Source: Hypomyces perniciosus (Eukaryota; Ascomycota; Sordariomycetes; Hypocreales; Hypocreaceae). Taken from it: a stretch of DNA of 64,000 bases. The stretch spans positions 977,501 through 1,041,500 of the forward strand of contig SPDT01000013.1 in NCBI GenBank assembly GCA_008477525.1, given 5' to 3'. Below, piece after piece: positions 1 to 64,000 of this stretch. Every line of letters begins with the position of its first letter. The first letter of the stretch is position 1. Under the pieces are notes generated by a model. It ran no database searches, was not told the DNA's origin, and saw nothing but the letters and a program-made list of their open reading frames with translations. A program made the translations under genes and the position numbers.

Positions 1-1673
1 GGCTGTAGACAGCTCCTCAGTGAGGAATATAGTCATGGTGGATTTCCCCTTGCCTGGGTTCCCATGGAGCCACAGAACATGAGTCATTGGGCTCTCTGGG
101 TGCGACGTCTGCTTGGAATCAAGCCAGGTAGTGAGCTCTTCTGTGCCAAGTATCCATTCGCAGGTGCCGTGAGCGCGGCCTCCCTTCTTGCGTTTTAATG
201 CCTGCCTGTCTTCAGACAGATCGGTCAGGAAGAGATCGCGTAGACAGCGTCCAGCCTCCGGCCTCTTCGTGCAGGCGTCTAGGCAGTCTGTTAGCAAGAC
301 TCGGTGAATAGATATAGAAAAGACTTGCATGTTCTATCAGTAATAATCGGACTTGCTGTCGATAGTGTTAGTGAGGTGTGTATATTAATGGGGGACAGAG
401 ACGCGTACGATCTTGCCGACGTCGAACGACATCCTTTGCATTGTCACACATCTCAAAAATCTTCGCCGACACCGTTAAGAATGAGCGGTCGTCCTGGTCA
501 CGGTATTTATTTATTTTCAAGTGGTCTTTTTAGAGGGCATATCTGTCAAGGCCCGGGATGCAAGCGGACGCCTCTTCCACGACCTGAGGATATAAGTGCA
601 GGCTCTGGACATTGACAGTTCATACATACCATTCCTTTTACCATTCCTCCTATTCCAACCCGCTGCCCATAGTCCGTTTCGTAGAGTTCGCTAAAACAAG
701 AGACGGGCGTCAATAGCCTATTGCGCAGTCGGCAGAAGCGATGCAATTTATCCAATAGCACAGGGCTGTCGAAGTCAAGGTCCCGAATAATTCCGTTATG
801 CGAGCCTACTGGCTGCATAAGTTGCATAACGGACTCGGCAAAGGGTTGCCACTTCGTGCCCCGGAAAGGAGTGCCAAGGAAAACGAAACCGACAGTCACC
901 TCCGGCAGGTATTTGAACATGTCCTCGGAGTTGGCGTATAGGAGACCCTCGAACCTTAGGTTAGCCAAGGTCATAGCAATAGTGGGTATGCCAGCTTACA
1001 TCGACGATGACATTTCCTCCTAGACTATGGCCGACAAAGACAATCGGACGGCGAGAGGCGTCGCCATCTCGGAATGAGTGCACGCTATGCACAAGCTCCT
1101 CTCCACAGAGCTGGAGGCGCGTCTTTAGGGCGTCGGCGTGCCATTTCGAGTCATAGTTGTAGGCGATAATCCTTGCTTTGGGCACTTTGGCAGGCAGCAT
1201 GTCAGGGTCTCGAAGCCAGTTGATACACCTGTCGCCGTCTTTCCATGTCCACGACCAGTCAACATTCGACCCAAGGCCATGTACAGCAATGATGCTGCCT
1301 TGGTTAGATCGGCGTTCTCTGGAATGACTCTCGAGTTCAAAACTTACTCAACCTCGGGCTCTCCATTGCCATTCTCGGTCGGCACAGGGTACAGTATCTC
1401 AAGCGGCTGTCGGGTACAATTCTACAACGGTATTAATATATTTCCTGTTCGACGGTGGAACCCACAAACATCTTTTGTCCCTTCTGGAGAGTCATTAGCG
1501 GAATGTTCCTCTTGCATGGTTTCGAGCTGCGGTCGCGAGACTGGCAAAGATTCCTTTCCTGCTGACTGCCATAGGTTCGTAACGGTGGCAATGACAGCTC
1601 GAATGCAGTTGAACCCAGTTCGCACAAGGCCCATAATAACCACAAGTAGCACTAAGAGCTGTTTGGTGAACAT
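1..1673 (-). pseudogene. NLR-like protein: N-terminal alpha/beta hydrolase + NACHT NTPase, interrupted, 3' part outside window
   Basis: Runs leftward off the window edge. The chosen ATG (1673) opens with a hydrophobic stretch (about residues 5-17) that may anchor the protein. Then follow the start of an alpha/beta-hydrolase domain (HGLGSNVDWSW, just after a probable intron near 1346-1296), the nucleophile elbow GHSLGG (about 1030) and, near the edge, a Walker A loop GNPGKGKST (about 45-70). This order is typical of fungal STAND/NLR proteins linked to heterokaryon incompatibility and non-self recognition. Further introns are likely around 1484-1437 and 636-598, with an unresolved one between about 400 and 330. 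Oddity: after the conserved-looking GLDRYAL the frame meets TAA (530-532) and then continues as KDHLKINKY...RSFLTVS, a segment expected to be one domain. No intron removes this stop neatly, so the copy is probably inactive. The hydrolase and NACHT calls are sound; exon borders are approximate. Confidence 0.75.
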
Positions 1674-2135
1674 GGTAACAGGAACTCATTGGATTGCAGA
1701 GAGCGGCGTCGATCTCGTAAACTCGAGAGGTAATTGGTTGTCGAACGAGCAATTCTTGAACTCGATATTTGATTGACAAGAATCATGAGGAGAGAGAACA
1801 AAATGGAACGAAGATGCACCACGAGAAGGCTGCTGGGCAGGTTGGGCACGGATTCGGAAGCGGGGTGTTATTCCATGTTGGGGTGTGAGTGCCAAGCGTC
1901 AATCACAGCCTCTCGTCAGCTGAGTAACCGTGTGTTGATACTTTGCACATGTGGTTGGTTTCCGAGAAGCCACTGACGACCAAACAGCCTCTCAGTACGG
2001 AGGATACAATGGTGTGATGGGCGCGGATTTATATCGTAATGTGGACGGTTTATTGAACTTACAAGGAAACCTGAACACCTAGACTGGTATCTTTGCCATC
2101 TCATCGTCACTTGCTCAACATCATCAAGACTCGTC
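1674..2135. other. Divergent intergenic region
   Basis: Lies between two genes that point away from each other, so it should carry both promoters. No gene, repeat or clear TATA box was recognised. Confidence 0.5.
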
Positions 2136-2737
2136 ATGTCTTCCAAAACCCCGTCGGCTGGAGCTCCCGGCCTCTTCTCAAGCCCTGGCCATCACCGAGG
2201 CAGCAGGCTGCCCCTCTATCTCCTTCGACATGACTTTGGTCTTGTCGCTTTCGGGCTTCTGTTCGGCTTCGTCGTGCCCATGACTCCATATCCACGCCTC
2301 GCCCCCACAGCGCACATCCAATTTGCAGCTGAAGGCACCATGGTTCTCGCTGCGGGTCTGCTACTTCAATCAGATCCATTTCCCAGGGTCGCCAAGGATG
2401 GAAACCCACCGCAGAGAGTCCCTCTGGCAGATAGACTAGGCTGGTGGCAGAGACGCATCGTCTACTGGGGCTTTGCGGGCATCTGGGTCACTCTCATGTC
2501 TGAGGCGGCGAATGCATGGTGGGGGACGCAGTGGGTGTTGGGATTGGCGCATCAAGCTGCTGGGCTGACTGACGAGGGTCCAGCTAGGAGATGGATGGAG
2601 ATGGTGGTTGCTGCAGCACACTGGCCATTTGCAATGGGTCTTGCTATCGTGGTGAGTGCTTTTGAAGTGAGCGAGAATGATGCTCGACTAATTGTATGTG
2701 CGTATAGTGGCCCACCATCTTTTCTTCGTTGTGGTGA
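2136..2737 (+). CDS. Small multi-pass membrane protein, hydroxylaminobenzene-mutase-like
   Basis: About 180 residues with four hydrophobic segments. The first pair carries a pattern (GFVVPMTPYPRLAPTAHIQF...G) that resembles the PRM-LSAHLEG signature of bacterial hydroxylaminobenzene mutase-like proteins. The second half has ANAWWGTQWVLGLAHQAAG followed by W-x-E, also seen in that family. Catalytic activity is not shown; many fungal relatives are uncharacterised. The 3' end is uncertain. A consensus intron (GTGAGT at 2652 to TATAG at 2707) gives a short tail ending at 2737. Another frame across the same acceptor would give a more hydrophobic tail (AHHLFFVVVM), but it needs a phase-1 donor that I do not see. 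Without splicing the frame stays open to 2789. Confidence 0.55.
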
Positions 2738-3327
2738 TGGTCCACTGAATGAGTTTGAATGCAATCGACATTTTGCTTTCCAGGGCTGATGGTCAGATGC
2801 TCAAAAATCGCTGGAGTGTAATATCTCAAAATTGCACTGGGGCCCAACTCTTTCCGTAGTAATAATGGTTTCGGAAGAGATTCACTTCGTGCCCCAGAGA
2901 ATGAGATGTTAGGCGTTGCCAATGGATTCATGCCGTGTGGGATATCTGATCCAGGATCAATAAATCTATGAAATCAGCTTGAGCAGAACCATGGATCGAT
3001 CGTACCGTTGGGTGGAAGGGGATTGTGCTTCATGTCCTGCGGCTCATCCCGTTCAACATGTAGCAGCTTCGAGAGTAACGATGCAAATAATACATCAGCA
3101 TTGGAATCTATAAATGTATCACAGCATAGAGGATCTAGGAATTAAATGCAAATGTGCTGGATGGATGGTTTCATTCACATCATAGACCAACCACCCCTCC
3201 ACCCATGGTGAGGCCGACTGCCTTCGACCCATCGATAGCCAACCTATGGAGAGGGAATATAGATATCGTTTTCGCCAAGGAAAAAAATACCAAATAGTAC
3301 TTTAAAAATTTGCCCTGGTCTACTTCA
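2738..3327. other. Convergent intergenic region
   Basis: 3' flanks of the membrane protein gene and the chitinase gene. No further gene or repeat seen. Confidence 0.5.
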
Positions 3328-4329
3328 TTAGCAAGCCTTGCCAGTCGTCAGGATGCTCTTGGCCTGCTGAGCGTAGGTACTCTGATTGTTGACGTTGGAG
3401 TCAGAGAAGGCAGCGTTCCACATCATGACACCACCAAAAGCGGCGTTGTTCTTGTGCTGGGAGACAAGAGTGGCAAGGTCCGTGGGAGGGAGGAAGAACT
3501 TGGCACCACCGCTCGTCCCGGTGGCAGCAAGGTGAGAGGCAGGGACACCAATGAAGATCTTTGCATTGGAGGAGGGAGTGTCGGCAATATTTTTGGTCCA
3601 TTCGTTAAAGTTAATGGTGCCATCGGTCAAACAGACCTCGTTGTTGTAGAACTGGATGAAGAGGAAGTCGAACTGAGCCTTGGTAATGATCTGCTGCATA
3701 TTGGGCTCGGGGATAGGGCACTGAGGAGCACCGCTGATGTAGAACTTCTGAGTGCCGAAGTTGGAGCGCAGCTTGCTGATGAGGAACTGATAATTGTCGT
3801 TGCCATTGTTGCTCTCAATGTCAAAGTCGAAGCCATCGACGGCAACGTCACCGAAAGGCCGGGGCACATTTCCTTTGCCACTACTACCAAATGCGTCCCA
3901 CAGGTTCTGACCGATAGTCTCAGCCTCCTCTTGGGACTGGAGAGAGTAGCTACCAATAGCACCACCGATGGACAGCAGAACCTTGACACCATTGGCCTTG
4001 CAAGTGGCAATGGCCTGGGCGAGTTGGCCACAACCCTCGCCCTTGCCGGTGCTGTCGATGACACAGGAGTTAATACGGCCTGAGGGAATAGTAGTGCCAT
4101 TGCCGTAGTTGTATAAGAAAGCCAGAGCAAGGATGTCAATACCAGAGTTCTCCTGGCAGTAGGTGGACAGATCTGCGTTCTCGGCAGAAGTAGAGCCATA
4201 TCCATTTTGACCCCAATAAACTACAACCTGCGAGCCACCGCTCCGCTGGCGAGTGGTGAGACGGTTGGGGGCGGCCAGCGCGATGGTGGCCATCAGACCA
4301 AGGCTAGTGACACCAGTAGAGAATAGCAT
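3328..4329 (-). CDS. Secreted class III (GH18) endochitinase
   Basis: A 333-residue protein that hydrolyses beta-1,4 links of chitin in the wall or in outside substrates. It starts with a signal peptide (about residues 1-20, ending TIALAA). The chitinase fold begins with VVVYWGQNGYGST, as in plant and fungal class III enzymes such as hevamine. The GH18 catalytic motif DGFDFDIE spans residues 165-172, making E172 the acid/base, and SIGG (about 120-123) is the second conserved strand. FIQFYNN and GVMMWNAAF are typical distal motifs. No chitin-binding module, Ser/Thr-rich tail or GPI signal follows; the protein ends soon after the barrel. It has no introns. A TATA box lies about 215 bp upstream. 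Well supported as to family; substrate preference cannot be read from sequence. Confidence 0.95.
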   Translation of the reverse strand: MLFSTGVTSLGLMATIALAAPNRLTTRQRSGGSQVVVYWGQNGYGSTSAENADLSTYCQENSGIDILALAFLYNYGNGTTIPSGRINSCVIDSTGKGEGCGQLAQAIATCKANGVKVLLSIGGAIGSYSLQSQEEAETIGQNLWDAFGSSGKGNVPRPFGDVAVDGFDFDIESNNGNDNYQFLISKLRSNFGTQKFYISGAPQCPIPEPNMQQIITKAQFDFLFIQFYNNEVCLTDGTINFNEWTKNIADTPSSNAKIFIGVPASHLAATGTSGGAKFFLPPTDLATLVSQHKNNAAFGGVMMWNAAFSDSNVNNQSTYAQQAKSILTTGKAC

Positions 4330-4543
4330 CTTGATGGTTGATATGCGAGAGATGCTGCTAAAAGAAATGAGAAGAGGGTGTAAATACAGCGAAGAAAAGA
4401 GTTGTCAAAGGGCTGAATCCGGCAGCAAATGGGGAATGGACAATCCTTCAAGGACCTCTGAAGAAAAACATGTTCAAGTAGAAGAGTAGTGAATGAAATG
4501 GGGATGAGTTGTGAAGGTGGGAATGAAGAGGCAGATGAGGCTG

Positions 4544-4551
4544 TATTTATA
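4544..4551 (-). promoter_or_regulatory. TATA box of the chitinase gene
   Basis: TATAAATA on the minus strand, about 215 bp upstream of the chitinase ATG, implying a long 5' leader. Confidence 0.5.
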
Positions 4552-4559
4552 CTCGTGCG

Positions 4560-5847
4560 ATGAGAAGCATCGCGTTTGACAACTTCAACTTCATCACAGA
4601 AGCCTCACAGCTAATAGCCCCCCCAACAACCACAAGGGAACGTGACATTCAGGACATGCACTCTATGCATCAACTCGTGGGTGTGAAGTCGAACCATTTC
4701 CGTCTCTACCGAATCGCCTTGGAAAGCGCACATTAAGTTGACGTCGTGCGACTTGAGAGACTAGCCGAACCAGTGATGGGGGTGACCCTGCAACAGCCAT
4801 CTCCGTGCGGCCCTTTCGCCAGAGGCACGGGGAAGAATGATATGAGCAAAGCCGACTGCCTGGTGGTTCAGTCGAGACACCAACTTGAGACCTCCGAGCT
4901 AGGTGATGTCCATCCATCATGATGCTTTACAGACAAAAGCTTCGCTTTTCACCTGATGGTATCTTCAATGCTTATAGTAAGGAGCGTCAAATGATCGTCC
5001 ACCAATGCCAATCTTGACAGACGTCTTCATTCTGGCAGTGAGGTGCAAAATCGCCAGATGATGCTCTATACCCCGTACTGAGCGGAGGGGTCTGGCCTGA
5101 GGCTGAATTTAATATTGAGCAGCCCATTTGCTGTTTCATCATCGACGATGCTTCTAGGTGAAACCGCCCTGTCCGCGGGGCCAAGATAGGAAGATGGTGC
5201 GTAGTATATGCATCTAATACCCATAAGATCGGATACTAGTAGTGAGTGTGGGGTTTCCTGACTGGGACAGTTAGTACGAAGTACGAAGTACGTGAGTTGT
5301 TTATTGCATGTAAACGTCTACCTTTTGGTGGGTGTGTGGAATGCTTGTGCAGACAGAGTCGCATTCCAAGGCGTGGGAGTGCCTGTTGATAGCTTCAGCT
5401 CAGCAGTGCGTGCCTTGGAAAAGTAAAGTTAGAACGAAAGTGCGTAAATGCCGCATCCTCAACAATTATCAGAAACACTTCCTCAGCCTGAAGCCTCACT
5501 CTCCACCGGTTCGGAGTATTATTGGAGCGAAATGTCCAACTTTGGAATGGCATCATGTCTGGATAGGCAAATAGGAAAGTTGACGGGAAAGCCGGCAGCT
5601 TACTTCGTACTTTGCGATCTGGACGAAGTATGAAGAAGGTAAGCAGATTAAAGCAGACATACGAAGTAGATCAATTAATATTGATATACCTAAAGGTGTT
5701 CGCCTCTTATTAGTTGGCCCCAAAATTCCTGAGCCACCCCAAAAATCGAACCACCTTGACTTTCCCCTCAATTAGTTTCATTTACGCTGTATTTTCCACG
5801 TAAACAAAACAACAGCCTGTGTTAGACAACCATATACTACTACCATT
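4560..5847. other. Gene-poor intergenic region
   Basis: No convincing coding sequence. It contains copies of the TACGAAGTA microrepeat (5275-5292, and degraded copies around 5605-5670). Confidence 0.5.
5275..5292 (+). repeat. Tandem TACGAAG microrepeat
   Basis: TACGAAGTACGAAGTACG: a 7-bp unit repeated head to tail. The same core recurs at many intergenic sites of the window (see the separate finding). Confidence 0.8.
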
Positions 5848-6351
5848 ATGACAACCCAAGTCGCCGCTTTCAAAGCCGCGGCAGCTGTATTAGCTGATTG
5901 CGATTGCCCTCCTCGTCCAAGCGTGAGAAAGCCCCTTTCTATTCGCGCCGCTGCCGTCAAATTTGGCGTCAGTCGATCAAGCGTGACCCGAGCAGTCGCC
6001 TCTATCCAACGGGCTGATCCTTCTCCTCTCCCTCCTGGGCGGCCCCGATCCCTTACGAAGGATGAAGACGACTCCCTCGTTGCGTACATACATTGGCTTC
6101 AACGAGGCGGACTTTCTGCAACCAAAGCACAGGTTGTGAGCGCTGCCAATGAACTCCGACGACGAAGAGACCCGAACGCACCCGACCTTAACAAAATGTG
6201 GTATTATAGGTGGCTTAAAGACCACCCGGAAGTGCAGAAAACCGACATCAAAGCTGTCAAGAAGTCCCGCAAGTCCTCTGAGACCTCAAATATCGAAAGC
6301 ATCAAGACTTTTCTTGAGAACCTATCGAAGATAATGGACGAGGCCTCTTAA
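5848..6351 (+). CDS. Solo HTH (psq + Tc5/CENP-B) DNA-binding protein, pogo-type transposase N-terminus
   Basis: 167 residues. Residues about 28-55 (PLSIRAAAVKFGVSRSSVTRAV) form a helix-turn-helix of the psq type. Residues about 62-125 (GRPRSLTKDEDDSLVAYI ... KMWYYRWLKDHPEV) form a CENP-B/Tc5-type second HTH. This pair is the DNA-binding half of pogo/Fot1-like Tc1-mariner transposases. In full transposases a DDE nuclease domain follows. Here the frame stops just after KTFLENLSKIMDE, where that domain should begin, and no DDE remnant is seen in the next 270 bp. It is either a truncated transposon relic or a domesticated binding protein. The 5' reading frame is clean. No terminal inverted repeats were found by eye. 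Confidence 0.75.
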   Translation: MTTQVAAFKAAAAVLADCDCPPRPSVRKPLSIRAAAVKFGVSRSSVTRAVASIQRADPSPLPPGRPRSLTKDEDDSLVAYIHWLQRGGLSATKAQVVSAANELRRRRDPNAPDLNKMWYYRWLKDHPEVQKTDIKAVKKSRKSSETSNIESIKTFLENLSKIMDEAS

Positions 6352-6627
6352 TCACTTACAAAGCGGGTAGAGTACATAATATTAGCCACACAGCCCCTTT
6401 CAGGAGTACCCGAATCGACGCGTACGTTTTCCAGCCAGAGGCGTACAACTAAGCTATATTCGGACTAGGTTATAGGTACAGGCAGCATTAAAGGCAATCG
6501 TAGTTTACTTTGTACGCGTCTTTAATTAAGTGCATAGAAATGTATAGAAATATATCAACTCCATTTCAATATCGTAACGGATGCTATAAATACGGAACAT
6601 GTATTGCATTATTCAATGCGAAGCCAT

Positions 6628-7302
6628 TTACACAAAAGTCAGCTTGCCAAAGAACTTGGAGATGTGGAAGCTGGCCTTGTCAGGTGGGTTCCATGCCCCC
6701 AATTCTTGGTCTGGGAACGTGTCTGGGCCGACCACAGTCCTGAAAAAGTTCATCCTCCACTTTGTGCCCTTGGCTTTGCCGACATTGACATTGAACAGGC
6801 CCAATGGGATCACAGCGTGGCTTTTCCACGTCTTGGCCGGCTTGTTGAGAACCGTCTTTGCGCTGAATCCGTCCCCAAAAGGATCCGAAACGAAGAAGTG
6901 ATCAAAAGGCGTACCGGGGGCGCGGTTCTTGGAAGGGTTGTATATGAATGCTTGGTACGTGACGTTGTTGGGGTTCACCTCGAACTCGAGATACGTCTGC
7001 GGGTCGTCGGTGCCTTGGTAGATGAAGGCCTCCATGACCTCGTATTCCCAGATGTTGTCATTGGTGCCCTGGGACGAGTTGAAGTAGAAATGGATCTCAT
7101 CATAAGCAGTGAAGGTGATCTCGAGGTTCCTGTCCGTGTAGCAGAGGTCGACTTGGGTGCGCGGGAAGTCCTTCTTGTCAGGGACGGACTTGTTGTACCT
7201 GATGGTGCCGACCCGAGGGCAAGCGGGCACGTCAAGGCTGGGCGTTGCGCAGGCTGCGGCAGCAAGGCCCAAGACCGTGGTAAACGTGAGAAGGTGATGC
7301 AT
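6628..7302 (-). CDS. Secreted CBM9-like (DOMON-type) carbohydrate-binding protein
   Basis: 224 residues with a clear signal peptide (LLTFTTVLGLAAAACA). The mature part is one beta-rich domain with the pattern IWEYEVMEAFI, DDPQTYLEFEVNPNN and QAFIYNP, matching the fungal single-domain CBM9-like group. It is probably extracellular and binds sugar or glycoprotein; no catalytic domain is attached. Two N-x-S/T glycosylation sites are seen. It has no intron. A TATA box (7379-7386) stands about 77 bp upstream of the start, supporting the chosen ATG. The ligand is unknown. Confidence 0.75.
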   Translation of the reverse strand: MHHLLTFTTVLGLAAAACATPSLDVPACPRVGTIRYNKSVPDKKDFPRTQVDLCYTDRNLEITFTAYDEIHFYFNSSQGTNDNIWEYEVMEAFIYQGTDDPQTYLEFEVNPNNVTYQAFIYNPSKNRAPGTPFDHFFVSDPFGDGFSAKTVLNKPAKTWKSHAVIPLGLFNVNVGKAKGTKWRMNFFRTVVGPDTFPDQELGAWNPPDKASFHISKFFGKLTFV

Positions 7303-7378
7303 CCTGACCGAGTGAAACTTGCTATTTTCCTTTCTCTTCCCCTTGTGGCGCTGTTTAAAGACCGGCGTAGCTGAAGCC

Positions 7379-7386
7379 TTATATAC
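7379..7386 (-). promoter_or_regulatory. TATA box of the CBM9-like gene
   Basis: Reads TATATAAG on the minus strand, about 77 bp upstream of the ATG. Confidence 0.6.
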
Positions 7387-8854
7387 CCATTCGTGATAGC
7401 CATTGCTTTGTCTGTTTATGGCCTCTGCAGGTCCCAGCTTTCAGCTCCCAGAGCCTTGAGCTCTGCATAGCGGGGGAATGTGACGTTACAAAATCCCATC
7501 TTGGCAGCTGGTTATTACATCGCATCATGATGGTTCTGGGCCAGTCGGTGCAGCCACAAATCGGCCAACCAGCCATTTACATCCTCATAACGGTCTGTCG
7601 TGTCTGTACCGAGTACGCTTTGCTATTTGAGACGTCCCTTGCATCTGATCCCTTGCTGCGAGTTGAGATTATCGCTAACGACTCCTTTCCACCGCCAATC
7701 GATTGAGCAAGGCTCACTGGCATCCTGGTGGATCGCGGGGTTTAGCCTGCAGGGGGGGGGGATTATGCGCGTGTTGTTGATAACGCTGGCAGCACGCTGG
7801 ATCAACATGAGATCCTTGATGCATACCATCGTGTATATGGTTCAACTGGGATACTACATTACATTACTAGTACTTGTCAATCCCTGTCTCACTCTTCGTC
7901 CGCATGATTCTATCCTACCAGTATGTACGAAGCAGGGGTTTACTCAACTGAGTTATCAACAACCACGAGCTTTTCTGGGCCTTCACTAGACCATTTAGGC
8001 TTAATATATTTCAGTGGCATTTACGATGTACTACTCGACGACACTAATACTACAGACATCACTAATCTACTACAAGCAGTAATGCATACTTACAAATGCG
8101 GAGTAGTATGGCCTTATTAGTCCTTGTGTGCCGACCAAGCATGCATGCATTCTCGGTTATGGATCCTTGTCGGGTCATCTCTATCCCCAGGCGAGAGCTT
8201 GGCGAACAAACACAATACGGAATACTCCGTACGGCCACATCATGGCGTGCGGCCTGCTCAATTGGGGGAATTCCGAGATGGCATGGCATTTGCCCTCGGT
8301 CTTTTTGTGCTACCTAGGTGTACGAAGCTCTGGTGATTGTTTGCCCGACTTATTCAGCTGCAGGTCTCAGAGCATTATTTCGGTCGGGTAGGGCCTCATC
8401 GGACACAAATTGGCGGATTAGAGCATTCTCAATCATGTCGAGTTTAAATGTCTCTGCTTAGATGGGCGATGTCCAATTACCCCAAATTTGCGATCCGACC
8501 ACAACATTAATACTACACCTAAGATGGCAAGGAATCTAAAGAATAGGTACCAGTACGGCCCCAGGATATTAGCGTTGGAGAAAACAAGAGTTTGGATCTA
8601 TTGTACTCCGTATGGTTGAAGAGTTAACAGCAACGGATCCCGTTTCCCCACGAATAGAGCTCAGCCTTAGTAAATTCGGGCTGTACTTCGTACGAAGCAC
8701 TCCGTTGGTCATTTTGATGGCCCGACAGCCCGAGAACGAGGGATGACGACACCTGTACAGTGGGAATCATATCGTGGGGCAAATCCAAGCAAGAATGAAG
8801 TTGTTGTACGAAGTAATATGTAGGATATGGCAATGCACGTAAAGCCCATGCTAT
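7387..8854. other. Intergenic region with microrepeats
   Basis: No gene recognised. Contains TACGAAG/ACTCCGTA elements at about 7926, 8227, 8604, 8695-8706 (palindrome CTTCGTACGAAG) and 8807, and a G9 run at about 7752. Confidence 0.5.
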
Positions 8855-9707
8855 TCATAATGCCCACTCTCGAGCCCGCTCATCAATAAACTCACACATT
8901 GGCTCTATGTGTGACAAAAATGGTGAGTGGCCAGCGTTCTCAAGGTCCAGTTCATGCCAGGACAATCCGCTCATTGAGACCATCATATTCTGTGCGATGT
9001 GAGGAATGGCACGGTCCTGATGGCATTTGACGTATGCACGGCGCCCGTTAAAGCTCTCAGACGCCCACGCGGGAGGCGGACTCGGGGTACTAAAAGGGCC
9101 GTATGACTGCAACTTCATCCCCTTGAGGGCCTTGTCAATCAACGGTTTGTCGTCGATGTTATTGTAAAACACCTCCTCCGGTTTGTCGACATCGAGCTGC
9201 CATGTTTCCTCCTACACCCGCCAATGTCAGTATTTGCCAGACAGGGGGGATCAGACGACCCATTTGTATATTGGTGCTCTTTCTTACGTTCAGAAGATGC
9301 CATGGTTCCAGCTTTGCGCCCGGCAACTTGCTGACCAGCACGTCTCCTTCATTGGCGACAAATGCACACATGAAGATCAAGCCAATGATGCCGCCTTTGC
9401 CATAGCCCGCACCCTGCCGTTCTGCCTTGCTTAGGCCATTTGCTGCGGCTGCACCTGGGCAGCCGCCATACGAGTGCATGATGACAATGACATCTTTCCC
9501 CTGATCGATTTCCGGCATCAGGACATTGTTGCGAATGAAGTCAGCATCAACAGCCACCGTCTGCTTGTGTGCCTCTCTAGAGCCGACAGATGGGAGCTGC
9601 AGCGAGTTAGTAGGGTAGCCGGCGTCGTTGAGTCGTTGCGCAAAGAGTTCAAAATGATCCGGCGTGTGCCATGCGCCTGGAACGAGGACGATTGTCGGCT
9701 TTGACAT
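8855..9707 (-). CDS. Alpha/beta hydrolase (salicylate-esterase-like), one intron
   Basis: Two exons, 9707-9288 and 9211-8855. The intron (9287-9212, GTAAGA...GTGTAG) joins the frames exactly and gives 258 residues. The start is MSKPTIVLVPGAWHTPDHF, whose GAWH provides the oxyanion-hole region. The nucleophile elbow is HSYGG with S79. The C-terminal ENAGHSPF supplies the catalytic His (about H235). No signal peptide, so probably cytosolic. The family (AB_hydrolase_6) includes methyl-ester hydrolases of plants and fungal esterases acting on small aromatic or metabolite esters. It is divergent from the cupin gene at 11.8 kb and may belong to the cluster up to 20.1 kb. The substrate is not known. 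Confidence 0.85.
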
Positions 9708-10479
9708 GTTTTTTCACTATCTCCGCCCTTGAGATTGAAAGGGCTTCTATAGGTATCGAGGATGAGAGATGAGAGAAGACGGCAACGACCAAACAGACCA
9801 CTGGGAGATATTATACGATCCCCATTCGTTGATCCATATTTTTAGCCTTCAGCACTATCATTCCAAATACTCGGAGGCGCCGCCGAAGGGCGAGTCTAGG
9901 GGACACTATTATGTACTACTCTGGGTCAGTTGGTGGTGTCGTGGGGATTCGTCGGATATTCAGCATTTGACTTCCTTATTATCTGACTCGCCATCTCCTG
10001 GTGATTTTACCACCTTTTCGGTCAGGTTGAAGATTCCGGGGCATTAAAACCCGATACAAACTATTTAGAAACGATGAAGCGCCACCCATTCTGTCGGATA
10101 ACGTCGGTCTAGCTGTTGAAAGGATTAGAAATTGGGTATGCGAGGGAGTCGGTGATCTTATGTGAGGTGAAACAGAACGCGCGTCGTTCCCTTTTCTATG
10201 ATAAAAGGGCTTGAAGGGGGGTCAATTAGGATGAAAAGGACAAGGTCAACAGACACACAGAACACGGTGTAATAGAGTGGAAATTCAGACGGTGTTCAGA
10301 CAGACTACACAACCGTGATACGCAACACATTCACTCTTCTGAAACTTCGCTTCATTCTTAGCCCATCCCATTTCGTCATTCTCCTGACAGTGAGGACTGA
10401 CCAGTATCGTTTGTGGCCTCTTCAATCTTGTCTTGCGCCCTTCTGCCGTTATCAGAATCCGCCAAGAATCGCAAGTTCC
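9708..10479. other. Intergenic region
   Basis: Promoter side of the alpha/beta hydrolase. No gene recognised. Confidence 0.4.
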
Positions 10480-10931
10480 ACTTACCCCTTTCATCGGGAG
10501 GATATCACCATCCTCAGTGACCCTACCGATACAAACGTATTCTTACTGGATCAGCCCCATATAGCGCGCGGTTTCACTACTACCACGTCAACAGATGAGA
10601 TGACTACAAGTCTCACGCAGTCTCTGTACTAGCTTGGAATTCTACTGCTGGAATTATACTTCGGCAAAAGGCTGGCAGATTAACCCTCGAGAAAGGTATG
10701 GCCCAGGGGAGGGAACGAAAGGAGCAAATCGTGTTCGATATTATGGCTGCGAGAGATTGGCAATGCGAAGTGATTGAAGAAGCCGGCTCAGCCTACTCAG
10801 AGGCCGTTGCCTGGTGTCTTGGGGGCAATAGGAGCACACCACCGGAGGTTTGGAGGCAGGAAATGCTGAGGAAGGTTGTTTTGCCGTTGCAACGTTGTCA
10901 GGAATATTTCGCAAGTGCTGGGGCGGTATGA
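10480..10931 (+). pseudogene. Fragment resembling the C-terminus of a fungal HeLo-associated (DUF7580-type) protein
   Basis: Reading-frame pieces HREDITIL...LLDQPHIARGF (about 10496-10575) and, in another frame, SAYSEAVAWCL...WRQEMLRKVVLPLQRCQEYF (about 10785-10910). They recall the end of DUF7580 proteins, where a 'PYxxRxF' block is followed by 'AVxWCL ... VVEPLQRC'. The two parts are not in one frame and no clean intron joins them, so this is most likely a decayed or truncated copy. The family call is from pattern memory and is tentative. Confidence 0.3.
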
Positions 10932-11843
10932 TTCGCAGAAATTCTCGACAAATTTGCTTTTTGGCATATCAGTTTATTAAAGAACACTAACGAAGCGAGT
11001 CGAATTTCCCTTTTCCCGTGCTGCTTGGCTCATCATGCTGCAAGACTCAGTACATTAGTTGCCTCTCCAGGCTAGAGAAGCTGAAGCTGCGATTTGTTTG
11101 TTATAGCGTTGGTTCTTAACCATGCCACGATTATTCAAGGTATTGTAGCCAGCAACATGTCGGACTATTGTCGTATCAATGCCGAGTCCCGAGACCTCAA
11201 GGCGTCATCCTGGATACTATTCACCGAAGTCTGAACCTCCTCGGCGATTAGTTTTAGAGTCTTGTTCAACAAGCAGAATCTATCGATCATAAGATGGTGC
11301 TTTGCTGTCAGCTGAAGGAATAGTGTTGCCACACCAGTGGCAACATTCCTTACAGTGGATAGACTGTATGAGGGGCGCTGGAGAAGTTCCGCACACACTA
11401 GGTATTAAGGCAGCAGCTACTTCGTATAGCAGTGCATGAAATAGCGGAAATATCATTTCGCTTGGCAATACTCGGTATACTATTCGGTATTGATGCTCCA
11501 TATCGATCTGTGAAACCTTCCATAGCCCCATGGGGAGACTATACATATACCTCGCTAGTATCGAGCCCCGTGGGGAGAAAAAGGTGGGGATGGTCATCAT
11601 TTGTCAGACCTCGGGAAGTTTTCAAGGCAATTTCGGGATACTATTTGGGATTGATTCGGCTTTTGCAGGATGCAATTCCCGACTGGGTTCAACCAAGGCT
11701 CTACCAAATTCCCATTTTGCAGATATCTGCATTGTTTCTTTTACTCCGATGATGTATGAATAGAAGCCCGAGCCTACATTACGAAGAAAGCTCTAATTAC
11801 TCTTCTACATATTCTTTCTCTCCCAGAGATACCCATCGATAAA
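10932..11843. other. Intergenic region
   Basis: Short minus-strand frames exist (11165-11398) but show no recognisable domain. Treated as non-coding. Confidence 0.35.
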
Positions 11844-12545
11844 ATGGATTCTTTGTTCCCGGATCCCCGACGAATCGTCACTGGCCACAATCCGGAAGGG
11901 AAGTCAATCGTGGTCGCAGACGGTACTGTTCCCTGTCTCCCAATCAACACCAAGGCGAACTTTGCCGTTCTATACGAAACCAATGAATTCCCGGTGTCAA
12001 ATGACGGATGGGTTGATCCAATCAAGAATCGAACCACCGATTTAGCAAATGAACGAGGAATAGTACTCAGGGTTGTTGATATTCCACCAAAGGCAGAATC
12101 TGTGAGTTCAAAAGGATCTGGGCAGTATAACGTGATCTAATTCGATACTTCAGGTGTTTCACAGGACAGAATCTCTGGATTTTGGAATTTTGTACAAGGG
12201 TGAACTTACTTGGTATACTATGTGCTTTCTATTATGTTAGATACTCTGCTGACCCTTTTCTTTCCTTCCAGTTTCCTTGACGATGGAGTTCGCGTAGATA
12301 TGAAGGAGGGCGACGTCTGCGTCCAACGAGGCACCATTCACGGATGGATCAATAACTCCGACGAGCCTGCAAGAATCTATTTCATTTTGTCCGGTATGAT
12401 GCATATCCAAACACGTGCCCCCAGAGATACTTGACTCTAATCTAAGATCATGACAGCTGCTCACCCGGTTAATATCAGCGGAACTTTGCTAGGAAATGCC
12501 GGTTATTCAAAGGAGGAAATGGAGTCTGGCGGCGACTCAAAATAG
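11844..12545 (+). CDS. Small cupin-fold protein, four exons
   Basis: Exons 11844-12101, 12154-12212, 12272-12393 and 12457-12545 join in phase to 175 residues. The N-terminal half ends with a conserved-looking RVVDIPPK. The cupin core follows: HRTESLDFGILYKGELTC, then LDDGVRVDMKEGDVCVQRGTIHGW (cupin motif 2, G-D...H-x-W). Motif 1 lacks the usual H-x-H metal pair, so only one clear His (in TIHGW) remains. The protein may bind a small molecule without being a metal enzyme, or be an isomerase-like cupin as in several fungal metabolite clusters. It lies 570 bp upstream of the MFS gene on the same strand. The function is not known. Confidence 0.8.
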
Positions 12546-13112
12546 GTATCAGGAAGATGCCTGTAAATGCGTGGTTCCCATCATTCTATCAGCGTAATTA
12601 TATTTCTGTTGTTTTCTCCATAGATGGATATACCATGTAGACAAATTGTTAGGAATTCTACCACTCGTGACCTATTAAGCGATTGGTTGTTTATACGTGT
12701 ATTAAGGCTGTGCCAGATTACCCAGTTGAAGAAGCGGCAGATCTTCAAATCCATACTCGTAATTGCTTATTTTGTACCAGATGTATTATGAAGGTGTACA
12801 CCTGACTTTACCCCCTTGTACTCCATAGTAGTAAATTTCCTTTGGGAAGGTATATTACGCTATTATGAGAAGTTTCCTCACTATGGTTAGATACATCGCC
12901 TTACGAAGAAACTACATAGTAGTTGGTTCGGGAAATGGTTCGGCGAACGTATGATTGGTTACTCAACCTTGTCCGCCATCCCCTGATTCTAGAACTTTGG
13001 CGTCATCCTATACAGAGTAGCGTTTGACCGATAGACTATAAGATAAGAACAGTGGCCACAACAGACACTGTCAATTGAGAGCAAGCATCAAACCCTCTCC
13101 CGGTCTGCCAAC
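12546..13112. other. Promoter region of the MFS transporter
   Basis: 567 bp without coding potential. No clear TATA box seen. Confidence 0.4.
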
Positions 13113-15220
13113 ATGGAGACTAAGATGGAAATCCAGGAGCTTGAGGTTTCTCGAGGGGGGGATACTACAGCACCAATCCGCGCTCATCCTCATCATACCC
13201 AGACTGAAGCAGCTCATCTGTTCCGAAGTGAGTTGGCGCAAGCTCAGCTTGTCAGAAAACTTTCCATTTGAACCTTGATTGACAAACTTGATAGAGGGAG
13301 AAAATGGCGAGTTCCTTGGTCGAGTGTTAATTCCTCGTCCAACCAATGACCCGAAAGATCCTTTGGTGAGAATATTTCACGCAAGCGTTTTCTCGCGTCG
13401 AGAGCTAACTCGGTGTCTAGACCTGGTCGCAATGGCGGAAACACTTGACCTTTGCTAGCATATTATTCTTCGTATTGCTATCTAACTTCGGTGTCTCAGC
13501 CATAACGCCAGGGATAGGGGAACTTATCGAAGAATTCCATGTCACCCCCACCCAAATCAGCTATTTGATTACCTTTCAAATTCTTCTCCTCGGAATAGGG
13601 GTAAGGTCGACGTGATTTGCTGATTTGGCGAGTCTTGGCTGAAAAGTTCCCGCGCAGAATTTGTTTTGGATTCCGCTATCGCTCAAGATTGGTAAAAGAC
13701 CAGTCTGTGTGATCTCCAGCGCCTTATTCGTCGTTTCCTGTGAGAATCCACTAAGTAATAATTGTCGATTCCAAACTAATTTTTATCAAGGCGTTTGGTC
13801 GGCTCTCTCAAAATCCTATGGATCCCTCCTTGCATCTCGAATTGTTGCAGGGTTTGCCGGAAGTGCGTCTGAGGCAACGGGACCAGCAGTGGTGAGTTTT
13901 AAGAAAAAATGGGGCTTCGAAGATATAGACGGAATATAGGTCCGCTGACGAGGTTTTGCATTCTAGGTCGCTGATCTGTACTTCCTCCACGAGCGAGCTA
14001 CACTGACAGGTTTCTACACGTACGCTATAACCCCATTTGCCTCACAGGAATATCAACGCTGATATTTTGCTCACAGATTTATGATTGGGGGCGGAGGCGC
14101 CCTGGGCGGCATACTTGGTGGATTAGTCTCCAATGCCAACCCAGATTGGCGCTGGCTCTTTTGGATGTGTGCCATCCTGAACGGCGTCTGTTTCATCTTG
14201 ATCGTGTTTTTCTTCCAGGAAACAAATTTCGCCCGACCTCCAGAAGCTGAAGCGGGAGATGATGAGGTGGAAGGTGATCACGAAGTGGTTCATTCGAAGT
14301 TCAGCTTTGGTGAGGCGCTGAGTCTGACTGGCTGGTACGATCGGTAAGTTCAACATATGAGTAGAGAAACTGAGGCACGATGGAATGCTAATAGGGGATA
14401 CGCAGTGAAACAAGCCTCTGGATTTATGTCTATCGTCCTCTACAGCTTTTGTTCTACCCAACAATTCTTTGGGCAGCTATTTGCTACGGAGTGACTCTGG
14501 GATGGGTGCTCTTTCAATTGACGGCAAACTCCACCTTTTTCCCCGAGGTGTATCATTTCTCACCGTTGGCTGTGGGAAACATCTACATTTCTGTGCGACT
14601 ACCCTCCCTTCCTCATTCAACTCGTGTGCCCAAAACTTCTGCATCGTTCTTCTTGCTGACTAGATTGCCAGCATCTTGTCGGCGCAGCATTCGGCTGCAT
14701 TTATTCCGGTCCTTGTTGTGATTGGTTTGTTGAGGTCATCACAAAACGACACTCCGGGTACTTCAAGCCGGAATATCGACTCTTCCTCATGATTCCGCCG
14801 TTGCTGTTTGGACCTGTTGGCCTCCTCATGTGGGGTCTTGGGTTGCATTATGTTCTTCACTGGTCTGTGCCGGTAATCGGTACGGGCATATCGTACGCTG
14901 TGCTTTGTGCGGTTCCCAATATCGGAATCACATACGTTATCGACAGTTACAGGCCAGTTGCAGGAGAAGCAATGACCTCGCTAACTGCCTTCAAGAACAC
15001 CTTTGCGTTCGGGTTTAGTTTTGCCGTCTATCCCTGGATTGAGAGGAACGGCTTGGATCATGTAGGTGTACCCCTGACGTCACAACCAGCACTCATGCTC
15101 ACAGCTTTCTAGGTCGCCATCTTTCAGACCGTTATTGAAGTTGTTATCTTCCTTTCTACCATTCCTGTGTTCATTTACGGAGAAAGACTGAGGAAATGGT
15201 CTAGTAAATTTGATGTTTAA
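13113..15220 (+). CDS. MFS exporter of the DHA1 (drug:H+ antiporter) type, ten exons
   Basis: Exons 13113-13227, 13295-13365, 13421-13600, 13658-13739, 13791-13891, 13967-14019, 14077-14343, 14406-14592, 14672-15061 and 15113-15220 all join in phase and give 517 residues. The N-terminal cytosolic tail is followed by TM1 (FASILFFVLLSNFGVSAITP). SLKIGKRPV is the loop 2-3 motif A. YGSLLASRIVAGFAGSASEA and VADLYFLHERATLTGFY are characteristic of the fluconazole-resistance-like fungal subfamily. MIGGGGALGGILGG forms TM5 (antiporter motif C-like). A charged central loop (PPEAEAGDDEVEGD) separates the two six-helix halves. It probably exports a small metabolite from the plasma membrane. It is convergent with the Zn2Cys6 gene (143 bp apart), whose product may control it. 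Confidence 0.9.
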
Positions 15221-15363
15221 TTTGTGTCAAGGGCCCATGTCACTCACTGCCTTGTCGAAAATGCAGATTGAATCAATGTCAATGTCAGTTCAATCGGTAT
15301 TCAGTTATCACAGGAAACAGGGGGGACCCTCAAAATTGTGGGGGTTCATGCTCTATATTATTA

Positions 15364-17481
15364 TTAAACTTCCTGTTGCAGAAGCTCCGAGATCCAATCC
15401 TCTATGTGACCCAAGTGATCCATATGTGATCCTTCCGTCGGTAAGTCAACAGTTCCATCCAAGTCGTAAAAGTCCAGGTTCTCCGATGACACAAATGGAT
15501 CCATGATGATTGGCAGTTGGTTGTTCGCCACTCTTGCCTCGCTCGAGATCTGTGACATAACGCCTGCAATATTCTCGTCTTCTGCTAAGCCAATCCCCCT
15601 CGATTCTGAACCAACCAAACCTAGATCCCCTATGTCATCCTCTCCCTTTGCGACTGAGCCCTGGTCGCTAGTCATAATTGAGTTGTGGGCGAGAATCGAA
15701 AGTCGAGCCCTTGAATTAGTGGCGTTGAATCCTTTCATAGCTACTGGAGTCATGTTCTTAGGCTCATCCGTTAATGGGAAAGGCCGGGTAGCGTGGACTT
15801 TGTACAGGCCGCAGGCATATCTCCCCTGGAAAGTATCAGTATTGGCACGAGAATAGTTCAAGAGAGGGTGTGAGATCATACCAAGATCTTCAAAAATGCC
15901 CAGGGGTGGCTCAGAATTTGCAGCGTCTTGAGGTTTGCGAGAAGATTGCATACGGCGCGTTGTCTTATGTCCGGTTTTGAGCACCACAGGAAGGGGGTCT
16001 GTATCGCGCATGCACAGTATGCGGCATAGCCAATGAAGCTCGGCATACTTCGCGCGTCCCATTCCAAGCTTAGGGCAGCGTCAAGCAAATGAGAGACGGC
16101 ATTTGCATGCTCAAATGCAGTTTGTGCGGATAGTTGTTGCGGATATGCAAATGTATCATCGCAAGAGCTCCAAGAGAAGAGTGGCACAATGGAGGAATGC
16201 AAGGAACACAGACACTGATGATAAATGATGTGCAACAAAAGTAACCTTGGTAAGTCATGGGGAGACACTGAGGTTAAATTTGCGGGATCTAGATGAAAAT
16301 ATCCAGATAGCTGAGCCCATGCTTGATGGATCCGTGAATCAAGGGCTTGGATCTCAACCAAACGGTTACATAAGCCAGAATCAGGTTGCTTGATAAGAGC
16401 AACAACCGACGACCATAAGGCCATGGCTCTCACCAGTTCCGCGTAGATGCTTTGCGTTCCCTTAGAAGACTTCAACGAGACCCCTTGTTGCGGATTTCCG
16501 AGCTGAAAGTCATGATCGTTGCAGGGAAGTCTCATGTTCAGCATAGTTTCTGTGGGCACTTTGGGGAAGAGACTGTCTGTCTGAAACGTGCACAGCAGGT
16601 AACAGGCCCAGAACCTTCTTCTTCGGATCTCCGTCTCTAGCGGGCTTTCTTTTCCTTGTCGATCAGGAGGATTTCCAAGGATCCAAGATGTGTTGGCCGC
16701 GCAAGCTGCTCACCAATCACATCAGCGAATGTCATAGAGACGACGAGGAATGACCAATCCTACCTGAATGGATGACCGACCGTTGGAACTGGCCGACGCT
16801 ATACCAGAATAGGGAGAGATTAAGGAAGACAACGATATTGTCCTGGCAGGGGGATTCGACCTCTCGGAATGCGATACGACTAGCCGCTTCTGCCCATTCA
16901 TGACTGAACTGGCTGTCCACCAGTATCGGGGATCCTTTTGGATCTATGTAGAATCTGCGAGGCACGTGGTCAGAAACAGGGGACATTGTAGGTAGGAACT
17001 CGATTCCATACTTCGAGGCCAAGGCGCAAATACTGAGTAGTACATCGAGTCGTATGGCATCAGACTCCAGGGCACGAACCAAGGAGGGCCTGTGGAACAG
17101 AAGGTGGGCATTGTAGAGATGCGTGAAGTACAGGTCTATCAAAGTTGGGAGAAGCTCTGATGGTATGCCAAAGTACCGCTTGTCAGGTTCGTGAAGGCGC
17201 GATATGGTGGGCTCCGTGGGCGCCGAGGGCGTGGAAGAGAGCGGAGACGGAGCTGGACCAGCACGACTGTGGGATTTCGTAGGCGTGTATACACATGGCC
17301 GGCCTAGACGCCTGCATCTCTCGCAAATTGGTTTCTGGCCGCAGCATCGCAACTGTTCGGCCCGACAACGATATCAGCCGACTGTATTCTATTCGGGACT
17401 GAGGATAGGCTTGGCATAGTGTTGATGACTTACCTTCTGGGCATTACAGCTGTCGCACGACCGTCTTGGCCTTCCAGGCAT
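15364..17481 (-). CDS. Zn2Cys6 fungal-specific transcription factor
   Basis: Four exons (17481-17434, 17352-16764, 16705-15882, 15825-15364) join in phase to 640 residues. The start MPGRPRRSCDSCNAQK is split from LRCCGQKPICERCRRLGRPC by an 81-bp intron, giving C-x2-C-x6-C-x6-C-x2-C-x6-C, the complete binuclear zinc cluster. The middle carries the fungal_trans region (TLIDLYFTHLYNAHLLFHRPSLV; RRRRFWACYLLCTFQTDSLF). The C-terminus is acidic and may activate transcription. Nuclear regulator. Its position between the MFS gene (convergent) and the FAH-family gene (divergent) suggests it controls this local set. The intergenic region with the FAH gene carries repeated TCGGGGAATGC sites just upstream of its start, so autoregulation is possible. 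Confidence 0.9.
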
Positions 17482-17521
17482 CGAAATGTGGACTCAAAAA
17501 CAAGAAGGAATCCTGATTACA

Positions 17522-17555
17522 GCATTCGGGGAATGCGAACGGAGTCGGGGAATGC
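17522..17555 (+). promoter_or_regulatory. Repeated CGG-type site upstream of the Zn2Cys6 gene
   Basis: TCGGGGAATGC occurs at 17526-17536 and 17545-17555, a spacing of 19 bp. The first copy lies inside a perfect inverted repeat GCATTC-GGG-GAATGC (17522-17536). CGG half-sites in inverted or direct repeats are the usual targets of Zn2Cys6 proteins. Placement is 40-75 bp upstream of that gene's ATG. Confidence 0.4.
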
Positions 17556-18648
17556 TGCAGGATTCGGCAAATGAAGGGGGGATCCCATTCCTTTTAAACT
17601 TGGCAGTGAGGCTGAGGGCTTACATCATCCAAAGATCAAATCCAATACGTCGACGAAGCCAACGGAATGCGGGGAACGCCAAATGCAGGAGTGATTGGAG
17701 AGAATCGACGAGTCTACGGAATACTCCGCGTTTACTATGACATTAGACTCTGGACAGAATGGTGCGCTTCGTATACAAGAACAAATGAAACCCTGGTTCT
17801 GGGACAGCCAAGACCATTATACCACGTTTTGTATAGCGTCGGAGGCAAGAAGAATACCCCATACCCCATGAGGCCGTTGAGGCCGTTGAGGCCGCAGAAG
17901 GTCTTTGGCTGGTGCCTCCAGCATCTATACCTAGGAGGTATAGATAGCATCAAGTCCCTAATTGATACCAAGCGTTTTGCCGAATCGGGAAAATACGAGA
18001 ATTATCAGGAGTAACTCTAGTGTCTAAAATCCAATCTATCCAGTCCAAGTAGGGTACGGAGTAGTTTCGGACGATTTAAGGCAAAACCGGTATAGGGACT
18101 TGCCAAAAGAGAGCTATTTATTACTAGCTCTATAGTATAATACCTACTACTTCGCAAATGCAAGACATAGTACACCTAGAACATGATATTGAAGCTATAA
18201 CAAGAATAAAACTTTTCAAAACATGAATATAATGAGCGTAAATTTGTTTCTGTTTATGAATTTAATTAGATACTAGAATAGTATTCCTGTATTACATCCT
18301 ATTTTATTGAGCATTACGTGGACTTGGGCGCTACTATGCGCAGTATTCGCGCAATGTACGGGGTACGGACTAGTATGTAACTTATACTCCGTGCTAATAG
18401 TACTCCGTAGTTCTACGAAGTTCCGTCCCCGACTATTCCCCGAGGTCCACTCGGACTCAAGAGGTTGGTTGGACTTTGGACTTGGGATTATTATTCCTGC
18501 AACCCCGCATCGCCATTCTATTCGATGTGGATATATAAAAGAGTGTGCAACAGTATTGCAACTATTTTACCTCAACCCATCCCAGTTCTGAACTCAAATT
18601 AGGTAGTATAAAGTAGTTGCAGACCTACTAGTGGCATATTCCGAGACA
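17556..18648. other. Divergent promoter region between the Zn2Cys6 gene and the FAH-family gene
   Basis: No gene. Holds a 9-bp inverted repeat with a 3-nt loop (17924-17944), microrepeats (18053, 18388, 18403) and a TATA-like ATATATAAAA at 18531-18540, about 110 bp before the FAH ATG. Confidence 0.5.
18531..18540 (+). promoter_or_regulatory. TATA box of the FAH-family gene
   Basis: ATATATAAAA, about 110 bp upstream of the chosen ATG at 18649. Confidence 0.55.
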
Positions 18649-20104
18649 ATGACCCCTTTTACGATTGACAACCTCCCTTATGGAGTCATCTCAACCGACG
18701 ACAACCCAAGCAAACGATGCGCAGTTGCTTTTGAAAGCTCCGCCATAGACCTGGACCTGCTCTACCGAGATGGCTTCTTCACTTCCATCTCGAATTTGGA
18801 CACAAATCTTTTTGCTCATGTAGGTATTTTGATCCGCCTCTGATCCGCTTCATAGGCTGGCCATCTCACACATAGAAGGAAAACTGGAACGCCTTTGCAA
18901 TTCTTCCCTCGGATGTCCGCGCAGCCGTTCGAGCCCGGATCAGATCCGGCATACAAGACGATGTCGTCAGCAAGGCCATGATACCACTGTCAAAAGTCCA
19001 ATGCCATCTGCCTATGGCCACGCAAAACTTCTCCGACTTCAGTTGTGCGCTCGAACACGCTACCAATGTATGGCGTGCCTCCAATATCTTTGAGGCCATG
19101 ACTAACACCTGAAAGTGCTCCACGGTCCTAAACCTCAACATGCCGCGGAACTTTTTTGCTTTGCCGCCAGTCTATAACGGCCGAACCTCCAGCCTTGTGG
19201 TCTCCGGTACTCCTATTACCCGCCCCTGTGGAATCTTTCCCGACGCAAATATCCCTGGCACCGTAGCTTTTCAGCCCGAATCTAAAATGGACTTTGAACT
19301 CGAGGTTGGCGTTTGGATATCTAAGCCTATACCACGTAATCAGCGACTCAATATTGCACATGCGAAGGACCACATTTTCGGCTTGACGCTTCTCAACGAT
19401 TGGTCAGCAAGGGCAATTCAGGGTTTCGAGATGCCGCCACTTGGACCATTCCATTCAAAGGGCACAGCGACAACAATAAGCCCCTGGATCGTACCGATAG
19501 AAGCGTTAGAAGTGGCCAAGAGCGAGCGGAAGACGAAGCAGGAGCCGCCAGCACCGCCACATTTAACGCAGGACGAGATTGACACGACTTTCAACATTGA
19601 TCTATCAGTGAAGTTGCTAAGTAAGCATTGATGGATTACACACAGCACAGACGAGATTTGCTAATTCTAGGACTGATAGGAGATGGGAAGTTGTATACAC
19701 TGTGCGAAAGTAATCTCAACGAGCTACACTGGACTCCAGCTCAGCAGATAACACATCTTGCATCAGCTGGTAGTGGTTTGTTTCCCGGCGACGTCTTCGG
19801 TACCGGTACAATTTCGAGTGATGTAAGTCAATTGTCTTATCCTCACTGTTTTGGTGGCGTATTTCTTATTTAAATTCGGTAGCGAACCACTTCCGACAAT
19901 GAAAAGACCGGCCTTGGCTGCCTGTTCGAGCGTACGCTGCCGCACGCGAGACTTAGGTCAGCCCCTTCAGACCTAGCCGAAACATTTCTAAAGGATGGCG
20001 ATGAGATTATAATGGAAGGATGGTGCAAGAACAAAGTAACTGGCAAGGTTATACTTGGATTTGGAGAGTGTAGGGGGAAGCTCTTGCCTGCCCTGAAAGA
20101 TTAG
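18649..20104 (+). CDS. Fumarylacetoacetase-family hydrolase, five exons
   Basis: Exons 18649-18819, 18876-19067, 19116-19620, 19671-19822 and 19883-20104 join in phase to 413 residues, the usual length of fumarylacetoacetase (FAH), the last enzyme of tyrosine/homogentisate breakdown. Seen: the N-terminal SH3-like domain (SNPSKRCAV-type opening, ...LPSDVRAAVRARI), DFSDF...EHATN with the catalytic-type His, YNGRTSSLVVSGTPI, FELEVG (metal-binding E-x-E), LTLLNDWSARAIQ (metal Asp), PLGPFHSKGTATTISPW (Lys), GTGTISS, and DGDEIIMEG near the C-terminus. Departures from the animal FAH pattern: the Tyr after the first metal Asp is Ser (DFS for DFY), and ARD is ARA. So the substrate may differ from fumarylacetoacetate. 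No homogentisate dioxygenase or maleylacetoacetate isomerase is in the window, which suggests a paralogue used by the neighbouring cluster. Confidence 0.9.
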
Positions 20105-21501
20105 GGATGAGTGTTCTAGAACTTCAGTAGGCTATCCGTGTTGAACTGATTTGACAATATGGAGGAAAATATAAGTAGACAGAAATATAGAATTTAGTCC
20201 AAATTATTTCTTCACCTGCATGCGCTTCTCAGCGTATCGGTAACTTGCACAGGCCTTGACAGACCAAAACGTGGCATCACCTTCCGTATTCAACAGAATT
20301 TTGGCTCAGGGACCTCATACTGACTTCAATGTCCTCAGTACCGGTAATACCATCACTCAGTATCTTTTTCAAGTACTACCAGCTATCAGTACTAGACTAG
20401 GTCTGTAAATATTACCATAAGAAGCTCAACTACATGGCAATGTGCATGGTAGGGTTCAGTACAGTGATATTTTCTGATTCTTTCTGATTCGATCCCAACA
20501 CAAACTATACTGTCTAAATGGGACAAGTCTGACAGGCCGATAAAGGATAGTGTAGACCTCCTTGGCTATTTTAATAACTGACGAGAGAGCCAGCAACTTC
20601 TTGTAATTGCGTTCTAGCTTGAAGTTTAATGATCAATACTCGACTCTCCCTGCATGCAGCGCCGAGATGATAAGTGTATTATTAAGGTATGCATATTGGG
20701 GAGATCGAAGCCTATGAACTGCTGGAACGACTGTGGGGCGCGAGTGGCGTTATCTTGAATGTCTACTAAGAATGCAGCAAGGATTGTTTAACTATAAAAG
20801 TAAGGGAAAAGGGAGAAGCCTAATTAACTTAGTAAAATACCTTAACTTTAAAATAATTCTATACAAATATATTATAATTAAAATATCGATTTAAATTTTA
20901 TTCATGAGAAAATAGCTAGACATAAACCCTTTAGGATATACTTGTGTGCGATTGTCTATATAAAACCATCCCGTTGTATCCTAGATTATTTTGCCCGACT
21001 AAGCGGCCATGGCGAGAGTCGCCCCCTAAAAAGGCGGGTCTATAGGCAAGAACTTTTACTAGTACTATTATAATAGTAAGACCAAGCAGTTTTAAGCAAG
21101 TCTTCCGCTAGCTTAGCAAGCTTAATGGTACTGTATATACTCCGTACCTCGGGTGCTTTACTTCTGCGGCACTATTACCCTATAACATCTATCTTGTTAG
21201 TGGGGGAATACGGAGCGTCAAAGAGATAGCGAGACAGTGCTGTCAGCGCTAAACCAGTCTGTTGTAAGGGGCTGAGAGCGAAGGTACCTACGAGTACACA
21301 GCATGTTCACGGTACGAGTGGGAATACTGTTTGACTTTCGAACTTTCGGGGCCGTCGGGCCGTTCAGTCGCTTCTCGCCGAGACTCATATCTTCAATATA
21401 GGTACCTAAGGTACAAGTAGTTAGGTATTACCTAGGTAGGTAAGCAAAGCCAGCCACTTCAACAAAACAAACATCGCGCATCACTTCACTCTACAGCCAC
21501 A
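20105..21501. other. AT-rich gene-free region
   Basis: About 20800-20960 is strongly AT-rich with many TA steps, as in old RIP-mutated repeats. No domain could be read. Microrepeat ACTCCGTA at 21137. Confidence 0.45.
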
Positions 21502-22797
21502 ATGGTCTGTCACATCTCTCGCGATGATAAACACGAGAAACAGTTTCGGCGCATCTTGAAAATTTTCTACCGCGACCACATCCAGACCCACAGTTGGAGT
21601 GACACTTGAAGCTCTATAATCAGCTGACACGATTGAAACGGCGACTGGAGAAATGCACCAACAAACACTTCTCTCCTCTCTGATCGAGATCTCAAGGCCT
21701 TTGTCATTGTGCGCGGCGCGGATTTTAATGTCGATCAAGAACAACCTATTGATCTGAAGCCCGATTTCTTTTTTGTACCAGGCGTTTCTCGTGCTGTAGA
21801 TAAGGAGGCCTGGTGATTTCGAGAGAGGCAGGAGAAATGGCCACAGTCTTGGCCGTCATTCTTAGAGACCGAAAAAAGGTATAGATATCCTGTTGGGTGG
21901 CTCTTATATGACAACGGGAAGCGGGTTCCAGACGTCTGAGTCGCTTCCAATTACTCATATGCTCTTAATTCTCTCATCACTTGGAGCTTCGAGCGCTGGG
22001 ACGTCATCATCCGAGTCGGAATCCTCGTTGGTTCTCTTTCTTGCGAGATTTCGCAGCAGATGGCCAAAGACCCTTCACTGCTTGACTCACATCGTATGCT
22101 CAACAGTCACCACCGTGCCTACAATCCGAATCGAGTCATTCATTGCAAAAATGACTGCATCAGGCTGGGCGAATTCCATCAGTTTACAAAACTTCATTTC
22201 CCGGTTCACAGAGGGACTCACTCTCGGGGCATTAACCATTCCATATCCCAACCTATGGCAGCTGTTGGAGATACCTTTGTGCCTGATAACAAGATATTGA
22301 GAAGCGAGCTATTCCTGGCGTCAATGATTCTGAGACATATGATCGCACTATGGTACTGGAATCAACATTACAGTTTTCCTGTAAGCAATGCACTGCAGTC
22401 TGAAGCTGTCTCTTTCTTTAGCCACACTCGCTGACATTGATCTTTATAGATGCCCATCCTTAGTTTTCATGATGGAGAGGGCCGCATTCTTCAGGTCCAT
22501 GCTGAGAATGGGCAACCTCATGTGAGAGTATCACGTTCATTAAATTTTGTTAGGAAAGACGATAATGTCCCACCTGATGGGCGGGCCATGGATTGATGGC
22601 TATTGGCTCACCCAATTGGGAACATTTCCTTTTCCAACGCGATGATCGGTGTCGCTGATGATGGAAATGCAAGCTATCATCAACCTCAAGATCCTGGGAT
22701 GTCTTCAATACTACAGGCTTGTGTTTCGCCTCAAGAGAGGGTTAAAAGCGTTTCCCAAATCCCAGCACTGGTACCCCCCAGCCGAATCGGACAGTAA
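21502..22797 (+). pseudogene. Unidentified gene interrupted by three in-frame TGA codons
   Basis: From about 21650 to 22797 a single frame stays coding-like (for example PVGWLLYDNGKRVPDV, LITWSFERWDVIIRVG, PILSFHDGEGRILQVH, PIGNISFSNAMIGVADD) apart from TGA at 21814, 21937 and 22594. A consensus intron lies at 22381-22449 (GTAAGC...TTATAG, 69 nt, phase 0). Each TGA could derive from CGA (Arg) by one C-to-T change, and no frameshift is seen. An ATG at 21502 opens a short related-looking piece that ends in TGA after about 35 codons, so the 5' end is unclear. I do not recognise the family. Confidence 0.45.
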
Positions 22798-23155
22798 AAA
22801 TCCTGTTTAATGGCAAAGCCTCGCTGACTGGGAATTATCTGCTCTTTCGTTTGTCCAATGTTCCAAATTTCTTTCAAACTCCGCGCCGAAGGACCTCGAC
22901 AGTCGCCGACAAACCCGCCATCCTCGCTTAGCCGGCCTGGTACAGGCTACGACAGGTCCTCATATGATGGAAGTTAGGATTCGGGACTCAGTGGTGATCA
23001 GGGCGACCTATACGATATATCTGGGCTGGATCATGAGGATAGTCCTGGCGAGTCACGATGATGTCTCATTTGGCTCTGAAAGAGAATCACAACGGACCTC
23101 TACCCCCCCTTAGTTCTACCTCAGTTCTACCTTGAGGTCGCGACTACCTGGAGAG

Positions 23156-23673
23156 GATGAAGTCAATGCATCCTTCATGTCACTTCTTCAAGTGCTCTGC
23201 ATTCATGATCCGGTGATTTCCGGCAGAGTTCGATGGTCTCCACATCGCAAGAGCTTTGGAGTCTGGCGGCCCGAGGATGACTGATGACTGCTTGCAGCTT
23301 CTGCAACCGGATAAGCTGGAGGAGAAGTGCCTGAGTCTCGTGGTTATTGACGTCAAGGCCAGACGGCACGACCGTCACACTGCTGATGGTATTCAAATGC
23401 AGGAGGGTGCCGAGATGGCGGCTTGGATATCTAGCCAGCCCAACCCGGGAATGCTGCCTCAATTACTAGGCGATTGTATGCACAAGTACATCACTTTATT
23501 TTAAGTTCACTAGCATGGGAACTCAGTTGTGAGCATCGAGCGGACCTCTTGGAGTGTTACACGTGCCACCTTTTTGTAGGCTGCTAACATATATGAAGGA
23601 GAGTGCTTTTATCGCAAGAGTTTGATGAGATATACGTCACCATTGGCGGGTATGATGACAGATACATTGAATG
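23156..23673 (+). pseudogene. Decayed PD-(D/E)XK nuclease-superfamily gene (fungal type)
   Basis: Pieces in order are DEVNASFMSLLQVL, GRVRWSPHRKSFGVWR (followed by two TGA codons), then in a shifted frame LVVIDVKARRHDRHTADG, IQMQEGAEMAAWI, and after a gap LSQEFDEIYVTIGGYDDRYIE. This matches the layout of lineage-expanded fungal PD-(D/E)XK proteins: a helix, 'SxHRxxF', the catalytic E/D-x-K strand (here DVK), then 'QExAxMAAWI' and 'SQxxxEIYLxIxxYxxxYxxY'. Stops and frame changes mark it as dead. The family call rests on pattern recognition. Confidence 0.5.
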
Positions 23674-26600
23674 AAGCACAGGCGAGAGGCTCACGATCCT
23701 AAACTAAGCTGAACCATCCTCTCCTACTATAAACCCGCCGTCTTCCACGCCCTCACAGCAACCGTCTGGCAACAGCACAAAACTAGCCCTTCATCAACGG
23801 ACCCCAGCCTATTGGTTCTGCACATAATGTGGGAGGTTTGCGTGATAACAAGGCCCCAAGTCCTGACCCGGAAGATGCAGGTCCCAGATGCGCCAAGCAG
23901 GAGCAGGGGTCCTAGGAGCTGTGGAAACGTGGAATATTATTTTCGGACGACTTTCCTAACCATGTATCAATATCGGGCGTTCATGGTCACTCAAAGGGAA
24001 GATACATTGAATCTTGTGGTGCTGCTAGTGTTGCTGAAGCGGCAGCTTTGTGTCTCGCATCAACATTTGATGGCGACTACCTAAATTACGGATTGAAGGG
24101 AAAGCTATAAGTATACAGAAAAGGATTATGCACCATATATGTATTGAGATCGTGATGAATGGAATTTTAGTGTTTGATTAAGTTTATTGACCATTGTCTG
24201 CTGGGCAGGTCCTCATTAGTCACACTACCTGATGCCTACCGACCGACTTCTTAGCTCGCACATTGCCTGCTCGGGACCAGTCGGTCCTTGTATGGATGTG
24301 ATTCAAGTCGGCCATTTTGCGGGCCACGGGAAGAAAACAGTTGGCTGAGCGGAACCAAAGAATTTTCCAGTCTGCTACGCTGTAATAGCCTGACTCTAGC
24401 AAGACGACCGTGATCCATCACCAGGACGCATACCACCCGCTATACATCTCCACGGCCAGATTGTAATGGCTCGTCCCTTACTCGTGCACGACATCATGTT
24501 TAAAGGCTTTCAGGGCAGAGTAGAGACGACATCCCTCACTTTTTTTGGAGAATGCGGAAGCCCGTCAGATACGGATGTTTGTGAAAGCAGAAGTGTAGGC
24601 GTCGCGGAACACGGTTGTAGTCAGTCTGAACACATCACAATACGAGTAATAAGGCATTCTAGGCACCTGAATTTTCACTCAATTGCACCATCCTGTGTGT
24701 GTCTGCTGCCTTTTTGATCCTCCCATTCGAATTGGTGTCCCATCCAGCCATTTTATCGTGGAAAGAGAACGCCGCGCGTTCTGTTCCGCCTCACATAAGA
24801 TCTCTGACTCCGATTTCTAATCATTGCAACAACTAGATCGACGTTATCCGACAGTAGGTCGACCTTTCCATCACTAGTACGGACTGCAAGAATGCCGACA
24901 TATTTACAGAACATGGAGGCATCAATGAATTATGCTGTGGTTTCTTCGAACTTGGGCATCAAAATGAGGCAATGCGCGACGAAGCCAAAGCATAAAATCG
25001 GCTGTTGAACTCCATGATGGCACACGCCCTGGTGCTGGTGAGGCCACCATTCTTTGGAGCAAAAAAGACAGAAATGTACATTATACTGATTGAAAAGTGA
25101 AGTGATTAAAATTTGCCGTGCTTCCTGGACAAAATGCATATAGTCATGTGTTTACTAGGAAGGCCTTTGATGTAATTGAGAACATAATTCTAGGATTGCA
25201 AGCACGTTAGTCAATAGTGATAATACTGGCAATGATATTAGCAATAAGTGTCTCTGGCGAGTATTTCGCTTGGAGTGGGGATTGAATTGAGCTGCTTTGT
25301 CGATATTTGGATTTTGGCAATGGAAGTTGGTATCGGGCTCATCAATGACACCTAGACTACAATTGGCGTTGGCAGAGATATATTTCGTCAGTAAATGTGA
25401 AAGCAACTCACGGGAAGCAATCAAAGGGGCTAGATGATAGGTTCTGTTGAGTGAAAATACCGTCGTGGACAGTGTTTCCAATCTCTATCGTACGTCAGCA
25501 ATTAACTATTGAAGTGATACTCATCTAGCCTACCTATGCTGTGCTGTGCACAGAGCTGAACGGCTCCTTTAAGACTACCGCCTTCAATATTGCGGAACTG
25601 CTGCCTGAATGTGTTGATTGTGCATCCGACAAGCTCAATGAGTATCAATATAACGGTAACTACCCTGATGACAATGGAAGAAGCGATATTGTCCGCATTG
25701 ATTTGCTTAGAATATGGTTCAGTTGTATTTATGTAATGGAGATGCAGGATAATATGACGATTGTAGGCTAGAATTGGATCCTCGTGCTTTGTACTCTGTA
25801 TACTTTAGGAGGTTGCGGACTGTACGCCGTATTGGATGTCTATAGAAATTTTCTTGCAAAATGGGGGTTTGCTTTGCCTAAATCCACTAAAATCTTTTTC
25901 GGTCAGCACTTAACTATTGTTTTAGGAGTTTTGAAGTTTATCTTGAATGGAGTCTGGGACTGTTGCAAAGGCAGCGATAAAGTGGGCCCAGGTTTAATCC
26001 AGCTTATGATTTTCCATTTTGGCTCTTTATATAGAGTAGAGCGCAAACTCTAATCTTATTAATATGCTAAGACCATCGCATCAGCACTAAGTATGGCATT
26101 GAAATTTTTACTATTAATAATCTTAGGTAAGACCTGATTATAGTGCTTATCTCTTTGAGATGCTGTTGCTGTGATTGAAGGCAGTTGTTTTAATGCGCTC
26201 TTACTCAGATACAAATCCTTGGGACGTTTATGAATGGTGAAACTTCGTTGATGCAATTAGTCGCGCGTGCCCCAAGGTTCATAGGAACTAAGCAATGCGA
26301 TATTTGATGTTTTATGTCCTTTGCCCTGTTGTGCGTATGCTGGGAAGTGCTTAAAGCATGGAGAAAGTCCCATGACTTCCCCGTTACATGGTATGACTTC
26401 TGTCGGCATGGCTGCGACTTAAACAACCTGAATGGATGCCAGCTGAAGAACTAAACGGAAGGCCAAAAAGGCATAAAAGCTCCTAGCAATAGGAGTAAGC
26501 TGTGCTTATAGTGAAATGACGTCTTTATGTAACCAGGAATCAACATGTTATGATAACGAAATAATTTACCAGCTATTTGTATAGTTGATCTGGTTTCGTT

Positions 26601-27311
26601 ATGATGAAATGATTCGTTTTTGTTAGTGACTACTAATTACTCGACTAGGTCTTGTCGATGGACTCTCTTTCTCATGTTTCCATTGCACAGGTTCACCGAA
26701 GAAATCGATGAAGTGTCCATGCGAATAGTTTCAGAGTTTGGCATCATTTGTGACAGCTACGATTTCTTCTTGGCTATATGATGGGTTTTGTCAACGTGGG
26801 CTTATAGTACTCGTTGGTGCGAAGTCTTTTACTTGATTTACGAAGGACCCCACCAAAGGGTCATAGCATTATTACTAGTGTCTTGAGTAGTAATAGGTTA
26901 TAAGCCTTTATTCCTTCAACGTTCTGATATGCGTTTTACTCCACTTTGCAAGCTGTGTATTAGAAATCCCTGTTGGTATGGGGCCTGCCGGGACCACTTA
27001 CCCCGGGGACCTCGTATTTTATTGTCCTTTGAGTTTGTAATAGCATTTGTTATGATGACTTAATAGAAGTGTGGAGGAGCATATGTGTACTTTTCCCCCT
27101 ATTCCTAGTGCGGTGTACCCAATTTCCCCACTGGTGCAGCTCGTATTTTGATAGGACCAATTTTAGGATAGTACCACCAAGCTGTATGTAGGTGCTGACG
27201 GACTGCTGTCGAAAAGGAGAAGATTCAATCTAGCAGGAATTCGAATCGTGAGAGCATGACCATTTGGATGACTTGCACATTTGTACTGTATTAATGAAGC
27301 CTATTTCTCAT
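23674..27311. other. Long gene-poor region
   Basis: 3.6 kb with only short frames, none with a domain I can name. A minus-strand frame at 25155-25481 ends in a hydrophobic stretch, but there is no supporting context. Probably decayed sequence. Confidence 0.45.
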
Positions 27312-30300
27312 CTAGCTGATAATTACCCATTCAGCCACTGTTGCGCCAGTCCCATTCTTCATCTGTATGTCTACAGGGTCAAGTGCTTGATTACCAATGA
27401 TGAGTAATGAGGCATATCGAGGAACCGGCACAGGCGTTACGAGGGTCACATTTGTCGTGTTCCCAATGGGGATGACAATGGCATCAAGATTAGTGCTTGC
27501 TGCGATGTAAGGGTCAGACTGCCTAATATTGGACAAGGATGTTACAACATCATAGTCTGAACTTTTATTCGTGGACATATAAGCGGCAGCCGGGTCGTGA
27601 AGCGTCTTGTTATGGAAGATAACTGTGGCATTGATCGGAGGGGCCTGGGCCCAGTTGAAGTGGAAGCCCGTGACCAAAGCGCCCACGTCTTTTTCAGCAA
27701 GAGTGACTGTAACGGCGCTCATATTCGCCGCAAAAGCAGGCTGCCATTTTGTAGATGTTGCACCGTCTACTGCTGCAATAGGGAATTGCCCAGGCACGGT
27801 TTTTTCGGACGATTGTGCTGGCCGGCACTGCACGAGGTTACCAGGAGCCGTGTTCTGGGAGCCGATCTGTCGGTTTGGAACGACGACAGAGCCAGTAACT
27901 GGAAGCTGGTAAACAGTTGCGTTGCTTTGCGTTCCATAGCGAATAGTGATGGACTCGTTAGCGAATCGTTGATCCGCGACATCAAGAGGTGCGGTGTTTG
28001 ATGCCCGACTCAAAATTGTATGAGTGTAATTGGACCAAGCTGAAATAGGCCAGCCGCGCCAGTAGAAAGTTCGGTACTTCAAGTAGGGGATCTGCGGCGG
28101 CAAGTTTGGCTCGATATGAAGGTAGTCGTCGGGAAGCAGACGCAGTCCAAGGTAGCCAAAGAGAACGACCTGGTTGGCACCACCGTGGCCGGTGAGGAAG
28201 GGGTACGCCGGATGTGTGCCTCCATTGATAGTAGCATTGTCAACTAGTTGCTCGGATAACTGATAGAATGGCGCGCGTGCGTACGGCTTGTACGAATATT
28301 GAGCGTATGTGTATGCCGAGCAACCAGAGGGAGACATCTCATTGGCAACGATGGAGAAGAACGCCCAGGTCATGGCAGGTCCGTCCGACGACTGCTTATT
28401 TGCATACTGGTTCATTGCGTCAGTAAAATTCGGCTCATCGAGGAATAGTTCAACGAGATACTCACGTAGTCCAGGTCATTGAGTGAATCCTGGGCACTGT
28501 AGTTGGTGGTGTATGATAGTGGATAAGTGTTCAAAATCACGTCCGCCTGCTTGACCACGGCGCTACCGTTCATTGTTGTGAACTCAAGTGTCACACCCAT
28601 TTTCACGGATAACTAGCACGTTGGAGGCCATTTCAGCCCAGGTTTGATTCTCCTCTAAGCCGAATTGCTGGCGAAAGGCGTTTGCGTGCAACAAGGTCTC
28701 CGCAATAAGCGGCATTGTGAAGCCGCCAGCGTCGACATGATTTGCATATTCGTCCTAAGTTTGTTAGTTGTGCAGTGATGAAATCGTAGGTCATTCGGCT
28801 TACGGGATCAGTCATGTTGGTCAACGTCCAGGAAGACCCATTGGGCTTGAGCAAGCTTGCATAGAGTTCGGCGATCGAATTGTACACAGGAAAGAGGTTC
28901 TCTTTGAAGAACTGTGTGTCACCACTCGCCACCCATTGGTTGATCATGGACAGCCCAATGTCTCCGTTCAAATGGTACTCATAATCCCAGCAAGGGCCAA
29001 CAGCAGTGCAATTGCCGAAGCGACCACTGGTCCACGGGAATACAGCAGCTGATTCAGAGAAATGAGTGCCGTTTTGGGAGCTGGTGAAGGCAGTCTTGAT
29101 GTTTTCCTTAGCTTGAGCATATTTCGCCAGACGATAGTTGGTGATTCGCTGTGCTGACTCCGGGTGAGACGCAACCAGGCCAGGTTGCATCCAGAGGTCG
29201 GCGTCCCAGAATATTTGTCCTGAATATGAGTCTGACGTCAAGCCACCGACAGAGATGCTGTCAACATTGACAGAAGCGCCATTGGTCTTGTTGATGGCAT
29301 TTCTTCCCACTGTATTCTGCAGAAGATAGTATGTGTTCGTGACCGCGATGATGGCGGAGTCGATAATATATTGATCTGCAGGAAGAGTACCATTCTCGGG
29401 GAAGGCATAATGATCGACCGAGTCCTCAGGCATAACGGTTGCCCATTCTGTTACGTGGGACCGAAGTGACTTAGCATACCCGTTGGTTAATGCAGCGAGT
29501 GCAGCTTCTCTGGCAATTTGCTTCGGTTCCGCGAAGGCATCCGAGGAGGCAGCCCCAACATACTTGGTGACTCGCACTGCACGTCCAGCGGAGAACTTCA
29601 CAGGGACGGCCTGCGCAATTGATGAGTCGTTGGCATTCACGTAGGGCTTCCCACAAACGAGCCGTCGAGCGGATAAATCCACACCTTGAGAGGCTGTCAG
29701 GTTGGCGAAGACGTAGGCTGTGACATTCGAGACGCCAATTGGACTGACAGCTGAGAAGATTGCGCCGTCTTCCTGGCCAGACTCGACAAAAGCTGTGCGC
29801 ACGGCGGAGTATCCGTCCAGCACGTTGATAATTGTCGCATTGGAATCCGTAGTCGGCACGATTTCCATATCCACCACGGCCTGGTTGACGTACAGCTTGT
29901 TGGCGAAGATGCGGTACCTGATCTTATAAGAGCCTTTTTTGGCAGCTGGTGTCCATTTGTATGACCAGCTCAGAACACCAGCTTTGAAGTCATAAGCTGA
30001 TCTGAAGTGGGAGATGGTCCGATTATCTACCGTCGCATCCAGGTAATTGCCGTCTCCAAGGTCCAGTATGAGTCCACCCCAGTGTGGGATCCCACTGATG
30101 ATACTTTCGTAACCATACTGCGACAGCCATGGGAAGTTGGTTCCATTGGTTGTTGGCTGAGCGTCGAAGAAGCCTGCAATGGTTGCGAAGGATTGACGCC
30201 TTGAATACAAGGGCCAACCGTTGATCACATCACCAAGCTCGGCATCGTCAAGCTCAAAGAAAGGTCCTACGCTGGCAACATTTATGCCCAGATAGCCATT

Positions 30301-30597
30301 GGCCACAGAACCGCGGGACTGAAAGCGTCCCTGTTCCAGCTTGGTCGTAGAAAGAAGCCAATTGGCCTCATCCCACGTTACCCCAGGAAACTCCGTTTCA
30401 TACACATTATTGCTAGAATTGGCCCCAGAATGAGGCCCGGCATGCCTGCCCATACACTTAGCAATGCGATCCTCAATATTGGCGCCATGGGCCAAACTGA
30501 GGAGTTGCAACAGGAGTGCCAGTGACTGGTTGACAATCGTTAGGCTTCGCCTTCTCTAGGCTGGAGAACGAGGGGGAGGGCTCACTTTAGACCGCAT
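27312..30597 (-). CDS. treA: Secreted acid trehalase (GH65), with one-base frameshift
   Basis: Exons 30597-30586, 30525-28804, 28754-28466 and 28406-27312 join in phase except for one extra base in exon 3. A corrected protein would have about 1038 residues, like Aspergillus acid trehalases. The tiny first exon (MRSK) splices onto SLALLLQLLSLAHGA to make a signal peptide. Then come the GH65 N-terminal domain (FPGVTWDEANWLLS, GNGYLG-type NGYLGINVASVG), the barrel motif FWDADLWMQPG and HVDAGGFTMPLIAET. The C-terminal block is GHGGANQVVLFGYLGLR ... YRTFYWRGWPISAWSNYTH. It hydrolyses external trehalose to glucose and carries many N-glycosylation sites. Exon 3 is 289 nt where 288 would keep phase. 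The break is at a GGG run (plus 28596-28598), between VIREN and VTLEFTTMNG. Either a sequencing error or a truncating lesion. The divergent-side neighbour is a disaccharide-type permease. Confidence 0.9.
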
Positions 30598-31730
30598 TTT
30601 GCAGCCTTGTAGTCGTCTTGGCACGAGAAAGATGGGCTAATTGATATATCTTGGGATCTTCAAGGCACAACACATGAACCATTTCGCGCAGTTTTCCAAT
30701 TCCTCGAGTGAATAGAAGTCCAATTTGCGACGGACGTGATGAAGAGGACGAACAAGGGGGCTGGCTATACACAGAATTTATATGCGAATCAGCGAAAAGC
30801 CGACACGGACATCCACATCCTGTCCTGTCTCCCAGATCCACCTATGGAAATAACCCAAAGCGCTATAAATGAGTCTCCGCAGCTCAGCAGGGAAACTTGA
30901 GGCCGATCGGTAAGCAACAACGAGTCGTAGTAGTCTTAGTACGGAGTATTAAATGCTAATTAGTACCCATGCACCCATGCACTAAGCTGGTGGAGCTATG
31001 ACATCGTGGCAAAGCCACACAGAGAACTGGGGAGCGTTTTGGTGTTGTCCTTCCCCAGTTCTCCCCAGTATAACTAAGCTAAAAGTTTACGGAAATGACT
31101 GTTAAAAGCTTGAAAGATCGTCGCTGATGACGTGTTTGCCCTGTTTCGGATTTTCCATCTCCTGCCGGTCTCCCATAACAGTTCACCCCACAAGCCACTC
31201 CGTCCTCGTATGTAAATAGTGCCTGGATGACGACACTATGCCTACTTGATACTGACGGTATGACCTGCACTCTTTATTTTTGTTACGCAAGGAAACCTAA
31301 GATAATAGAGAAACCCAACTGTGAGCCTTCATTAGGGTAGACTATCAGATTGAAGGGAGTTGGTACGTAGAAGGGCAACAAAAAAGCCGTATTTTACGAG
31401 GTTTTTACATCAGTAGGACCAGGTTTACACTTCAGATCAAGTCTTTGACCGCCACTAAGAGTAATGATGCGAAGCGACATGACCACCGTCAGACGCCCTC
31501 TCAACTAATTATATGTATATGTCTTAACATGCCTCGACTGATCGATCCAATAAAGACGGAGGGGTGGCTCTTAAGAGGTTTACCTTGCACAAGAAGGATG
31601 CATCACAGGGCACTTCGGCCTTTTATCGGCCTGATTGAGAACCAGAACGCGCGTAGTTGAGAGAACAAGAAGTTTAGCCCAACTCAACTATCTCTTGCTA
31701 ACAAAGCGTCAGTGCTAGTGTATGCATTAA
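30598..31730. other. Intergenic region between acid trehalase and permease
   Basis: Trehalase promoter side. No gene recognised. Microrepeat TACGGAGTA at about 30945. Confidence 0.45.
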
Positions 31731-33407
31731 TTACACTCGGAGATCCTCATCTGTGTCGTCGAACTTATAGGAGCTGAACTTCCTAGCAGGCACACCCTTC
31801 TCAAACATAATATCCAACTCTTCATAAGTCCTGTCCTTGGTTTCAGGCTAAAATCACGAACTATTAGCTTAGTCTCCAATATCCGAGGTTTGCGATATAC
31901 TCACCAATCTAAAAATACACCAGATGAGAGAAAAGATGGAGATGCCACCATACAAGAACTCAATCTTCGCTCCGATGCCCGCCGCACCGGGGTTAAGCAG
32001 ATATGGTCCGATGACCGACGTTACTAGTCCTGTGAGTGCACTGAATATTGTGGCAATAGCAATCGTCTTCGATCTCAGTTTCGTGGATGGTGTCTCGCAG
32101 ACAACAACATAGGTGAGTGGACCGAGTGTCATCTGCCAGACGAACTGCAGCACTATGAGTAGGGTAGCCTGTGCCCAACGATAGCTGGGGTTGGTCTGAT
32201 AGTCTTGTGCGAAGCACAATAAGGCGACAGTGAAGAGGACAGCGACCATGAAACCGAGGCCAACAATATACGCAGGGCGGCGACCAAGGTAGATGAGCGG
32301 AATGGCGGAGAGGAGAGTACCAAGAAAGCCAACTCCATTAAGGCCAACTCCCATATCGAAAGATTGCACGCTGTTAAGGCCGATCTGCTCAAAGAAATAA
32401 GTCGCAAAGCCGACAGGGTTGCCGTTGAAGTTCTGGATGACGAACAGCAAGATGCAAATCTCTAAGCGACGCCTGTTTGACCCCTTCCAGCAATCGGTAT
32501 AACTTGAGCCGACTTCCAGCTCCCGTTCCAACATATCGGTTTTTATCATCATGGCAAGCGTTTCCTTTGTGTTGATGCCGGAGTTACTTTGCACGAGTTT
32601 CTTGAGGGAGCGCTCCGCTTCCTCCATCTTGTTGTGCCGAATGAGCCACCATGGCGACTCTGGCGCAAAGTACAAACCTGAGAGCAGCAAGACAGGCCAA
32701 ATCCACTGCAACGCGAAAGGAATGCGATATGCCCACTCATCGAGGCGGGTGATGAAGCCACGGGTTACACCAGTTTGAATGAACTGCCCCATTACATAGC
32801 ACAGGTTGATGTAGCCTGTGAGGAAACCACGGAGGCTCAAAGGCAACACCTCGGATGCGTATGTTGCCGCAAGGACGTGGTAGCTGCCCCAAACGATACC
32901 ACTGAGGTACGAACTTGCTGTCAAGACACCAATCGAATTGGCGAAGAATTGCATGAAGGTCAAAATGGCGGTCATTACAAGGGAGACGGCCAATGTCCAT
33001 TTGCGGCCGAACTTCTCCAGAGGATACGCGACGAGGTATGCACCGATAATCTGGCCAACTAAACTGCCCATGCTCATGCCGACTTGCCACTGCGGTGGGA
33101 TTTGGTAGCCTCCGTGGTCTGCGCCATAGTCAAAACCGAAATGCTGCTGGAAGGCGGGCAGCGCGAAGAAGTTGCCGCTGATCTCGATGTCATAAGCGCG
33201 CATAATGATGCTGAGAGATATGAACATTGACCAAAAAACGCCTTTACGGTAGAGCTTCAAAGCCTCCCAGGTGCCCAGCCGGTGCTCCTGGGCAGTACCC
33301 CGACTAGCCATTGCGGCATTGACCTCGCCGAGCTTGTCGGTGGCTTCTGACTGATACTCGGCCATGTTGCTCGTGACATTTTCGAGCGTGGTTGTTTCCT
33401 TCTCCAT
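31731..33407 (-). CDS. MFS sugar permease, maltose/alpha-glucoside type
   Basis: Exons 33407-31905 and 31847-31731 (57-bp intron) give 539 residues with about 12 membrane helices. Sugar-porter signatures are KFGRKW (loop 2-3), the loop-6 PESPWWLIRHNKMEEAERSL, LGRRP (loop 8-9), and PETKDRTYEELD at the end, which appears only after splicing. The segment NFNGNPVGFATYFFEQ in TM7 is typical of fungal MAL-type alpha-glucoside:H+ symporters, so maltose, trehalose or a related disaccharide is likely. Plasma membrane. It sits between acid trehalase and a GH95 fucosidase, fitting sugar scavenging. A TATA box is about 110 bp upstream. Confidence 0.92.
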
Positions 33408-33511
33408 GATGGTGGATGTTGATGGTTGTGGGTATCAGGAGAGACCTGGGTGTTGATGTCCGGTAAGGTCATCAGCCATTTTCCAGAACGACTGGTAGGT
33501 GTTGATGCCAT

Positions 33512-33524
33512 CATATTTATATAT
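33512..33524 (-). promoter_or_regulatory. TATA box of the sugar permease gene
   Basis: ATATATAAATA on the minus strand, about 110 bp before the ATG. Confidence 0.6.
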
Positions 33525-34998
33525 CCATGGATATGGCACTATTGCCTAGCATCCCGAACAAAAGGGGCAAGGTGGGGGATTCCATGGGGAAATCTGACAG
33601 CTCTACGGAGTAGAGGCTAGCAAGATCCTGGGGAAGCGGCAATAGCCACCTGCGGTTAGAGTCTTGACTGCCTGGAGACGCGGGGAGAGAAATTCCTAGG
33701 GTCTAGTGACACTTCTGTTGTCGCGGCGGCTACTATTGACATGTCAGGGTGTAGATTGTTGCCACTAGTGGTCTGGAATCATTGGTGTTGTCAGAGAAAA
33801 CGCTTTCACAGGTGCCACATCGTATTGGAGATGTTAGTCCGCGCTCAAAGTTCGGGTTTTCACTGGTTCGTAGCATTTCCAGATATTTGTCCGATCTTTT
33901 CTCCGCGCCTTTGTCCATCCGTCCAACGCGTTCTTCATGAAGCGAGTCACACCACATGGTCGCCGCTGCATTGTATCGTGGACTGATTGAGGCACTAAGT
34001 ATCTCATGCCTTTCTTCTAAAGGCTAACTCGAATTGCGTTGTGTTTGGATCCAATTGTTTCGGATGCATTTATATTGGCCGACGGCAACGACGGGGTGAT
34101 CCGTAATTACTAGCTAAGATCAAGTCCCTTTGTCGACATGACTCTTCCGAAACTAGCAGAACACTCAAATTCTTTCAGGGCTTTGAGGGTATTCGAGCAA
34201 TTCTGGGAACAGTTATTACCCTGCAAACTTCAGAAGGCCTATGATATCTTATCCATGGGTGTTTTATGTCGGCTTGTACTATGATCAAGTGGGGATTGTT
34301 GTGGCAGCGAAAAAAACCTCTGCTACTTATTTCTTCTCTGCCATTACAGAACTTCCTTCCTTCGGGTAATAAGCCCTTAAAATCCGAATTCAGTTACTGT
34401 TCATCAGTAGACTGCAATTCCATTCAATCTTCCTAAACGAGGGGAATTTCTCGGCTCGATATCCGGACTCACTTAAATCTCCAAGCCTTGATCCATTCCA
34501 TTCCAGACTACTTCGTACTCCGTATTGCCTTGTATTAATATGAGTTCCCCTGCTATTGAAACCCCGCCCGCTAATCTGCCGTCGGGATATATCTACCGTC
34601 GGCCCATTCGGAAAAAGGATCTTCAAGTGATGCAGAGAAACAAATTGGTTGCGAAATCCCAAGACAGTGACAGCATTCCCGTTGGGCCTTGAGCTCTTGG
34701 TGAAATCGTCAACGCTAGAAATATTTTCAACAGAAAACCAATCCTAGAGCGAGCCATTGGCGACTGGTCGAGAAGCGAAGACGCGAATGGCCGACAAGAA
34801 GGCAATCTAACTGGCACGTTCATTGGTCGAGGAAGAAGGCATAATTCACCCCAATCATCACGGCCTTCAAGCTCACATATTTGAGTAACGGTGGTGGTTC
34901 ACCAAATCGGCAGTACTACCAGCAGTTCAACCTCCAATTCACCACAGCCAGAAGAGAATACCTTCTTCGAATCGGCCCACAGATTGTTGCTTTACGAT
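33525..34998. other. Divergent intergenic region between permease and GH95
   Basis: No gene recognised. Microrepeats at 33603 (CTACGGAGTAG) and 34503-34515 (TACTTCGTACTCCGTA, the two motif variants fused). Confidence 0.5.
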
Positions 34999-37380
34999 AT
35001 GGAGCGAAAAGCGACCGGCGAGCACCGCCTTCATTACACCACCCCTTCTACAACTTTCCCCACCAGTCTGCCCCTGGGGAACGGCCGCCTCGCCGCCTCG
35101 GTTCTCTCTTCGCCTGCCCAAGAAACCTTCATTTTGAACGAAGTCACTTTCTGGTCCGGAGCGCCGCATGTCGCAGGCTCTGGACTAGTCTCACAAGCTT
35201 CTGACCCCAAGGCCGAGCTGCGGGAAACACAGCGCTGTTTTCTTGCTGACGACTTGGCCCAAGGGAAGAAGAGGTCGCAGAATTACCTCAGAAGCAATAA
35301 GCTCAATTTTGGCACGAACTTGGGTGTAGGAAGACTCGACATTACTGTGGTTGGCCATGGAGATGCCAGGGACGTGCGCGGGTACGAGAGAGAGCTACGG
35401 CTCGATGAGGCTATAGCCGTGGCGAAATACGAGAGAAATGGGCACTGGTTTCGGAGAAGTAGTTTTGTGAGCTGTGCACACCAGGTGCTTGTGATGAACT
35501 TTGAGAGCAGCGATCTGGAAGATCTCAAGGTCATCGTCAGCGTGCGGGGCGAAAATGAGGCATTTGCTGCTAGGGCTCATCATGGGAGACTGGAGTTTGA
35601 TGCACAAGCGCTCGAGATAGTGCATAGTGATGGAACTTGCGGTATCAGGGGCCATGGAGTGGTTGCTGCCCAAGTGGATGAAGGCAACGTCGAAAGTAGA
35701 GATGGAAAGCTTGTCGTCACGGGAAAGAAGAGGGTCACACTTTTGCTGGCCTTCAATACCAACTTTGAACAGAGTGGCGATGCTTGGAGAGAGCAATCAT
35801 CGCGGCAAGTTGACGAAGCTTTGAGAATCTCTGCCACTGATCTCCTCGCGGCACATCTGGCCGACTACCAACCTCTCTATCGCCGGACAAGCATCACTCT
35901 CGGTCCCAGTTCGGACTCTACAACAAGTCTGCCTACAGATCAGCGTCGCCAGAAATTTGAGCCCTCTGGATACGCTGACTTGGGCATGTTCGCTCTCTAC
36001 TTTCACTATGCCCGGTATCTTACTATCGCTGGTACACGAGCCAACTCTCCCTTGCCGCTACATCTACAGGGCTTGTGGAACGACGGAGAGGCATGTCGAA
36101 TGGGATGGAGTTGCGATTACCACCTCGATGTGAACACCCAGATGAATTACTTCTCCATACTTCCCAGTGCGCTACCTGAACTCATGCAACCTCTCATCTC
36201 CTATCTTACATCTCTCGCCGAAGCTGGTGAAGATGCTGCACGAGTCTGCTACGGCTGCAATGGTTGGGTCGCCCATGTCTTCAGTAATATATGGGGCTTC
36301 GCAGACCCAGGATGGGAGGTGGATTACGGACTCAATGTAACGGGCGGGTTGTGGATGGCGAGCCATCTGATCGAACTGTACGAGTACACGCTTGACGAGG
36401 CTCTTCTGGCACAAACAGCATACCCTATCTTGAAGGGAGCGGCAGAATTCTTCCTGGATTACATGATCGAGGATCCGGAGACTGGCTGGCTGCTCACAGG
36501 CCCGTCTGTCAGCCCCGAAAACAGCTTCTTCGTGATTGGCAAGGACGGAAAGAAGGAGGAGCATCATGCGTGTCTGTCGCCCACGCTTGATGTCTTGCTT
36601 CTACGTGACCTCTTTGCCTTCTGTCTACACGCTGCAAAACGCCTCAATATTGACTCTACTTTCGCTGAGCGAGTGCAAGCTGCACAGGCAAAATTGCCGC
36701 CATTCCAAATTGGCAAACACGGGCAGCTTCAAGAGTGGCTACACGACTATGAAGAGGCGCAGCCATTCCACCGCCATCTCTCGCACACCATGGCACTCTG
36801 CCGGTCGGCCCTGGTGTCTATGCGACACCAGCCGGAACTGGCAAAGGCCGTGGACGCGGCACTCGAACGAAGGCAAGCTCGCGATGACTTAGAGGATATT
36901 GAGTTTACAGCGGCCTTATTTGGTATTAACTACGCGCGTTTGGGTGATGAGGAGAAGGCCGTGGCCCAAATCGGTCATCTGGTGGGTGAGCTCAGTTTCG
37001 ACAATCTGCTTAGCTACAGCAAGCCCGGTGTAGCGGGCGCGGAGTGCGATATATTCGTTATTGATGGTAATTATGGTGGTGCAGCGGCCATCATGGAAAT
37101 GCTGGTGCGTTCGCTCATACCGGACCTTGGAGGGGTGGTTGAGGTGGACTTGCTCCCATCTCTGCCAGCGGCGTGGTCCGAGGGAACGGCCAAGGGCCTG
37201 CGGATCAGAGGTAACATTGAGATTGATTTGCAATGGTCTGATGGGAAACTTGATAGGGCGATATTCAAGTCATATTCAGCTGGGTCTATGGCGGTATATT
37301 ACGACGAGCACTGCTACAAGGCATCATACAAGGCAAATGAGATAATCGAGCTGGGGCCTTGTCTAAAGATGGTTAAGTAA
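34999..37380 (+). CDS. GH95 alpha-L-fucosidase (or related alpha-L-glycosidase), intronless
   Basis: 793 residues from the ATG at 34999. An open frame extends further upstream but only from non-ATG codons. Family signatures are PLGNGRLAASV (residues about 25-35), ILNEVTFWSG, LQGLWND and SVSPENSF with the expected acid Glu at E507. HRHLSHTMALC and the late IDGNYGGAAAIMEML follow, with Asp D689. GH95 enzymes cleave terminal alpha-L-fucose (some act on L-galactose) by inversion, using an Asn pair and an Asp to activate water. In the Asn pair block this protein has D377-V-N379 where the characterised Bifidobacterium enzyme has N-x-N. No signal peptide is seen, so it may be intracellular or unconventionally exported. 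It is divergent from the permease. Confidence 0.92.
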   Translation: MERKATGEHRLHYTTPSTTFPTSLPLGNGRLAASVLSSPAQETFILNEVTFWSGAPHVAGSGLVSQASDPKAELRETQRCFLADDLAQGKKRSQNYLRSNKLNFGTNLGVGRLDITVVGHGDARDVRGYERELRLDEAIAVAKYERNGHWFRRSSFVSCAHQVLVMNFESSDLEDLKVIVSVRGENEAFAARAHHGRLEFDAQALEIVHSDGTCGIRGHGVVAAQVDEGNVESRDGKLVVTGKKRVTLLLAFNTNFEQSGDAWREQSSRQVDEALRISATDLLAAHLADYQPLYRRTSITLGPSSDSTTSLPTDQRRQKFEPSGYADLGMFALYFHYARYLTIAGTRANSPLPLHLQGLWNDGEACRMGWSCDYHLDVNTQMNYFSILPSALPELMQPLISYLTSLAEAGEDAARVCYGCNGWVAHVFSNIWGFADPGWEVDYGLNVTGGLWMASHLIELYEYTLDEALLAQTAYPILKGAAEFFLDYMIEDPETGWLLTGPSVSPENSFFVIGKDGKKEEHHACLSPTLDVLLLRDLFAFCLHAAKRLNIDSTFAERVQAAQAKLPPFQIGKHGQLQEWLHDYEEAQPFHRHLSHTMALCRSALVSMRHQPELAKAVDAALERRQARDDLEDIEFTAALFGINYARLGDEEKAVAQIGHLVGELSFDNLLSYSKPGVAGAECDIFVIDGNYGGAAAIMEMLVRSLIPDLGGVVEVDLLPSLPAAWSEGTAKGLRIRGNIEIDLQWSDGKLDRAIFKSYSAGSMAVYYDEHCYKASYKANEIIELGPCLKMVK

Positions 37381-37730
37381 TAATATCAGATACTGCTTGG
37401 TGATTGTGTATTCAGCAGTCTGGATCATCTAATACCCGCTGGATATTCCAGATCACATCCTGTGTCTGTTCTGTGCAGTTCTCGGATATTATTGTGGACG
37501 GGCGGAATGAGACCTTGCCTCGCTGATATATTCCCGTTCCTGATACTACAGGTTTCAGATCCTTCTGCCTTTTCCTACATAAACACTGCCAAGAAGTGGC
37601 TACAATCAGACATAGCAACGCGCATCGTGTTAGCTGGACCTATATCCCCACTGGGTGATACGACATCACTGCGAAGTGACTGGGGTCAACTCGGTCTGGA
37701 GTGACAGTTCAGCTCATTCAACACCCAAGA
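37381..37730. other. Convergent intergenic region
   Basis: 3' flanks of GH95 and the CHR transporter. Nothing further seen. Confidence 0.5.
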
Positions 37731-39412
37731 TTATCTTGATACAACAGCATACCAAATTAGCCCCAGTGCTGCCCCCATTACAATTGCGATCGGAGGACTG
37801 ACCCCAAGCCAGTAGCCCCCAACATAACTCGTGGCCGTGATAACCACCCACCACGGATCCAACGCAAGGCTCGTACCTTGTTGGAATTCCTGGTCTATAT
37901 ATCCGGTTTGCCAGATGCGGTAGACCGCAGTATAGATAAGCCCTATCGCAGCAGCATTGACACCTCTAAGAAAGGACTTGACCCATCTAAGACCGCGAAC
38001 TGCACTCCAAATTCCCATTGTGCCATGGACCGTAATAAGACCAGGGACAAAAATGCCAATAAACCCTAATGCAGCCCCAGCAGCAGAGTTGTATCCCCCG
38101 TTTATTGCCGTCAGGGCACCGAGGTATACTGCAAAATTGAAATTTGGCCCTGGGAAGCTCTGTTGAATAGCCAACCCTATCAGAAAATCCCGAGTGCTCA
38201 CCCAATTCTCTGCCACGACATATTCGCGTAGAAGTGGGATCACAACCGGTCCACCACCAAAAATAATTGTGCCAGCAAGGTACATGTTCGAAAAGAAGCT
38301 AAATAGAAGCAGCTTTGTTTGCAAGGTGCTACGCAGAACCATAATGACGACGAAGGTTAGAAGAAAGAACGCAAGAATTCCAAGACCAAACTGCCATGAG
38401 AACTCGAGTTTGTGCTCCGGTGGGACGATTCGTGGTTCGGTTCCAGAGAGAGGAAGCGGTAGTTGATCATTTTCCCTCTCCAAAGTATTCGGGTTCCCGG
38501 CTCCGATATCCCTGGTTGATTCAGAGATAGTATGCAAATTGGCCTCTCCAGCTTCTGATTCCCTCTTGCGACTATACAGTCTCCTGATGGACTTCAATAC
38601 AATTGCCACCCTTCGGACGGGTCCGTGGAGCCAGCGCAGATCGAAAACTACAGCAGCGAGTCCGGCAAGGAACATAAGAAGCGGGAAGTACCAGAGAGCG
38701 TTGTATAACATGCCGGCTGTAGCGCCGAGGAACACAAGAATGAGTGTTAGCCTATCCGTAATGGCCTTCTCTGATAGCTGTACGGCAGCAAGGGCGATCA
38801 CGCCGACAGTGGAGGCATTAAGACCTGATAGGAGTGCGTAGACTGGCCGAGGAAGTGACGATCCAATATGTGATACTCCAAGGGATAGACCATACATCCC
38901 TATAGCTCCAGGCAAGCTATCCAAAATCAGTCAGTAAACACCAGATGCTGATTTGAGTACCTCGCTTGAATGAGTTTTACCTCCATGTCAAAAAACCAAG
39001 CGCAGCCGGTAGAGAGCCAGCGTGAATTAGGTTAATACAATAAAGCATTTTGGTGCTGCCAGGGCCAGAGAAGGCCTGACACACACTGAAGATTTCTTGA
39101 TACTGCGTATCACTTAGCATTTTCTGGCCACGGCCACCCTACGAATGAGTTCATACCACCTGCTCATCTATCCATTGGAGCTTTGTTACAAACTTGTCAT
39201 GAATCTGCATACAGGCGATTAGCATAGTGCTTTCTTGCAGGTCGCATAATGGTAGAAAACGAATATCAGTATGCCATTTGGTAACTTACAATCTTGAAAT
39301 GAACTGGGGGCCCTCCGAAGGAAGTGAAACCGAGATGGTAGTTTTGCCGAATGGTGTTCCAGAATTTGCCGCGGGGCCTATCGGCTTCCTGGCTTCCCCG
39401 TTGGTGTGCCAT
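37731..39412 (-). CDS. CHR-family chromate/anion transporter, four exons
   Basis: Exons 39412-39290, 39204-39157, 39102-38981 and 38916-37731 join in phase to 492 residues. It has the two-domain (long) CHR layout. The N-half starts LGFTSFGGPPVHFKI, followed by YQEIFSVCQAFSGPGSTKM and LPGAIGMYGLSLG. The C-half has AGTIIFGGGPVVIPLLREYV and QQSFPGPNFNFAVYLGA. The repeated GG(G)P-V and PGP motifs are the hallmark. A hydrophilic linker of about 60 residues rich in Glu/Arg separates the halves. Fungal members expel or take up chromate/sulfate-like anions in the plasma membrane; direction cannot be predicted. The second intron was placed to end at ACGCAG because this restores EQ(V)YQE and uses a good branch site; a shorter 33-nt alternative is unlikely. 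Confidence 0.9.
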
Positions 39413-42400
39413 TAGGCGATTAGATCAAGACAACAATGATATCCGTCTTGCGCTTCATAACTTCTAGTGGGCGTCTTTGTCTCTATATAAATATGACTGA
39501 TCTTCTTGGCATGACAAGGATGTCATGCTAGCCATCTGGGACGTGTCATCCAATCGTATCTCGGCTTAACATCACGTGTATTTGCATTGGCTATCGTTTT
39601 TGGGGTTGCGAGAATGAGTCACACCGAGGTCATTCGAACGAGGATAATCGCACAGAGTGGGCACGTCACTCCAGCGGCTTAATTGTACAACTGGTATTCT
39701 AATCCTATTGAGTCTAACCAATAGAATTCATGGGGTATCGCTGTCGTCCTTGACAGGGAAGGCAACACATCTAATTACGGTATTAGCAGTTCATGATATC
39801 TGCGACCCCGCCGGCTGAATGACTGGGCCGACCCCTGCAAATTAAAGGGTCAGAACACCAAAGTAGTTTTGTTTCTACCCTGTAAGTTGTATCAGTTAAT
39901 AAGACGTGAGATGCAATTGAGAAAATGAAGCGCGTTGGCAGTTCTGCTGCAGGCGCAACAGACCTCTTTGCCGCTCGAGTCCATCCGCCTGGCCTAGACA
40001 TCCCGGGATTTTTGGTGTTAGAAAGAGACACAAAGCATGCTCTATTTGTTTCCGCCGGTGTCCGTCTGAGCACCCGAGCTGACTAGAAGGCCAATCCCTG
40101 TTGACAAACTGGTAAAAAGCTCCCCTCTATTGCATGAAAGCGGCGGGTGTCTGGAACCCATTGAGCTCCCACAATCGGTTAGAGTTGATGGTTGAGTTAA
40201 TACAATGCGCGATGTGAACATGGTCCAATTGTTCCCGAAGAGGTTTTCTTGGAGGCTATAAAGGCATGGTTGTGCGCACATGGAGAATTCAGCCTGCTAG
40301 AGGTGTCTTAAAGCTCATTAGTGATCTAAACATGGTCAACACCACTCTCGTGAGACCTATGGCATGTTGGTTAGTAGCAAAACTTTGCCGTAGTGAACCA
40401 CTTAATGGCAAGATGGCGTTAGTACCTGGATTAATCAGAGCAACCAGAGAATTATGTTTTGTATAACAATCATACCGGCTAAGCCAAGTCCGAATGGAAT
40501 GTAGGTGGATGTCGATGCACTTTCCGACTTGCGGATTGCCACTGACCTCATTCTTTTTTCGCCCTATTATCTGATCTAAGGACTGCTCACTATCGTACGG
40601 TCGTTGAAGACATTAGGGCTTTCTGAAGAAAGAGTTTGACAGAAATATGACGGGAATACACCCATACTGGTTTCTGCTGTCTGTGAGCCGATGAGTACGA
40701 TGTTGTCAGACCACAAATCATGCAAAAGTGAAGCTCCACACAATCTGCGTGGATAAGTAACCTTATATGCTATGTGACAGATGTCATACAGAGCTCTGGC
40801 GGGTAGATTGTTCGCCTTTGTGTAGTCCTAAAGTCCTAACAAGCCCTCCAGCCGCCAAGCCCTCCGTTGAGAGCTTCCACATCGCTCAGTTGTGGAGCTG
40901 TGGGCGTCAGTTTTGTCCGCCCCACTGGTGATGCCCGCCTTAGCTTCGGCCTGGGTTTGCCGAGTTGCTGACCAGGCTGACAAAATCTCCGTTCACGGTT
41001 AAGAACTCTGCATAAGCACCTTGTTCTCCGATCTTCCTGTCTTGAATAACAATAGCATTATCAGGCAGAACAGATACCGAGTTGCTGACTAAATTCTTGT
41101 TCTTCCTTCAAGGAGGCCACGACGTCCGAACAAACTTTTTGATCAAATGTCGTCCGACATGTTGGTCCATGGCTTCAAAAGCGTCATTCAAGCGGTGAAT
41201 GTCCGTCCTAGAGTACACACCCCTGGCTGGCGACAACTAAGCTTTTTGTCTCCCGCTCAATGAGGTGCCTCTATCCTTAACCCCCCTATTTGGTCTCCGT
41301 TTGGCAGCCGAGAAAAATTGGTCGAGTAAAGCACATGCCTTCAATAAATTTGGACCCGGTATCTTGTTTTGCATCTGCTGCTTTTGCAGACTTTGATGAC
41401 CAAGAGAGACGCGACAAGAAGAACATCAGCCCATAACAGTGGCACTATTAAACTTGCACCATAAAGGTGGTCGCACAAACTTGGTCCAATATTTCTGTCC
41501 TTTGCTGCTCTTTCTCTATAGGTATGCTCGCTTGTTGACAAGTACCTACACGGTGGATGCTCCCAGACAGCCGCAAAAAATACTAGCACTTCAAAAAGAC
41601 ATGACATTGAGTTGTGTCTAAGGGAGTTTCATGGACCCCAAACCTACAACACAATGGCTGCTGGTATAATGCTGTGTCTCCTAAATCACCAATACCCTGG
41701 CTACTTGGAAGGCTGAATGTGTGCTGGGAGAGGGCTCCATTGGAAATAGTATAGTTTTTAAGGGTGACAATGTTAATCATGACAACTCCGACAGCGATTA
41801 CGCGTCGAGCGTTATTTTCTGGTGGCAGCAGGTGATATGTCCCGTACCACCACTTCCAGAGCTCCGCTTCCACTTGAGCTGCAGTCGAACAGTTTTAATC
41901 ATGTCCTTGTATTCTAGAACGCGGGGAAAATATCGCCTCCAGGGGAGCCCCAGTCTGGCCAAGCACTGCCGCCGCCGCCAGACTCTCCCGCGAAGGAGCC
42001 TTTATCCCCGACCTTGAACCTCTAGATCGGAGACTTTTTGGCAGGGGGCAAGCACCAGCCTACATCGAACTTCGCGATGCCGCAAGTCAGGAAGGCATAG
42101 CTTGGGAGGCCGACAAACAGGCTTCATTCGATCTGTGTCTTGCTTGGTTTGGCTTGGACGGGAACTCGGAAAAAGGCCATCCAAGGCTTGGGTCTTCGGG
42201 AAGTAAAAGCCGCTATTGAAACTGGAGGTTCCCACATGATGAAAAACACGTCAAAGGCGCTCAAAAGAACTGATACTCCTTTGGTTAAGCGCGGTGAAGG
42301 ATATTTTCGCTGTCAACTTGACCCTTGTTTTTAGGATCCACATGCACACGTACATGCATACGTCAGGAACGTCGTCATGAACTCCCCAATAATAATCAAA

Positions 42401-43160
42401 CATTCTGTCCAAGGAGGAAGGGTCGGGCCGACAGGAGTAGACCAGCCAGAATCATCTGCTTGTAGCCTTATTTTAGAGCTCGTATTCAAAATTTTCGGGT
42501 CATGTTGAAATCCATCGCTCTACCACCTAGCCTCTTGATTCTTGTTAATAATTGATCCTTGGGCGCTGAGCACGACCTATTTCCGTGTATCCCCGCCCAA
42601 TAAAGAGCGAGCACATCCGATAGAGACATGTCCATTGGTGGGATTCGTTTCGATGGGGCACTGCTGACGTTTCCCTCTCCACTACTCCACACCACTCTTA
42701 GACTAGGCAGACACCATCCATCTTTCTTGAAATATTACCTTGACAAGCTAGAGCTCACAAAACGGCGTGGGGGATCCGACGTTAAAAGGTGGTGCTTCCC
42801 AACAATACAGAGTGCTAGCTATTAGATAGTAGTTTCCTCGGACTTTAGTGCTACTCACAGCAAGCAAACGACTAGCCTGCTGTCATTGAAAATGCCCCAT
42901 GACCGGAATTATGCTCTGTTTGAATGTCTAATTCCCATTCATACTCTTCAGGATTCCTGCATCGTATGACGGGCACAGAGTAGCCACCGACGACCACCAA
43001 TGAATCTTATACTACTTGTTGGCTAGTCGCCAAAGAAGCTGTGGGAGAAAAGAAGGATTCCGAGTCCATCATAACATTTACCCCCCTTTAATCGCCCCGT
43101 TCTTTTTCTGTGCTTGGCTCGTTACGCTCGCAAACGGCCCAGGGCCATGTCGAGGCCATC
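39413..43160. other. Long gene-poor region
   Basis: 3.7 kb without an intact gene. Apart from the ABC-transporter relic near 41 kb, the frames are short and unrecognisable. Confidence 0.5.
40940..41095 (-). pseudogene. Relic of an ABC transporter C-terminus
   Basis: A minus-strand frame reads NSVSVLPDNAIVIQDRKI, then GEQGAYAEFL and a stop. This is the segment after the H-loop in ABC-C/B ATPases ('xxLLPxADxIVVLxxGKIxEQGTYxEL'). The upstream Walker and signature motifs are missing, so only a scrap remains. Confidence 0.4.
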
Positions 43161-44810
43161 ATGGCGCTCTTCCCAAAGTCCGCAGATACGTCGCGAATAG
43201 GGAAGTTTATTCTCAACAAACGACTAATTCGCATTTTCATCAGCATATGGGCTTTCTTCCTCGTCGTTTTCTTCCTCCTACGGCGCCGCCAATATCGTGC
43301 TCGTGATTTGCCCGTGCTGGGCTACAATGAGACTGACGAATACTACTCTTACACGACCTTCAGCGACTACTATCCCGTGTCCATCGACCCCGCTGGCAAG
43401 TCTACCGAAGACCTCTGCGCAACGTTTCCCAAGCATCTGCTGGACCTCGTACAGCCAGTCCTGAAGATGGGCCATACCGAGGATCGCGCCAAAATCGAAG
43501 CGCAGCTTGACAGTGTCAGTGCGTGTTTTCGGCCTAATGAGTTGCTTATATTTTCTGATCTTGATGAAAGAATTGGTAATCATACTGTCATCGATATTCT
43601 TGCTCATCTCCCTCGCAAATACTATAACCGATGGTATAATCCCGACATCAAGCACTACCTATTACAAAAAGAACTCAATAAAAACGGCTTGTTACATAAA
43701 GACGAGAAGGCGAAAAAGCGCATCAAGGGCTGGGTCATTGATAGATTCAAATTCTTACCGCAGATAGAGCGTGCCTGGCACCTAAGGCCAGATAGGCCGT
43801 TCTACTTTTTCTATGAAACAGATACGTACGTTCGTTCACCTTGCCACCCCAGGGGATGACCGGTCGATATTGCGTCATATAAATTGACTCATTGACCATA
43901 TCATTTTGCAGTTACGTCGTTTGGGACAACGTATTCAGATTCCTTTCAACGTTTGACCCCGATACACCTGCATACATGGGCTCGCCATCGCCTGGACGCC
44001 ACGACAATGACCGTGACATCAAGACCTGGTTTGCCAACGGTGGCCCAGGATACATTCTTAGCCGCGGAGCAATGAAGGCTCTCCTCTATGGCGACGCATC
44101 CTCTAACAATAAAACCGGCCAACCAACCATTACCGAGAAGTGGTTCTCCCTGCTTACAGACGAATGTTGTGGTGATAGCGTTCTCGGATGGGCCCTTTGG
44201 AACGCCAATGTGGCATTGCAAGGATATTGGCCCATGTTTAACCCTCACCCATTGCATGGAATTCCATTTAGTCAGCGTTACTGGTGTCAACCGGTCTTGA
44301 CGCTTCATAAAACATCACCAAAGGATATGATTAATGCTTGGAGATGGGAGTTTGGGCAAAGGAAAAGCAAGGTATGTTCCTTCCTTTGATGCGCTACGTG
44401 TTGTCTCACTCGTGGTTCTAATTCCATTTCGATAGCGCCCAATGCTTTACTCGGACTATTGGAACTTCCACCATCCCGGTAAGCCTGGAGTTCTGGACGA
44501 CTGGGATAATGGTGACTGGGATAGCTGGGTTCCTGATCCAGAAGAAGTAATTGACTCGTTTGAGACGTGCCAGGAGGCATGTAAAAAAGATGATGGCTGT
44601 GTTCAGTGGAACTGGAGGGGGAGAGATGAGAAGAAATGCATTCTCATGCGCTCCATTAGATATGGCACCGCACGAGAGCAAGAAAAGAAGAAAGGCAAGT
44701 GGGTAGACTACAAGGCTGGTTGGCTTGGGGACAGGATTGAGAAGTGGCGCAACGAGACGCAATGCCAGGTCGTTGAATGGGTCGGACCAAGTATTCGACG
44801 AATATTTTAA
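43161..44810 (+). CDS. GT31-like (fringe/core-1 type) Golgi glycosyltransferase with C-terminal PAN-like module
   Basis: Exons 43161-43825, 43912-44371 and 44436-44810 join in phase to 499 residues. A type II anchor spans residues about 24-42 (FISIWAFFLVVFFLL), followed by a lumenal domain. RPFYFFYETDTY (about 214-225, spanning intron 1) is the DxD-like metal site of this family. WFANGGPGYILSRGAMKALL and CCGDSVLGWALW match the fringe/C1GALT fold. It probably adds a hexose to glycoproteins or lipids in the Golgi. After residue about 385 comes a cysteine-rich tail (SFETCQEACKKDDGCVQWNW...KKC) with PAN/apple-like spacing, possibly for ligand or substrate binding. The ATG at 43161 was preferred because it immediately precedes the anchor. 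Confidence 0.8.
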
Positions 44811-45766
44811 ATAAATAAAGAAATAAAAAACCAGTTCTTGTCAACGGCATGTGTTGGGTGTTAAAATCGGATTAAACGTACCACGCTTCGTGTTCTTGGG
44901 CCATTTCCTCTGGAAATTTGACTAAACTACTATTCGTACGGAGTACAAATTTCAGCATTGAAAGAGTGATTCGTTGCCTCTTGCACAGCTTACGAGTTCT
45001 GAAACTGCCAAGTGACCCAGCCAGGTTGACCTAGCTTTTTTTTTAAAGAGCCGTGATCCGATATTCACAGCGATTGGGGGATCAACCACAAGGTTAATGG
45101 GCGCCGTCTTCTCGTCAACTCTGGACTCACTAATCTGTAACATGGCTGCCAGTCTCCCAATAAGCTTTCCCTCGAGTGCTAGGGCCGCTTCTTCTATTGC
45201 AGTAGTACTCCGTAGTACTACTCAAATAAGGCAGTGCGAAGCGAGGATTACCGAGTCATGACGGCTAACAACCGGGTTTATTAGCTGTGGAGCATTTCAT
45301 GCGCGAGAGACAGCGAATCTCGGTCAGCATCATGTTTTGTCACTAGTATTATTAGTCTATACGAAGTAGATACAAGTCTACGGATTCGTTGGCTCTCGGC
45401 GTGTCAGCACGACGTCTGGCACTGTAATATAATTACTCGTACATGGCGCTGGCTTGGCAAGGACTAAGCTGGGTAGTATAACTATTTCCTATTTCCGCTG
45501 CGCTTGACTTCATACTGCTTGCTGAAAAACACCACAGTAAATCCACTGACTCTGGGCATCGCGTATTTGGGTCCGGAACTGAAGTTATGCGTCAAAGTCG
45601 GACACAACCCTTTCTACAGGTCGCTGTGGTTTAATGTGAACACGAACGCCTTCAGAATGGACAAAACTGATGAAACAAGGAAATTTTTGCCGTGCCGAGA
45701 AGGAGAATGAATCACACTTCTTCGTGGGCCTCTAAAGTCGCCATTTGACAACCAGCAAACAGCCCG
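44811..45766. other. Intergenic region
   Basis: No protein gene. Microrepeats at 44937 (CGTACGGAGTAC) and 45207 (TACTCCGTAGTA), and a T9 run at 45036. Confidence 0.5.
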
Positions 45767-45900
45767 TCCTCTGTGGCGCAATTGGCTAGCGCGTCGTAAG
45801 TTTCCAGAGCAAGTTTCTGTCCTTGTAATAAGTATAATACTAATGAAGAACATAGTGACTGTTAATCAGGAGGTTGGAAGTTCGAGCCTTCCCGGAGGAG
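45767..45900 (+). tRNA. tRNA-Asn(GTT) interrupted by a 60-nt insert at position 28/29
   Basis: After removing 45796-45855 the remaining 74 nt fold as a full cloverleaf. Acceptor TCCTCTG/CGGAGGA, D stem GCGC/GCGC, anticodon stem TCTGA/TCAGG, loop CTGTTAA (anticodon GTT), variable loop AGGTT, T stem GGAAG/CTTCC with loop TTCGAGC, discriminator G45900. A box (TGGCGCAATTGG) and B box (GTTCGAGCC) are intact, and a T5 terminator follows at 45923. The insert is not at the canonical 37/38 intron site. It has spliceosomal consensus ends and branch (see the next entry). The tRNA call is firm; whether this locus makes a functional tRNA is open. Confidence 0.85.
45796..45855 (+). other. Spliceosomal-type intron-like insert inside tRNA-Asn
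   Basis: 60 nt with donor GTAAGT (45796), branch-like TACTAAT (45839-45845) and acceptor ATAG (45852-45855). Exact removal restores base pairs 28-42 and 29-41 of the anticodon stem. Confidence 0.75.
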
Positions 45901-45922
45901 ATCTAAAGATCTATTTACTCTC

Positions 45923-45927
45923 TTTTT
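45923..45927 (+). terminator. RNA polymerase III terminator (T5)
   Basis: TTTTT located 23 nt after the tRNA 3' end. Confidence 0.6.
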
Positions 45928-46752
45928 GATTGACTCTAATTTTAGATTTTTTTTATTATACACGGCAATACTGTCTTACTCAACCTACCTAGGCTGCTAC
46001 GTTTGTCTGAAGTTGAATACGCATTTAATAATAAAGATTGGCTGCTTTCCGTAAATTAGTGCTGCAATAGTACTACAAACGGTGCGCTAAAGGACAGCCA
46101 CGCAGCACCTCAGCGTTCTGAAGCTCCATCTTAACACAATATGCAAACTCCCAAGGACACAACATATATTATACCATAATAATCGTGAGCATACGCGATA
46201 CTATTCTAATATTGTATAATTTATCATAATCCAACCCAAAGCAAACCAACATAAAGACCAGGTCAGCCAATAGAATAGTACTTGCTACCTTCGCCATAGC
46301 GGAACCTTGGCTGAGCCGGAAGTATCGTTAACGCGGACCTGTAAATCCGGGCCTAAAACTGCCGGCAAGGGCAGTCACATCCACTGGTGACAGGGAGGTA
46401 CTTTTAAATGAGGTAGATGGAGAGCTACTTCGTATACCGGCACTGAAAACGTTAATAGAATCCCACGATCTGAGGATCAAGTATGCTTGTAATGAGGATT
46501 CGTTCATGTACTCTCTCGACAGCTAGTGGTCAATGGTGTTGGCCAATAAGATGTAAAATGTAAATATTACGTATATATTTTGGGATATAGGGCGCAGCTC
46601 ATTAGGTAGAAACATGGCTGCCTAACGATCACCCGGTCATCCTACAGTCAACATATTTGATCCTCAAGGACAATGGTTATTATAATTTTAACTTCCTTTC
46701 TACATTTTCTACCGACACGTCCTCAGCAACGAGGAGTCGAGTGATATCCAAT
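45928..46752. other. Intergenic region upstream of the DUF3669 gene
   Basis: AT-rich with no gene recognised. A tRNA-like 5' half near 46589 lacks a B box and was not called. Confidence 0.4.
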
Positions 46753-48036
46753 ATGTCGACGGGACTTCAAGTTGACATCGAAACCACAAATCGCCTTTCC
46801 CACTTACTTGATCAGCAGAGAAGCGATATCGTTGAAGTGGCTGCGCAGATCAACGACCTGGTTCCAAGTGTGAGAGTTTTATCACAACTGCTCTCCTTAC
46901 AATCAGTTATTAGTACAGCCTCATCCTTGCATGGCGTTGAGCACAGCATCCAGAACAAGCAGATTGGATATAGGAAGATTGGATTTGGACAATGTGGGCT
47001 GATTTTCGAGAGACCTGGGCATGATTTCGTGGTGAAAGTGTCACGGCCGTTCTTTGAGGAGGCACTCTGGAACGATTTCTTGTCACATCTCAGGGTCTAC
47101 AAAGCGTTTGCGCAGCAGAAGGTTCAACCGGAATGCCGGGTCCCGCTGCTCTTCTCATATATCCCTCGGACTAATGTCGACTGGTGGAATGCGAATAAGC
47201 CCTACTTCCCGGACAACACGGGCAATTTCCCCTTGCCGGCCATGGCCCTGATCTCGGAGCATATCCTCCCATTATCAAGACCTATCCGAAATGCCCTGAT
47301 CGACCAGTTTTGCCCGGAGACTTTGAAGGCTAGCGTCAAAGAAAACCCTGCGAATCGCGACTGCCTTGCCCGTGTCTACCTTGGTAGGCGTCGTCCAGCC
47401 AACTCCCCACCTCCTCCAAATTTTGGCCTCCGAAATTACAACCTTTGTCTCGACCAGATGCTCGACTTGGACCTCCCGGTTGAGGAGTATGCGACCGCAA
47501 TGGCCGAATCTCTTGCTATTATCCACTGGACAGCTAACGTGGACGGATACGACATCGAGTTTGTACTTGGAAGTGAGATATATATCACATATACCAAGCA
47601 TGATACGGACACTCTTGTGCTGCAGAGCGAGGCGCTTGAGAAGATGCACCCACACCCCGACCTTGAGGCCATGATACGTGTCAATTCCCAAACGCGAACA
47701 ACGCGGATGTGGGTCCTGGACTTCAACCTATGCAATCGCTGGACGGAAGAGACACTGTTAGCACACTCAGATGAGGTGATCGATCAACTGGTGTTGGCAT
47801 TCTTCGAGAATGACCCATATTATCCGCTTCCTTTGATGGAGTTGGACGTGGATAAGAAACTCTGGTCTACCTTTCGCATGGAATACTTGCGGAAGTCCGA
47901 GGAGATTCTTCTCCTGACACTCAACTATGAAAAGGTTCGAAATCTTCCAGCTAAATTTATGGACGCTTGCATGGAAAGAGAGCAGAAGAAGCTGGCGGAA
48001 GGTCTCGGACATGGGCACAGAGACTTGAAGGGATAA
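46753..48036 (+). CDS. DUF3669-domain protein (kinase-like fold), function unknown
   Basis: 427 residues, no intron, starting at MSTGLQVDIETTNR; upstream in-frame codons offer no ATG. The centre carries YRKIGFGQCGLIFERPG (glycine-loop-like), HDFVVKVSRP (Lys after a VVK strand) and MAESLAIIHWTANVDGYDIEFVLG. MWVLDFNLC stands at about residues 318-326. The DFN resembles the metal-binding step of aminoglycoside-phosphotransferase/kinase folds. These blocks identify the DUF3669 family, widespread in Aspergillus and often multicopy, with no known activity. No signal peptide or membrane segment. Confidence 0.8.
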   Translation: MSTGLQVDIETTNRLSHLLDQQRSDIVEVAAQINDLVPSVRVLSQLLSLQSVISTASSLHGVEHSIQNKQIGYRKIGFGQCGLIFERPGHDFVVKVSRPFFEEALWNDFLSHLRVYKAFAQQKVQPECRVPLLFSYIPRTNVDWWNANKPYFPDNTGNFPLPAMALISEHILPLSRPIRNALIDQFCPETLKASVKENPANRDCLARVYLGRRRPANSPPPPNFGLRNYNLCLDQMLDLDLPVEEYATAMAESLAIIHWTANVDGYDIEFVLGSEIYITYTKHDTDTLVLQSEALEKMHPHPDLEAMIRVNSQTRTTRMWVLDFNLCNRWTEETLLAHSDEVIDQLVLAFFENDPYYPLPLMELDVDKKLWSTFRMEYLRKSEEILLLTLNYEKVRNLPAKFMDACMEREQKKLAEGLGHGHRDLKG

Positions 48037-49355
48037 AATGAACACACCTGCGTGTCAAACCTACCCTTTAGCGATTCGGTGGTTCGGTCTTTGAAAGGGT
48101 GGGTGGATGTACGTCGGCTTTTTATTTACTGTCGTGAGGCACCTGCGCTCTTGAGATCCAGCAAATGATGCCCTCAACACCCAGCTACATAGGATCTGTA
48201 TCTTTGTGACTCTAATGAGAAAGCTAGTATTATAGAATACAGCTACACTACAAGGTTGAGCACTCATACCCCTATAGATCGTCCTATATGGAAGCAACTT
48301 TAAAGATCCCAAAGCATGAGACTGCTCTATAGATTGTGTAAGGCCTGCTTATCATCGCAAACCTACGGAGTTTGTATTTTCTCTAATCTAACTGTCCATC
48401 TTCGTATACAGGCTTGGCTTATCGATTCCCTTAAGGGTTCAATGTTGTCTGCGTTATCAAAAGGCAGAATAATTCATGGAGAAATATGTAATAGTGTATC
48501 TCTGTAGTTAATACTATATCAACTCCTTGAGTATTGATAGCATTTATCAAGGGATTGGTCTATAAGCATCCGAGGTTCGTACGCCCTTGGATTTTAGAAT
48601 ATCTTTGATATCTCGGCCCATGCTGTGATAGTCCCCATCTATGAATCTCACTGACCCAATTTGCCAACTCTCGGACCCCATACTCCTCCGTACTGTCCAC
48701 TCCAAATAATCTCTTCGTCTCACAACAATTACACTCCCCAGCCTCATCACAGGTAAGTTGAAGGACCCCAAAAACGAACCTATACCTAAGGAATATCAGT
48801 TCATAATGTCAGATATTGGGTATATCATCGTTCAGAATGATACCAGCTTTCTGGGGTGTAGTGTATAGAGAGTATCAATTGAATAGAGCCAAGGAGAACG
48901 CAGCGTAAGCCTGCACAACTACTACATCTTAATTCAGGTGATAAGCATCGTAAGTCTCTGTCACCATTGCATACTTTATTATCTAGACGCTTAGTAAAGC
49001 TAATCACGACAAATTCTCACTGATGCGATCTTGCCCGCGGTCGAGTCCAGAAGACAATCGGATAATTATAAATGGCATCTGGCTGTCCCTTGGTCTTTGA
49101 CGAGTAAGAAGAGTCCGTTGAAAAATTCTACACAGCTACAGGTAGTTCAAACTATGATGTCAAAGACAAGGCTTAACTACGTGGAGATAGGAAACGCCCT
49201 GCCATGAAGGAAAGGGTAACATATAAGGAAGACATCACTGCGCTTGCCATTAGAAAAGAAAATATATATTCATACATTCACGTTCATTCATTGAATTAAG
49301 ACCTTCGACGACTGGTCGTGGAGAATATCATTCTCCTATCAACATCGCACGAAGA
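48037..49355. other. Gene-poor intergenic region
   Basis: No gene recognised. Microrepeat CTACGGAGT at 48364. Confidence 0.5.
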
Positions 49356-50395
49356 ATGGTGACCTTCACGACAACCTTGATCCAGCTCGAGCAGCATCCG
49401 CAGCGTGGTATCCAGCAGCGCGATTTCCACAATCATGACGCTTCTGGCGAGGTGCCATCGGATATGGACCCAATCCTTGAAGCTTCTCGCATTGCTGATA
49501 ACAAGGTACTCAACGGTGGTTCTGGCTGGGTGGTCATCGTCGCCTGCCCCGTTATCTGCTCTTGGTTTACTGCCTGCAACTACAGTTAGGGTGTCATGCA
49601 GAACGCCCTTGTTTAGGAAGGCCTTGGGTCAGTGGCCAAACTGTCCTTCATTGGCTCCATCTCGCTCACCCTGATGGCTGTCTTAGCCATCGTCAATGCC
49701 CGCTTGATCCCGTGGACTGGTATTCGCCAAACCAGTACACTGGGCATCTCCCTTCTAGGAATATCCCTTTTATTGAGTAGCCTTTCCATAGGCAATGTTG
49801 CTGAACAGTTTATCACACAGGGTGTTGTTATGGGCGTTAGTATGAGTCTCTGCTTCATGGTAACCCCATCACTCCAACACAGTATTTCAGTCGCAATCGC
49901 GGCCTCGCCAATGGCATCGTCTCCGGTGGAGGCGGGCTTGGAGCAGCAGTTGTCAACTATGTTCTAGACGCCCTGATTCAGCGGTTTGGTATTACTTGGG
50001 CATATCGGATTCCATGCCTCGCCGCCTTAACTACAGGGCTTCCAGCAGCGTACTCCTATCAAGACAGCCAGCTTCATCGAATGGCAATTGTTCAAGAACC
50101 CCAAATTTGTGTTCATGTTTGCTAAAGGAGCCATCGAAACCTTCACACTGCTTGTGCTAGCCTTTTCCCTTCCCCTCTACAGCAGGTCCATCAAGCTGTC
50201 GTCAAGCACTGGTGTCGGACTTCTGGCATCTTTCAACTTCACGTCGGCCGTATCCTGGGTGGTTTCTTCTCTGACAAATCGGGGCCACTGAATACGCTCT
50301 CCAGCTCGTTGATTCTCAGTGCCATATGTATGCTTACTTTGTGGCCGGCCTCCACCACGTTGGCCCCGCTGGTAGTTTTCGTGATCTCCAGATGA
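49356..50395 (+). pseudogene. Monocarboxylate-transporter-like MFS pseudogene
   Basis: Readable in pieces and several frames: NGGSGWVVIVACPVI (the family's DGGYGW start), a stop where WGV is expected (about 49588), SVAKLSFIGSISLTLMAVLAIVNARL, VTTxGVVMGV-like ITQGVVMGVSMSLCFMV and GLANGIVSGGGGLGAAVVNYVLDALIQRFG. Then LSSSTGVGLLASFN and FSDKSGPLNTLSSSLILSA follow. These fit fungal MCT-type transporters of the riboflavin/monocarboxylate group. At least three frame changes and two stops are present, and the last helices are missing after about 50395. Confidence 0.8.
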
Positions 50396-50686
50396 GAAAT
50401 CACACAATGTTTTACCCAAGCTGAGTAGCCACTTGAGAGAAGGGGATGCGAATTGCGTTCTTTTTTGGCTGTCACACCCTCTCTCGGATAGATCATTCGG
50501 CAAACTTACGGAGAGTGTTATGTTATGCTAACAACCACGACTAGATGTGGTTCTCATATCCTTGATGGGCGAATCCTAATGCCTGAAGCACATACCTAAG
50601 TACTTGACGAAAAGGCCGTTGGAGTTTTTTGCGAGGCCTAATGCCAAACGCCTTTATCAAACTGTCCGTCCCATTAGGACTAGGGA

Positions 50687-50700
50687 ACTTACAGGGTTCT
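50687..50700 (+). repeat. Target-site duplication, left copy
   Basis: ACTTACAGGGTTCT, identical to 56631-56644. It directly abuts the A-rich 3' tail of the LINE. Confidence 0.85.
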
Positions 50701-53700
50701 TTTTTATTTTATTTTTATTTTTTATTTTATTACTATTTACGACCACTCTGTATCTAGGTACAGCAGCCTCGTTTGGGCAACAGGTCAGTAGGAGCCAGGG
50801 GGCTAGACCCTATTCGCTACGTTTCGCTGGACAAAGGAAAGTTTTGGTGTGTTCTCAGTCTATGTCTTGCAGAGGGGGGCCGTATAGGTTCACCTCCTCT
50901 ACTAGCTTCTGGAAAGCCTCGCTCCCTTTGGGTCCTAGTAGGTATATGACTGGTCTCTCGCCTTTTAGTGTTTCGGGGAGGAAGCTCCTCGTTATACGGC
51001 ATTCGGCAAAGTGCCCCGGCTCCTTGGGGGAGCTGCATCTGCAATGGGATTGCGTGTCGTGGCCAAAACGGTCATGGTAGCTTTAGAAGTCTCTGTAACT
51101 AGACCTTTCTGCTAGCAGCCTGTGTAAGATAGGTCGGGGGAGTTTTAGTTCCGGGGGATTCGGCGGTGCTCCTAAGTCCCACGGTTAGTAGCTTTCTGGG
51201 GCGTTTACCTCCCAGTATTTCTCCTAGAGGGTTTTTCTTTCCGCTTTTACCTAGCGCTTAATATATGCTAGAGTGCTCCAGCTCTGCGGGGGGAGGTTGA
51301 GGGCTGTCCTTTCCTTCACTAGTTTATCTGCCGTTTTATTGCCTTATATGTCTTTATAGCCTGGCACCTAGGAAATAAACACCTTGCAGGGGTGTATTTC
51401 TTTTGCTGTGCGTTGGAACCATATAAACTCTTCTTGTAACGAGGTTGGGGCTTTGCCCAGCAGGCCTCTGACCATTAACGTGTTGTCAAGAAAGACGTGT
51501 ATTTCGTTAATTCTGGGGTTATTCTTTGCAAGTCTGGCTGCTGTTCTGATCGCTTTAGCAGCTCCTATAGCTTCTGCGTCATAGACCTCTGCGTTGGCGA
51601 GTAGCCTGCAGTCCTTATAGACTTTAGCTTTATAGTATACTGCTGCTCCTTATCTAGTCTTCCTATCGAGTTAGGAGCCGTTTAAATAAGCTACTGCTGT
51701 TAAGGCTGGCAATAAGTCTATTAGTTTAAGGTACTTCTGTATGGCCACCTCTTTCCTAAATGTTTTAAAGCTTAGGCTGGCTTTAATGAAATGGGGTTTA
51801 TAGGCGAAGAGGGTAGGTTAGATAGACCTGCCGATAAGTCTGGCTGTCCTCTATAGGCGAGTTGCAGGGAGCTGGATATTTAGTCTATTAATCCTGTCAG
51901 TTAATGGATAAGAGTAGTCTAGACCCGCAAGTCAGGCAGTGTTTCTCAGTCTTGCCTAGGCGAGAACCGTAAATGCAGGCAGGATGCCGGACTCTCTGTA
52001 AAGCACTGGGACAGGGGTGGTCTTCTAGACCGGTAAGACGGCGCGGGCTGCAGTTTTAAAGGCTTTGTCTAGTTTTGCTGTAAGGTTATTAACGCCTGTA
52101 CTCACTATCCTGCCAGGGTTATTCCTAGATTCTCTCTCTAAGCCGGGCCACTACGCCTCTATGCCGTACAGGGCGACTGGTAGTATGCAGGCCTTGGCCG
52201 CTATGGCCACTGCGTTAAGGGGGGAGCCTTTTCGGGTCTTGTTAAGGCTCTTTAAGAAGTTAGCCGTCTTTAAGGCCTTGCCCGCCTAGGTCTCTATGTG
52301 TTTTTTGAACGACAGCTTGGGGTTAAGAATAACGCTGAGCCATTTTATATGTTCTTCGGGGTTGACCTGTCTTCCTTCCAGTATTACTGGGTGTTAAGGA
52401 TTAGGTCTGCGTCTCTTATAAAAGTGGAGGAGTTTGGCTTTATCTGGAGCGAAGGAGATTGCGTTTTCCTGACCTTACTGGACTGCCCGGTCTAGCTTGT
52501 TCTGTAGCATTACCGAGGTGTAGCCTGCGTAAGGGCCTGTGGCCAGGAAGGCGATGTTGTCTGTGTAGCTAAAGCGTTTATTGCTGGCCTATCCTGTTCC
52601 TAGGAGTGGGGCGATGTATAGTATAAATAAGATTAGTGAGAAGGGGGATCCTTAGGGAGTTCCGCATTTAAGTTTACTGCGGGGAAGGGTGGTGCTGTCC
52701 CTTTTCCGGATAGAGACTGTATAGTCGCTTAGGAAGGACTCCACCTATTTAGTGAGCTGGTCTGGCTATCCCTGTTCTTTAAGTCGGAGGGTTATGCGGT
52801 TCTTTATTATAATATTAAAAGCTCCCGAGATATTAAAGGTAAAGATTAATGCCTCCTCTCCCTTAAAGAGTGCTAGTTCTATATTGTGAATAAGGCAGGC
52901 GAGGAAGTCTATAGCGCTCCTTTTTAGCAGAGCTTTAAAGTATTGTCTCAAGAGCACTCTATGCTTAAATGCGTCTCTTGCAATCTTTCGCGCTAGTAGC
53001 CTCTCTAGGCCTTTGCCTATATACGACAGGAGTGAGATCGGCTGTTAAGCTTTGTGCTTGGAGTAGTCCGCCTTATTTAGCTTGGGTATAAAGGTTACTT
53101 TAGCGTTTCGGAAAGGGGCTAGGTAGTATCTGATTTTTAGGTATCCTTTGAAGAGCTTGTGTACGAAGTCGCTGACTGCCGGCTAGGCTATCTTGAGAAG
53201 TTTCACTGAGATCCCGTCTGCCTTAGGGGCAGTGTTCCCTGCTCCGGTAATAGCTTTCATTACTTTTTTTTTACTTAGTTCTTTATTTTAGGGGATGTTT
53301 TTGGGGGGGCGGACTGGGTGGTCCCAGGGGGCATTAACGTCCTCGGACACTTCCTTGCGTTCGAGGACCATCCTCCGCAAGAGGGTGGCTCTATCCGTTA
53401 AGTCTATAACCTAACAGTCCCCGTCTACCAAAGGTAGTGGTTAAAACCGGTCAGTGGCCTTCCTCCACTTAGCTACCTGGAATATACCTCTGCCTAGTCC
53501 TGCCGCGGCTATAATTAAGTCCTAGTGGGCTGCTTTCTTTTATGAGACGGTTGTGCGCAGGGTCTTCTCGGCGGCTTCTCTTTCCTCAGATGCATCAGCG
53601 GTCGCTGTCACTGCCCTTTATGCCTCTCTGCAGTTGTGGTCTTATTATAGTGCGCTGTGGCCGTTTTGATGCCTTTTTTTGCTGGCCCCTGTTATAGCGG

Positions 53701-56630
53701 TAGTGAAGAGGTTTTGTAAAGCCTGGGCCGTTCTGTCTAAGTCCTTTTGTGTGATACTGTTGGGGTCTAGGTCTAGCAGGCAGGATTTATGGCTATATAT
53801 TAGTTAGCTAAAGTCTAGGAGGGATTTGAATGGGATATAGAGCTTGCCTTTAGTAGTTGGCGGGGCTGTCAGGTTTGGCAGAGTAGTGATAAGTGTAAAG
53901 TAGTCTGACTTTGTGTTTAGTTGTCTGTCTATTACTGTCTGGGCGGCTGTATTGGTGAAGATTAAGTTGATTGTGTTGCTGTAATAGTTAGTCGGTGTGT
54001 CGATAAGAGAGGGAGAGAGACCCGCTCCTTCTGCCTATTCTTTTACCTGGTTTCCCGCGGTATTAGTCCTGCTGCTGGGTTGCCAGGTCTAGTGTATTGC
54101 ATTAAAGTCCCCTGCTATAATAGTTCTCGAGGGGGGGCGCCCCTACTTCTTAAAGATATTTATTGTAATGGTTTCTATCGCCCTGCGGTAGATATTAATA
54201 ATAGTGTAGTCGCAAACCCGTATCCAGTATACATTGCGGTCTTTAAGTCTAACTAGTTATAGTTGAGTTGCTGGTAGGTTAGGTAAGATCCTGATATATA
54301 TAAGAACTGAGGGGGGGTCTTATGTCTAGTTCCTTAGGGGGTTAAAGGTTCTATACCCCGGGTAGTTCTTTATTTATCTGCGTAAAGAGGTGCAGTCTTA
54401 CCTTGCCTATAGTTCCTGTATTAAGATAACGTCGAAGCTGCCCTCTTATGCGAGGGAGAGTGCGGTATTGTAGCATTCCGGTCTTTATCCTGTATTTACT
54501 TGCAGGACCTAAAGGCTATGTTTTTGGCGGTTTAATTGCCGGGGCGTACTATTTATTTAGTGTCTATATTAGTATTGTCGTTGGCGACCTGAATGGCCGA
54601 CTTTAGTGGGGACAGGGCGTCTGATAGGACGCAAATAAGGGACTCTGTCGAGACTCCTAGTACTGGCCGCGATAGGGCGGGAGTCTGGCTTAGATAGGGG
54701 TTTGCGGGGCCTATAGGTCAGGGTGCGAAAAAGCTCTTTGCCAGGGCGGAAGGGACTGACTTGCCTTCGCCGTTGTTTGCAGCGGGCCTCTCGTCCTAGC
54801 TTTAAGGGGCTGGGGTGGGGGTGCCCTCTGTATGCAGGTCCTATATTACTCCCGCGGCTCCTGCAGAGTGGGTATAGGTGTAGGTGTCTTTATCCTGGGT
54901 CGTCCTCTAGAGGATTACTCTAGGTCTGTCTGTGCTGGTGTTTGGGTATGTCTTGACAAACTCGGTCGTCCTAAGTTTCCGGATAGCCTGGAGTTAATCT
55001 TTAATAGGCCGTTTAATCCTGCTGTCTTTGCGTTTTGGACGTGCCGCGCAGTTCAGCGCTGTGGACGAGTGAGGTCTATTACAGTTGGCATACTGCTTGG
55101 GGTTTGTGCACTCTCCGTGCAATAACCTGCCGCACTTCTTACAGCGTTCTATGCGGTTGCAAGCCTTAGGATTGTGGAAGCCTAGGCAGCGGTTGCACTA
55201 AGTGATCTGTGCTTTCGAGATTAGCCGTTTCGCAGGGGCGGAGCATCTAAACAGTCTAAAGCCAGGTTTAACCTTATCCCTAAACGAGATAATCCAGTTT
55301 CAGGAGTTGATGTCTTCCCTGTACTGTAATGGTTTGCATTTAGCGGGGGGGGGCGCCGGACTTAGCCCGGAGTTGCGCTTCTATAGCGACTAAGGGGTCG
55401 GTAGGGTGGGTCCTTTTAGTGTCGGTAAAGTAATAGGGGACTCCTTGCACTATAAAAGTTTGCTAATTTTCCGCTTCCTTTAGTTTTATCCCTTCTTTGG
55501 CGAATTCTGCTTTAAAGAAGAGGAGTTTATTGCAGGAATTTTGGTCTTTAGTTTAGATAGTAAAGCCTGTATATACCTTTTATATATATATGATGTCTGT
55601 ATAGTCGAGTCTGCAGAATTTAATGACGCTGCTTTTAGCCCTGACAGCGGTGTTTTTTCTCTAGATATAGTCTGGGGGGACCTGGAGGAAGATCCTGTTA
55701 TTAGGGGCTTTAGAGCTAGCGTCTTTGTTGGGGGTTTTCTTTAAGTTGTTTTTGATGTTTTTTGTTGTCTTTTCCTTTTGTTTAGTTATTGCGAGGGGGG
55801 GGGGGATTTTAGTAGGTTGTGTGCCTTGCTTGACTGCCTCGGCATAGGATGCTGTAGGGCCCTTGCCCGGCTTGCTAGTGGGTGGGAGCGGGCCGTCCTT
55901 GTCCGATAGGGTAGGGCTTGTGGGGTTGCGTGGGCTAATGGGGGCTTGCTTCTTTATGGCTTTAGGACGTTAGGCATTGTCATCGTCAATGCCTAATTCC
56001 TCGAGGGTTAGGATGCCCCCTAGGTTATAATGCTGGGTAGCAGTGAAGTTAATGAGAGATTTCTGTAGAGCTTTTGCGATCTGTAAAGCGGCGGCTCTGT
56101 AATATTTCCCTTCGAGTATAGCGAAGTAGACGTTAACGGCTTCAGAGGTGCCTAGCAGTATTTCCCTGCGGGCGTTCCTGATTTCCTCTTCTTTTGCGCA
56201 CTGCTCTGCTAGGCGGCTGTAGAGAGATATGTCGAGGGGTTTGTGTAGACTAGCTATTCCTTTAGGGCCAGGTTTAGGGGTTTCGTTGCTGAAGTCGATT
56301 CTTGGGGCTTTGGCGTTTCTGAAGCGGACTTCTTTGATTGGGCGCTTTTTAGGTGTAATGGGCAGTGCAAACGGGTTCGCGATGCCCGGGAGAGCTGGGG
56401 TGGCCTCTCTCTGGTCTTAGGGGTTCGTTGCCAGCCCGGCGGCGGTGGTGATTTGGTTGGGTTAGGCGTCCGAGAGGATAGAGGCGGTTGCCATCTTGCT
56501 CAAGGGGCCCAGGAAGGGCGAGGGGGGAATTTGAGGGTGTTTTCTTGGTAGCTAATCAAGAGGTGGTGATTTTTACTGTGAGTAGGCACCCAAAGGTAGG
56601 GGTACCTGTAGATGTAGGAGGGAAGCTGTG
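50701..56630 (-). mobile_element. Tad/I-type non-LTR retrotransposon (LINE), full length, RIP-like mutated
   Basis: 5.93 kb on the minus strand between 14-bp direct repeats. From 5' (56630) to 3': an ORF1 remnant with zinc knuckles near 55200-55020 (CNRCLGFHNPKAC; CKKCGRLLHGEC); an ORF2 endonuclease with GDFNAIH-stop-TW near 54110-54075; reverse transcriptase with IFTFNISGAFN (52830-52880), GTPQGSP-type block and YTDN at about 52550; RNase H with EVYDAEAIGAA near 51590; a final CCHC knuckle near 51040; then an A-rich tail (50701-50740). All frames are broken mostly by TAG/TAA at former Trp and Gln codons (for example 51368-51370 and 54089-54091), the CpA-to-TpA pattern of RIP. The copy cannot be active. 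Confidence 0.92.
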
Positions 56631-56644
56631 ACTTACAGGGTTCT
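56631..56644 (+). repeat. Target-site duplication, right copy
   Basis: ACTTACAGGGTTCT, perfect match to the left copy, abutting the LINE 5' end. Confidence 0.85.
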
Positions 56645-57704
56645 GTCAGATTCACGGTTCGACCGTCTCGCTATGCCGCTGTGTTGGTCATCGGAGCTAT
56701 TTCTGAAGTGGCCACCTGTATATTAGCTACGGTTTATGGCGCTCTGTCACATTTCATGTCGGGGCAAAGAGGATGAGGACAAAGTCCCTGATGGCACATT
56801 CTTTCCGTGTTAGTCATCGCCTCGGGGGTAATACGGAGTGCATTATGATGGAAAGGATCTGGAACGCTGAGCGGGGCTAGATAACCATTGGACGGGCGAT
56901 TCTATGAACTAACCTGGTCTCCGCGTTGTCAATCTCTTCTAATATTTCAATATCATGTATTTTAGGTCTAGTGAAACCCCATTTTGAAGATTTGAACTAT
57001 TCTCAATTGCGATATAAATGCCTTGAAGTAATGCTGAGGCTATGGAGTACTATGTCTCGAAATCAACCAGTCCTCAACTATGGGGAAATATCGGGATTCA
57101 GCGGGGGGAATGGTCGATTTTGAGACATTCTAGCACACACAGATCGGAAAATGGGATTCTGGGGTGGTTCGGGGTGCGGGGTGCGGTTCAGGTTCAGGCC
57201 GGACCTTGGGTCCGGTATTTGCAGTCGAAAGAGGCAACTTCCGAGGGAGTTTTTGAGTCCCTCGCCTCACAAATCCTGCTGAAAAAGATCGCGGAGTGAA
57301 AGTCCTTCTAGTAGAATTTACGTTAAGATCAGATCTATCAGAGGTATATTAATGAAAAGTTGATTACAGTTTAAAAGCTCCAAAGCTGATCGACATTCCT
57401 CGCTGGCTTACTCAATTTGTTGAGTAAAGTTTCAAAAGCATAATCCAGGGTCCCATTCTTGATCGTTAGCTTCAGTTCGGCGATTCAGAATCATCAGAAC
57501 CATACTCCCGAGACCCTCTATGTCCGAGATTTTGGGTAGACAGTACTCCGTAAGCTATTACGTGAATAGCTTTCTATTTCATCCGGCCCTGCATATAAAT
57601 AAGGGTCGTTTGTGAAGTATATTTGTTTTACGAATCTCAATCAAATCACATAAAAGTTGGCAATAAGAGATTTTCCATTATTATCACGACATATATCCTT
57701 CATC
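56645..57704. other. Intergenic region; SDR promoter
   Basis: A short hydrophobic frame (about 56650-56765) may be a last scrap of a transporter. A TATA box CATATAAATA lies at 57592-57601, and microrepeats at 56831 and 57542. Confidence 0.45.
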
Positions 57705-58481
57705 ATGTCACAAGTTTATCTTATTACAGGCGCATCCACAGGCTTTGGAGCCCTCGCAGCTCGCGCAATCGCAAAGAGAGGGCATACTGTCTTTGCGGGC
57801 ATGTACATGCATGACGGCAACACCAGGAAATACGAGGACGCCGCCTCGAAATTTGCCAAGGAACACAGCGCAGACCTCAGAACTGTGCCTCTTAATTTGC
57901 TATCGCAAGAGTCAGTGGACACAGCCGTATCAACTGTTATCAAAGCAACTGGTCGGATCGATGCTGTCATCCACAATGCGGGCCATATGTGCTGGGGTCC
58001 ATCTGAAAGCTTCAGCGCACAGCAGCTTCTTCATCTCTACGACGTTAATGTTGTTGGGTGTCAGAGATTAAACCAGGCTGTATTACCGCATATGCGCAAG
58101 GCATTATCTGGGCATTTGATCTGGGTTTGCAGCGGTTCGACATATGGCGGCAAGTCACCTATGATCGGGCCGTATTTTGCAGCAAAAGCTGCCCAAGACT
58201 CTCTTGCTCAGTCATACGCCCACGAGTTAATGCCTTGGGGCATTGAGACGACTATTGTATCACCCGGTCTTTTTACAAAAGGCACGAATCACTTCCAGGA
58301 TGCTGCAAAGCCCGACTTTCCAGCAATCGCTACAGAGTATAATGAGGGTCCGACGAAGCACCTCGCCGAGGAGACAATGAACGGGACTGCAGGTCTACCC
58401 CCGCCTGACGCTGATCCATCTATTGTTGCGGATGCTCTCGCCGAGCTTTCAGACATTCCACGCGGCAAAAAAACCGTTTAG
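57705..58481 (+). CDS. Short-chain dehydrogenase/reductase, C-terminus altered by homopolymer frameshift
   Basis: 258 residues as written. It has the Rossmann start TGASTGFG (residues 8-15), NAG (91-93), the catalytic Ser of VCSGS (143-145), and Y157-x3-K161 in PYFAAK: a complete classical SDR using NAD(P)H on an unknown alcohol/ketone. The frame ends right after IPRGKK. If the A7 run at 58467-58473 had six A's, the protein would read on as PFRMTPDPVIDGG...FYRRMGLEKYL and stop at 58599, about 37 residues longer and matching the usual SDR tail. So this is either a sequence error or a C-terminal truncation that leaves the catalytic core whole. No intron. Confidence 0.85.
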   Translation: MSQVYLITGASTGFGALAARAIAKRGHTVFAGMYMHDGNTRKYEDAASKFAKEHSADLRTVPLNLLSQESVDTAVSTVIKATGRIDAVIHNAGHMCWGPSESFSAQQLLHLYDVNVVGCQRLNQAVLPHMRKALSGHLIWVCSGSTYGGKSPMIGPYFAAKAAQDSLAQSYAHELMPWGIETTIVSPGLFTKGTNHFQDAAKPDFPAIATEYNEGPTKHLAEETMNGTAGLPPPDADPSIVADALAELSDIPRGKKTV

Positions 58482-58599
58482 AATGACTCCAGATCCTGTA
58501 ATTGATGGGGGTGAGGGGGCTTCTATGGTTGTGGATAATAACAAGGCTAATTTCTATCGTCGAATGGGCTTGGAAAAGTATTTGCAAGTTTGGCTTTGA

Positions 58600-60388
58600 A
58601 TACTACGTAGGTATATATATGTTGGCCTGATATTGTCCCGCGCAATTGTTGAGACCCGGTGTATGGAGAACGCCCATGAACCGCGAAGTACATCGCTCAT
58701 CTTGTTAAGCTAATATTTGTGGTGTATATGATCTTATGTAGTACTTATAACATTATCCGGGTATCCATAAACCTTCATTTATATGAAGTCTGCTATTATC
58801 TATATACTCGATGTTCCAGTTTTAGTTAATAAGATGATTAACCCTGTCACAGAGCGACTAAGCTAGTTGTCTTCAAGGTTACGGCTGTAAATGCCCTCCA
58901 GAGTGCTGTTAGATTAGGTAGCGTTGCATACAGTCGCGATAAAATGGATGAAAGTCAACTGCTGGTGGACTTAGAGTGAAGCAACATAACCAAGCTGCGA
59001 CCGAGCAACCCACAAAAATTTCCCTCCAATACACCAGATAGCTGTAGTATAATTACGTGGGCCTTTATTATTGCGCGGGCCCTAGCCATAAAGGTGTTTT
59101 CTGTAATTAATATAGCTATTTAATGTCATACTTTGTAATTGGCGTATAGATAGATGCACACTGAAATTTATTGGTGGGGTGTGGCAGCGGGAGGGTAGGG
59201 CAAAAAATGGAAGTTGTGTACAAATAGAGATATGCATGAGTGTAAATGGTGATTTCTTTGACAAATTCAGTGATGGCTGAAGGTGATCTGTAAGTAGCAA
59301 TAAAATTAATACTTGGTGGACAATTCCCCAGAGCTTATAGACAAAAGGCACGGGCTGCATCACCTCACATTTCAAGCCGAACTCGAAATCTGGAAACCCA
59401 TGTAGCATTTAAACGGTCCGCCCACTTATAACTTATCAAAACTTGAATCAGTCATGATCCTCCCAAGTTCGAATAAAGAGAGATTTTTGTTATGCCCTAG
59501 TAAACCCGTGGATTTAATATCTTCCAGGACCTTTACCATTAATAAACCTATTGTGTAAAACCCTACTGCTACCGAGGTGTTGGAAGAGAGTCTACCAGGT
59601 TAAGAAACCGCCGAACCATATTACAGCGATCGCAATTGTGTTAACCGTTGTTCAGGTTAGCTGCAAAATACCAGCTCATTATATCCGGTGAATTATTCGA
59701 TTACGAGGTGCGGATCATAGCTACCAATCATATACTACCACAAAAAAGGTCATCAGCAATATGGATTCTGTCTTTTACACGAGACTTAGTGAACTTGTGC
59801 ATGATACCTACTCAACCTTTGCATTTTGCACACAGGGGAGACATTTCTGGGCTCTTCTTACACATATACTATGCAGTACGAAGTACAGTACCTGTGATTA
59901 ACATGTGACTGGTCTTGGACCTTTCGACAACAGAAAAACGCGTATGCTTGATCTGTGCGTTGTGGGCCTGACAGTGACGTATGCCAACACGTCGTTGATT
60001 GTATGTACTTCGTACGTCTGGATGGTTACTCTTTCCTATTCTTCAAGGGAGAAAACCCTCATCTGGAAAAACATAATATAGAGGCAATACACGCGAATAC
60101 ACATAAATGAGCGAATTCTGCTAGTCACCAATAGATTGAGCCCATCGTGTATCCAACAAGTTCGAATAAGCTTTCCAAACTTCTCACTGCCTGGCCTAAA
60201 GATATGCAACTATCCACATGCAGGCTTGGTGGCTTCAATAAATGCATATGCAATCCCCCACAATCCTTTATTCGCTATTAATCCGACTCTCTCCCACGAA
60301 GTGTGGGGTTGAATAACTCTCGCTTCTCAAGGACACGATTCCTTCCCCAAAACAGATATAACACAGTGGTGATCCTTAACAAGCAGCT
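58600..60388. other. Gene-poor intergenic region
   Basis: No gene recognised. Microrepeats at 59876 (GTACGAAGTAC) and 60007 (TACTTCGTACG). Confidence 0.5.
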
Positions 60389-61601
60389 ATGTTACGCTGG
60401 CTACACTTGCATAGTACGTTTCGAAGATTGGCAACTATCCTCTCTCTATTTATTATCATCATTTTTCTTCATGATATATACCTTGGGCGTGGCTCCGGTC
60501 TCTTCCGATCAGACACTTGTTTGCGCTCTGTCTTGCCTCAACGTGAATTTCTCGTTACTGCGAAGCACTGTCCGCTTTCACCTTCATCTCACGAGCCAAA
60601 GACTCCACAAAATGCAAAGCTAGCATCGGCAATATCGCCAGCAGAGCTGCTCTGCCGACAACCAGCTCTAGCATCCAAGGGGATTCCAAAACTGCTCCAC
60701 CAAAGCTGGAAATCGACTGAGCTGCCTGCCAAATTCCAAAAGTGGAGCAACACATGTCGCGAGAGGCATCCCGACTGGGAATGGGTGCTATGGACCGATG
60801 AGGATAACCTCCAGCTTATTAAGACTCACTTCTCGTGGTTGGAAGAGACTTATTTAAGTTTGCCAGGGAATATTTATCGAGCCGATTTGGCTCGGAACCT
60901 TTACATGTATATGTTTGGCGGGTGAGTTTACGGTCTGCATCGGATCAATCCTTTTTCATCTGAACGCATGCAGGTGAGCAAAGACGATGGCTAACTTGGG
61001 GACTAGAGTTTATGCTGATCTAGATACTGAGTGCCTGCGCTATATACCTGATGCTCTTGCAGCGTACAATATGTCCTTTCCCAACCCTGTCGACAAGACA
61101 TCTGATGACAATCAGAGGGGCCGGATTGCTATGTTCGGTCGCATGGGCTCTAACTCCACCTTCCTCCACAGTATACCCAATGCTTGGATGGCTGCTTCGC
61201 CTAGACATCCCTTCTTCCTCTATCCCCTAGAGTTTGCTCGAGCCGAGATTAAAAAGAGCAAACAGATTTTGAATATTGGGTATGCGTACCCTGCAGCAGA
61301 GGAATTGACTGGCCCAATTGCTTTGCGGGTGAGTATTCAGCGATACGAATCGTGTATGAAGACGGTGGATGAGGTGGTCCTGCTACCCGATGGCTTGATA
61401 TACCCTTACAATTGGCATACAGCACAAGAAGCATCATTGTCTATTTGTTCAGCTGAGAGGGATACGTTCAATGCGAGTCAGTGCAAGGAGATGCTCAACA
61501 CTCAAGGGAAGGGCAGCATATCCATCACCTACTGGAGCCACACGCATAGGGGCAATGGCGCAGATGATGAAAATATTGCACGGATCAGTCGAGTGGAATG
61601 A
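60389..61601 (+). CDS. GT32 (OCH1/MIPC-mannosyltransferase-like) glycosyltransferase
   Basis: Exons 60389-60921 and 61007-61601 (85-bp intron with branch GCTAACT) give 375 residues. A type II anchor (residues about 13-30, LATILSLFIIIIFLHDIYL) is followed by a lumenal stem. The catalytic domain has GIPKLLHQSWK, PDWEWVLWTDEDN and RADLARNLYMYMFGG, and, across the intron, VYADLDTE with the DxD that binds Mn and the sugar nucleotide. This is the 'Gly_transf_sug' fold of fungal alpha-mannosyltransferases acting on N-glycans (OCH1) or inositol phosphorylceramide (SUR1/CSH1). Which of the two cannot be decided here. Probably Golgi. Confidence 0.88.
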
Positions 61602-62109
61602 GAAGTCCCATCAACTTGCAACAACGAGAGGTCTTAAGACACATTCCTTTCTTCGTACATTCTGTAATCCGTCCAACAATGCTCCTTTGTCAACCTCAGC
61701 AACGATAGTTCCACATCACGGCACATTCCTTCATTCCTAACTAGGTTGCAATAATAGCCAGATTCGTAAGTCTATAGCGATATCATGACAAATAGATTAC
61801 CTACTTCAAGGACCCGGATAGTTAGCAGGTTTTCATGTATTTAAGCAGCAGCTTTTCCCACCTAACCTAGCATCAGCAAGAGTGTCGAATTCAAACATTT
61901 CCAATCCACCTATGAGCCCTCATACTGTTGATCTGTGATTGATATCCTTAATTCTTCGTCTTTCAGGAAGCCAATGCAATCTCGTACGTGGGGCGTGGAG
62001 ATTTTGGTAAACAGCAAAGGTTTAGAATATACCAATGAAGAGGAGATAGCCTATCTAATATACAAGACCCCACGTAGTGGACAAATCCACTTGATTCGGA
62101 TGAATATAT
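61602..62109. other. Intergenic region
   Basis: 3' flanks only; nothing recognised. Confidence 0.4.
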
Positions 62110-62730
62110 TTTCATGATTCTGCCTTAATCCGTCGAAGAAGCTCAGCAGGCGCTTCTTGGTCATCACTCCAACCAACTTAGCAGCCCCTTCCTCAACAAC
62201 GATCAGATACGATAGGCCCAGTTTGCCAAACATTTCTACAGCTTATTCAAGAGGTGCCTTTGCTTAGACTGACAGCGGGCTCCGATCAATGAGTTAAAGC
62301 GACATCCTGTTTTCCGAGTCCAGGAAGGGTGGCCTACCAGATGCTGCGCCAGGTCATAGACTTGATCTGTGCTGATGCAATCGGCAACTCATTTCCGCCG
62401 TGAGTATGGCAATCATGAACGGTGTAATGAAGCTCACTTCTCCAGTTACGTTAAACATGACGACTGCCAGGCTAACAGTCATTCTGCTGACTCCAGCAAG
62501 GAAGACGGCCGACCCAGCCATGGCAAAGATGCATGGTGAGATACCCGGAACTAGTTGGCCCACCATCCATCGGAACAAAGCGCCACCATCCAAAGCCGAG
62601 ATGATAATCCCGGATGGCACCTTGCAGCCGAATGTAATGGTGGCATCTGCGGCATTATAACAGCCATCCTATCAGGCACACCGGGTACACCAGAGACAGC
62701 GAATGGTTTTTTTGTCCTCAAATGAGGCCT
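62110..62730 (-). pseudogene. ClC chloride-channel pseudogene with CBS remnant
   Basis: The minus strand reads FGCKVPSGIIISALDGGALF, then GQLVPGISPCIFAMAGSAVFLAGVSRMTVSLAVVMFNVTGEVSFITPFMIAILTA. This is the late-helix block of eukaryotic ClC channels (GxFxP, 'SRMTVSLxVIMFELTG'). Further on, FGKLGLSYLIVVEEG...LVGVMTKKRLLSFF is a CBS domain. In-frame stops (for example two TAA between 62240 and 62270) and the absence of the N-terminal half show a dead, truncated copy. Confidence 0.8.
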
Positions 62731-63059
62731 CAAAGGCCAGCCGTTGGATTTCAGGCCGGCCATTCGGAGGTAGTGCCTGTAGTCATCATGACTCTCACAA
62801 TGAGAAGATCAGGCCACTAAGATGGAGCATGGGAATACTGAACAATAAGAAGACTATAGACCCATGCGAATCGACTTCAATACCGCCACCTTCATCCGCT
62901 AATCAGGCATTGTCATAGAGTCTGTCTTGCTACTCGCTGCTAACCGTGATGAGTCCCTGGGGTTATACAATTTCCATGCACGAACATCACATTTTTCGAT
63001 ACCAGCAGGATTTCCCGTCGATGTTCTAACGGCCCCTAGTGGGACTCATCCAATGCTAA

Positions 63060-63960
63060 CAACTTCATCAATTTCCCAGGGACTGAACGACGAAAACGGA
63101 GGGGGAAAACGACTGACGATGGCACCATCATCTTAGAGCCCCAACAGGATGGTTCAGCCAATGACCCCCCAACTAGCCCGGGTGGCGGCATAACACTGCA
63201 CTATTGTCCCTTGGTTTCTACTGTGTGGTTGGCGGTGGCGTCACGCCCCTAATGGCTGCTGGTTTCACAGATCTTGCCAAGGACTACGAAGGTACGAAGT
63301 ACTTCGTATATAATGTCTCTATTGAAGAGGTTTCCTTAACTATGGGTCTCTACATGATGGGTCTTGGCGTTGAGTCTATTCTTGCGTCACCAACGGCTAT
63401 TTTCCTTGGCAAACGCCCAGTCTATCTAGCCAGCGCTATTGTGTTTACCAGAACAGCACTGTGAGCTAGATTCTCGCCCAATTTACAATCTCATTTGGTT
63501 GCCCGAGTTTTCCAGGGTATTGCAATTAGTCCATTGGAGTGCCACCCTCGGCTGCCATTGCTGAGATTTTCTTCCTACATGAGCGCGCCTACCGGATTAA
63601 TATATACCTACACTCTGATGATGCTTTTGGAGGGGTAGAACTTAATCCCCCTGGTTAGTGCCGCCTGGTTTGGTTTGGCGTTGCGTCTTCTAGTATGTCC
63701 CAAAATGTCACTCCAATCGATTTTCCCATGCAGTCCCTGAGAAATCCAGAAGTGTTGACTCATTTGTGTGACAGCATCTTTGCTATGATGGTTGGACTTG
63801 GCTTCACCGTCCTCTTTCACTTTGTTCTCGAGACATTTTGGGACAGGACACAAACCAAGAAACCGTGTCGGAAACCAGGTTTCCTCCGTCTTATCTCTTG
63901 CCGTAACTTAGTGCCATCCCATCAACCCGCCGCATCCATTATCGACGGTGGCAAAGTTTT
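63060..63960 (+). pseudogene. DHA1-type MFS transporter pseudogene
   Basis: Seen in order: DDGTIILEPQ, LSLGFYCVVGGGVTPLMAAGFTDL, VSLTMGLYMMGLGV, SPTAIFLGKRPVYLASAIVF followed by a stop. Then in changed frames come RVFQGIAISPLEC, AAIAEIFFLHERAYR and FWDRT-like fragments. This is the fungal fluconazole-resistance-like MFS group, but with stops and frame changes. Between DY and NVS an extra block of about eight codons holds a perfect palindrome (63293-63308). Confidence 0.75.
63293..63308 (+). repeat. Perfect 16-bp palindrome TACGAAGTACTTCGTA
   Basis: Two inverted copies of the TACGAAGT microrepeat meeting head to head inside the MFS pseudogene. Confidence 0.85.
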
Positions 63961-64000
63961 CCGAAGACCGCAATTCCCCAATATTATAGAGGTTAATAAA

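Follow-up and report, generated by a model that had tools for sequence, protein, structure and literature searches.

Can a nuclear tRNA gene carry an intron that is removed by the spliceosome? The introns of nuclear tRNAs and those of mRNAs are presented to students as two distinct systems, and the canonical eukaryotic tRNA intron lies at position 37/38 and is cut by the Sen endonuclease. The question is raised by a tRNA-Asn(GTT) gene at positions 45767-45900 of the window, by which we mean the whole 64,000-nt stretch of DNA that was analysed (C14:977501-1041500 of a genome of 44.0 Mb in 23 contigs). The gene carries a 60-nt insert between tRNA positions 28 and 29, and tRNA-Asn(GTT) without this insert is present in at least six copies elsewhere in the same genome (a lower bound). 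Judging from the sequence, we put a probability of roughly 0.7 on the reading that this is a nuclear tRNA-Asn gene with a spliceosomal GT-AG intron at 28/29, that it belongs to a small set together with three tRNA-Trp(CCA) genes interrupted at 26/27, and that these genes are spliced by the spliceosome. The locus is laid out as follows.

45767..45795, plus strand: exon 1 of tRNA-Asn(GTT), tRNA positions 1-28 (29 nt, with 20a), the same as the opening 29 nt of the six paralogues.
45774..45785, plus strand: A box of the Pol III internal promoter, TGGCGCAATTGG, read from the sequence.
45796..45855, plus strand: 60-nt GT...AG insert of the spliceosomal intron type, missing from the six paralogues, ends unambiguous.
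45796..45801, plus strand: 5' splice site GTAAGT, from the sequence and the motif test.
45838..45844, plus strand: branch-site-like TACTAAT with the presumed branch A at 45843, followed by 12 nt to the intron end, from the sequence and the motif test.
45853..45855, plus strand: 3' splice site TAG, from the sequence.
45856..45900, plus strand: exon 2 of tRNA-Asn(GTT), positions 29-73, identical to the six paralogues.
45861..45863, plus strand: anticodon GTT; with the insert removed 5/5 anticodon-stem pairs form and the loop reads CTGTTAA.
45879..45888, plus strand: B box AGTTCGAGCC; the A-to-B start distance is 105, or 45 without the insert.
45923..45927, plus strand: T5 run, presumed Pol III terminator, from the sequence.

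The joined exons are identical to each of the six uninterrupted paralogues at 74/74 positions, which confirms the interrupted tRNA-Asn(GTT) as a real observation and bears out the original prediction of a gene split at 28/29. The bases beside the insert differ, so it cannot slide: the boundary ambiguity is 0 nt, the insert is exactly 45796-45855 and it ends exactly in GT and AG. The 60-nt flanks differ, as compared by eye, among the six paralogues and between these and the window locus. As its flanks are unlike those of the paralogues, the window gene did not arise by recent duplication of one of them together with its surroundings. Elsewhere in the window, positions 27312-38930 hold a cluster of GH65-type and GH95 glycosidases, a sugar transporter and a chromate transporter, with the best named protein matches in Penicillium for the GH95 enzyme and in Ilyonectria for the chromate transporter. 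The protein matches are spread over Penicillium, Trichoderma, Ilyonectria and other genera, and we describe the fungus no more closely than as a filamentous ascomycete. The segment 52001-56000 shows a strong strand skew (GC skew 0.18, AT skew -0.26), and no tandem repeats were found within it.

The insert had been described as carrying fungal spliceosomal signals, and both its coordinates and its motifs are as claimed. It starts with the U2-type 5' splice site GTAAGT, ends in TAG and contains ACTAAT at 12 nt from the end. For comparison we took the introns of fungal U3 genes, for which the available text of PMC5832005 gives GT-AG ends and an RCTRAY branch site typically 6-36 nt from the end. 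Using these branch and distance limits we shuffled the single bases of the insert and counted how often the combination of GT[AG]NG, CT[AG]A[CT] at 6-36 nt before the end and a final AG arose, which was the case in 17 of 400,000 shuffles. A competing AAG lies soon after the branch site, so that two AG were counted there.

In order to find further interrupted tRNA genes we searched the genome for patterns in which the GG of the A box and the GTTC of the B box are separated by 75-105 nt, a spacing that is 34 in the uninterrupted Asn gene. The four A-box starts that we used gave 32 + 5 + 15 + 6 = 58 rows against 9, 12, 12 and 17 for the reversed-pattern controls. One pair of rows had a common start, which left 57 distinct matches. 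Only 8 of the 57 showed the full 12/12 pairs of acceptor and T stem, the next best value being 9. One of these eight is the window gene and three lie on C10; in all four, an anticodon stem of 4-5 pairs remains once a stretch from GT over a branch site to AG is excised. The same excision succeeded in none of the other four full-pairing matches, nor in any of the 47 chance matches to which it was applied. Of the other four, one is a tRNA-Ala with a 51-nt intron and three resemble tRNAs with a long variable arm and introns. The tRNA-Ala(AGC) at C8:947543 was considered as a fifth case and rejected, its 51-nt intron being placed at 37/38; the gene (C8:947463-947726) has an unusual D arm beside the intron read in this way. 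The window gene had at first stood as a single isolated case, a view that has to be given up now that it is one of four found. A separate genome search with the Rfam tRNA model scored 63 of 2316 candidates and is no census. It drew attention to two regions: contig C8, of 4.2 Mb, opens (C8:4331-17023) with tRNA clusters that resemble those of C17 and have an organelle-like make-up, perhaps a nuclear copy of mitochondrial DNA or an assembly join, and at C2:2701-14391 a tRNA match occurs five times, every 2904-2906 bases, on a contig of tandem units.

The three genes on C10 are tRNA-Trp(CCA) genes (about 1439229-1440896), which we call W1 (minus strand), W2 and W3 (both plus strand). Their common layout is GGGGGGCTGGCGCAACGGTAGCGCG, then the insert, then TCAGATTCCAG, 9 nt and TCCTGA. 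Each of them contains two kinds of intron, namely a GT-AG insert after G26 (26/27) and a 9-nt intron at 37/38 for which pairing to the anticodon region is predicted. The inserts of W1, W2 and W3 measure 54, 55 and 54 nt, start with GTATGT, GTATGT and GTATGC and end in CAG, CAG and TAG, respectively. In each of them CTAATA is present and 11 nt follow its branch A, so that the branch motif (ACTAAT or GCTAAT) also falls within the 6-36 nt range, and the motif set described above was reached in 8, 3 and 10 of 400,000 shuffles. The inserts can slide by 1 nt, and a single placement yields GT..AG. In W1 and W2 our excision script placed GTATG below other GT starts that lie 4 nt downstream and are absent from W3. 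We preferred the GTATG start because it is common to W1-W3, matches the consensus and gives a mature form of 72 nt. In W3 a rival CAG lies 3 nt ahead of the chosen TAG, and two AG were counted there as well. Once spliced, all three genes form 20 of 21 cloverleaf pairs, with an A31-C39 mismatch in the mature form of 3/3 copies. That the assembly or the sequencing produced these inserts is hardly credible: a single assembly was used, but consensus splice signals recur at four loci on two contigs, and three of the inserts have diverged from one another.

We then compared the three Trp genes part by part. For the pairs W1-W2, W1-W3 and W2-W3 exon 1 is identical at 25/25 positions each and exon 2 at 56, 54 and 54 of 56, and the inserts are identical at only 38/54, 28/53 and 31/54 positions. 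Identity over the 150-nt flanks is 32-55% on the upstream side and 36-44% on the downstream side, values that are rough as the flanks of W2 and W3 overlap each other's genes. Within the inserts 12 of the 15 columns in splice motifs are invariant compared to 12 of the 40 remaining columns (Fisher p = 0.0011). The three inserts are paralogues and as such do not count as independent observations. Since the exons and the splice motifs were kept and the remainder of the inserts diverged, we infer that selection probably preserved the tRNA and its splice signals, while most of the rest was free to change. The same pattern could be produced by gene conversion only if it were limited to the exon parts that flank each insert, which we regard as contrived.

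These data also bear on the most serious competitor for the window gene, namely that it is a dead copy: a spliceosomal-type intron would have landed in a surplus tRNA-Asn gene whose transcript would never become a mature tRNA, regardless of what is true of the Trp genes. The gene is one of at least seven, and as six copies are intact its loss would be tolerated. Furthermore, part of PMC4090602 treats a short insertion in the D or T arm of one among many synonymous eukaryotic tRNA genes as the supposed mark of a pseudogene. Against this stand the intact splice signals and exons that show none of the decay expected of a pseudogene (74/74 positions in the Asn gene, 79 of 81 exon columns invariant among the Trp genes). 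Excision of the inserts leaves a cloverleaf with the right anticodon, as in a functional tRNA gene, and the Pol III boxes and a T-run terminator are in place. The first T5 run begins 22 nt past the window gene, within the 10-22 nt seen past the six paralogues, and T runs are found downstream of all four genes. The Trp genes show, in the same genome, that such introns occur alongside conserved exons while the introns themselves drift. A dead gene had been offered as one outcome from the start; that idea comes out of the comparison weakened, and we consider it unlikely for the Asn copy, though still a contender to be reckoned with.

A BLAST search of the genome with the joined Trp exons (E<=10) found no loci beyond W1-W3. 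In addition we searched with a pattern for an uninterrupted tRNA-Trp (D loop GGTA, loop YTCCAR, a 37/38 intron of up to about 58 nt) that matches all three spliced genes. Genome-wide it gave 8 matches compared to 15 for the reversed-pattern control, and none of the 8 is tRNA-like: they form at most 13 of 21 cloverleaf pairs and have no Rfam tRNA match at E<=10. In one BLAST and one pattern search of one assembly, then, no uninterrupted tRNA-Trp gene appeared. If no such gene exists, the fungus needs these introns removed in order to live. The Trp junction had 0 matches in viral contigs. One match in a prokaryote collection was rejected as an ordinary bacterial tRNA-Asn.

Another possibility is that the inserts belong with the non-canonical tRNA introns, like those of red algae and nucleomorphs, and that the tRNA splicing endonuclease cuts them out. 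Such introns are known in some eukaryotes; the parts of PMC4090602 at hand describe tRNA introns of 3-24 nt in the Guillardia nucleomorph and tie the red-algal ones to a bulge-helix-bulge and the splicing endonuclease. They resemble the inserts studied here in taking unusual positions in nuclear-type tRNA genes, but differ in that GT-AG signals are not described for them in those parts of the paper. Our inserts likewise share with canonical introns that they interrupt tRNA genes (and the Trp genes have a canonical 37/38 intron of 9 nt as well), yet they lie at 28/29 (Asn) or 26/27 (Trp) instead of 37/38 and carry GT-AG signals. At the new junctions the bulge-helix-bulge reaches 5-6 of 10 pairs, which 37-94% of shuffled inserts match and which is not above chance. 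As the 37/38 control itself reaches at most 7/10, these scores point only weakly away from the endonuclease. Within the Trp inserts conservation is highest at the splice signals, and precise GT/AG ends are not expected of an endonuclease. The earlier judgement that the Asn insert does not fit a normal 37/38 intron stands, and cutting by the endonuclease appears improbable.

The original prediction had also raised the insertion of a mobile, introner-like intron, i.e. a recent copy from a dispersed intron family. The clean insertion and the empty sites in the paralogues would fit such an element, and introner-like elements are likewise spliceosomal introns with empty sites elsewhere. The difference is that we found one copy and no target-site duplication, with 0 nt common to the insert ends and the flanks. 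A genome search with the 60-nt insert matched only itself at E<=10; very common words were skipped and diverged copies could escape such a search. Beyond the splice motifs the Trp inserts are, by eye, unlike the Asn insert, and they look related to one another through gene duplication. We consider a mobile origin very improbable. The missing target duplication would suit reverse splicing as the origin of the Asn insert.

Standard tools see these genes poorly. Against the window gene with its insert the Rfam tRNA model gave a partial match of 16.7 bits at a lax threshold (the gathering score is 29), and a scan of the full window at gathering thresholds listed nothing. ARAGORN without introns found no gene. 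With introns allowed, three settings returned Ile(aat), no gene and Trp(cca). We rejected these parses, as well as the Pro(tgg) and Glu(ttc) calls at the Trp genes, because the Asn exons are set by the paralogues and the Trp exons by the agreement of three copies. W2 clears the Rfam tRNA cut-off with 33.5 bits, but in that match all five anticodon-stem pairs are broken, and W1 and W3, in the same stretch, had no Rfam tRNA listing at E<=10.

We returned to the preferred reading, spliceosomal removal of the inserts, and looked for precedents. Reportedly, a 1993 study described mRNA-type introns in fungal nuclear 18S rRNA genes; these are alike in interrupting non-coding RNA genes and differ in that the host is 18S rRNA and not a tRNA. 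The nearest accepted precedent are the introns of fungal U3 and U6, which are spliceosomal, lie inside small structured RNA genes and occur in copies with and without the intron, but these genes are not tRNAs. In the available text of PMC5832005 U3 is called a Pol III gene with intron-bearing and intron-less copies, and among small structured RNAs frequent interruption by an intron is given as known for U3 and U6 only. Among the matches listed for the open PMC literature, spliceosomal introns were reported in U3, U6 and rRNA genes and none in nuclear tRNA genes, and a 2026 review (PMC13149111, in the part seen) lists tRNA splicing as spliceosome-independent. The curated set of 284 tRNA genes of A. 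niger, as given in an extract of PMC6108506, contains 1 gene for Trp, 3 for Asn and 4 for Cys compared to 8-24 for other amino acids. That Trp and Asn are among the low counts is suggestive only, as Cys is low too and six intact Asn genes are present here. In the same A. niger work 14 ARAGORN models were discarded because their introns exceeded 100 nt.

For the four genes we infer the following order of steps, from transcription to function. Pol III would transcribe each gene from the A and B boxes, whose starts lie 105-107 nt apart in the interrupted genes, through the insert to the downstream T run; the longest T run within the four inserts is 3 and there is no T4 run, so Pol III could read through. 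The major spliceosome would recognise GTAAGT or GTATG and CTAAT and remove the insert as a lariat, and the joined exons would then fold into the cloverleaf. In the Trp transcripts alone the tRNA endonuclease would also take out the 9-nt intron at 37/38.

On its own the Asn copy is a curiosity, and together with the Trp genes it becomes a testable case for tRNAs made by the spliceosome. The data suggest that this fungus may use the machinery of mRNA splicing for some of its tRNAs. The boldest version, for which we see even odds, is that every cytosolic tRNA-Trp and with it all reading of UGG depends on the spliceosome, that one tRNA is matured by both machines, that others such as the Asn copy are being drawn in, and that the pattern is perhaps widespread but missed because tRNA finders handle such genes badly. 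This could explain tRNA genes that are missing or miscalled in annotated fungal genomes. Since the genome still has identical empty sites, it would also offer a clear look at intron gain. If the reading is true, splicing can act on Pol III transcripts of about 135 nt that presumably lack an mRNA cap, and a tRNA gene that requires the spliceosome would break the divide between tRNA and mRNA introns and couple the translation of a codon to pre-mRNA splicing.
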